From positions 1 to 36,650 of the forward strand of contig QQNC01000007.1 in the NCBI GenBank assembly GCA_003402695.1: a DNA stretch of 36,650 nucleotides, in the 5' to 3' direction. Positions 1 through 36,650 of this stretch are shown here, one piece after another (within the stretch, counting starts at the first letter, position 1; every line of letters starts with the position of its first letter). This stretch comes from Verrucomicrobiota bacterium (GTDB lineage: Bacteria; Verrucomicrobiota; Verrucomicrobiia; Opitutales; Opitutaceae). The position numbers and the translations under genes were made by a program. The notes beneath the pieces were generated by a model. The model was not told the origin of the DNA and ran no database searches. It was given only the letters and a program-made list of their open reading frames with translations.

Positions 1-36
1 CGCCCTCTTCGGCCGCGGGGCCCGGTGAACATTTTG

Positions 37-426
37 ATGAAAACCCGCCTGCCCACCCTCCCGTTGTTCGTCGCGGCCAGTCTTCTCGCCGGCTGCGCCG
101 GCACTCCCCAAGCGCCGCGGCCCACCGCCTTGCCCACCCCGGCGCCAGTGGCCGCTGCCCGGCCCGCCGCTCCGAAATTCTACATCATCACATTCGATGC
201 GGCCGGCGTCGCCCACGACCGCACCGGCGTGGTCATTTCGCGCGACCGCGTGCTGCAGCTGATGACCAAGGGCGACATCGACCGGCATACCGGCATTCGC
301 ATCGAACTGCCCAAGGGTCTCACCGACCATGCCCAAAGCATGCAGGCTTTCAGCCGGGCGCAGCAGGTCGCGAAAATCTTCGACCTACTGAGCTTCGAGG
401 CGGTGGTCGTCGTGCTCGCCGACTAA
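37..426 (+). CDS. Small lipoprotein of unknown function
   Basis: This 129-residue protein starts with a basic n-region, a hydrophobic stretch and the lipobox LAGC, so it is probably lipidated at that Cys after export. A Pro/Ala-rich linker of about 30 residues follows, then a compact domain beginning FYIITFDAAG. I do not recognise that domain. The ORF track starts at GTG 25, but ATG 37 is preferred because it gives a standard lipoprotein signal and has GGTGA eight bases upstream. The gene sits 9 bp from the convergent polX stop. The window edge is just upstream, so any operon partner is out of view. Confidence 0.72.
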   Translation: MKTRLPTLPLFVAASLLAGCAGTPQAPRPTALPTPAPVAAARPAAPKFYIITFDAAGVAHDRTGVVISRDRVLQLMTKGDIDRHTGIRIELPKGLTDHAQSMQAFSRAQQVAKIFDLLSFEAVVVVLAD

Positions 427-435
427 ATCCGCCGT

Positions 436-2208
436 CTACCGGCGCAGGCGCTGGCGCACCGCGGCCAAGGGCAGGGTGTTGAGGACGTTTTCCTTCGTCA
501 GCCAGCCCTTGCGGGCGGAATTGATGCCGGCGCGCACCTGATCCAGTCCCGCCGTCTCGTGCGCATCAGGGTTCACCGAGCACACCAGGCCGCGTTCTGC
601 GGCCTTGCGCCAGTGCCGCCAGTCCATGTCCAGCCGCCACGGACTCGCGTTCAATTCGATCACCACCCCGTGCGCGATGGCCGCATCGATCACCTTGACC
701 ACGTCCACCCGGTAACCCTCGCGCCGCAACAGCAGCCGGCCGGTCAGGTGGCCGAGCATTGTCGTGCGCGGATGCTCGATCGCGCGGATGATCCGCGCCG
801 TCATCGTCGCCTCGTCCTGGGTGAAGGCATTGTGCACCGAGACCACCACGTAATCCAGTTTCGCCAGGATCGCGTCGTCATAATCGAGCCGGCCGTCGGA
901 CAAGATGTCGCATTCCACCCCGGTGAAGACGTGGGTCTTGAATTTCTTCGCCGCATTCAGCGCGTGAATCTCGGCCACCTGCTTGAGCAGCCGCTCCTCG
1001 CTCAGCCCGTTCGCCTGGAAACTCGACTTCGAATGGTCGGCGATGCCGAGGTACTCCCACCCCAGGGCCGCCGCCGCCGCCGCCATCTCCGCCAGGGTGT
1101 TCCGGCCGTCGGAGGCGGTCGTGTGGTTGTGAAACGCCCCGCGCAAATCCCCGAGCTCGACCAGCCGCGGCAGCTCGCCTTTTTCCGCCGCCTCAATCTC
1201 GCCCAAGCCCTCGCGCAGCTCCGGCGGGATGAAGTGCAGCCCCAACGCTCCGAACAACTCCGTCTCGTTTCTAATCTTCCCCTTTTCCGAAGGTTGCTTC
1301 TTTGCCTTCAGCGCCTCCGCCTTTTCCTTCGCCGTGCCCTCACCCTCGGCGGGGACCAGGCCCCACTCGCTGAGGCTCAGCCCGCGGCTGAGCGCCCGCT
1401 GGCGCATCTGGACATTGTGGTCCTTCGACCCGGTGAAATGGTGCAGCGCGAACACAAACTGTTCCTCCGGCACGATACGCAAGTCGGCCTGCAGCCCGCT
1501 TTCAAAGCGCACACTGGCCTTGGTCTCGCCCGCGGCCGTGACTTCCTTCACCTGCGGCTGGCCGGTGAACCACGCCACCACCGGCGCCGCGTCGCCCGCC
1601 GCCACGATGAAATCCAGGTCGCCCACCGTCTCCAGGCCGCGGCGCAGGCTGCCCGCCGACTCGGCTTGGCTCACGCCGGGGAGTTGCCGCAGGCCGGCCG
1701 CAATCGGCGCCGCGATTTCCCACGCCTCCCACCACAGGTGCCGCTTGCCATAGGCCTCGCGGTTTTTGATGCCGGCCAGAATCTTCTCCTGCGTCTTTTC
1801 GCCAAACCCGTCCAGCGCGGCCACCGTCCCGTCGTGGCACGCCTTTGTCAGCGCCGCGATACTCGCTACGCCCAGCTTGTCGTGCAGCGCGCGGATCTTC
1901 TTCGGGCCGAGCCCCGGGATCTGCAGCATTTCCGCCAGTCCCGGCTCGATCGACGCCTTCAGCTTTTCGAAAAACTCCAGTTTTCCCGTCGTGTGCAGTT
2001 CGGTGATCTTCTGCGACAGCGCGTCGCCGATACCCTTCACCGTCTTGAGCTGCTCCTCCGCGATCAGCCGCGTGAGTTCCGCCTCCTCGATGGCCTCAAG
2101 CGTCCGCGCCCCGGCCTGGTAGGCGCGCACCTTGAACGGATTCTCGCCCTTCAGCTCCATCAGCGTGCCAATCTCCTCCAGCACGTCAGCGATCTCGTTT
2201 TTGGTCAT
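436..2208 (-). CDS. polX: DNA polymerase X family (Pol beta core plus PHP domain)
   Basis: Bacterial PolX is a gap-filling repair polymerase whose C-terminal PHP domain acts as a metal-dependent 3'-5' exonuclease or AP endonuclease. The 590-residue product has an N-terminal HhH/8-kDa-like region (about 1-150, with [11 protein letters not shown] and IPGLGPKKI). The nucleotidyltransferase core has GSLRRG near 187 and the metal aspartates D197, D199 and D242 (DLDF, QADLRI). The PHP domain runs from about 355, with HNH, SDG, ADHS, GVECDIL, GHLTGR and PDAH motifs, so both activities look intact. The ORF track extends to 743 residues. I start at [10 protein letters not shown] because upstream residues are unlike the family and the length then fits the usual 570-590. 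The gene diverges from the thioesterase gene. Confidence 0.92.
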
Positions 2209-2334
2209 ATGCTTCGGCAAAAGGCTTTCGGCGATGGGCCCCGGGTGCAAGCCCGCTGGGCAAGGCCGCGGAAAATTCGTTCTGGAGCTTGGCGCCCATC
2301 GCCTAGAACCTGTCTCTCGGAGCCCGCCGCCGCC

Positions 2335-2742
2335 ATGCCCTTCGCCTACCACCGCACGGTTCATTTCCCCGACACCGACGCCGCCGGCGTGGTCTTCTTC
2401 GCGAACTATCTCGTCATCTGCCATGAGGCCTACGAAGAGTCGCTCGGCGCCGCCGGAATCGAACTCGCCCAATTTTTCTCGGACACCGGCGTGGTCGTAC
2501 CCGTGTCCAAGAGCGAGGCCGACTACCTGCGCCCGCTTGCCTGCGGCGACAAACTCCGCGTCAGCGTGACCCCCGCCCTGCTGTCGGAAAATTCCTTCGA
2601 GATCCGCTACGAGATCACCCGGCTCGGCCACGGCGACAAGCTCGCCGCCCGCATCCGCACCGAGCACGTCTGCACCTCGCCGACCAAGCGGGAACGTGCC
2701 GCGCTACCGCCGGCGTTGGCCGCCTGGGTGAAGGCGGGTTAA
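2335..2742 (+). CDS. Hotdog-fold acyl-CoA thioesterase, probably DHNA-CoA hydrolase
   Basis: This 135-residue 4-hydroxybenzoyl-CoA thioesterase-type protein has the family signature near its N-terminus, [15 protein letters not shown], in which the second Asp is the expected catalytic residue. It is convergent with menE and close to menC, so the likely substrate is 1,4-dihydroxy-2-naphthoyl-CoA, released after MenB in menaquinone synthesis (the MenI step). That substrate is inferred from neighbours, because hotdog thioesterases are hard to assign by sequence. The ATG at 2335 places the hotdog signature at the expected distance, and GGAG lies about 12 bases upstream. The much longer ORF beginning at 559 is an antisense read-through of polX. 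Confidence 0.85.
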
Positions 2743-2743
2743 C

Positions 2744-2791
2744 GTAGGGTGCGCGCTCGCGCGCAACGATGCCCCCGAGCGGGCAACCTAC
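2744..2791. repeat. Two-hairpin palindromic element between convergent genes
   Basis: The 48 bases between the thioesterase gene and menE are bounded by inverted GTAGG/CCTAC. They contain the perfect palindrome TGCGCGC-TC-GCGCGCA and a second weaker GCCC/GGGC stem. The right end covers the menE stop codon. It may act as a bidirectional terminator, though no T-tract follows, or be a small interspersed element. Confidence 0.5.
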
Positions 2792-3957
2792 AGCCGAACC
2801 GCCGCCACCAACGCCGCCCGATTCAGCTTCCCCTGCGCATTGCGCGACCACTCCGCCACCGCCACGTAACGTTTCGGCCGCTTGAACGCCGTCAGGCCCG
2901 CCAGGGCCGCCGTCAGCCGCGCTGGATCCGGCTCTTTGCCCCCCGCGGGATAACACGCCACCACCGTCTGCCCCCATTCCGGATCCGGCAGACCCACCAC
3001 TCCCACATCCGTAAACTCACCGCTGGCGCGCAAGGCCGCCTCCACCTCCGCCGGCTGGACTTTTTTTCCGCCGGTGATGATCACCGCATCGCGGCGGCCC
3101 AAGACGTGTAGCCGCCCGCGTTCATCCAGCTGCCCGAGATCCTCGGTGATGAATTCCCGCGCCGCACTTTCCCCGGGGAAATAACCGCGGAACACCGACT
3201 CGCCCGTGATTCTGATCACGCCCTCGCCGTCGATGGCAATCCGCGCGTGCGGCAGCGCCGCACCACTGCTGCGATCACCCGCCAGGAATTCCGCCGGGCG
3301 CAGCGCCGTCACCATCGCCGCAGTCTCGGTCATCCCATAGCTCAGCGACACCGGCAGTTCCGCGCGGGCCGCGGCGTCCGCCAGCTCAGGCCACACCGGG
3401 CCCCCGCCGACAAAGATCACCCGGAATCCCCGCAGCCAGACCACTGCGTCCGGCGAGAGCAGCAGCCGTTGCAGCTGCGTCGGCACGAGCGATATCACCC
3501 AGTTCTCCGCCGACAGCACCGGCCGCCGGCCCGCCTCGATTCTTTTCCACTCCGCCGCCAGATACTCGCCGCCCGTCGCCGCACAGCGCACCCGCGCCAT
3601 CAGCCCGCTCACATGGTGCGAGGGCAACACGCCGACCGCATTCACGCGCTCGAGTCCGAAATGCGCGCAAAACCCCTCCACCGCCGCCGACAGCGTGCGC
3701 TCATCATGCCGCGCAAACCGCACCTCGCCACTCGTCCCGCCCGTCGGCAGGCAGAGCCAGCCGTCGGCACTATTCGAAGTTGGATTCCCTCCTTCGCCAA
3801 GGCGAGGGAGGGCGGACTCGAATTTCGCTTGCTGGATCGCGGCCACGGCCGCGCGCTCGGCCGCGCCCCATGCGGGGTCGCACAGAAACGTGAACCCGTT
3901 ACGGACTTCCGCGCAGCCGGTGGACCGGAGCAATTTACTCAGCTCAGTGCGTTCCAT
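2788..3957 (-). CDS. menE: o-Succinylbenzoate-CoA ligase (MenE)
   Basis: MenE adenylates o-succinylbenzoate and forms its CoA thioester in the menaquinone pathway. The 389-residue protein shows the adenylate-forming P-loop-like motif PTGGTSG near residue 71, SYGMTE in the middle, and a C-terminal domain with TEDLGQLDERGRLHVLGRRD and GGKKV. The expected catalytic Lys lies in QGKLNRA near the end. MERTELSK is chosen as start, overlapping the 3' end of menC by 19 bp and implying coupled translation. The protein is short for an acyl-CoA ligase but within the range of compact MenE proteins. Residues about 45-62 are encoded by a palindromic DNA insert just before the P-loop. Confidence 0.9.
   Translation of the reverse strand: MERTELSKLLRSTGCAEVRNGFTFLCDPAWGAAERAAVAAIQQAKFESALPRLGEGGNPTSNSADGWLCLPTGGTSGEVRFARHDERTLSAAVEGFCAHFGLERVNAVGVLPSHHVSGLMARVRCAATGGEYLAAEWKRIEAGRRPVLSAENWVISLVPTQLQRLLLSPDAVVWLRGFRVIFVGGGPVWPELADAAARAELPVSLSYGMTETAAMVTALRPAEFLAGDRSSGAALPHARIAIDGEGVIRITGESVFRGYFPGESAAREFITEDLGQLDERGRLHVLGRRDAVIITGGKKVQPAEVEAALRASGEFTDVGVVGLPDPEWGQTVVACYPAGGKEPDPARLTAALAGLTAFKRPKRYVAVAEWSRNAQGKLNRAALVAAVRL
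3772..3823. repeat. In-frame palindromic element inside menE
   Basis: A 12-bp stem (CCCTCCTTCGCC at 3787-3798 against GGCGAGGGAGGG at 3801-3812, one G:T pair) has a two-base centre. It is nested in an outer ATTCGA/TCGAAT pair. The whole segment is translated as part of MenE (residues about 45-62, SALPRLGEGG) without disturbing the frame. Confidence 0.65.
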
Positions 3958-4994
3958 ACGGCCTCCGGTTGGATCCGCTCGACGTCTTCCCAATGCAAAA
4001 ACGGGCCCGTGTACGGCCCGTCGAAGCGTCCATCCGCAAACAAGGGCCACACGCCGAACCCCAGTGCCCTGGGCTCACCCGGCCACGCAAACGCCGCGCG
4101 CAGCGCCGCCTTCGCGCCCAGCCGCGTTTCCAGCGACGAGGAAAACACCACCACCGCCTTCGCCTTGGCCAGCCGGGCGAGCGTGCGCTTCACGTCGCCC
4201 AGCAGCGCCGGCTTCACCACGAAAACCCCGCGCCACCCCAGTCCCAGCCAGCGCTCCACTTCCCCATCACCCGTCAGCGATTCGTCCAACGCCAGCGGCG
4301 TCGGAAAATCCTCCGCCAGGCCCAGCAATAGATCATCCATCTTGCTCAAGGCCGGGCCCGGAGACCTGCACGCCGCAGGCTTGGCGAACGACGGAGGTCC
4401 GCTGAAAACAGGCTGCTCCACAAACTCCACCGGCCGGTCGGCACAGCGTTCGAGCCAGCGTTCCGCCTGGCGCCGGTTCCACGCCCCGTTCGCATCGAGC
4501 CGCAGCTTCGCCCCGCCCGGCAGCGCGGCACACACGTCGTCGAGCAGGGCCAGCTCGTCGGCGAGGTCGCCCACGCCCACCTTCCACTTGAACACCCGAA
4601 ATCCCGCCTCCGCCTTCGGTCCGATCTGCGTCAGCGCCGCCCGTCCCGCCGGCAGCAACGCCGCCACGCCGAGATGAATCTGCGCCGGTGCCCGCTTGAC
4701 GGCTTCTTCCCGCGCCACCTCCAGGGCATTTTTCAGGCAGCCCAGCCGCTCCGGCACGGCGTCCAATCTCCGGTCATCGACGGCCTCGCCGAGTTCACGG
4801 CAAACCGCCTCAACCTCGTCCACGGTCTCGCTTCCAAACCACGGAATCGGCGACGCCTCGCCATAGCCCGTCTGCCCCGCGGCGTTGAGCAGCTGCACCA
4901 GCACCCCTTCCCGGTCCGCCCACGGGCCGTGCGCCGTCCGCACGGGCGAACGGAAGGGCAGCCGGTAGCGGCGGTAGTGCAGGCGGTAACTCAC
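3939..4994 (-). CDS. menC: o-Succinylbenzoate synthase (MenC)
   Basis: MenC is an enolase-superfamily enzyme that dehydrates SHCHC to o-succinylbenzoate, the substrate of the overlapping menE. With the GTG start the product is 351 residues. The superfamily residues are visible: KWK (K136, K138), D167 in RLDANGAW, E193 in VEQP, D237 in LDES and K261 in VVKP. The start [22 protein letters not shown] is typical of the family. The longer ORF-track start adds about 55 residues lacking family character. Between E193 and D237 the chain is longer than expected, and residues about 198-214 correspond to a repeat-like insert. The gene diverges from guaB and is the upstream member of menC-menE. Confidence 0.9.
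4354..4402. repeat. In-frame repeat-like insert inside menC
   Basis: The segment contains the imperfect inverted pairs GACCT/AGGTC and CGCC/GGCG, and the string CTTGGCGAACGACGGAGG. The latter shares CTTGGCGAA with the element in menE. It encodes [17 protein letters not shown], low-complexity residues between the EQP and DES catalytic motifs where other MenC proteins have a short loop. Confidence 0.5.
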
Positions 4995-5076
4995 GCCGCA
5001 CACGTCACACGCCCCTCGAGCCCGGTGCAAACCTGACTTTCTGTTTGCGCTCGGCGCCCATGGCCTTACTGCGTTC

Positions 5077-6720
5077 ATGGCAATCATGACTAAGGTTGCC
5101 TCTCCCGCCCGTTCCGCGTCCGCCAAGAGTAAAGCGCCTGCCAAGGCCGCCCTGTCCACCCCGGGCTTAACGCCGTCAGACGCTGATTTTTACCTTCCGG
5201 CCGACGCGTTTTTCCGGGCGAGCGTTCCCACCGCGCTGACCTTCGACGACGTCTCGCTCGCGACGCTCTACTCGGAGATCCTGCCCAAGGACGCCAACAC
5301 CGCGACGGCGCTCTCCGACGCCCTCCGGCTCCAGATTCCCGTCATCTCCTCGGACATGGACACCGTCACCGAGTCGCGCATGGCCATCGCCATGGCGCTC
5401 AACGGCGGGCTCGGCCTCATTCATTACAATATGCCGTCCCGCGAGCAGGTGAAGGAGGTCGCCCGCGTTAAACGCCACATCCACGGGCTCATCCAGGACC
5501 CCATCACCGTCACTCCGGGCCAGCTCATCGGCGATGTCATCGCGATGATCGAGTCAAGGGGCTTTGCGTTCTCCACTTTCCCGGTCGTGGACGCCGGCGG
5601 CAAACTCGCCGGCCTGCTCTCCGGCAATGTCGTCAAGGACCGCTACAAGACCAAGCAGGTCTCCGCGGTGATGACCCCGCGCGCCCAGCTCATCACGGTG
5701 CAGGAACGCGATGTCGCCAAGGACCCGATCAAGGCCGCCGACCACTTCTTCTCCTCCCACGTCGGCCTGAACAAGATGCTCGTGGTGGATCCCGCCGGCC
5801 GCCTGCGCGGCCTCGTCACCATTTCCGACGTCGAGAAAATCACCGGTGAGGCCAAGTCCCGCAACAAACCCGCCCGCGACTCCCAGTTCCGCCTCGTCGT
5901 CGGCGCCGCCCTCTCCCCGGTCCGCAAACCGGACGGCTCCCTCGACCGCGACCAGATCCTCACGCACGTCGGCCAGCTCGTCGAAGAGCACATTGACACC
6001 ATCGCCGTCTCCAGCGCCCACGGCCACACCGAGAGCATGGGCGCCGTGGTGAAGCTCGTCCGTTCCGCATTTCCGGATCTCACCCTCATCGCCGGCAACG
6101 TCACCAGTGCCGCCGGCGTGTCCTTCCTCGCCGACTGCGGCGCGAACGCCATCAAGATCGGCCAGGGTCCCGGCTCGATCTGCACCACGCGCATCGTCGC
6201 CGGCGTCGGCATCCCCCAGCTCACCGCCCTCTACATCGCCAGCGCCGCCGCCCGAAATAAGGGCGTCCGCCTCATTGCCGACGGCGGCATCACCAAGTCC
6301 GGCGACATCGTGAAGGCCCTCACCCTCGCCGACGCCGTCATCTGCGGCGGCCTGCTCGCCGGCTGCCGCGAGGCCCCGGGTGAAATCATCGAGATCAGCG
6401 GCAAGGTTTATAAGCAGTACCGCGGCATGGGCAGCCACGCCGCCATGAAGGCCGGTTCCGCCAGCCGCTACGGCCACGACAAGGTCGACACGACCCGCAA
6501 GGCCGCCGCCGAGGGCATCGAGGCCCTCAAGGAAGTTTCCGGCTCCGTGGACGACGTCCTCGCCAATCTCATTGGCGGCGTGCAATCCGGCATGGGCTAC
6601 CTCGGCGCCGCCACGCTGCCCGAACTGCGCGCCAAGGCCCGCTACGTGCAGGTCAGCGCCGCCGGCCAGAAGGAAGCCGCCCCCCACGACGTGATCGAGG
6701 TCGCCACCCGCAAGGGCTGA
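5077..6720 (+). CDS. guaB: Inosine-5'-monophosphate dehydrogenase, divergent
   Basis: IMPDH oxidises IMP to XMP, the committed step of GMP synthesis. The 547-residue protein has an unusual Ala/Lys/Pro-rich extension of about 45 residues, then the barrel start ([15 protein letters not shown]). A CBS pair spans about 137-255. The catalytic loop is GPGSICTTR, with the cysteine near 369, followed by IADGGI and YRGMGS. Several normally invariant positions differ: AVSSAHGHT replaces the usual D-T-AHGHS, GQGPGS replaces GIGPGS, and [13 protein letters not shown] replaces the usual GGMFAGTxESPGE. It is too long, and has CBS domains, so it is not GMP reductase. ATG 5086 is an alternative start. No clear Shine-Dalgarno sequence precedes either. 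It diverges from menC. Confidence 0.88.
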
Positions 6721-6884
6721 CCCGCCGTGGACAGGTTATGGGAACCGGGCCTCGCGCGCCCGAATTTCCTAGCCGCCTCCCGCCGCTAGGCATTTACTTG
6801 CCGCTGACGGCCGTCCGCACGTCGAAACCGCAAAATATTCCGGAAATGAGGAACCCAACTCGCCTATCTGTCGTCATAATCCGG

Positions 6885-7493
6885 GTGAACCGCTTCCGCC
6901 TCATCACCGGGATGGTCCTGGCCCTTGGCCTGCTCCCGCTCATCAGCCGCGCCACGACTGTCATCGCGCCCGACTTTGATTCCCTCGTCAAACAGGCGGA
7001 CTTCGTCGTCCGCGCGGTGGTCAAATCCAAGACCGCCGAATGGCGCCGCGATGGGCGCAACCGCCACATCATCACCAAGGTGACGCTCGACGTCCGGGAA
7101 ATCATCAAGGGCGCGCCAACCCTGCCCCTCGTGCTGGAGATGCTGGGCGGCCGGATCGGCACGGAGGAAATGGTGGTGGAGGGCGCCCCCGGTTTCATCG
7201 TCGGGGACGAGCAGATCCTTTTTGTCCGGGGCAACGGCCGGCAGTTTTTCCCCTTGGTCGCCATCATGTACGGCCAGTTCCTGGTCACCCACGACTCCAG
7301 CTCCGGACAGGATTTCGTCCAGCGGAGCAATGGCAGTCCCCTTTACAATGTGAAGGATGTGACGCTGCCGATGACGGCGGCCAATGCCATCGGGCTCCCG
7401 GCGCCCCGGCCCCTCACGGCGGCCGAATTTGCCGGAAAAATCCGCGCCTCCCTGGCCCAGCGCCCGGTGACGCCTCCCGCCAATGCCAATTAA
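6885..7493 (+). CDS. Small exported protein upstream of the metalloprotease
   Basis: Starting at GTG 6885 gives a 202-residue protein with a clean signal peptide (short basic start, LITGMVLALGLLPLIS). ATG 6846 is an alternative that adds 13 residues. The mature part reads as a beta-rich domain: an opening FDSLVKQADFVVRAVVKS, ITKVTLDVREIIKG, a Gly-rich turn, then DEQILFVRG. I recall this general pattern from exported proteins of unknown function beside matrixins in environmental bacteria, but I cannot name a family. Its end overlaps the protease start by 11 bp, so the two are probably co-translated. It may be a protease partner or inhibitor; this is speculation from position only. Confidence 0.72.
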   Translation: MNRFRLITGMVLALGLLPLISRATTVIAPDFDSLVKQADFVVRAVVKSKTAEWRRDGRNRHIITKVTLDVREIIKGAPTLPLVLEMLGGRIGTEEMVVEGAPGFIVGDEQILFVRGNGRQFFPLVAIMYGQFLVTHDSSSGQDFVQRSNGSPLYNVKDVTLPMTAANAIGLPAPRPLTAAEFAGKIRASLAQRPVTPPANAN

Positions 7494-8838
7494 ACCGGCG
7501 AAATTTGTCACCGTCGGGCTGGCGGGCCTGGGACTCGCCGCCCTGTTCTGCGGGTTTGCCTACATCACGAATTCCACCACCGGGCTGCCGCTCAAATGGC
7601 CCCCGGGCCTGATTCCCATGCGGATCATGGTGGACGATGTTACCCTCCTGAGTGACGGGCTCACCCGGGCCAAATCCATCCAGGCGGCCATGGTGAATTC
7701 TACGCGGGGATGGAACCCCAACCTCGGCAACGCCCAGCTCTCCCCTACCATCGTGCCCGTCGGGAGCGGTGGCGCCGATGACAACCACCAGAACGAGATC
7801 TTCTACTCCGACGCGCCCTACAGCATGGCGTGGGAAACCAACACCCTCGCCGTGACCACGGCCTGGTACAGCAGCAATCAGCGCATAGAGGCTGACATTA
7901 TTTTCAACAATTCGTATACATGGGACTCCTACCGGGGCGCGCGCCGGGGCAGCGTGGTCGACATCCAGCGCGTCGCCCTCCACGAACTCGGCCACGTGCT
8001 GGGCCTGGATCACCCGGATGAGGCCGGGCAGACGGTGGCCGCGGTCATGAACAGCCATGTAAGCGATCTCGATTCACTCGCGTCCGACGATATCACCGGG
8101 GCCCAGCGCCTTTACGGTCCGCCCGGAATTCCGGCCAACAATAATTTTGCTGCAGCCGTGACGATCAACTTCAGCGGCACCTCCACCACCGTCACCGGTT
8201 TCAATACCAATGCCTACAAGGAGGTCGGCGAACCCAACCATGCAGGCAACAGTGGCGGCCGCTCGGTCTGGTGGAAATGGACGGCCCCGGGTCCCGGGAG
8301 CGTGTCCATCACCACGGCCGGCAGCGTGTTCGACACCACCCTCGGCATCTACACCGGCACCACGGTCGCGGGCCTGACCGCGGCGGCCACCGATACCACC
8401 CTCGATGACGTGCAACCCGGTGTCGTGCAGTCCAGCGTGGGCACGTTTACCGCCATCGGCGGCACGACTTACTCCATCGCCGTGGATGGCTTCAATAATT
8501 CCGATGGCCGCGGGGCAGACTCCGGCGCGATCACACTCAACGTTAGCTTCACGGCCTTTGGCACCAGCACCACCACCAGCACGACCGCGAGTTCCACCGC
8601 CCCTTCCACCTCCAGCACCACGACCTCCATCGCAACGACCACCATCCCCCCCACCGGCGGCGGAAGCACGACCGCGAGTTCCACGGCTCCTTCCACCTCC
8701 ATCACCACGACCTCCATCCTACCCACCGGCGGCGGATCGTCGGGCGGGGGTGGCGGCGGTGGCGCGCCCAGTGTCTGGTTCCTCGGCGCGTTGAGCCTCC
8801 TGGTCTTCGCGCGTCGACTGCGGCCCAAGGCGGAATGA
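7483..8838 (+). CDS. Matrixin-like zinc metalloprotease with GlyGly-CTERM-like tail
   Basis: This 451-residue protein begins with an N-terminal signal or anchor (TVGLAGLGLAALFCGFAY). It carries the full metzincin zinc site HELGHVLGLDH at 167-177 and a Met-turn candidate (AAVMNSH) after it, so it should be an active exported protease. Residues about 215-355 form a beta-sandwich-like module (GEPNHAG, SVWWKWTAP, FDTTLGIYTG, YSIAVDG) like pre-peptidase C-terminal domains. A Ser/Thr-rich linker with an internal 87-bp duplication follows. The protein ends in a glycine run, one hydrophobic helix (VWFLGALSLLVFA) and RRLRPK, the layout of a GlyGly-CTERM sorting signal processed by rhombosortase. The next two genes encode rhombosortase-like proteins. 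Its stop overlaps the next start as ATGA. Confidence 0.88.
   Translation: MPIKPAKFVTVGLAGLGLAALFCGFAYITNSTTGLPLKWPPGLIPMRIMVDDVTLLSDGLTRAKSIQAAMVNSTRGWNPNLGNAQLSPTIVPVGSGGADDNHQNEIFYSDAPYSMAWETNTLAVTTAWYSSNQRIEADIIFNNSYTWDSYRGARRGSVVDIQRVALHELGHVLGLDHPDEAGQTVAAVMNSHVSDLDSLASDDITGAQRLYGPPGIPANNNFAAAVTINFSGTSTTVTGFNTNAYKEVGEPNHAGNSGGRSVWWKWTAPGPGSVSITTAGSVFDTTLGIYTGTTVAGLTAAATDTTLDDVQPGVVQSSVGTFTAIGGTTYSIAVDGFNNSDGRGADSGAITLNVSFTAFGTSTTTSTTASSTAPSTSSTTTSIATTTIPPTGGGSTTASSTAPSTSITTTSILPTGGGSSGGGGGGGAPSVWFLGALSLLVFARRLRPKAE
8578..8740 (+). repeat. 87-bp tandem duplication in the protease linker
   Basis: Segments 8578-8631 and 8665-8718 are near-identical 54-bp copies (starting AGCACGACCGCGAGTTCCAC) with a period of 87 bp. 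Each is followed by a version of ACCGGCGGCGG, the second copy having lost about 12 bp. They encode the STTASSTAPST linker. Confidence 0.85.
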
Positions 8839-9446
8839 GCGCCTTAAGTTGGACGGCTAGGAAACTGCCCTGGGGATTTGTCCTCGTGGCCTTCGGCGCC
8901 CTGGTCATCCAATTCCACACCGGCTGGCGGACCAGCCTGCTGTACGACCGGACGGCCATCGTCGACGGGCAGTGGTGGCGATTGTGGAGCGGGCACCTGG
9001 TGCATTTCGGCTGGCCTCACTTCGGGGCCGACGTCGGGCTTTTTCTCATTATGGGCTTCATCCTCGGCCCGCATCAGTCCCGGCTGCTCCCCGTCGTGCT
9101 CCTGGTGCTCCCGGTGGTCATCAGCGCCGCGGGGTATTTTTTTGCGCCCAGCATGTCCCGCTACGGTGGCCTCAGCGCGGTGGACCTCACTTTGCTGCTC
9201 TTTGTCGCCGGCCAAGGGTGGCAGCACAACTGGAAGGACTGGTTCTGGCCGGCGGTCTTGGCCATTTACGTGGGCGAAATCGTACTGGAGTCCACCCTCG
9301 GCCACGGCCAGGGCGGCGGCATGATTCGGTTCGACGACCCGGCGATCCACGTGGCCACTTCCGCGCACCTCGCCGCCGCCGCCTGCGCCCTGTTGATGCT
9401 GGGGGTGGGATTGGGCAAAAAACCCGCGCGACCCGCGGTCGCGTGA
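8835..9446 (+). CDS. rrtA: Rhombosortase-like intramembrane serine protease 1
   Basis: This 203-residue polytopic membrane protein has rhomboid/rhombosortase landmarks. QWWRLWSGHLVHFGWPHF (about 46-63) opens the core, GGLS carries the probable nucleophile S114, and AHL carries the probable general base H178. About six hydrophobic segments can be seen. Rhombosortases cleave GlyGly-CTERM tails at the inner membrane so that substrates are released or re-anchored. The gene overlaps the protease stop by 4 bp, so that protease is the obvious substrate. The position where rhomboids usually have Asn (HFxxN) reads Asp here (HFGAD). The gene symbol is given by family resemblance; distinguishing it from a general rhomboid rests on size and context. 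Confidence 0.8.
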   Translation: MSALSWTARKLPWGFVLVAFGALVIQFHTGWRTSLLYDRTAIVDGQWWRLWSGHLVHFGWPHFGADVGLFLIMGFILGPHQSRLLPVVLLVLPVVISAAGYFFAPSMSRYGGLSAVDLTLLLFVAGQGWQHNWKDWFWPAVLAIYVGEIVLESTLGHGQGGGMIRFDDPAIHVATSAHLAAAACALLMLGVGLGKKPARPAVA

Positions 9447-9533
9447 CCCGGGGTTCGCTACGCAATTTCGCCCCGGTTCCGTCGCATCTGGAAGCTGGTT
9501 TTCCAACCCGTTTCCCCTACTGTCTCGGCTCAG

Positions 9534-10160
9534 GTGGCCACTGAACCCGAGACAACCGCACCTACTCCGCCCGCGCGGGCGCTGCCCGTTGCGACGCTGG
9601 CCATCGCCGTGGTCTCCGCGGTCATCTTCTGCGTGCCGGCGCTCAACCGCGAGCTGCTCTACCACCGCGACCAGATCCTCCACGGCCAGATCTGGCGCGC
9701 GTGGACCGGGCATCTCGTGCATTACAGCTCGAGCCATTTCCTCTGGAATCTTGTCATCTTCGTGGCCGCCGGCTGCTGGCTCGAACTGATCCGCCCCCGC
9801 TCCGCCCGCTGGTTCTACCTCGCCAGCCCGCCCGTCATCGCGGCGACCCTGCTGATCGGCGAACCCACCCTGCTGGTTTACGCCGGTCTGTCCGGTCTCG
9901 CGAGCGGCGTGCTGGTCTTCCTGGCCTTCGTCCAATTGAGCGAAAACAACGCCGAGCCCGCCTGGTTCTGGGTCGGTGTCTTTGGCCTGGTCATGGTCAA
10001 GATCGCCCTCGAAACCGTCACCGGCTCCCCGCTGCTGGTGCATGATTCCGCCGACTTCCGCGTCGTGCCCCTGGCACACATCAGCGGCGGCTGCAGTGGC
10101 ATCCTTGCCTGGGTCCTCACCCGCCCGGTGCCCCCGGTGCCTCCGGTCCCCGCCGCTTGA
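9534..10160 (+). CDS. rrtA: Rhombosortase-like intramembrane serine protease 2
   Basis: This second 208-residue rhombosortase-like protein starts at GTG 9534, 87 bp after its paralogue. Motifs are closer to the classical pattern: GQIWRAWTGHLVHYSSSHFLWNL with N72, YAGLSG with S120 and LAHISGG with H182. It has about six membrane segments, a short Pro/Thr-rich cytoplasmic start and a Pro-rich end. Compared with the first copy it keeps the Asn, the GLSG box and glycine-rich last helix. The two copies are clearly diverged, so the duplication is old. It is expected to act on the same GlyGly-CTERM protease or on substrates elsewhere in the genome. Confidence 0.8.
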   Translation: MATEPETTAPTPPARALPVATLAIAVVSAVIFCVPALNRELLYHRDQILHGQIWRAWTGHLVHYSSSHFLWNLVIFVAAGCWLELIRPRSARWFYLASPPVIAATLLIGEPTLLVYAGLSGLASGVLVFLAFVQLSENNAEPAWFWVGVFGLVMVKIALETVTGSPLLVHDSADFRVVPLAHISGGCSGILAWVLTRPVPPVPPVPAA

Positions 10161-10171
10161 CAAGCTTTTGC

Positions 10172-10200
10172 CTTGCCGAGACGCAGGCGGGCGGGTTTTT
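10172..10200 (+). terminator. Possible weak rho-independent terminator
   Basis: CTTGCC can pair with the following GGCGGG (two G:U pairs), and TTTTT comes directly after the G-rich arm. The position, just past the second rhombosortase, suits the end of the protease operon. The stem is weak and this call is tentative. Confidence 0.3.
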
Positions 10201-10244
10201 ACTTTTTGGCAACTGGGGACTCCTCTCTGGCTGCACTCTCCAGC

Positions 10245-11789
10245 ATGTCGCTTACTCCTTTTCGCAGCCAGTTGATCGCCGATGTGGGCATTTCCCTCGG
10301 TGACGAGGGCAAGGGCCGCCTCATCCCCGAGATTGCCAACGAACTCCGCGATACCTCCGCACCCGTCTCGGTCGTGCTGAAGGTCAACGGCGGTGCCAAC
10401 TCCGGCCATACCGCCGGTGGCATCAAGCTCAACCTCCTCCCCGCCGGCGTGGTGGTGAAGGACGCGGCGCACCTCTGCATCGGCAGCGGCGTCGTCGCTG
10501 ACCCGCGCAAGATCTGGTGGGAAACCAAGCCGCTCGAGAAAAAGGGCCACGCCATTCTCTCCCGCCTCGTCATCGACGAGCGCACCATGGTCTCCGACCT
10601 CACCCACCGCCTGCTCGACCTCGCGTGGGAGGACTACCGCACGCACATCCTCGCCGAGGAGCCCCGCGGCTCCACCGGCCGCGGCATCACCCCCGCCTAC
10701 CTCGACGAGGTCGGCCAGTGGCAGATCACGTTCGCCGACTTCCAGGCCGGCCCGAACTACTTCGCCCGCAAGCTCGCCCAGCGCGCCGATCGCGCCCTGC
10801 GCACCATCCAGCACGTCTGCCGCGTGAGCCCGGAGACGTTCGCCGGCTTCTTCGACAAACTCACCGCCGCCGAACTCCGCGCCAACGCCGAGGGCCTCGA
10901 GCTGGGGGTGTTCGCCAAGGATGAATTCGATTTCACCCGCTTCCGGGGAGCGGCGCCGTTCACCTTGAATCTCGACGCGCTGACCGAAACCTACTGGAAG
11001 GCCGGCACCGCCCTCGCGCAGAATATCGGCGAGGTGCGCGAACTCATCCTGCGCGAACTCCGCGCGGGCCGCACCATCATCGGCGAGTTCGGCCAGGCCT
11101 ACTGGCTCGACAAGCGCCACGGCTACTCGCCCAACGTCACCGCCTCGCACACCTTCACGCCGGAGTTTTTCGAGAGCGCCGGCATCCCCGTCCAGCGCAT
11201 CCACACCTTCGGCGTGGCCAAGGCCTACGACACCAAAGTCGGCACACACACGTTCCTCACGCAGATGGATGACGCCCACCCGCTGGCCGCGATCCTGAAG
11301 CGGCTCGAGTTCGGCACCAGCACCGGCCGCCAGCGCATGGTCGGCTGGTTCGACGCCGTCGAAAAGGGCGATGTCCTCCGCTACGGCGGCTACCAGGACC
11401 TGATGATCAACAAGGCCGACGCCCTCACTTACGCCGGCGACTGGAAGGGCAATCTGCTCATCTGCACCGCCTACGAGGACGCCGACGGCAAACGCTACGT
11501 CCATGTCCCGCGCAATGAGGCCGTCCGCAAGACGCTGAAGCCCGTTTACAGCCAGCACCCCGGCTGGACCGAGGACATCTCCACCGTCCGCAAATTCGCC
11601 GACCTGCCCCTCAACGCCCGCCGCTACGTCGCCGCGATGGTGAAGGCCACGCTCAACGCCGCCTACGCCAACGAATCCTGGCCCGCCCCGGAGAAGATTC
11701 CCAATCTCCGCTACCTCGGCGTCGGCCCCGACCCGGCCCAGATCATCAAGGATGTGCCGGGGACGCTGGAGTTGGTAAAGCTGGCCTAG
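10245..11789 (+). CDS. purA: Adenylosuccinate synthetase, divergent long form
   Basis: PurA joins IMP and aspartate using GTP in AMP synthesis. The 514-residue product is clearly longer than the usual 430. Landmarks remain: GDEGKG with the catalytic Asp at 20, GGANSGHT with His 55, [21 protein letters not shown] and a final LGVGPDP. Several are altered: the usual QWGDEGKGK is SLGDEGKGR, and the usual [21 protein letters not shown] block reads [20 protein letters not shown]. The start ATG 10245 is chosen from the first homologous residues; the ORF-track start adds 24 residues with no family character. No Shine-Dalgarno sequence is visible. A second PurA elsewhere in the genome, or another substrate, cannot be excluded. 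Confidence 0.8.
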
Positions 11790-11816
11790 GTTGCGCGCCC
11801 GCGCTTCCGCCCCACC

Positions 11817-12746
11817 TCACCGGCCGCGCGTCGACGCGGGTTCCACCTTCGGCTTGTCGTCGCCGTCATCGGCGCCGTCCCCGAACTCGAAGCCGAAGAA
11901 GATAAACACCTCCCATTTGGGTGCGCCCTTGTTGAGTCCCCACATCGGCACCAGATCGAGGTGGATCTGGTCCACCGGACGCCATTGTACGCTCGGGCCA
12001 AGGGTCAACGGCCGTCGCTGGTAACTGCCGGGACCCTGGGTCGACTCCTCGCCGTATTTCAACTCGGCCCCTAGGTTCAGCTTCTCGTTGACCGCGCTGT
12101 AGCTGAGCCCGCCACTCACCGCCTGCTCGCGGTAGCGGTCACCGCCGACCTGCTGCTCGTAGAAAACATTGGCCCCCCAGTGCCAGCGCGGCGAAAGCTC
12201 GTCGCCCAGCATCACTTGCAACTCCGCGGCATCCGCCGCCCCGGAGTTGAACTTCCACCCCGCGGCGACGGCGGGATTGAGCGGTAGTTTACCCCAGTCG
12301 GCGAAGGCGTAATGCAACTCAACCCCGCTGCTGTCCTCGTGCCAAGAACCCGGCCCCGCCTCGCCTTCCCGGAAGTCCTGGGAGGTGTTCTCCAAATCCA
12401 CTTGAAACCGGTGCGGCAGGCCCAGCTCAATTTCCTGATGAAACAGGTGCGTCCGGGTGCCGTCGGCGGCATGGGCAAAATCATACCCCAGTTCCACCTC
12501 GGCCTGACCGTCGGGCTGGACATAGACCCGCGTCAGGACAAAGCGCCGGCGCGCCGTCCACTCCGGCTGCTGGTAGCTGCCGATGATTTTGTTTTCACCC
12601 GGCACCGGATGCCCGGTCACCGTGACCGCTTCCAGGGTGGCGGGCGCGTCAGGGGCGGGCGTTTGCGCCGTGGCCAGGGAGGCCGCCGCCAGCCCCAGCA
12701 GTGAAGCCCCCAGTCGGTGGCAGGAAATCTTCCAAGGTGGTGGCAT
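11817..12746 (-). CDS. Putative outer-membrane beta-barrel protein
   Basis: The 309-residue protein has a signal peptide ending near ATAQ, then LEAVTVTG, which resembles the TonB-box-like start of outer-membrane receptors. The rest alternates polar and hydrophobic residues with many aromatic ends (RRFVLTRVYVQP, LHYAFADWG, WHWGANVFYEQQ, WEVFIFFGFEFGD), as expected of a transmembrane barrel of about 10-14 strands. It is too small for a TonB-dependent receptor and has no plug domain. I do not recognise a specific family. The acidic C-terminal tail (DGADDGDDK) after the last strand is unusual, because most barrels end on an aromatic residue. It is convergent with purA. Confidence 0.65.
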   Translation of the reverse strand: MPPPWKISCHRLGASLLGLAAASLATAQTPAPDAPATLEAVTVTGHPVPGENKIIGSYQQPEWTARRRFVLTRVYVQPDGQAEVELGYDFAHAADGTRTHLFHQEIELGLPHRFQVDLENTSQDFREGEAGPGSWHEDSSGVELHYAFADWGKLPLNPAVAAGWKFNSGAADAAELQVMLGDELSPRWHWGANVFYEQQVGGDRYREQAVSGGLSYSAVNEKLNLGAELKYGEESTQGPGSYQRRPLTLGPSVQWRPVDQIHLDLVPMWGLNKGAPKWEVFIFFGFEFGDGADDGDDKPKVEPASTRGR

Positions 12747-12855
12747 GCAGAGGTGGACAGCAGTTACGATGAAGGGTCGCGGTCATATTTACCCACCGAA
12801 ACACGAGCCGTCTTTAAAACGTAACCTGGACGTGGGCCGAAACATTCCATCCCGT

Positions 12856-14160
12856 TCAAAAATCCTGCAGCCGGCCCTCGCCGGACCCGCGCTGGGGTTC
12901 GAGGCGGGCCATGACTTCGCCGAGGAGGTAAATCGAGCCGGTCACGACCAGCACGTCGGCCGGGCCGCCGGCGGTGCACTGGTCGGCGTTCGGAAACAGC
13001 CCCTCCACGGTCGCACGCACGACACGGCCCTTGAAGTCCTTCGGGATGAGCGCCTCCAACTCCGCATGGCTGCACGCGCGCGACTGCTGCGGCATGGCGA
13101 GGTGAATCTCCTTCGCATGCCGCGCAATCACCGCCAGCAGCGGACCCGCCCGCTCCGCCCCCAGCACGCCCGTGATCACCACCGGCGCGCGGCCGGTCTC
13201 GGCCCCGAGGTGCGCAAGATTGTTGTCGAGCACCTGCGCGCCCTCGGGATTGTGCGACGCATCCAGGATGGTCAGACGCCCGCCCACGTGCACGCGCTGC
13301 CAGCGCCCCGGCCAGTCCACCTGGCGCAGCCCGGCCGCAATCACCTTGTCGGTCAGCCGCCACTTCAGCCCGAGCGTGCGCGCCACCAGCGTGGCCGTCG
13401 CGGCGTTCCAGCGCTGGTAGTCGCCCTCGAGATTCGTTTCCGGATAACGGGCCACATCGTCGCCGAATTCCTCCACCACCGATACCAGCGGTGCCTCGCG
13501 CTCCCGGGCAATTTCCCGGATGACTCGCTCCGCCTCGGCCGGCACGCGACCCATCACCACGGGGCGGCCCGGTTTGATGATGCCGGCCTTTTCCGCGGCG
13601 ATTTTTGCGATTTCACGCCCGAGAAACTCCCCGTGGTCGAGGGCGATCGAAGTGATGACGCTGACCTCGGGATTGACGATGTTGGTTGCGTCGAGCCGTC
13701 CACCCATGCCGACCTCGATCACGCTCAGATCGCAGCGTTTCCGCGCGAACTGCACGAAAGCCATCGCCATCATGAACTCAAAAAAGCTCGGGTGCTCGTC
13801 CGGGTCCGGCGCCGCAAGTTGCTCCACGACCGGGCGCAGCTCGCGGGTATACGCCGTGATTTCCGCCTCGCTGAGGATCTGCCGGTCCACCTGGACGCGT
13901 TCGCCCAGTTTCACGAGGTGCGGCGACGTGTAGAGACCCGTCTTCCAGCCCGCCACGTGGAAGATGGCATCAAGCATGGCGGCGACCGAGCCCTTGCCAT
14001 TCGTGCCCGCGATGTGGACGCACGGCACCGCGCGCTCGGGATGGCCCAATGCGGCGGCGAACGGCCGCATGCGGTCGATGCCAAATTTAACCCCCTTCGC
14101 CTTCAGGCTAAAGAGGTACGCGGCCACCGCCGCATAATCGGTCGGGTCGCTGGCGGGCAT
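12856..14160 (-). CDS. folC: Folylpolyglutamate synthase / dihydrofolate synthase
   Basis: FolC adds glutamate to dihydropteroate and to reduced folates in the cytoplasm, using ATP. The 434-residue protein shows the Mur-ligase-type P-loop AGTNGKGSV at 51-59, YTSPHL, GMGGRLDATN, SIALDHGEFLG, EKAGIIKPG and LDASHNPEGA. Length and motif order are normal. The start MPASDPTDYAAV is chosen because the ORF extension overlaps accD. The gene follows accD by 17 bp, the common accD-folC arrangement, and ends the comF-accD-folC run. About 110 bp separate it from the barrel gene downstream, with no strong terminator seen. Confidence 0.93.
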   Translation of the reverse strand: MPASDPTDYAAVAAYLFSLKAKGVKFGIDRMRPFAAALGHPERAVPCVHIAGTNGKGSVAAMLDAIFHVAGWKTGLYTSPHLVKLGERVQVDRQILSEAEITAYTRELRPVVEQLAAPDPDEHPSFFEFMMAMAFVQFARKRCDLSVIEVGMGGRLDATNIVNPEVSVITSIALDHGEFLGREIAKIAAEKAGIIKPGRPVVMGRVPAEAERVIREIAREREAPLVSVVEEFGDDVARYPETNLEGDYQRWNAATATLVARTLGLKWRLTDKVIAAGLRQVDWPGRWQRVHVGGRLTILDASHNPEGAQVLDNNLAHLGAETGRAPVVITGVLGAERAGPLLAVIARHAKEIHLAMPQQSRACSHAELEALIPKDFKGRVVRATVEGLFPNADQCTAGGPADVLVVTGSIYLLGEVMARLEPQRGSGEGRLQDF

Positions 14161-14177
14161 GGAAGCGATCGCCCGCG

Positions 14178-15056
14178 TCAGGTCTCGACCACGGTCGTGG
14201 GCGGCGGGGCCTTCTTCTTGACGTGCAAGGCCATCAACAGATCGCCAATGCGGTCCCGCAGTTCGGGGCGCGGTACAATCTGGTCCACCAGCCCGTGCTT
14301 GAGCAGGAACTCCGACGTCTGGAACCCTGCGGGCAGGGTCTGCTTGGTCGTGTCCTTGATGACGCGCGGACCCGCAAAACCGATGAGCGCGCCCGGCTCG
14401 GCCAGGATCACGTCGCCGAGGGTCGCATAGCTGGCCGACACGCCGCCGGTCGTCGGGTGCGTGAGCACCGAAATGTAGGGCAAACCAGCCAGCGCGAGCC
14501 GGCCCAGCGCCGCGCTGGTCTTGGCCATCTGCATCAGCGAGAGGATGCCTTCCTGCATGCGCGCGCCACCCGAGGTGCTGAAGATGATGCAGGGGCATTT
14601 CTTCGCCAAGGCGACCTCGATGGCCCGGGTGATTTTCTCGCCCGCCGCCGAGCCCAAGGTGCCGCCACAGAACCGGAAATCCATCACCGCCAGTGAAACC
14701 GGGATGCCGTGGATGTTGCCCGTGCCGCAGATGACCGCCTCGGGCAGGCCGCTCTCCTTCTCGTATTTTTTGATGCGGGTCGGATAGGGCGCCGAGTCGG
14801 TAAACTTGAGCGGATCCGCCGAGCGGATGCCGGCATCGGCCTCCTCGAACGTATTTTCGTCCAACAGCTTGGCGATGCGCTCCCGCGCCCCAATGGGGAA
14901 GTGGTGGCCGCTCTTCGGGACCACCATCTGGTTATCCTCGAGCTCCTTCGTGAACACCGACTCACCCGTCACCGGGTCCTTGGTGTACAGCCCGTGCGGG
15001 ATCTCTTTCTTCCGCGTGCGGCGGACCGTGTAGGTGGGTTTGTCGAAGTGGACCAT
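14178..15056 (-). CDS. accD: Acetyl-CoA carboxylase carboxyltransferase beta subunit, zinc-less
   Basis: AccD forms the carboxyltransferase with AccA and transfers the carboxyl group from biotin to acetyl-CoA. The 292-residue protein matches the family through [47 protein letters not shown] and IGFAGPRVI. The N-terminal zinc ribbon, normally two CxxC pairs, aligns well in its non-cysteine residues ([20 protein letters not shown], then PKSGHHF), but all four cysteines are replaced. The fold region is therefore kept without the metal. The gene lies 8 bp from comF and 17 bp from folC in one probable operon. Confidence 0.93.
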
Positions 15057-15064
15057 GAGAGGAA

Positions 15065-15886
15065 TTAGCCGTGGCCGAAGGTGATGACGTCGAGATTCAG
15101 ACAGCCGGCGCGACGGAGTACAAGGGCGCAGCTGTTGAGGGTGGAACCGGTGGTGAAAACGTCATCAACCAGGATGATGTGGAGGTCTGGATTCAACTGG
15201 GCGCCCCGGACCAGTGCAAAGGCATTTTTCAGGTTCGCCTGGCGGGCTTTCCTATCGTGATGCGTTTGTGAAACGGTGTCCGCCGTCCGCCGCAGCCACG
15301 ATTCCACCTGGGCCCCTCCCCCCGCCGCCCGGGCCAGCGCGCCGGCCAGCAGCAGACTCTGGTTGTAAGCGCGCTCACGCTCCTTGCGCGGGTGCAAGGG
15401 CACCGGCACGAGCACCGCGCCGCGCGCCAGCTCCAGCACGTGCGGCGAACGCCGGAATATTTCCTCCATGTCCGACAGCACAAACAGGCCCCGGTGATAC
15501 TTCAGCTCATGCACCAGGGCCCGCGCCGGGCCTTTCAACAGCACCGCCGTCCGGCCCTCACGGTAAGCCGGGGCGAGTCCCTCACAATGCGGACACATTC
15601 GTTCCCCTGCCATCTCGCCGTAAAACGGATGCCCGCAGGCCGAGCAGTGCGGTGGTGACACAAAATCAATCTGCTTCACGCAGCGCCCGCACACATGCCG
15701 GAAACCGCCCGCCCGGTTGTCCGTAGTCTCGTTGTCCGTAGTTCCGCTGTCCGTAGTCCCGCCGTCCGCAGTCCCGTTGTCCGCGCCAGCATCCACCAAA
15801 CCCCGGCACAGCACGCACCCCGGTGGAAACACCACGTCGCCCAGCCCGCGCGCAAGTTGACCGAGCGTGGCGTTCACCTTGTTCAC
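15065..15886 (-). CDS. comF: ComF family phosphoribosyltransferase-like protein
   Basis: ComF-type proteins combine a cysteine zinc module with a phosphoribosyltransferase fold and are linked to DNA uptake or handling of imported DNA; the biochemical role is not settled. The 273-residue product has CVLC, CGRC, CSACG and CPHC pairs in its first 120 residues, LVPVPLHP in the middle and the PRPP loop [13 protein letters not shown] near the C-terminus. GTG 15886 is chosen (GTG 15877 also possible). The ORF upstream of this runs into an intergenic palindrome. A 15-bp tandem repeat inserts a Thr/Asp-rich stretch between the first and second cysteine pairs. It is the first gene of comF-accD-folC. 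Confidence 0.87.
15717..15785 (-). repeat. 15-bp minisatellite inside comF
   Basis: Four copies of a 15-bp unit (consensus on the plus strand TTGTCCGTAGTCCCG) plus a 9-bp partial copy run head to tail with few mismatches. Because the unit is a multiple of three, copy-number change keeps the frame and only alters a Thr/Asp/Gly-rich linker between zinc-binding cysteine pairs. Confidence 0.9.
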
Positions 15887-15940
15887 GGAAGGCGGAAGCG
15901 TTTTATCACGAAGCCCCGAGGACCCGAAAGGCCGGGAGTT

Positions 15941-16030
15941 TGTCATTCTGAGCGCAGCGAAGAATCCAGTGAGATGGCGCCGCGCGCTTCGCGGTCGTCC
16001 AACTGGATTCTTCCCTTCGTTCAGAATGAC
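15941..16030. repeat. 90-bp interspersed palindrome, copy 1
   Basis: Arms 15942-15970 (GTCATTCTGAGCGCAGCGAA...) and 16002-16030 (...CGTTCAGAATGAC) are inverted copies, 26 of 29 matching. This is the type of repeat that generates spurious CHSERSEES reading frames in many bacterial genomes. It fills the gap between comF and truA. A diverged copy of the same length is at 25951-26040. Confidence 0.88.
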
Positions 16031-16118
16031 AGTCCGAGGATGAATCGATTCCCCCATTCCGCACCGCACGCTTCCGCGATAAATCCGTATCCGCGTCTTC
16101 CACGGACGGCCGGGGTCG

Positions 16119-16883
16119 TCAGGAGTAAAAGACCTTCACCAAGAACAGCCCCTGCGGCGGGGCCGTCAGCACGCGGGCCGTGCGTTTCTTCGACGCGAGG
16201 ATCGTCCGCACCTCCGCCAGAGTGACCTTCCCCTCGCCCACACTCACCAGCATCCCGACCAGGCTGCGCATCATCTTGTATAAAAAACCCTCGGCCTCGG
16301 CCGTGATGGTGATGCTCCGGCCGCGCTTCACCAGGTCCAACCGGCGCAGGTTGCGCACCGCGTTCTCCGGTGTCTCCCCCTGCCCGCCGAGCGCCGTGAA
16401 CGCCCGGAAATCATGCCGTCCGCGCAACACCGCCGCCGCTGCCTGCATGGCGGAGAAATCCAGCGGACGAAACACCGACCAGCAATATGCCCGGTTGAAG
16501 GGATCCGCGTCGCCGAGCTGCAGGTGGTACACGTACCGCTTCGCCTTGGCATCGAACCGCGCGTGAAAATCCGCCGCCACTGCCCGCACCGACTTCACTT
16601 GGATCGTCGCCGGGAGCCCGGCGCGGAATGCCGCGATCAGCTTGTCCACGCCATGACGCCACTCGGCATCAAAGTGGAACACCTGCCCGCGCGCGTGCAC
16701 CCCGGAATCCGTCCGTCCGCTGCCATGAATCCGGATCGGCTGACCAAAAATCTGCGCCAGCCGTTTCTCAATGATGTCCTGCACCGCATTGGACCGCGCC
16801 TGGCTCTGCCAGCCGGCAAACCCCGTGCCGGCGTAGGCACAGGTGCATTTCCAGCGTTGGGTTTGGCGAGAGAAGGCAGTCAA
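16119..16883 (-). CDS. truA: tRNA pseudouridine(38-40) synthase TruA
   Basis: TruA converts U38-U40 in the anticodon stem-loop of several tRNAs to pseudouridine. The 254-residue protein has the expected YAGTGFAGWQ start and the catalytic GRTDSGVHARGQ motif with D59. Later conserved segments include RYVYHL, the HDFRAFTALG equivalent and GFLYKMMRSLVG. Length is normal. It lies between comF and ruvX on the same strand but is separated from each by palindromic spacers (15941-16030 and 16906-16976), so operon membership is uncertain. Confidence 0.94.
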   Translation of the reverse strand: MTAFSRQTQRWKCTCAYAGTGFAGWQSQARSNAVQDIIEKRLAQIFGQPIRIHGSGRTDSGVHARGQVFHFDAEWRHGVDKLIAAFRAGLPATIQVKSVRAVAADFHARFDAKAKRYVYHLQLGDADPFNRAYCWSVFRPLDFSAMQAAAAVLRGRHDFRAFTALGGQGETPENAVRNLRRLDLVKRGRSITITAEAEGFLYKMMRSLVGMLVSVGEGKVTLAEVRTILASKKRTARVLTAPPQGLFLVKVFYS

Positions 16884-16905
16884 AGGTATTTAGGGAGCAG
16901 GTTTA

Positions 16906-16976
16906 TCGCAAAAAGCGCAAAAGGGCGAAAGCGCGGAGGACGATCCGGGACATTTTGAACTTTAGCGCTTTTGCGA
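16906..16976. repeat. Inverted-repeat spacer between ruvX and truA
   Basis: TCGCAAAAAGCGC at 16906-16918 is answered by GCGCTTTTGCGA at 16965-16976 (one base shorter in the A/T run). The right arm ends exactly at the ruvX stop codon. The 46-bp interior is purine-rich and not obviously structured. It may be a small interspersed element or a terminator-like stem. Confidence 0.6.
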
Positions 16977-17417
16977 TTACTCCGCCTCCGTCTCCTCCAC
17001 GGCCGGCGGCGGCGATTTCTGGTCGAGGAAATCCTGCAGGATGAGCGTCGCCGCCCGCGAGTCGATCAGCCCGCTGGCGCGCACCTCGCGCCGCTTCGAC
17101 TTCGCGATGGTGGACTCCGCCTCGTAACTGGTGAGCCGTTCGTCCACGAGGTGCACCGGCAGGCCGAGTTCGCCCTGCAGCCGCACGGCCAGCGCCTCCG
17201 CCTCTTTCGCCTTGGGGCCGGCGGTGTCGTCCATGTTCAGCGGGTAACCGAGCACGAGGTCGGTCGCGGCGCGCTGTTTCACCACCGCCACCAGCGCCGC
17301 CCAGCGTTTCTCCGGCGCCGCATCCGTGATCGCAGGCAGGGGCGTCGCCACGCCGAGTTCGTCGCCGTAGCTGAGCCCGATGCGCCGGGTGCCGTAATCG
17401 ATGCCGAGGCAACGCAT
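16977..17417 (-). CDS. ruvX: Putative pre-16S rRNA nuclease / Holliday junction resolvase-like RuvX
   Basis: YqgF/RuvX proteins have an RNase H-like fold and process the 5' end of 16S rRNA; a junction-resolvase role has also been proposed. The 146-residue product begins MRCLGIDYGTRRIGLS with the first metal Asp, continues with GYPLNMDDT, and carries VDERLTSYEAE and IDSRAATLILQDFL with the remaining acidic residues. The ORF track extends upstream to 253 residues, but that part is antisense to the rhodanese gene. The acidic Pro-rich C-terminal tail is not part of the core fold. Confidence 0.92.
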   Translation of the reverse strand: MRCLGIDYGTRRIGLSYGDELGVATPLPAITDAAPEKRWAALVAVVKQRAATDLVLGYPLNMDDTAGPKAKEAEALAVRLQGELGLPVHLVDERLTSYEAESTIAKSKRREVRASGLIDSRAATLILQDFLDQKSPPPAVEETEAE

Positions 17418-17495
17418 GCCCCTGATTCCGGCGTCGGTCACCGCCGGGCGCAATTTCATTTGCGACCCCGGTCGAACCGGCTCTCTTACGCCGTC

Positions 17496-17834
17496 ATGGC
17501 GTCTTCCCCCTTCCCGCTCGAAATCACCGTCGCCGCGGCCAGTGCCTTGGTGACCGCCGGCCCCGACCAGGCGCTGATCCTCGACGTGCGCGAGCCGGAC
17601 GAGCTCGCCATCGCCCACCTCGAAGGGACGCGGTCCATCCCGATGCGCGAGGTTCCCGCCCACGTGAACTCCCTGCCCCGGGACCGCCACCTGCTCGTGC
17701 TCTGCCACCACGGCCAGCGTAGCCTGCGCGTGACCCATTTTCTGCGCGACCAGGGTTTCACCGCCGTCAGCAGCATCGCGGGTGGCATCGAGGCCTGGGC
17801 CGTGGAGATCGACCCGGCCCTCGCGCGGTATTGA
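17496..17834 (+). CDS. Single-domain rhodanese-like sulfurtransferase
   Basis: This 112-residue single rhodanese domain has LDVREPDE, the active-site loop CHHGQRS with Cys 70 and the closing GGIEAWAVEIDP. Such proteins transfer sulfane sulfur from thiosulfate or persulfides, or act in redox handling. The loop composition (CHHGQRS) is that of the GlpE-like small group. It has no signal peptide, so it is cytoplasmic. It diverges from ruvX and is convergent with the fucosidase. No Shine-Dalgarno sequence is visible before ATG 17496. Confidence 0.9.
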   Translation: MASSPFPLEITVAAASALVTAGPDQALILDVREPDELAIAHLEGTRSIPMREVPAHVNSLPRDRHLLVLCHHGQRSLRVTHFLRDQGFTAVSSIAGGIEAWAVEIDPALARY

Positions 17835-17849
17835 GCGCGATCGCGCCGG

Positions 17850-19163
17850 TTACCCGCGCGCCAGTTCCAGCACGATAATCGTGTCCGGCTCCGTGCGGTC
17901 CGCCGGCGCCACCATGAGGCGCAGGCCCTCGCCGCTCTGCTGCAGGCCAGCCTTCCCGCCCGCCAAGAGCCGCGCCGACACCACCCGACGCGCCAGCGCG
18001 GGCAGCACGACCTCGCCCTCGGGCCACTGGAGCACGTGCACATAAACCGTGTCACCCTTCCGCGTGGACACGCCGTAATCCCCCGGCGGAAACGGCCCGC
18101 CCCGCGTGCCGTAAATGCTCGCGCCGTTCTGCGCCAGCCACGCCCCCATGCGCTGCAGCCGGTCGGCCTCGCGGGGATCGATCTGGCCCGTCGGCAGCGG
18201 TCCGATATTCATCAGCAGGTTGCCGCCCCCACCCGCGCAGCGCACCAGGTGGCGCAGGCATTCTTCGAACGGAATCACCGGAGCCTGAAACCCGTGCCAG
18301 GACCAGAAGCCGGTGAACGTCATGCACGACTCCCAGTCCCGCTCGAGGTTGTACTCCCCGATGCTCTGCTCGGGCGTCGTGCAGTCCGCCGCCACCCCGC
18401 AGCGGTCATTGATGATCACCTTCGGCCGCAGCCGGTGAATCATCTGGAAAAGCTTTTTCCCGTCCCAGAGCTGCCACGGGTAATAGTGCTCGGTGTCGAA
18501 GAAGATCACCTCGATGTTCGGGCATTTCAGGAGGAGCTCCTCCACTTGGTGGTACATGTACTCGTTGTACTGCGCCATCCGCTCCGGGCCGTAGTCCGGG
18601 TGATGCCAGTCACGCTGCGAGTAATAGATGCCATACCGAATCCCCGCCCGGGCACAGGCCTGCGCCATGGCCACGACCAGGTCGCGGCGGTACGGCGTGG
18701 CCATGATATTGAAGTCGGTGAACTTCGTGTCCCACATGCAGAAGCCGTTGTGGTGCTTCGTGACTTGGATGAGATATTTCATGCCGGCCTGCTTGGCCGC
18801 GCCGACAAATTGGTCCGCGTCGAACATCCCCGGATAAAATGACTTATGCAGGTTGTCATAGACTTCCCGCGGGACCGCCGGCTTGAACCAGTCGAGCCAG
18901 AACCGGTGTTCCTTGATGCCGTGGAGGTCCGGACTCGGCCGCGGGTTGTCGAGGAGCTGTTCGCCGTTATCGGCGTAGTACTGCTTGCTCCAGCTGATCT
19001 CGCTCGCGACCAGGCTCGAAGGATCCCAGTGCACAAACATCCCAAACTTCGCATCCCGCCACCAGTCCACCCGGCGCTGCGATGACTCGGATTTGTCCGC
19101 CCACTTCGGTTGCAGGGCGTCCGCCCAGAACTGCTCGAACGCCGGATCTTCCGTGTCGCTCAT
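17850..19163 (-). CDS. GH29 alpha-L-fucosidase, cytoplasmic
   Basis: GH29 enzymes remove alpha-linked L-fucose by a retaining mechanism. The 437-residue protein has the family start WWRDAKFGMFVHWDPSS, KYLIQVTKHHNGFCMWDTKFTDFN, RYGIYYSQRDWHHPDYG and the nucleophile region VIFFDTEH with D223. The usual IGPLPTGQI-type segment (LLMNIGPLPTG) follows, then a C-terminal beta domain. No signal peptide is present, so the substrate would have to be imported. It follows the aminotransferase by 6 bp, which suggests co-transcription although the functions do not obviously connect. Confidence 0.92.
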   Translation of the reverse strand: MSDTEDPAFEQFWADALQPKWADKSESSQRRVDWWRDAKFGMFVHWDPSSLVASEISWSKQYYADNGEQLLDNPRPSPDLHGIKEHRFWLDWFKPAVPREVYDNLHKSFYPGMFDADQFVGAAKQAGMKYLIQVTKHHNGFCMWDTKFTDFNIMATPYRRDLVVAMAQACARAGIRYGIYYSQRDWHHPDYGPERMAQYNEYMYHQVEELLLKCPNIEVIFFDTEHYYPWQLWDGKKLFQMIHRLRPKVIINDRCGVAADCTTPEQSIGEYNLERDWESCMTFTGFWSWHGFQAPVIPFEECLRHLVRCAGGGGNLLMNIGPLPTGQIDPREADRLQRMGAWLAQNGASIYGTRGGPFPPGDYGVSTRKGDTVYVHVLQWPEGEVVLPALARRVVSARLLAGGKAGLQQSGEGLRLMVAPADRTEPDTIIVLELARG

Positions 19164-19169
19164 GTTCGG

Positions 19170-20087
19170 TCAGGGAATGACCCGCAATTCCGGATGCCGT
19201 GTCGCATACGCTCGCGTATACTCGCCAAACGCCGCCTTCAGCCGCGCCGTCACGGAATCGGCGCGCACTGGAAAACGCTGGGCGTCAATCGCACCCACCG
19301 GCGTGAGGTCCTTGGTCGTCGAGAGGAGAAAGCACTCCTCCATCCGCCCGAAATCCTCCGGCCAGACCGTCCCCTCCTCCGCCGCGATGCCCGCCTTCGG
19401 CGCCACCTCGGTCAGCAGGATTTCGCGGGTAATCCCGCCGAGAATTCCCGCCGTCAGCGGCGGCGTGATAACTTTCCCGCCGCGCACAAACGCCAGGTTC
19501 GACACGGCCGCCTCGGTCACCTCACCGGCGTGATTGAGCAAAACCACCTCGTCCGCCCCGCGGGCCCGTGCCTCGCGCAGGCCGAGGATGTTGTTCAGGT
19601 AATTGCCCGTCTTCCACGCGGGGTTGAGGCTTTCCGCCGGATTGCGCCGCAGCGTCGTGGCGACCGAAAGCTTCAGTCCGTCGCGCAGGATCTCCACCGG
19701 GTGCGCCTTGTTAGCCTGCACCAGCAGCACGTAGTCGGCCTGGTCCGCCAGCGCGACATCCAGCCCGATCGGACCGCCCCCGCGCGTGATCTGCAGGCGG
19801 ATGTAGAGGTCGCCGTCACCGGGCACCACCCGGCGGAAGGCCGCCACGGTCTTGAAGATCTCCGCCCGCATCGGGGCCGGGGCCAGCGGCAGGGCAAAAT
19901 GCAGCGCCGCCGCGGACCACTCCAGCCGCCGCCAGTGTTCCTCCCAGGCAAAGATCACCCCGTGATACGTCCGCCAGACCTCGTAGATGGCGTCGCCATA
20001 GAGATAGCCGCGGTTCAGCGGGGGGAGCGATGGCTCCCGCGCGTCGTGCAGCCGGCCGTTCGTGTTGGCCTGGATGTAATCGGGCAT
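19170..20087 (-). CDS. Class IV PLP-dependent aminotransferase
   Basis: This 305-residue protein belongs to the fold-type IV family containing branched-chain aminotransferase, D-amino-acid aminotransferase and aminodeoxychorismate lyase. It shows NRGYLYGDAIYEVWR, the PLP-lysine segment AWKTGNYLNN (K159), EVTEAAVSN and GILGGITRE. Substrate cannot be fixed from sequence. Its length suits IlvE or D-alanine transaminase better than PabC. It lies upstream of the fucosidase gene on the same strand. Confidence 0.88.
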   Translation of the reverse strand: MPDYIQANTNGRLHDAREPSLPPLNRGYLYGDAIYEVWRTYHGVIFAWEEHWRRLEWSAAALHFALPLAPAPMRAEIFKTVAAFRRVVPGDGDLYIRLQITRGGGPIGLDVALADQADYVLLVQANKAHPVEILRDGLKLSVATTLRRNPAESLNPAWKTGNYLNNILGLREARARGADEVVLLNHAGEVTEAAVSNLAFVRGGKVITPPLTAGILGGITREILLTEVAPKAGIAAEEGTVWPEDFGRMEECFLLSTTKDLTPVGAIDAQRFPVRADSVTARLKAAFGEYTRAYATRHPELRVIP

Positions 20088-20125
20088 GGCGGAGTGTTCA
20101 GCAAACGCGCGGCGCGCGACCAGAC

Positions 20126-20157
20126 AAATAAAAAGCCCCCGCGGATTGGGCGGGGGC
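20126..20157 (-). terminator. Rho-independent terminator of the HTH gene
   Basis: On the minus strand GCCCCCGC, a 7-base loop and GCGGGGGC form a perfect 8-bp GC stem, followed by TTTTTATTTG. It lies 27 bp past the stop of the small HTH gene. Confidence 0.9.
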
Positions 20158-20183
20158 CGGGGTGGATCAGGCGTACCGGGCGC

Positions 20184-20549
20184 TCAGCGGCGCTTTTTGA
20201 CGAGCCCGAGTTCCTTCTTGATGTTCTGCACGCTGGGCAGGGAGATGCCAATCGCCTTCGCGATTTCGCCGCCCGTCTTGCCCGCAATGACCAGACTCTT
20301 CACCTGGGCCTTCGTGTCAGCCGTGATGATGGCGCGCTTGCGACGCTTGCCACCGACCTTGTTGCCCGCCGAGACCAGGGCGTCGCCCGCGACGGACCGG
20401 AAGGCCTTCAGGAAAGCCTGAGGGCTCGAGAAGCCGTATTTCCGGGGCAGCGAGGCCAGTTCATTGGCCAGCTGGGCCTGAATGGCCTGCTCCAGCCTGG
20501 CGACCTTGGCCTTCGCGTCCTCGAGGAGTTTGATTTTATTAGTGACCAT
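20184..20549 (-). CDS. Small coiled-coil plus HTH DNA-binding protein
   Basis: The 121-residue, strongly basic protein has an N-terminal heptad-like region (about 1-35, KIKLLEDAKAKVARLEQAI), a short middle segment, a KRRKR patch and a C-terminal homeodomain-like helix-turn-helix (KSLVIAGKTGGEIAKAIGISLPSVQNIKKELG). The last part resembles resolvase or transposase-type HTH regions, but no recombinase domain is present. The layout (oligomerising coil plus DNA-binding end) parallels H-NS-type proteins without sequence similarity to them. It has its own AT-rich promoter region and a strong terminator, so it is a single-gene unit. I infer a nucleoid-associated or global regulatory role and cannot name a family. 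Confidence 0.82.
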   Translation of the reverse strand: MVTNKIKLLEDAKAKVARLEQAIQAQLANELASLPRKYGFSSPQAFLKAFRSVAGDALVSAGNKVGGKRRKRAIITADTKAQVKSLVIAGKTGGEIAKAIGISLPSVQNIKKELGLVKKRR

Positions 20550-20573
20550 AGAGGGGGTGGATACAACGGATAG

Positions 20574-20606
20574 ACTATATCATTTCACGCTCTGTCTTTA
20601 TGCCAA
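20574..20606 (-). promoter_or_regulatory. Candidate promoter of the HTH gene
   Basis: On the minus strand TTGGCA (20606-20601) is followed after 18 bp by TGATAT, or after 21 bp by TATAGT. The region 20550-20640 is strikingly AT-rich against its surroundings and holds an inverted TGTA/TACA pair (20612-20624) just upstream, a possible operator. Confidence 0.4.
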
Positions 20607-20687
20607 TTCGATGTAATTAATACACCGTATATTGCAATGTTTACAGTAATCGCTTCTGCAAGCCCCGGGCGTCCAGGCCCATGGGAC

Positions 20688-21506
20688 TCACGCCCGCCCG
20701 CGCCGGAACTGCGCCGGGCCGCATCCCGCGTGCTGCTTGAACACGCGGCTGAAATGGTGGCGGTTCGCGAACCCCACCGCCTCCGCCACCTGCTCGATCG
20801 AGTCGGTGGAAAACGCCAGCCGCCGGCACGCCTCGCGGATCCGCCGCTCCGCCACGAACGCCGCCGGCGTCCGGCCGGTCGCCGCCTTGAACCAGCGGAT
20901 GAACGCCTCGACGCTCAGACCCGCCTGCGCCGCAAGCAGCCCGTTCGAAATCTCCCCGCCCAGCTGATGCTGGATCCAGCTGTAAAGCTTGCGCAGGCGC
21001 GGCGGGATCGCCGTGAACCATTCCGGCCCCAACTCGGCCAACACCAGGTGCAGCAGCCCCGCCCCCGCGTGCGCCGCCGCGACCGCCTGGCCTTTTTCAA
21101 TCCGCCGCTGTAACTCGCGCGCCAGCGCGCGCCCGAGGCGCGTGGCCGGAATTTCCACGATCCCCGCGCTCGCCTCGGTCAGGGATGGATACAAGGAGAA
21201 ATGCACCCACATGTGCTCCGCCCCCGGCCGGCTGCCGCAATTGAACGCCACCCCGTCCGGCACGAGCAGGAACCGGGCCGGCGTCAGCGGATACCGCCGG
21301 CCGGCCGACTCGATCCACGCGCCCGGGGTCCGGTCGTAATAGAGGCGCCAGTACGGGCTGCACACATCCCGGTAATTCCATCCGGCCCCCAGCCGCAGCA
21401 GCCCGCATTCATGGATCTGGAAACTGTCGCCCCCCTCCCCCACCGGCGGCTTCAAGCCATGCGGCGTAAAGGGGTTATGCCAGAGGTGATGGTCAGTTTT
21501 AGGCAC
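20688..21506 (-). CDS. AraC family transcriptional regulator
   Basis: The protein has an N-terminal cupin-like sensing half (about 1-165) and a C-terminal double-HTH AraC domain (LAAQAGLSVEAFIRWFKAATGRTPAAFVAERRIR, then VAEAVGFANRHHFSRVFKQHAG). The GTG at 21506 is preferred because AAGGG lies eight bases upstream. The ORF-track start at 21527 has no ribosome site and would sit inside a palindrome. This gives 272 residues. The gene diverges from the ferritin-like gene with only 56 bp between starts, so it probably controls that gene and those downstream, typically in response to a sugar. Confidence 0.9.
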   Translation of the reverse strand: MPKTDHHLWHNPFTPHGLKPPVGEGGDSFQIHECGLLRLGAGWNYRDVCSPYWRLYYDRTPGAWIESAGRRYPLTPARFLLVPDGVAFNCGSRPGAEHMWVHFSLYPSLTEASAGIVEIPATRLGRALARELQRRIEKGQAVAAAHAGAGLLHLVLAELGPEWFTAIPPRLRKLYSWIQHQLGGEISNGLLAAQAGLSVEAFIRWFKAATGRTPAAFVAERRIREACRRLAFSTDSIEQVAEAVGFANRHHFSRVFKQHAGCGPAQFRRGRA

Positions 21507-21526
21507 AAATAAAACCCTTGCAGACA

Positions 21527-21540
21527 TTGCCAGATGGCAA
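21527..21540. promoter_or_regulatory. Palindromic operator candidate between divergent genes
   Basis: TTGCCAGATGGCAA is a perfect 6-bp inverted repeat with a 2-bp centre. It sits in the 56-bp gap between the AraC regulator and the ferritin-like gene, the natural place for a site controlling both promoters. Confidence 0.5.
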
Positions 21541-21562
21541 GCGTTAATGCTAGGGTAACACT

Positions 21563-23047
21563 ATGAGTCCTGTCGCCGCCGCCCCCGTCGCCACCCCTCC
21601 CCGCCGCGTTGTCGTCACGCCCGAGTCCAAGCAGAAGCCCACGATCGTGGACCTGCTCAACGACTGGCAGTACCTGGAAAAAGCCACGCACCGGCTCATC
21701 TGCGGCTGGGGTCGCGCCGTCGCGCCGTGGTCCGACAAGAGCGTCATCCATCGCCACGTCTGGGACCAGGCCGAGTGCGTCCGCCGCCTCCGCGAGCGCG
21801 TCGCCCAGTTCCCGGGCGGCAAACCCGACGCCCCTGTCTCCAGCCGCCTCGAACACATCGCCAACACCGTCCTGCTCGCCACGAACCACAACGATGCCCT
21901 CGACGGCATCTATGAGATTCTCCTCAAGGCCCTGCTCACCGCCTACGGCGAATACTCGACCCACGCGCACCCCGTGCACGATGCGCCCACGGTCGCCCTG
22001 CTCCACGAGATCAACCAGATCAAGAGCCAGGAATTTCTCTGGTACCGGGACTACCGCCGCCGCCACCCGCACACCACCACCCTCGCCTACCGTGAGGCCG
22101 TCGAGCGCGCGATCGCCGAAGGCGGCGGCTTCCACGCGGCGCTGCCCGTTGCCGCGGGTGACGCGGGCGCCCAGCCCGCCGGGGCCCGCACCGATTTCAA
22201 GTACCCCCGCTTCGGCGCCCGCGACACCCCCATGTGGCCCAAGCACGACTTCATGCAGTATGTCCGCGTCGACTTCCCCACGAGCATCGAGGCCCGCCGT
22301 CTGTTCTGGGCCTACGCGTACATGATGGAGAAAAACATCCCCGACGACCAGTTGCTCTGGCTGTACGACGGACACTACATGCCGTGGGAGTGGCATCACG
22401 ACATCTCCCGGCACCTGTGGGACGAATCCCGCCACGGCGATTCGGGCTACTCCCGCATGCGGGACTTGGGCATTGATTTCAGCGATACCGGGTTCCCCGA
22501 TTACGACCAGACGGCGCGCGTCACGATCCTCGAGGCCGCCGCCAAGGAGCAGGGCATTCCCCTTGAACAGGCCTATCGCGACTACCCGAAGTACCTCGAC
22601 GGCATCCGCTCCGACACGCACATCACCCGCGCCCAAATGTATGAGCATGTCTTCATGATCGGCCTCGTCGCCGAGACCGGCCACTTCATCGTCAAGCAGG
22701 AGGGCTACCAGGACTTCAAGGAGGGCCACGACCTCGAGTCCGCCGAGATGATGCTCTTCGACATCATCGACGAGACCGCGCACGTCCAGTATGCCCACAA
22801 GTGGCTGCCCCTGCTCGCCGAATTTGCCGGCATCGACAACGCCAACTACCGCGAACGCGGCGCCCAGGTTCGCGCCGAATACCAGCAGCGGCACAACGAG
22901 GTCTCCGCCGACCTGGCCAAAAAACTCATCCGGACGCCAGGCCACGCGCCTTACGATTTCTATCAGGACCTGCTCGGCCGCATCCGGCAGGCGAAGCCGC
23001 TGACCAACGCCACCACCTGTCCGCCCCGCTCGCCGAAACCGATGTGA
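21563..23047 (+). CDS. Ferritin-like (diiron-type) protein of unknown function
   Basis: The 494-residue soluble protein is mostly helical and seems to hold two four-helix halves. Carboxylate/His motifs of diiron proteins occur repeatedly: WHHDISRHLWDESRHG (about 276-291) and IIDETAHVQYAHKWL near 410 give two DExxH-like sets, while VWDQAECVRRL and LLHEINQIKSQEF in the first half look like a degenerate version. I infer a ferritin-like oxidase or oxygenase fold and cannot name a family or substrate. AGGG seven bases before ATG 21563 supports the start. It is divergent from an AraC regulator and followed, after a palindromic spacer, by MBL, dehydrogenase and isomerase genes on the same strand. 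Confidence 0.78.
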   Translation: MSPVAAAPVATPPRRVVVTPESKQKPTIVDLLNDWQYLEKATHRLICGWGRAVAPWSDKSVIHRHVWDQAECVRRLRERVAQFPGGKPDAPVSSRLEHIANTVLLATNHNDALDGIYEILLKALLTAYGEYSTHAHPVHDAPTVALLHEINQIKSQEFLWYRDYRRRHPHTTTLAYREAVERAIAEGGGFHAALPVAAGDAGAQPAGARTDFKYPRFGARDTPMWPKHDFMQYVRVDFPTSIEARRLFWAYAYMMEKNIPDDQLLWLYDGHYMPWEWHHDISRHLWDESRHGDSGYSRMRDLGIDFSDTGFPDYDQTARVTILEAAAKEQGIPLEQAYRDYPKYLDGIRSDTHITRAQMYEHVFMIGLVAETGHFIVKQEGYQDFKEGHDLESAEMMLFDIIDETAHVQYAHKWLPLLAEFAGIDNANYRERGAQVRAEYQQRHNEVSADLAKKLIRTPGHAPYDFYQDLLGRIRQAKPLTNATTCPPRSPKPM

Positions 23048-23056
23048 GCGGCGGCC

Positions 23057-23152
23057 GGTGGCCGCCGCGGGTGAGGGGCGAGGGAAAGCTCAGCTCACTC
23101 CGCCGGGTTTTGCTTCCTCCCCTCCGCCGATCGCCCCTCACCCATCGCCACC
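23057..23152. repeat. Long palindromic spacer
   Basis: GGGTGAGGGGCGA (23069-23081) and TCGCCCCTCACCC (23131-23143) are perfect 13-bp inverted copies. They are flanked by GGTGGC (23057) and GCCACC (to 23152), with a partly pairing interior. It lies directly after the ferritin-like gene and has no T-tract. Confidence 0.7.
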
Positions 23153-23231
23153 GCGGTGAAATCCCCCGCCGCGATTTTTACCGCGGTTCCAGCTTGCGCG
23201 CCGCTTGCGCGCCCAGCTTTACTGGCTGCGC

Positions 23232-24059
23232 ATGGCCCGCATTCCCCTCGAAGATAATTTCAACGACGTCATCAACAAGACCCAGCGCGGCCTGAAGATC
23301 TCCGACGAGGATCTCGCCAAGCGGGCCGAGGTCTCCGTCACCGACCTGGCCGCCGTCAAGGGTGGCCAGCCCATCGTCGCCGTCATCCGCCGCGTCGCCC
23401 GCCATCTCCACCTCGGCCCGGACGCCCTTGAGGTCCTCACCGCCAAGTCCTGGTACCCCGAGCAGCCGAACTTTCCCTCGGGCTTCGCGGCGTTCAACAC
23501 GGCGTTCGAGGACATGACGGTGAACAGCTATCTCGTGTGGGACTCCCGCACGAAGCTCGCCGCCGCCTTCGACACCGGAGCCAATTGCGACGCGATGCTC
23601 GACACCATCCACGCCGAGAAGCTGAAGGTGGAATACATCTTCCTCACCCACACCCACGACGACCACATCGCCGACCTGCCGAAGCTCGCCGCCGGGACCA
23701 AGGCCGAGGTCTGGGCCGGCGAACTCGAGCCCGTGGACTTCCCCGGCGCCAAGACCTTCAAGGAGAACGCCCACTTCCACATTGGGAAGCTCGCGATCAA
23801 GACGCTCTTCACCTGGGGCCACTCGCCCGGCATGACGACGTTCTACATCACCGGCCTCAGCTGGCCGCTCGCCATCGTCGGCGACTCCGTCTTCGCCAGC
23901 TCGATGGGCGGCAGCCCGACGCATTTCGCCGAGCAGTACCGCAACAACAAGGAGAAGATTCTGACCCTCCCCAACGACACCGTCCTCGCCTGCGGCCACG
24001 GCCCGCTGACCACCCTCGGCCAGGAAAAACGCCACAATCCCTTTTTCACGTCCAAATAA
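23232..24059 (+). CDS. XRE-type HTH fused to metallo-beta-lactamase-fold hydrolase
   Basis: Residues 1-70 resemble an XRE-type helix-turn-helix (ISDEDLAKRAEVSVTDLAAVKGG, then VARHLHLGPDAL). From about 85 the protein is a complete MBL-fold hydrolase: HTHDDH (H140, H142, D144, H145), a later WGHSPG, GDSVFASSMGG and CGHGPLT, like hydroxyacylglutathione hydrolases. The fusion suggests an enzyme that also binds DNA or a domain reused for protein contacts. ATG 23232 (MARIPLEDNF) starts the HTH; the ORF-track start adds nine residues. Two tandem 11-bp copies of GCTTGCGCGCC (23192-23213) lie just upstream, and there is no Shine-Dalgarno sequence. The dehydrogenase follows after 23 bp. Confidence 0.88.
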   Translation: MARIPLEDNFNDVINKTQRGLKISDEDLAKRAEVSVTDLAAVKGGQPIVAVIRRVARHLHLGPDALEVLTAKSWYPEQPNFPSGFAAFNTAFEDMTVNSYLVWDSRTKLAAAFDTGANCDAMLDTIHAEKLKVEYIFLTHTHDDHIADLPKLAAGTKAEVWAGELEPVDFPGAKTFKENAHFHIGKLAIKTLFTWGHSPGMTTFYITGLSWPLAIVGDSVFASSMGGSPTHFAEQYRNNKEKILTLPNDTVLACGHGPLTTLGQEKRHNPFFTSK

Positions 24060-24082
24060 ACCTAACCCATCCCACCAAACAT

Positions 24083-24967
24083 ATGTCGCAGAAAATTGCC
24101 TTCGTCGGAGTCGGTCGCATGGGCGCTAACATGGCCCGCCGCCTCAAGGATACCGGCCACACGGTCACCGCGGTTTATGACGTGCACGCGCCCAGCGCGG
24201 CCGAGCTCGCCAAGGAAATCGGTGCCACGCACGCCGCCAAGCTCGCCGACGTCACCGCCGCCGCCGACATCATCTTCACCGTCGTCACTGACGACGCCGC
24301 CCAGCTGGCTGTGTTCGCCGAGAGCGGCGACTCCCTCCTCACCGGGGCCAAGGGCAGGATCTTCATCAACTGCGCCACGCTCACGCCCAAGGTCCACGTC
24401 GAGGTGGAGAAGCGGGCGAAGCAGGCCGGCGCCATCTCCCTCGAAGGCTGCATGGCCTCGTCCATTCCCCAGGCCCGCAACGGCACACTTTATCTGATGT
24501 GCGCCGGCGACAAGGCCACCTTCGACCAGGTGAAGCCCATCCTCGACCAGCTCAGCACCGCCCTCCGCTACATCGGCCCAACCGGCCAGGCCGCGCAGGT
24601 CAAGGCGCTCGTCAACATGGTCATGAACATCAACACCGCCGGCCTCGCTGAGGGCCTCGGCCTCGGCGCCGCGCTCGGGCTCGACCTGGCGATGCTCCGC
24701 GAGGTGTTCCTCCAGACCGGCGCCAACTCGCAGGTCCTCAAGACCGACGGCGAGGACATGCAGAACCGCGACCACTCGTGCTTCTTCTCCGGCGCCCACG
24801 CCGCCAAGGACAGCGGCATCGCCGCCCAGCTCGGCAAGGATGTCGGCCTCAACCTCCCGCTCGCCAACGCCACCAAGGCCCAGTTCGACCAGATGGTGAA
24901 ACTCGGCCTCGGCAGCCTCGACAAATCCGGCGTCGCCGAACTCACCTTCAAGGGCCGACACGCGTAA
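24083..24967 (+). CDS. NAD(P)-dependent beta-hydroxyacid dehydrogenase-family oxidoreductase
   Basis: This 294-residue member of the 3-hydroxyisobutyrate/tartronate semialdehyde reductase family has an N-terminal Rossmann start FVGVGRMGANMARRL, a DVHAPSA turn after strand two, and the substrate-side segment GCMASSIPQARNGTLYLMCAG, where the family usually has DAPVSGG. The catalytic-lysine region is GPTGQAAQVKALVNMVMNIN (family: GxGxxxKxxNN). The changed substrate loop means specificity should not be assumed. It sits between the HTH-MBL gene and the isomerase on the same strand and is likely co-transcribed with them. Confidence 0.9.
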   Translation: MSQKIAFVGVGRMGANMARRLKDTGHTVTAVYDVHAPSAAELAKEIGATHAAKLADVTAAADIIFTVVTDDAAQLAVFAESGDSLLTGAKGRIFINCATLTPKVHVEVEKRAKQAGAISLEGCMASSIPQARNGTLYLMCAGDKATFDQVKPILDQLSTALRYIGPTGQAAQVKALVNMVMNINTAGLAEGLGLGAALGLDLAMLREVFLQTGANSQVLKTDGEDMQNRDHSCFFSGAHAAKDSGIAAQLGKDVGLNLPLANATKAQFDQMVKLGLGSLDKSGVAELTFKGRHA

Positions 24968-25099
24968 TTTTCGAATTTGGATTTTCGATTCGCTCCGGCG
25001 GGCGTCCCCCGCCGCCGGAGGGTTCCGACAATCAGAATTCGCGAATCAAAACCGCCTCCCCTCTCCGTAATCGAAAACCGAAAATTGAAATTCGAAAAT
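24967..25099. repeat. Nested inverted-repeat element filling an intergenic gap
   Basis: Left arm 24967-24990 (ATTTTCGAATTTGGATTTTCG...) is mirrored by right arm 25069-25099 (AATCGAAAACC...TTCGAAAAT). Inside is a GC-rich hairpin, CTCCGGCGGGCG against CGCCGCCGGAG. The element begins within the stop codon of the dehydrogenase and ends inside the ATG of the isomerase. Confidence 0.72.
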
Positions 25100-25943
25100 G
25101 CCTAAAATCGCCCACATCGCCAACCTCTGGTCCCTCGTCAATCACCCCTCGGCCGCCAAGCAGTGGTCGCTGGAGAAGAAGATCCAAGCCGTTAAAGCCG
25201 CGGGTTTTGATGGCTTCACCACCGGCCTCACGCCCGAGTGCGGCCTTCTCGCCAAGAAATACGGCCTGAAGCACGTGCTCGGCTTCGTCTCCACCTCCTC
25301 GGGCGATCCCAAGGATTTCGCCAAGCGCATCCAGTCCCAGAAGGACGCCGGCGCCGTGCAGATCAACGTCCAGCTCGACGACCACGACACCCTGCCCGCC
25401 CTCGCAACCAAGCACTGGATCGCGATGGAGAAGGAGGCCGCCAAGATCGGCGGCGTGGTCCTCTCCCTCGAGGTCCACCGCGACTGCTGCACCGAGACCC
25501 CGGAAAAGACCTACGAGATCGCCCGCCTCTACAAGAAGGCCACGGGCAAGATGATCAAAATCAACTTCGATTTCTCGCACTTCTCCGTCGTGAAGCACCT
25601 CGGGCCCGGCAACTACGCCGAGCGTCTCCTCGACCATCCCGCCCTCGTGCAGAACGGCGAACAGTCGCACTGCCGCCCGTTCAACGGCCACCACTGCCAG
25701 GTGCCCGTCACCTACCAGGGCAAGCTCAGCGACGAGGCCAAGAGCTACCTCAATTTCTGCGTCGCCCTCTTCCGGGTCTGGAAGGCCGCGCCGAAGAACA
25801 AAAACCGCACCCTCTACGTCTGCCCGGAAATGGGGCCGTACCACGAGGGTGGCGCCGGCTACAACATCAGCGGCCTCCCGCCCGCGTGGCCCGACGCCGT
25901 CGTCCTGCGCCGCGAGCTCGACAAGGCCTGGAAGCGGGCGTGA
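25098..25943 (+). CDS. Sugar phosphate isomerase/epimerase-like TIM-barrel protein
   Basis: This 281-residue xylose-isomerase-like TIM barrel (AP endonuclease 2 superfamily) has AVKAAGFDGFTTGLTPE at strand two, an acidic/His metal set across LEVHRDCCTE, INFDFSHFSVV and the later CPEMGPYH. Members isomerise or epimerise keto-sugars or act on inositol derivatives; the substrate is not predictable here. It follows the dehydrogenase after a 130-bp palindromic element whose last bases provide the start codon. Context supports a role in the same catabolic pathway. Confidence 0.86.
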   Translation: MPKIAHIANLWSLVNHPSAAKQWSLEKKIQAVKAAGFDGFTTGLTPECGLLAKKYGLKHVLGFVSTSSGDPKDFAKRIQSQKDAGAVQINVQLDDHDTLPALATKHWIAMEKEAAKIGGVVLSLEVHRDCCTETPEKTYEIARLYKKATGKMIKINFDFSHFSVVKHLGPGNYAERLLDHPALVQNGEQSHCRPFNGHHCQVPVTYQGKLSDEAKSYLNFCVALFRVWKAAPKNKNRTLYVCPEMGPYHEGGAGYNISGLPPAWPDAVVLRRELDKAWKRA

Positions 25944-25950
25944 GCCCGTT

Positions 25951-26040
25951 TGTCAGTCTGCGCGCAGCGAAGACTCCCGTGGAACTTCGCTGCGCACTTT
26001 GATTCCGGCCAACTGGACCATTCGCCTCGGTCAGAAGGAC
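25951..26040. repeat. 90-bp interspersed palindrome, copy 2 (degenerate)
   Basis: Aligned without gaps to 15941-16030, about 66 of 90 positions match, including TCTG(A/C)GCGCAGCGA on the left and AACTGGA plus TCAGAA on the right. The inverted arms are decayed (about 17 of 26 pairs). It lies between the isomerase gene and the DUF4214 gene. Confidence 0.75.
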
Positions 26041-26049
26041 CCTCCGGCC

Positions 26050-27012
26050 ATGACCGCTTCCTCCAAACTGCCCAGCTGCCCGGCCTTCTTGCTGGGCGCG
26101 CTCCTCGCCCTGCTCGCCCTCCCCGTCCGCGCGCAACCCGTCTCCCGGCCCGGCCCGCTGCCCGGAACGCCGTATGGCCCGCCCCCGGGGCGTGTGCTGT
26201 TTTTCCCGGGGCCCAATTTCAGCGGCGAGCCCCTCATCGTGCCGGCCGCCGGTGCCCTCGAGAATCTGGAATACGTCCGCGACTCCCGCGGCCGCAAGTG
26301 GAACGACCGCATCGCCTCCATCCGGGTCGAGGGCCCGGTGCTGCTCCTCCTGTATGAGCACGCCGATTTCCAGGGCGCCACCGCGACGTTGACCCGCGAT
26401 GCCGCCGACCTGAATGCCCTCTCGCTCGGCGACCACCACGGCACGACCTGGGCCCAGCGGGTTTCCTCCGTCCGCATCGAACCCCTCCGGCCGGCCGCCC
26501 CGGGTTTCATCCAGTGGGAACGCCGCGACGCCGAACGCGCCGTCCGCGCCGCCTACCACGACCTCCTCGGCCGTGATCCTGACGAACGCGGCCAGCGCGA
26601 TTACCGCGACCGGCTGATGAGCCGCGGGTGGACCGAGGACCAGCTGCGCGATGCCATCCGCCACAGCCCCGAGTTCCTCCACCGCGACGTCAGCGAAATC
26701 ATCCGCCGGCTTTACCGCGAGGTGCTCCGGCGCGAGCCCGATCCCGCCGGCAGTGCCAAGTACTCCCGCGCCCTGCGCGAGGGCCTGTCGGAATCCGAGC
26801 TGCGGGCCGAACTCCTCCGCAGCCGCGAATACGCCGAGCTTCACGCCCGGGAAGTCATCGCCCGTGCCTACCGCGAAATTCTCCGCCGCGAGGCCGACGC
26901 CGCCGGATTCGCCACCTACCTGAAGCGCATGGCCGAGCAGGGCTGGGACGAAAACCGCGTCCGCGACGCCCTCCGCTCGAGCGACGAATACCGGCGGCTG
27001 CCGCGGCGCTAG
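26050..27012 (+). CDS. Exported beta-gamma-crystallin plus DUF4214 repeat protein
   Basis: The 320-residue protein has a signal peptide (LLGALLALLALPVRAQP). Two beta-gamma-crystallin Greek-key motifs follow: FFPGPNFSG near 51 and YEHADFQG near 102, each ending in a DRIASIRV or QRVSSVRI segment like the calcium-binding part of that fold. The C-terminal half holds three DUF4214-like helical repeats of about 52 residues (AAYHDLLGRDPDERG, LYREVLRREPDPAG, AYREILRREADAAG). DUF4214 is common in S-layer, phytase-like and RTX proteins, but its pairing with a crystallin module is unusual. The ORF track's earlier start runs through the 90-bp palindrome, so ATG 26050 is chosen. Confidence 0.85.
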   Translation: MTASSKLPSCPAFLLGALLALLALPVRAQPVSRPGPLPGTPYGPPPGRVLFFPGPNFSGEPLIVPAAGALENLEYVRDSRGRKWNDRIASIRVEGPVLLLLYEHADFQGATATLTRDAADLNALSLGDHHGTTWAQRVSSVRIEPLRPAAPGFIQWERRDAERAVRAAYHDLLGRDPDERGQRDYRDRLMSRGWTEDQLRDAIRHSPEFLHRDVSEIIRRLYREVLRREPDPAGSAKYSRALREGLSESELRAELLRSREYAELHAREVIARAYREILRREADAAGFATYLKRMAEQGWDENRVRDALRSSDEYRRLPRR

Positions 27013-27020
27013 CCGGTGGC

Positions 27021-27040
27021 ACGCGTTGGCCCCAACGCGT
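27021..27040. terminator. Palindrome between convergent genes
   Basis: ACGCGTTGG-CC-CCAACGCGT is a perfect 9-bp stem located between the DUF4214 gene and the convergent Gfo/Idh gene, followed by TTT. It could stop transcription from one or both sides; T-tracts are short. Confidence 0.45.
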
Positions 27041-27094
27041 TTGCTTGGGCGGGCTGGGCCAGCGGGCTGGAGTCAACCCGCTCGCCCGCATCCC

Positions 27095-28129
27095 TTAGCC
27101 GTATTTCGCCTTCAGCGTCCGCCCCTCGCTCGCGCTGCGGTCGGCCAAATCGAGAATGTGGATCGGGCGACGGGCCCACTCCGCGGTGATGATCAGCGGC
27201 ACGCCCTTCACCAGGTGCGCCGCGACGTTGGCGTAATATTTCTCCCACTGCGTCGGCGGATTCCGGCCCTTCGTGACCGTGGTCTGGTCGCCGGCGCGCA
27301 CGATGATCTCGTGGGTGTCGTACTCCCACAGGAACGTGCCCTTGGTGCCGGTCACCTCGACCATGCCGCGCTTCATGTTGGCATCGATCTGCGAAATGCA
27401 AAGCGTCGCCCACGCGCCGCTCTTGAAGCGCACGACGGCAAAGCCCTCGTCCTCAATCGTGTCCTGGCCCCACTTGGACTGCGGCGCCCAGAAGCCCTTT
27501 TTGGCCATGCCCGTGACCTCGGTGATCTCCGAGTTCACGAGCTGCAGCGCGTATTCCAGGACGTGAACGCCCCAGTCATAGAGGATGCCGCCGGAAATGG
27601 TCTTGCTGGAACGCCACCAGTCACCGGGCTTGCACCAGCCGCCCATGTGGCACTCGACGCGGACAAGATCACCGATCACGCCGGACTTCAGCACCTCCAG
27701 CGCCTTCATGATCGAGCCGTCCCAGTGGCGGTTATGATACGTGGACAGCATCACGCCGGCCTTCTTCGCCGCGGCGATCATCGTGTCGCACTCCGCCGTG
27801 GTGATCGCAAAGGGTTTCTCACACACCACGTGCCGGCCTGCGCGCAGGCACTGTAGCGCCAGCGGCGCGTGCGTGTTGTGCGGCGTGATGATCACGACGA
27901 GGTTCACCTCCGAACCTGCCAGCATCGCGCTCACGCTCGGGAAAGTCTGGATGCCGGGAAAATCCGTCGCGGCCACAGCGAGGCGCGCCGCATCCGGCTC
28001 GGCCACGGCCCAGGGCGTCATGCCCGCCTTCTGCATTTCCAGCAGATGGGAACGACCCATGTTAAAGGCACCGCCGTAACCGATGACGCCGACCTTGATT
28101 TCCTTGGCCTGCTTGTAGCGTGATTTCAT
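27095..28129 (-). CDS. Gfo/Idh/MocA family oxidoreductase
   Basis: The 344-residue protein has the N-terminal NAD(P)-binding Rossmann fold (VGVIGYGGAFNMGRSH, VVIITPHNTHAPLA) and the family signature HVVCEKPFAIT. The C-terminal alpha/beta domain carries the catalytic-type GGILYDWGVHVLEYALQL. Such enzymes oxidise or reduce sugars, inositols or sugar nucleotides, and Opitutaceae carry many. There is no Tat or Sec signal. It is divergent from the UroD-family gene with a 202-bp spacer and convergent with DUF4214. Confidence 0.92.
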   Translation of the reverse strand: MKSRYKQAKEIKVGVIGYGGAFNMGRSHLLEMQKAGMTPWAVAEPDAARLAVAATDFPGIQTFPSVSAMLAGSEVNLVVIITPHNTHAPLALQCLRAGRHVVCEKPFAITTAECDTMIAAAKKAGVMLSTYHNRHWDGSIMKALEVLKSGVIGDLVRVECHMGGWCKPGDWWRSSKTISGGILYDWGVHVLEYALQLVNSEITEVTGMAKKGFWAPQSKWGQDTIEDEGFAVVRFKSGAWATLCISQIDANMKRGMVEVTGTKGTFLWEYDTHEIIVRAGDQTTVTKGRNPPTQWEKYYANVAAHLVKGVPLIITAEWARRPIHILDLADRSASEGRTLKAKYG

Positions 28130-28331
28130 GGGTAAATCCTAAAAAACAGCCGGGGTGATTCCCCGGCGAAGCCCCTTGACCTAAGGCCGCCGCCGCCCGC
28201 TTCAAAACTATTCGCATCGGCCGCGCCAAAAAATGCGGCGCTTAGTGCATCCCCTGCGGAGCCGGCGCCGCTCTTTCCGCGCATAGTCCCACGCCAGAGG
28301 ACTCATTCCGGAGCCTGCCCACGCCCCTTCC

Positions 28332-29345
28332 ATGACCAAACGCGACGTCATCCGCCAAGTCCTCTCCCACCAGCGCCCGCCCTATGTGCCGTGGTCGTTC
28401 TCGTTTACGCTGGAGGCGAGGGAGAAGCTCGAGCGCCACTTCGGGTCCACCTGCCTCGACCTGCTGCTGCACGATCATCTCGCCTGGGCCGTGAATCCCG
28501 CCGGTAGCTTTGTGGACCTGGGCCAGGATCGGTTCCGCGATCCCTTCGGCGTGGTGTGGGACCGCTCGGTGGACAAGGACATCGGCCAGGTGGTCAGCCC
28601 GCAGCTCGGCGAACCCACGCTCACCGGCTACCGGTTTCCGGATCCGACCGACGGCACTTTTTTCAACGCCGTGCCGGAGATGATCGCGCGCCAGCCCGAC
28701 TGCTTCCGGGTGTTCCCCATCGGCTTTTCGCTCTACGAGCGCGCCTGGACGTTGCGGGGCATGGAGAACCTGATGATGGACTTCGTCGAAAACCCGGACT
28801 TTGTGCGCGAACTGCTGCGCGCGATCGCGGATTTCAACCTTGCCCAGGTCCGGCACGCCCTGACCTTCGACATCGACGGCGTATACTTCGGCGACGACTG
28901 GGGCCAGCAGCAGGGCCTGCAGATGGGGCCGGGGCTCTGGCACGAGTTCATCGAGCCCGAGCTGAAGCGCATGTACGCCGCGGTGCGGTCGGCGGGAAAA
29001 TCCGTGTTCATCCACTCGTGCGGCGACGTGGACGAACTGTTCGACTCGCTCATCGCGGACGGCGTGAACTGCTTCAATCCCTTCCAGCCCGAGGTGATGA
29101 ACGTGGCCGAGCTGATCCCGCGCTTTCACGGCCGCCTCGCGTTTCATGGCGGCCTTTCGACCCAGCGGACCCTCCCCTATGGCACAGCCGACGACGTGCG
29201 GGCGGAGACGCGCCGCCTGATCGCGCTCGGTCGTGACGGCGGCTACATCCTTGCGCCGGCGCACGCCGTCGAGAGCGACGTGCCGCTGGAGAACATGCTG
29301 GCCTTTATTGACGAAGCGCTGGGCCAGCCGGGCTTCAAGCGCTGA
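28332..29345 (+). CDS. Uroporphyrinogen decarboxylase-family methyltransferase-like protein
   Basis: The 337-residue TIM-barrel protein belongs to the UroD/MtaA superfamily. It has an opening RPPYVPWSF, a central FGDDWGQQQGLQMGP, and HSCGD followed by a later Cys (VNCFNPFQPE) in the position of the zinc ligands of corrinoid-dependent methyltransferases. It lacks the N-terminal arginines of true HemE, so heme synthesis is unlikely; in this group the substrate is often a methylated compound or sugar-derived. It is divergent from the Gfo/Idh gene, suggesting a shared regulatory region. No recognisable Shine-Dalgarno sequence precedes ATG 28332. Confidence 0.86.
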   Translation: MTKRDVIRQVLSHQRPPYVPWSFSFTLEAREKLERHFGSTCLDLLLHDHLAWAVNPAGSFVDLGQDRFRDPFGVVWDRSVDKDIGQVVSPQLGEPTLTGYRFPDPTDGTFFNAVPEMIARQPDCFRVFPIGFSLYERAWTLRGMENLMMDFVENPDFVRELLRAIADFNLAQVRHALTFDIDGVYFGDDWGQQQGLQMGPGLWHEFIEPELKRMYAAVRSAGKSVFIHSCGDVDELFDSLIADGVNCFNPFQPEVMNVAELIPRFHGRLAFHGGLSTQRTLPYGTADDVRAETRRLIALGRDGGYILAPAHAVESDVPLENMLAFIDEALGQPGFKR

Positions 29346-29417
29346 GCGGGTTTGCGCCGGCCGGATCGGCTTCCGACTCCCCCGGGACAGCCGGGAGGCT
29401 CCGTCCGTTTCAAACCA

Positions 29418-29432
29418 AACCTAGGCTAGGTT
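29418..29432. terminator. Short palindrome between convergent genes
   Basis: AACCTAG-G-CTAGGTT is a perfect 7-bp inverted repeat with a one-base centre, between the UroD-family gene and the PhnA-type gene. A one-base loop is too tight for a full stem; it may be part of a weak bidirectional terminator or a binding site. Confidence 0.3.
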
Positions 29433-29436
29433 CGGG

Positions 29437-29763
29437 TCAGGCCTTTTTCACGAAGCAGGCCTTCAGCGCCAGGGCCACGCCGTCGATCTTGCCGTCAATT
29501 TCGTGGACTCCCTCGACCAGCCGGATGCTTTTCATCTTCGCCCCTTGCTTGAGCACACCGGAGCCGCCCCGGAGCTTGAGGTCCTTGATCAGGATCACGG
29601 CGTCACCGTCGACGAGCACGGTCCCATGCGCGTCGCGCACCTCCCGCGGCGCCTCGGCCACGGCCGCTTTCGGCCATTCATGGCCGCAGGTCGCGCACTC
29701 CCAGCGGTCGGGGTGACTGATGATATCCTCCATCGTGCAGGCCGGGCAGGTGGTCTTTTCCAT
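29437..29763 (-). CDS. yjdM: PhnA/YjdM family zinc-ribbon protein
   Basis: The 108-residue protein has an N-terminal zinc ribbon (CPAC, then CATC with GHEWP) followed by the PhnA domain (VRDAHGTVLVDGDAVILIKDLKLRGGSGVLKQG, IRLVEGVHEIDGKIDG). Its name derives from linkage to phosphonate genes in E. coli, but the true function is unclear and the protein is widespread as a stand-alone gene. No phosphonate genes are nearby. The start at 29763 places the ribbon at the N-terminus as usual; the ORF-track extension crosses the tRNA region. Confidence 0.9.
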   Translation of the reverse strand: MEKTTCPACTMEDIISHPDRWECATCGHEWPKAAVAEAPREVRDAHGTVLVDGDAVILIKDLKLRGGSGVLKQGAKMKSIRLVEGVHEIDGKIDGVALALKACFVKKA

Positions 29764-29900
29764 GTTTATCCGCGACGATGAACGCCCAGCGGTCGCACAA
29801 GCAAGAGCCGAGCCCACGGTGCCGCCGGACGGGTGGCCGCTGATTTCAGTACTTGCGGCAGGATTTTTTTTGCTGCAACGTGCGCCCCCTTGTGAGTCAA

Positions 29901-29975
29901 GGCGCGGTAGCCAAGTGGTAAGGCCGAGCTCTGCAAAAGCTCTATGCGCCGGTTCAATTCCGGCCCGCGCCTCCA
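29901..29975 (+). tRNA. tRNA-Cys (GCA), CCA encoded
   Basis: The cloverleaf is complete. The acceptor GGCGCGG pairs with CCGCGCC, the anticodon stem GAGCT pairs with AGCTC around CTGCAAA (anticodon GCA at 29933-29935), and the T-stem GCCGG pairs with CCGGC around TTCAATT. The discriminator is T and CCA is encoded at 29973-29975, all typical of tRNA-Cys. It stands alone, with the small PhnA-type gene divergent upstream. Confidence 0.96.
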
Positions 29976-30010
29976 CTCTCAAAATGAGAGAGTGGCAGCA
30001 GAGTGGCAGC
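29973..30010 (+). repeat. Hairpin and 11-bp tandem repeat abutting the tRNA
   Basis: CCACTCTC (29973-29980, including the tRNA CCA) pairs perfectly with GAGAGTGG (29988-29995). AGAGTGGCAGC is then repeated directly at 29989-29999 and 30000-30010. The stem has no T-tract. It may be a processing or termination structure or a remnant of integration. Confidence 0.6.
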
Positions 30011-30302
30011 AAGCTGGGACCTATTTTGCACTTTTGACCGGCGGTCGAGCCAAGCTCCCGCGGCCCGCTTCGTGACCGGGACCCGGCAGGGGCAGAAACT
30101 CCCTCCGGGATCCCCGCCATGGCTCAAGCAACCGCCCAGCGTGGGATTGTGGCCGTGGCTCCGGCACCCGCTACCATTCGCCGTCGATGCCGGCCGGGGT
30201 CAAACCGGCCAGGCCCGGTTCCGGGGCGCGACTGGGAGCGCAATCTAGGTCGCTATTTGCTGGTTTGGTCATATTATTCCCAGCAACCGGCTAATTTTCA
30301 TC
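30011..30302. other. Non-coding spacer before the signalling genes
   Basis: Nothing recognisable as a gene is present; the short ORFs here have no family character. The last 60 bases are AT-richer and include the inverted pair TTGCTGG (30257-30263) and CCAGCAA (30280-30286) around TATTAT, a plausible promoter or operator for the downstream gene. Confidence 0.5.
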
Positions 30303-33300
30303 ATGAGACTAAGTAAAAAGCCCAAGCCAAAGGCTATTATTTACCGTGCGCCCAAGAGTGCAGCCATGGTTAAAGCCCCGCGACCGAAGGTTAAGGCCGA
30401 TCCCGCCGCGACCACGCAGGGTTTGCTGATCGTCGGTATTGGCGCTTCGGCCGGAGGGCTGGCGGCCTACGAGGCGTTCTTTTCCACCCTGCCCCCTGAT
30501 ACGGATCTGAGAATGGCGTTCGTGCTGGTTCAGCACCTGGCCCCGGACCATGTGAGCCTGCTGCCCGAACTCGTTCAGCGCTTCACCCACCTGAAGGTGC
30601 ATCTGATCACCAGCGGCATGGTGGTACGCCCAAACTGTGTCTACGTCATCCCAGCCGGCCAGGATGTGGCGATCATCAACGGCGAGTTCCAGCTCCTGGC
30701 GCAGAGCACCACCCGCGGGCTGCGCCTGCCGATTGACTTCTTCTTCACTTCCCTGGCCCAGGATCAGCAAGAAAACGCGGTGGCCATCGTGCTTTCCGGC
30801 ACCGGCAGCGATGGCACCTTGGGGGGGCGGGCCATCAAGGCCGAGGGCGGCATCGTCCTGGCACAGACGCCCACGAGCACTGAGTTTGGCAGCATGCCCC
30901 AGAGCGCCATCCAGGCCGGCATCGTGGACCAGATGCTGTTGCCCCATGAAATGGGCAAGCAGCTGATCGCCTACTCGAAGCACTGCCAAGGCCGGCCAAT
31001 CTATCGGCACCCGGAGTCGCACTCGACGAGTGGCGACGCCCGGGCAAAAATTTTCGTCCTGCTGCGGAAACACACCGGGCATGACTTCTCCCTCTATAAA
31101 ACGAGCACCATCAACCGCCGCATCCAACGGCGGATGGCGTTGCTCCAAATCAATGACCTGCCGGCCTACGTCCTGTACCTGCAGCGCAACCCGGCTGAAT
31201 TGGATCTCTTGATCCGTGAATTCCTGATTGGAGTGACGCGCTTTTTTCGCGACCCGGAGGTTTTCGCGGTGCTGAAGGAGAGTGTTATCCCCCAATTGCT
31301 GGCGAACCAGCCGGAAGACGGCGTGGTCCGGCTGTGGGTCGCGGCCTGTTCCACCGGCGAGGAAGCCTACTCGATCGCCATTCTGGTCCAGGAGTGTCAG
31401 GAACTGCTCAATCTCCACGGCCCGGTGCAGATCTTTGCGAGCGACATCGATGGCCATGCGATCGACTACGCGCGCTCGGGGCGGTATCCGGCGGGAATTG
31501 CCGCGAATCTTACGCGGGAGCGGCTGAAGCGCTTCTTTACGTTCGAACCGGGCACAGGCGGCTACCGCGTCGACAAAAGAATCCGCGAACTCGTGGTGTT
31601 TTCAGAGCAGAACATCATCAAGGATCCCCCGTTTTCCCGGCTCGATCTCATCAGCTGTCGAAATTTCCTGATCTATCTGACCGCCGAACTGCAGCGGAAG
31701 GTCATGGCCACCTTTCATTTTGCGCTGAAGCCCGCGGGCACCCTGTTGCTGGGCGGCTCCGAAACGGCCGGCGATTCCCCCCTCTTGTTCGAAACCCTGG
31801 ATTACGGGGCCAGACTGTATCGCCGGCGAATGACGTGGAAGAGTGGGATGAAAGTCCCGCCGGCCCTGTCGCTGCGGCCGGACGTCCCAGCCCAGCCGCC
31901 CGCTGCAGCCCAGGATAACCGCTTCAAGTTCAATCAGCGCTTGGCGACGGCGCGGATTCGGCTTCACCAAGTCAACCGGAGCGGTTTTGTGGTCAATGGA
32001 CTCGGGGATATCCTCCACTGGCATGGGCCCGTCGGGAAGTTCCTGCAACCGGCGAAGGCCACGCCGCGGGCAAAAAACATCCTGACTTCCGTGCACCGGG
32101 ACCTCGAGCCCAGCTTGCGATCCGCCTTCCACGAAGCCACGCAGACCGAGATCACCGTCCATCGCCCGAGCCTGCGGCTCAAGGTCGCCCGCCACCTTCG
32201 GCGGGTGGATTTGGCCGTCCTCGCCCTCCAGCCCGAACCGGGACAGGTCCCGGAATCGCGCCTGTACCTGGTCACCTTCGAAGAGCAACCGACCGCCGCG
32301 CTGGCGCCACCGGCGCGAGCCGACCAGCCCACCCAGCTTCCGGCCCATCCGGCCCCACGCGTGACCCAAGACACTTTCATCGCCCTCCAGCAGACCCTGC
32401 GGGCCAAGGATGAATACCTCCAGAGCGCCAGCGAGGAACTGCAAAGCTCGTCCGAGGAGCTCAAGGCTTCCAACGATGAGATGCAGTCGATGAACGAGGA
32501 GTTGCAATCCGCCAATGAGGAGCTGGAGACCTCCAAGGAGGAATTGCAGTCGCTCAACGAGGAGCTGGCCACGGTCAACACCGAGTTGAACAGCAAGCTC
32601 ACGGACCTGACGCGGGCCAACAACGACATGAACAACCTGGTCGCGGGCACCGGCATCGCGACGGTATTCCTGGACTACCAGTTGCGCATCATGCGCTTCA
32701 CCCCGGCGTTCAACTCCTTCATCAACCTGCTCCCCTCCGATGTGGGTCGGCCGATCCTCCACTTCACCAACAGCCTGATCGGCTACGATCGCCTGGGGGC
32801 GGATGTGCAGGGCGTGCTGGACACGCTCGCGGTCAAGGAGGTCGAGGTGCAGGCCAAGACGGGGGAGTGGTATTTGATGCGGATCCAGCCCTACCGGACC
32901 GTCGACCACGTGATCGAAGGGGCGGTGATCTCCTTCTTTGGCATCACGGAAATCGTGCGGGCGCGCCTCGCCCTCCAGCAGACCAGTCACCTCATGCGCA
33001 TGGCCGTGGTGGTAAAGGATTCCCACGATGCGATCACCATGCAGGACTTGGCGGGCCGCACCCTCGCCTGGAACCCCAGTGCGGTCCGGATCTATGGCTG
33101 GAGCGAAGCCGAAGCCCTGCAGCTCAATGTCCGTGACCGGATTCCCCCGAAGCTGGAGCCGATGGAAATAGCCAAAATCCATGAGCTCGGCGAGGCCCCG
33201 ACCATCCTGCCCTACCGCACCCAACGGCTCAGCAAGAGCGGGGCGGTGGTGGACATCTGGATGACCGCCACCGCTCTGTTGGATCAGGCCGGCAAGATGT

Positions 33301-33362
33301 ATGCGGTGGCAACCACGGAAAGAACGGTCAACGAGAACCAAGTGGAAAGGAGCGCGCCGTGA
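30303..33362 (+). CDS. CheB-CheR-PAS hybrid signalling protein
   Basis: The 1019-residue cytoplasmic protein fuses a CheB methylesterase (about 38-225, GASAGG with S49, QHL with H78, GTGSDG with D170) and a CheR methyltransferase (about 240-510, FFRDPEVF, AACSTGEEAYS SAM site, ASDIDGHAI, SCRNFLIYL). A linker follows, then a long coiled coil (about 695-785) made of EELQSxNEEL-type heptads, and two PAS domains (about 785-890 and 900-1010). CheB and CheR oppose each other on receptor glutamates, so the fusion may tune methylation or act as a scaffold sensor. There is no CheB receiver domain. The stop overlaps the kinase start as GTGA. ATG 30366 is an alternative start. Confidence 0.93.
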   Translation: MRLSKKPKPKAIIYRAPKSAAMVKAPRPKVKADPAATTQGLLIVGIGASAGGLAAYEAFFSTLPPDTDLRMAFVLVQHLAPDHVSLLPELVQRFTHLKVHLITSGMVVRPNCVYVIPAGQDVAIINGEFQLLAQSTTRGLRLPIDFFFTSLAQDQQENAVAIVLSGTGSDGTLGGRAIKAEGGIVLAQTPTSTEFGSMPQSAIQAGIVDQMLLPHEMGKQLIAYSKHCQGRPIYRHPESHSTSGDARAKIFVLLRKHTGHDFSLYKTSTINRRIQRRMALLQINDLPAYVLYLQRNPAELDLLIREFLIGVTRFFRDPEVFAVLKESVIPQLLANQPEDGVVRLWVAACSTGEEAYSIAILVQECQELLNLHGPVQIFASDIDGHAIDYARSGRYPAGIAANLTRERLKRFFTFEPGTGGYRVDKRIRELVVFSEQNIIKDPPFSRLDLISCRNFLIYLTAELQRKVMATFHFALKPAGTLLLGGSETAGDSPLLFETLDYGARLYRRRMTWKSGMKVPPALSLRPDVPAQPPAAAQDNRFKFNQRLATARIRLHQVNRSGFVVNGLGDILHWHGPVGKFLQPAKATPRAKNILTSVHRDLEPSLRSAFHEATQTEITVHRPSLRLKVARHLRRVDLAVLALQPEPGQVPESRLYLVTFEEQPTAALAPPARADQPTQLPAHPAPRVTQDTFIALQQTLRAKDEYLQSASEELQSSSEELKASNDEMQSMNEELQSANEELETSKEELQSLNEELATVNTELNSKLTDLTRANNDMNNLVAGTGIATVFLDYQLRIMRFTPAFNSFINLLPSDVGRPILHFTNSLIGYDRLGADVQGVLDTLAVKEVEVQAKTGEWYLMRIQPYRTVDHVIEGAVISFFGITEIVRARLALQQTSHLMRMAVVVKDSHDAITMQDLAGRTLAWNPSAVRIYGWSEAEALQLNVRDRIPPKLEPMEIAKIHELGEAPTILPYRTQRLSKSGAVVDIWMTATALLDQAGKMYAVATTERTVNENQVERSAP

Positions 33363-36300
33363 AACCACCCAAACCCAGCCACCCGCCCGCCGGGCCCACT
33401 GAGCTGCGGGAGCAGGCCGAAGCGATCTACCAGGCCAACAAGGCGGCGAAAAAGCCCGTCCAGGCCGGGACCGCCGCCTTGGACGCCGCCAGAATCATCC
33501 ACGAGCTGGAGGTGCATCAGATCGAGCTGGAGATGCAGGCCGAGGAACTGCGCCGGACGCAGGCGGCGGCGGAAGTGATGCGCCTGCGTTATTTCAAACT
33601 CTATGATTTGGCCCCGAACGGGTATTGCACGCTCAGTCCCAAGGGCCAGATCCTGGAATGCAATTTAACGTTCGCGCACCAGGTAAGGACGGACCGCGCC
33701 ACCCTGCTGAAGCAGGTGTTTTCCCACTGCGTCCTGAAGGAGGATCGCGACCGCTATTACGCACTCGTCAACGCCCTGGCCCAGACCGGGGACCCGCAGG
33801 CCGCTGATTTTCGCCTGATTGGTCCGCCGGAAGCGCCATGCTGGATCCATGTCTCGGCGCTCACCGAGCTCACCGACGACGGTTCAATCGTGTATCATCT
33901 GGCCCTGAGCGACATCACCGAGCTCAAACAGAGCGAGGCGCAGTTGCGCACCCGCGAACAGCGCTATCGGTCGCTGACTGAATCCGCGCATGAGGCCATC
34001 ATCTCGGTCAACACGGAAGGCATCATCGTGGACTGGAACTCCGGTGCCGCCGGCATGTTCGGCTACTCCGCCGCCAAGGCGATGGGCCAGCCCCTCACCC
34101 TGCTCATGCCCCAGCGTTACCAGGAGGCCCACCGCGCCGGGATGGCCCGGGCGAATGCCGGCGACGCCCCCGGGGTCACGCGCGGCGACATGATCATGGT
34201 CGGCCGGCGGTGGAATGGGTTGGAATTTCCCGTCCTAATGTCCTTGTCGAGCTGGACTGTGCCGGAGGGCAAGTATCACACCGCCATCATCCGGGACATG
34301 TCCGCTTGGAAGGCCGCCGAACAGGCGCAGATCGAGACCTTGCAACTGCTCCGTCACTTCATGGACCAGTTCCCGGGGTTGGCTTATATCAAGGATGCGA
34401 ACAGCCGGGTTTTGTACGCCAACGAGAGATTCGCTTCTCGCCTCGGCTTCGCCGTTGCGAGTCTGGAGGGAAAGACCAACCGGGATCTATTCCCGGCCGA
34501 CCAGGCGGCGAAATTTGATGAGAACGATCAGGCGGCCCTCTCCAGCAAGGAGACCATTACGTTTGAGGAAACCTTTCAGGACCGACTGTGGGCGACCTCC
34601 AAATTCACGATCAAACTCGCTGACGGGAGGGTCCTGCTCGGCGGCTTCAGCACCGACATCACGACTCGCAAGCAGACGGAAATCGAGCTGAAGCAGCGCG
34701 AGGCCGTATTCCGCGCCATCTTCGACCATGCCCCCATCGGAATCTCGCTTACGGGGAACGCTGGAACGCTAATGGTCAACGCCGAGCATACCAGAATCAC
34801 GGGGATCCCCGCCGAGGAAGCCAGCCAGCCGGGCATTTTTGCCCGGGTCTCCGACCCGGAGGATTACGCCCGGCAACAGGCCGCGGCGAAAATCTTCCAC
34901 GCCGGCGCAGTGGACCACTACACCGTCCAGAAACGCTACCTCCACCGTGATGGCCGCGTGCAGTGGGCGGAGCTGACCTCCCGGGCGTTTCAGGATCCGA
35001 CCACGGGTACCCGCCGGATCGTGACCACCCTCTCCGACCTCACGGCGCGCAAGCAGGCGGAGGCCCTGCAGATGGCAAGCGAAGTCCGCTACCGCCAGAT
35101 TTTCGACTGCAACCCCGTGCCGGTGCTGCTCTACGACACCGAGACCCCGCAGATCCTCGAGGCCAACAAGGCGGCCGAGCAGCAGTACGGTTTCACGCGC
35201 GAGGAATTGATCGCGAAGAAATTCACGGACCTGCATCTGGCGGAGGACGTCGGAGCCGTGAAGCGGGAAATGCGCCAGGCCACTTCCACGGGGAAAAGCT
35301 CCCGGGAGTGGAAACATACCCGGAAGGACTACACGATCATCCAGGTGAACGTCGTCACCTCCGCGCTGTCCTACGCGGGCCGCTCCGCGCAGATCGCGCT
35401 CGTGCTGGACATCACCGAGCGGAAACTCTTCGAGGGAAAATCCCTTCAGCTCCAGCGACTCGAGAACCTGGGCATGCTGGCGGCAGGCATCGCCCATGAT
35501 CTCAACAACGTACTCGCCCCCATCCTGTTTGCCCCGCAGATGCTTCGCGCCAGCCATCCCTCCGAGCGCGACTTGAAAATCCTGTCCAATCTGGAACAGA
35601 GCGCCAATCGCGGCGTCAGCCTGGTCAAGCAGATCCTCGGGTTTGCCCGCACCACCGGCGGAGAGATGCAAATCGTGCAGGTGCGGCACCTCGCCATGGA
35701 CCTCATGGAGATCGTGGAGAATACGTTCCCCAAGAACATTGTGATCGAGCACAGCATTCCCTCCGACCTCTGGACGGTGCGCGGCAATCCCACCCAGCTC
35801 CACCAAGTGCTCCTCAATCTGTGTGTGAACGCCCGCGACGCCATGCCCGCCGGCGGCACCCTGCGGCTGTCCCTGGCCAATCTCATGATTGATGGACCAG
35901 CGGTCGCGGGTTCACCCAACGGAGCCACGACACCCTGGCTCGAACTCAAAGTCACTGACACGGGCACGGGCATTCCGCCCGAGGTGCTGGAGCACATTTG
36001 GGAGCCATTCTATACCACCAAAGCGATCGACAAGGGCACGGGGCTGGGGCTGTCGACCGTCCGCGGCATCATGGGTACCCACCATGGAACCATCGAAGTC
36101 TTCACGGAGCCTGGCCACGGAAGCACCTTCCGGCTCTTGCTTCCCGCCGAGTCAGAGAAAGCGCCCAATGTCGAAATCCCGCCGCCGGCCCTGGTTCCAA
36201 ACGGTCAGGGCGAATCCATCCTCTTGGCGGAAGATGAAACCATGATCCGCGACCTCATCGCCGGGACACTCCTTGAGCACAACTATTTAGTCACCACCTG

Positions 36301-36595
36301 CCGCAATGGGCAGGAGGCACTCGAGCTTTTTTCCGCCACGCCCGCTTCCTACTCCTTGCTGATCACCGATATCAACATGCCAAAATTCAGTGGCCTGAAG
36401 CTCATGAGTGAGGTCGCGCGGATTCGACCGGAGCTTCTGATCATCTCCATGAGCGGACAATCCGCAGACGACGACGACCGGACCGATGTCGCGGAAGCCA
36501 AGCGGCTGTCGCGCAGATTCATACCGAAGCCTTTCGCCGCCGAAGCCCTGCTCAGCATAGTGCACGAGTTGCTTCATCCGGTCGCAAAATCCTGA
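33359..36595 (+). CDS. Multi-PAS hybrid histidine kinase with receiver
   Basis: This 1078-residue soluble sensor kinase begins with a helical HELEVHQIELEMQAEELRR segment typical of partners of CheB/CheR-PAS proteins. Five PAS-type domains start at about 78, 202, 328, 448 and 576. The HisKA box is AAGIAHDLNN with H713; HATPase follows with LLNLCVNARDAM, DTGTGIP and GTGLGLSTV. A C-terminal receiver (about 953-1070) has LAEDE, D1004 in ITDINMP and K1057 in PKPF. No membrane segment is present, so the signal is cytosolic, possibly redox, light or a ligand. GTG 33359 overlaps the CheB/CheR stop, indicating coupled synthesis. There is no separate output regulator in view before the window ends. Confidence 0.94.
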   Translation: MKPPKPSHPPAGPTELREQAEAIYQANKAAKKPVQAGTAALDAARIIHELEVHQIELEMQAEELRRTQAAAEVMRLRYFKLYDLAPNGYCTLSPKGQILECNLTFAHQVRTDRATLLKQVFSHCVLKEDRDRYYALVNALAQTGDPQAADFRLIGPPEAPCWIHVSALTELTDDGSIVYHLALSDITELKQSEAQLRTREQRYRSLTESAHEAIISVNTEGIIVDWNSGAAGMFGYSAAKAMGQPLTLLMPQRYQEAHRAGMARANAGDAPGVTRGDMIMVGRRWNGLEFPVLMSLSSWTVPEGKYHTAIIRDMSAWKAAEQAQIETLQLLRHFMDQFPGLAYIKDANSRVLYANERFASRLGFAVASLEGKTNRDLFPADQAAKFDENDQAALSSKETITFEETFQDRLWATSKFTIKLADGRVLLGGFSTDITTRKQTEIELKQREAVFRAIFDHAPIGISLTGNAGTLMVNAEHTRITGIPAEEASQPGIFARVSDPEDYARQQAAAKIFHAGAVDHYTVQKRYLHRDGRVQWAELTSRAFQDPTTGTRRIVTTLSDLTARKQAEALQMASEVRYRQIFDCNPVPVLLYDTETPQILEANKAAEQQYGFTREELIAKKFTDLHLAEDVGAVKREMRQATSTGKSSREWKHTRKDYTIIQVNVVTSALSYAGRSAQIALVLDITERKLFEGKSLQLQRLENLGMLAAGIAHDLNNVLAPILFAPQMLRASHPSERDLKILSNLEQSANRGVSLVKQILGFARTTGGEMQIVQVRHLAMDLMEIVENTFPKNIVIEHSIPSDLWTVRGNPTQLHQVLLNLCVNARDAMPAGGTLRLSLANLMIDGPAVAGSPNGATTPWLELKVTDTGTGIPPEVLEHIWEPFYTTKAIDKGTGLGLSTVRGIMGTHHGTIEVFTEPGHGSTFRLLLPAESEKAPNVEIPPPALVPNGQGESILLAEDETMIRDLIAGTLLEHNYLVTTCRNGQEALELFSATPASYSLLITDINMPKFSGLKLMSEVARIRPELLIISMSGQSADDDDRTDVAEAKRLSRRFIPKPFAAEALLSIVHELLHPVAKS

Positions 36596-36611
36596 GCGGC
36601 CCCGGCGCAGC

Positions 36612-36650
36612 CGGCTTCGGCGCGGAGCCGACGGTATTTCCGCGAAGCCG
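36612..36650 (+). terminator. GC-rich hairpin at the window edge
   Basis: CGGCTT and CGCGG (36612-36625, three-base bulge) pair with CCGCG and AAGCCG (36640-36650) around a 14-base loop, 17 bp after the kinase stop. It could be a terminator or another palindromic element; the window stops before any T-tract could be seen. Confidence 0.35.

Follow-up and report, generated by a model that had tools for sequence, protein, structure and literature searches.

Palindromic repeats of very small size have been described in several lineages, in which they are mostly intergenic, lineage-specific, and tied to REP-associated tyrosine transposases (RAYTs). The small dispersed repeats (SDRs) of cyanobacteria, hairpins of about 21-27 bp whose mobility shows in presence/absence comparisons, insert preferentially in short tandem repeats, and RPE-1 of the Rickettsia palindromic elements (RPEs) is about 100-150 bp long. 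In the passages of PMC4390886, PMC2884548, and PMC3116915 that refer to Elhai et al. 2008, SDRs are given as about 20-30 bp and apparently mobile. The sections of Di Nocera et al. (PMC3733652) on Opitutus terrae present this organism as rich in GTAG REPs and as having the most intragenic ones, and the same source tags RPE-4/6 by CGTC; as far as these sections go, the general phenomenon is thus already known in this phylum.

The present study deals with a palindrome in the menE gene of a Verrucomicrobiota bacterium (Opitutaceae; assembly GCA_003402695.1), analyzed in a window of 36,650 nucleotides, namely positions 1 to 36,650 of contig QQNC01000007.1. At a probability of about 0.8, this palindrome appears to be a copy of a short, mobile, non-autonomous DNA hairpin of 30 bp, inserted in the common ancestor shared with the closest relative, the congener G066. 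The hairpin resembles the O. terrae GTAG REPs, which the sections cited above describe as palindromes of 20-40 bp in many copies, some translated within genes and carrying GTAG, whereas in the present hairpin this motif lies internally and is frequently GAAG, arm sequences are free to vary, and the copies are not flanked by a RAYT; it is set apart from the O. terrae families by description and, given the extent of that description, may be identical with one of them. Its length and copy number, 30 bp with 22 copies in this genome and 0-59 per congener, fall in the range of GTAG REPs, but GTAG does not lie at the end of the stem-loop, as GTAG REPs require, in either the cross-phylum or the own-genome alignments. 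The passages on SDRs describe a very small size, an apparent mobility, and a preferred insertion at short motifs or repeats, all of which may have counterparts here; SDRs are likened by description only, and belong to another lineage, whereas the present unit has 30 bp and a conserved core found across phyla. RPEs likewise lie as palindromes in frame in protein genes with function apparently kept, and such in-frame insertions were found here in menE, EutN, a nucleotidyltransferase, and RsmB, but RPEs are set apart by their much greater length and their lineage-restricted distribution. REPINs (PMC3116915) resemble the tRNA-linked copies, which form inverted doublets about 90 bp apart, but the moving unit here is a single copy, as filled and empty sites differ by one 30-bp unit, doublets occur only at tRNA genes, and no RAYT association was found. 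The 30-bp hairpin works like the REP, SDR, and RPE families, but the lack of a flanking REP transposase, the internal GTAG, and a length far below that of the Rickettsia elements give no support for counting it among the REPs or RPEs.

The menE linker and its nested repeats

The following features were distinguished at the locus:

2788..3957, minus strand: menE, 2-succinylbenzoate--CoA ligase, N-terminally short form; intact ORF with matches to PF00501 and PF13193
3771..3786, minus strand: A+T-rich tract, 3' half in the coding direction, AATCCAACTTCGAATA, with the translation NPTSN; homologous to AAATCGAAAATCAAAAATC, (AAATCCG)n, and the like in most aligned congeners and several genera
3787..3816, minus strand: putative 30-bp G+C-rich mobile hairpin, a 30-bp gap in congeners without it, present in G066, and matching the family model
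3816-3787, minus strand: layout of this hairpin, with tail TCCG, arm CCCTCC, core CTCGCCTTGGCGAA, and arm GGAGGG
3817..3829, minus strand: A+T-rich tract, 5' half in the coding direction, GCGAAATTCGAGT, with the translation AKFES; from the same menE alignment

Comparison with solved structures revealed 2-succinylbenzoate--CoA ligases as the nearest solved relatives of MenE. The menE genes of this genome and G066 differ by a dN of 0.04 and a dS of 0.24, and the dN/dS of about 0.16, obtained against both G066 and G067, indicates that menE is under purifying selection. Together with the intact ORF, this ratio suggests that MenE activity is presumably kept, as the earlier note had supposed. That note had also reported a palindromic element in frame just before PTGGTSG, and a strong palindrome does occupy 3772-3823 in the menE reading frame, directly ahead of this motif. 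Its stem is, as described there, a near-perfect inverted repeat of 12 bp (CCCTCCTTCGCC / GGCGAGGGAGGG) with one G.T, and the strand folds better than its shuffled versions (z = -3.3; 0 of 200 as good).

The site was further compared in a DNA alignment of nine same-genus menE sequences, including that of the window, taken from the twelve orthologues found. The 30-bp stretch is missing in seven of the eight other congeners (G067, G015, G068, G059, G069, G065, and G063) and is shared only with G066, whose MenE is 92% identical, so that the absence of these residues from close relatives, which the earlier note had proposed to look for, was found for the hairpin part. In five of the seven genes without the hairpin, the gap position lies within a translated A+T-rich tract of AAATCGA-like heptamers (SKIENQKSII, SKIEIQNSRI, SKIENRNSKI, SEIRNPKSEI, and SETRNPKSEI), and G065 and G063 have linker sequence of another kind. 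An A+T-rich tract also occurs at the same linker in several other genera, and the linker length differs among genera. Since the gap falls inside the translated tract of the congeners, an older A+T-rich tract was entered by a younger G+C-rich hairpin.

From these sequence comparisons, the 52 bp resolve into two repeats, one nested in the other, and the movable unit is the 30 bp at 3787-3816. The second inverted pair that had been seen around the stem is accordingly real but different in kind, as it consists of the two halves of an A+T-rich, TTCGAA-like heptamer tract older than the palindrome. Likewise, the idea of an inserted palindromic element stands with respect to insertion, to a dispersed family, and to its presence in other protein genes, but not as one element of 52 bp. 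The genome search proposed for it recovered the 52-bp sequence as a whole only once, whereas the G+C core is repeated in 22 copies, the best other copy being 89% identical over 27 bp. Moreover, CCTTCGCCAAGGC has 55 near-matches in the genome versus 8 for the reversed control, and the A+T-rich tract family 73 versus 0. Heptamer tracts of this type often form inverted pairs in this genome, 50-130 bp apart; in the window, inverted arms of the menE tract type (ATTTTCGAATTTGGATTTTCGATT ... AACCGAAAATTGAAATTCGAAAAT) lie at 24967-25099.

Unit size, fold, and distribution of the hairpin family

The cross-phylum consensus of the family is 30 bp long, C(T/C)TG-(T/C)CCGCC-GTAGCCTTGGCGAA-GGCGG(A/G), and comprises a CYTG tail, a 6-bp arm, the 14-nt core, and a complementary 6-bp arm, with boundaries that agree with the pairs of filled and empty sites. 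In addition to menE, a presence or absence of exactly 30 bp net was found in EutN (filled in this genome only), a nucleotidyltransferase (filled in this genome, G067, and G015, and empty in G066, G059, and G068), and RsmB, although all genic cases were selected for keeping the frame, so that the fixed size rests partly on selected examples. At RsmB the ends are unambiguous (junction TGGCGC^GGG), with neither target duplication nor target loss; in menE, EutN, and the nucleotidyltransferase, a few substitutions separate the bases flanking filled and empty sites, and the perfectly clean junction thus comes from RsmB only. At the RsmB site, G068 carries another hairpin that shares this layout, CCCTCC-GAAG-TCCCGCTTGGCGGGA-CGAA-GGAGGG, and a scan for complementary arms around GNAG...CGAA returned 41 cases versus 0 in reversed sequence, with inner lengths mostly of 6 and 15. 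The hairpin amounts to ten codons and is free of stops in five of its six frames, which explains why insertions are tolerated in frame. Junctions were also enriched in short repeats, as three or more shared 7-mers spanned 12% of them compared with 2.4% of control positions (odds 5.5, p = 6e-5), and most copies lie outside short repeats.

Consensus DNA folding gave a hairpin on both strands, and in the cross-phylum and own-genome alignments GTAG, often GAAG, sits in an internal loop inside the outer arms, opposite GAA. Among 52 copies chosen independently of their arms, 86.8% of arm cells were paired, compared with 76.6% after shuffling and 23-50% with partners slid, and double changes numbered 47 versus 17.9 in shuffled sets; part of this covariation derives from tRNA-linked copies (CCA/TGG). 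Although the arm sequences drift, they stay complementary and the internal loop (GNA facing GAA) is retained, which suggests that a folded single strand is recognized.

A covariance model trained on 36 sequences detected the copies given above at E<0.01, with none in G062 and G065, 26 in G064, 29 in G068, and 59 in G015, and core counts in the family were far above reversed controls. The menE hairpin scored 36.2 bits (E 3.1e-7 in the window and 2.4e-5 in the genome), slightly favored because the G066 menE copy is among the training sequences. An Rfam search of window positions 3500-4600 matched no family, and on eight related loci it gave only sub-threshold microRNA-family matches. The exact 24-mer CCGCCGTAGCCTTGGCGAAGGCGG was present in >117 loci on genome contigs of many phyla, with a chance expectation far below one; its carriers belong to Verrucomicrobia, Acidobacteria, Planctomycetes, Alphaproteobacteria, Omnitrophota, and CPR, and include Bradyrhizobium isolates as well as Doudnabacteria, Gottesmanbacteria, and Omnitrophota MAGs. 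The 30-mer had no match in the plasmid and E. coli collections and two partial matches, at chance level, in the phage collection; the exact 24-mer occurred on just 8 of the 2.9 million IMG/VR contigs, which makes phages an unlikely main carrier. Within the library searched, the core sequence strings led to no relevant paper, and searches on palindromic repeats in Opitutaceae or CPR yielded nothing on this hairpin. At one locus (L128, Verrucomicrobia Ga0077533), at least eight matches to the hairpin lie within about 2.6 kb, in long direct repeats, where a hairpin copy seems to have been amplified along with its surroundings.

Copies in genes, menC, and tRNA ends

Hairpin copies were identified within or close to the genes of RsmB/F (two), an arabinofuranosidase, a YgjP-like metallopeptidase, the PurL N-domain, EutN/CcmL, the nucleotidyltransferase, a class II aldolase, an M28 peptidase, and a biotin/lipoyl protein; some copies close to predicted N-termini may lie upstream of the gene instead. 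Many copies occur in either orientation, in unrelated coding sequences, and are species-specific. Some odd linker peptides in environmental bacterial proteins, such as SLGEGG, FAKATA, and LRQGFGGQ, are probably translated repeats. Next to menE, two features were assigned in menC:

3951..5006, minus strand: menC, o-succinylbenzoate synthase, with PF21508 (MenC_N) and PF13378 matches
4365..4394, plus strand: inferred degenerate hairpin copy right after VEQP, with core GCAGGCTTGGCGAA and 3 mismatches

The menC copy alone scores below the covariance-model threshold, and its identity is thus an assignment by resemblance; in the G066 orthologue the arms are better (CCCGCC). Across the menC loci compared (L018-L047 and L078-L086), the linker after VEQP contains differing hairpins or none, depending on lineage, and thereby appears to be an insertion hotspot parallel to the menE linker.

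Hairpin copies also overlap the 3' ends of tRNA genes (Ser, Arg, Leu, Tyr, and Val; loci L273, L278, L077, L221, L226, L228, L373, L380, and L381), always in one exact register, in which the stem starts with the encoded CCA, opposite TGG. All six inverted hairpin pairs examined, with about 90 bp between copies, come after a tRNA gene. An identical 331-bp stretch containing tRNA-Ser and a hairpin doublet was found in G015 (L378, G015:C8:69500-69830) and G064 (L379, G064:C2:1420-1750), whose menE genes are clearly different; this identity would reflect recent transfer or contamination.

Mode of spread and alternative explanations

Under the main reading, the hairpin inserted, in the ancestor of this genome and G066, into a menE linker already lengthened by the A+T-rich tract. 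Insertion would take place without target duplication or loss, as cleanly seen at RsmB, and with a preference for short repeats; most genic insertions would lengthen the protein by ten residues rather than break it, and those in exposed linkers would persist while others are lost. The data show the insertion itself, its exact size, the reading in frame, membership in the family, the arm covariation, and the wide distribution; beyond these, we infer that the hairpin may move as single-stranded DNA by means of an enzyme supplied in trans, which would read the hairpin fold. A more far-reaching and still tentative version holds that the hairpin is defined by structure, with the internal loop GNA opposite GAA recognized and the arms and inner stem drifting freely (30-bp and 39-bp forms), and that an enzyme with no relation to the known REP transposases carries it from one bacterial phylum to another, CPR among them; with a length that is a multiple of three, it would be able to colonize genes, and it would dock on tRNA 3' ends by taking CCA into the stem.

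A classical REP or REPIN moved by a RAYT would account for a short palindrome with GTAG in its core, for the inverted pairs, for the RAYT-type genes of 9 of the 12 genus genomes, and for the abundance of REPs, some intragenic, that the O. terrae sections of PMC3733652 report. We regard it as unlikely, since none of 30 Y1_Tnp loci in 11 copy-rich genomes is flanked by the hairpin, a motif scan of the exact 24-mer loci found no RAYT-type gene, and G017 has 37 core copies and zero Y1 matches; furthermore, GTAG, or often GAAG, lies inside the stem opposite GAA and not at its foot, every inverted pair observed is linked to a tRNA gene, and menE carries one copy only. Functional signals, such as terminators, RNA-processing sites, or DNA-binding sites, whose spread and retention would be due to selection and not to selfish behavior, are less probable still: the exact placement at tRNA 3' ends with CCA in the stem and the maintained arm complementarity would suit them, whereas the many species-specific copies in either orientation within unrelated coding sequences, and the congeners without any copy, would not.

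A non-mobile quasi-palindrome, arisen locally by template switching in an unconstrained linker, could draw on the variable linker length among genera, and quasi-palindrome correction could keep the arms complementary, but it is contradicted by the same 14-nt core, which recurs at dozens of unrelated sites of the genome as well as in other phyla, and the filled and empty sites of four genes differ by exactly the same 30-bp unit, which together make this origin very improbable. Hardly any weight, and slightly less again, falls on a Rickettsia-type element, the comparison drawn by the earlier note: it holds for the manner in which a palindrome colonizes protein genes in frame, but not for kinship, given 30 bp versus about 100-150 bp for RPE-1 and a different family whose GTAGCCTTGGCGAA core spans unrelated phyla. 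If the mobile-hairpin reading is true, the unit would rank among the smallest mobile DNAs whose insertion is documented at the level of genes, by filled and empty sites in sister species, and congeners with 0 to 59 copies make the search for the mover of such hairpins testable.

Other repeats were also detected in the window. A 106-bp repeat is present at 15938-16043 and 25948-26053 (73% identical), its first copy containing a 30-bp inverted repeat, TGTCATTCTGAGCGCAGCGAAGAATCCAGT, as another palindromic repeat type. Tandem 15-mers (TGTCCGTAGTCCCGC) occupy 15718-15777, and a tandem repeat rich in AGCACC/ACCTCC at 8566-8746 may encode a Ser/Thr-rich stretch.

Follow-up and report, generated by a model that had tools for sequence, protein, structure and literature searches.

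The menC gene of the Opitutaceae genome studied here very probably contains a copy, by now slightly decayed, of a selfish palindrome that is dispersed and non-autonomous, resembles the RPE and REP elements and is tolerated in protein loops. The copy lies in the window, by which we mean the whole analysed stretch of 36,650 nucleotides (contig QQNC01000007.1), and a second copy of the same family is found in menE, the gene that overlaps the end of menC (Table 1). The preliminary description of this DNA proposed that the two inserts belong to one mobile family that tolerates translation; with 17 copies in the genome and in-frame copies in other genes, the view of a single dispersed, translated family holds, and we infer from filled and empty sites that its units move as DNA.

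Fixed-length inserts in conserved enzymes are a readable record of how selfish DNA shapes proteins. The present family has core genes with both occupied and vacant sites, it recurs in the same MenC loop of different genera, and it is shared between distant phyla; with these three features the spread of tiny palindromes without a transposase, which is an old question, becomes testable. The repeat would also explain the odd, lineage-specific peptides SFAKAxxG, LRQGYGGQ, SLGEGG and VALAKxG in annotated proteins.

Table 1. Positions of the menC and menE features, numbered along the window
Feature	Position	Strand	Basis
menC (o-succinylbenzoate synthase), host gene; stop included, start codon approximate	3939..5009	-	ORF; Pfam; NCBIfam; solved homologue 2ozt
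Length-variable MenC loop, 26 residues, EFVEQP to LLLGLA	4332..4409	-	Opitutaceae orthologue alignment
30-bp repeat unit CCGTCGTTCGCCAAGCCTGCGGCGTGCAGG within menC	4365..4394	-	Core pattern, 1 mismatch; unit length from tandem arrays
Imperfect palindrome GGACCTCCGTCG...AGGTCTCC that includes the menC unit and extends beyond it	4360..4400	-	Sequence; hairpin fold of the G107 version
menE (o-succinylbenzoate-CoA ligase), overlaps the end of menC	2788..3957	-	ORF; Pfam; NCBIfam
30-bp unit CCCTCCTTCGCCAAGGCGAGGGAGGGCGGA in menE, read SALPRLGEGG; orientation opposite to the menC copy	3787..3816	+	Filled/empty-site comparison

The repeat in menC and its host loop

The reading frame of menC is intact and open across the repeat segment, and the NCBIfam match to o-succinylbenzoate synthase is split around residue 251 of the 406-residue ORF. 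When MenC is aligned with its closest solved homologue (2ozt), the extra residues fall exactly at the repeat segment. The low-complexity insert reported in the preliminary description is thus real, and it is the span given there that has to be replaced, by the separate limits of the loop, the unit and the palindrome listed in Table 1. The position of the loop is taken from the 2ozt alignment because a single-sequence AlphaFold model of MenC was unusable (mean pLDDT 42); we take the loop to join the strand with the metal-binding Glu and the strand with the metal-binding Asp.

The family core is matched at 18 of 19 positions by the menC copy of the window and at all 19 by that of the nearest relative, G107. 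The palindrome of G107 folds as a hairpin with ACCT/AGGT as outer pairs, and the DNA fold of the window copy taken alone is unremarkable (z 0.86). It could be argued that there is no insert, and that the GC-rich codons of an ordinary variable MenC loop resemble the repeat by chance, since loop length varies throughout the family and many orthologues combine a long loop with DNA that is not repeat-like. However, we consider this extremely improbable in view of the two core matches, of the synonymous recodings of the loop, among which only 2 out of 1000 equal the real DNA in their match to the repeat, of menE, where a member of the family forms a clean 30-bp insertion, and of the 17 core copies in the genome as opposed to none with the reversed control.

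Orthologous MenC proteins lack a conserved counterpart of the segment, as was expected of an insert. The loop has 10 residues and lacks the repeat in the congeners G141 and G059, it contains other palindromic sequences in the congeners G085 and G015, and in G119 and G099, which belong to another genus, it carries a 30-nt copy of the repeat that encodes AFAKAMADKS or a close variant. Shorter loops, e.g. FAKASQG encoded by TTCGCCAAGGCTTCGCAGGGC, are found in several genera; some of these CFAxxSxG-type loops are likely to be old remnants of the repeat, and others may simply be normal protein sequence. In contrast to the clean single insertion of menE, the menC site is a loop with variation in all lineages. 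A clean empty site is not seen in relatives of high identity, as G085, at 91.6% nucleotide identity, has a different palindrome there, and the exact boundaries of the menC insert are therefore uncertain. Copies, variants and other palindromes have probably been gained and lost after the EFVEQP strand in different lineages.

At loci L022, L028, L013, L014, L031 and L038, a second site of MenC, the linker before (V)AALLPAG, contains larger palindromes such as GTAGGGCGGGTCTCTGACCCGCCCT...AAGGGCGGGTCGCAGACCCGCCCTAC, whose ending GCCCTAC gives GTAG on the opposite strand. These are apparently translated dimers of GTAG REPs, and GTAG-tipped palindromes seem to occupy this linker in G043, G054, G141, G059 and G031.

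Anatomy and copy number of the repeat family

The aligned copies give the consensus (g)CCCKCC-TTCGCCAAGGCTWCGG-MGGGCagg, a palindrome of roughly 30 bp in which a nearly fixed centre, TTCGCCAAGGCTWC, is enclosed by 6-bp arms that vary from copy to copy and keep their complementarity. Arm position 3 is complementary in 43 of 58 copies, as compared to 24.7 expected if the arms are shuffled among copies, and in 64 of 82 copies from genomes of many phyla (41.5 expected); position 6 co-varies likewise in the first set, and the pairing ends after about six bases. Where W=A, the reverse strand of a copy reads GTAG next to a small CCTT-GGCG-AAGG hairpin. Close neighbouring copies on the same strand are spaced by 30 bp in 13 of 17 pairs, and a head-to-tail array of the 30-bp unit is present at L321:7351-7500, in a contig labelled as an Akkermansia muciniphila MAG. 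The unit is therefore 30 bp, or ten codons, long, and consensus units are free of stop codons in five or six of the six frames. The repeat occurs as single units or as head-to-tail arrays, and is found outside genes, after tRNA-Ser genes and in frame within genes.

Copies were counted with the core pattern TTCGCCAARSCTNYGGMGG at up to one mismatch and with the reversed pattern as control; the consensus was drawn post hoc, with the data already seen, and the reversed control is clean. The genome of the window has 17 copies (control 0), and 38 copies (control 3) if two mismatches are allowed, so the menC segment does have relatives elsewhere in the genome. Among 150 Opitutaceae genomes the core is found in 103 at up to one mismatch, with 0 to 46 copies per genome (control 0-3) and 1102 copies altogether. 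The 18-mer that had been proposed for the genome-wide search fared less well, as its one exact match is the segment itself. This is because its GACGGAGG half is a copy-specific arm, the informative half being the repeat core TTCGCCAAGCCTGCGGCG.

Three copies begin exactly 4 nt past tRNA-Ser genes (G000:C46:4604, i.e. L115, as well as L143 and L147), and the hairpin arm of these copies takes in the CCA of the tRNA.

Arms that pair in this way raise the question whether the hairpin is functional as RNA or DNA, e.g. in transcript stability, pausing or protein binding, and is kept by selection, in which case the menC and menE copies would regulate the menC-menE transcript. The compensatory changes that preserve pairing across copies and phyla, and the constant distance of three copies from tRNA-Ser genes, agree with such a role. 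On the other hand, copies in coding DNA are present or absent between close species, related genomes have anything from 0 to 46 copies, matching arms could also arise by palindrome-correcting replication errors, and a scan of 2700-5200 with the Rfam 15 covariance models found nothing up to E = 1. On balance we regard a selected hairpin function as unlikely.

In-frame copies in menE and other genes

At menE, the genome of the window (G000) and G107 have exactly 30 extra in-frame nucleotides as compared to G085, G015, G141 and G059, and these 30 nucleotides are the sole length change between filled and empty sites. A target duplication is not visible at this site, which is the one clean insertion site. 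The menC and menE copies have the word TTCGCCAAG/CTTGGCGAA in common and belong to the same family, in agreement with the DNA similarity that had been pointed out between them. When 17-38 copies are placed at random, there is a 6-26% chance that some two fall within 600 bp, so the presence of two inserts in one pathway needs no special cause.

The menE unit is surrounded by an in-frame tract rich in A/T (AATCGAAAATCGAAAATC-like; window about 3770-3850) that varies between species and that was also compared in G085, G015, G141, G059, G043, G025 and G095; the tract itself may be another repeat.

Further in-frame copies are found in Pfam-supported genes, namely in the sucB linker, purL, ygjP, a class II aldolase gene and an RsmB-like methyltransferase gene of the same genome, in tatD of G107, and in pnuC, proA and two RNA methyltransferase genes of G015, where a helicase gene, which was outside the Pfam scan, also has a copy. 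The intragenic copies are read in several frames and in both orientations, and the sites that were compared are variable loops or linkers. In close relatives the repeat stretch is missing from tatD and purL, and the ygjP site is variable.

We suggest that the units are mobilised by a putative machinery acting in trans. With a length of 30 bp and nearly all six frames free of stops, a unit inserted in a gene would usually lengthen the protein by about 10 residues and leave the frame intact. Insertions that land in flexible loops would persist, and are probably tolerated rather than useful.

Relation to known elements and spread across bacteria

The palindromic elements of Rickettsia and Wolbachia are translated as in-frame inserts in unrelated conserved genes, and also occur outside genes. 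It is instructive to compare the present repeat with these and two other kinds of element. Firstly, RPEs are palindromic repeats found in frame within genes and translated (PMC3733652), and the present repeat, a dispersed palindrome in frame within conserved genes (menE, menC and other Pfam-supported genes) and also intergenic, shares these features with them and with the Wolbachia elements. It is different from RPE, as far as descriptions can be compared, in its 30-bp unit, in its presence in Opitutaceae as well as in many other phyla, and in a fixed centre with co-varying arms on either side. In R. conorii, RPE-4 and RPE-6 have been equated with CGTC repeats (PMC3733652).

Secondly, Opitutus terrae, a member of the same bacterial family, has many translated GTAG REPs, including those in both uvrA genes and in DNA ligase (Di Nocera et al. 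2013, PMC3733652), so translated palindromic inserts are an already published phenomenon in this family. The GTAG REP families of O. terrae are divided by alternative complementary stem residues (PMC3733652), and the present repeat was compared with GTAG-17, -19 and -20 through their descriptions. REPs are palindromes of 20-40 bp in high copy number; the present repeat fits in size and palindromic form, and its copy number is moderate, 17-46 in rich genomes (one mismatch). The repeat could be assigned to the GTAG/CGTC REP superfamily, with RAYT (Y1 HUH transposase) mobilising it as in O. terrae, given that it is like the O. terrae REPs (PMC3733652) in size, in hairpin form, in having many copies within ORFs and in its host family, and that GTAG stands on the reverse strand beside the hairpin of copies with W=A. 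However, the GTAG/CGTC tag is absent from both ends of the aligned copies; GTAG is internal and is found in part of the copies, those with CTTC or CTAT being without it. In addition, there is no real copy in 163 kb around 50 Y1-transposase loci, which are a part of all Y1_Tnp genes, where two-mismatch matches are at chance level. No Y1_Tnp match was obtained in the genome G017, which carries 29 copies, and the correlation between copy number and Y1_Tnp number in the 150 genomes is weak (rho 0.17). Mobilisation as a RAYT-dependent REP is thus quite unlikely, and the repeat is not classified as a REP because it has no terminal tag and no association with a transposase was seen.

Thirdly, the repeat is like MITEs in being non-autonomous, dispersed inverted-repeat DNA, the arms being the inverted repeats. 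It is unlike them in size (30 bp as opposed to 70-300 bp, PMC3733652) and in the lack of a visible target duplication at menE; a parent insertion sequence was sought among Y1_Tnp genes only. Judged by titles and abstracts, none of the papers retrieved with pieces of the repeat sequence deals with such a repeat, and a search for interspersed repeats in Opitutaceae yielded no paper. We keep to the reading of a selfish palindrome tolerated in loops, one that works like RPE or an intragenic REP.

The repeat extends far beyond the family. An exact 29-mer is found in contigs labelled as Opitutae, Akkermansia, Kiritimatiellae, Acidobacteria, Omnitrophota, Planctomycetota, several Patescibacteria, Alphaproteobacteria, Desulfobacterales and Flavobacteriales; most of these are MAGs, for which contamination is possible case by case. 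Some of the copies lie in surroundings of 36-42% GC. We speculate that a single, hitherto undescribed hairpin element of 30 bp, its centre fixed and its self-complementary arms free to change, might cross phyla and insert in frame without a resident transposase of its own. The presence of one and the same 29-mer in many phyla, and also in genomes of about 36-40% GC, might then reflect horizontal spread. We consider this reading less likely than not.

An exact repeat core is also present in 39 viral contig stretches of IMG/VR (L434-L472), and phages might carry the repeat between hosts. Elsewhere in the window, the segments 15941-16031 and 25948-26053 contain the inverted repeat TGTCATTCTGAGCGCAGCGAAGAATCCAGT together with a second, 73% similar copy of a 106-nt stretch, which looks like another dispersed repeat.
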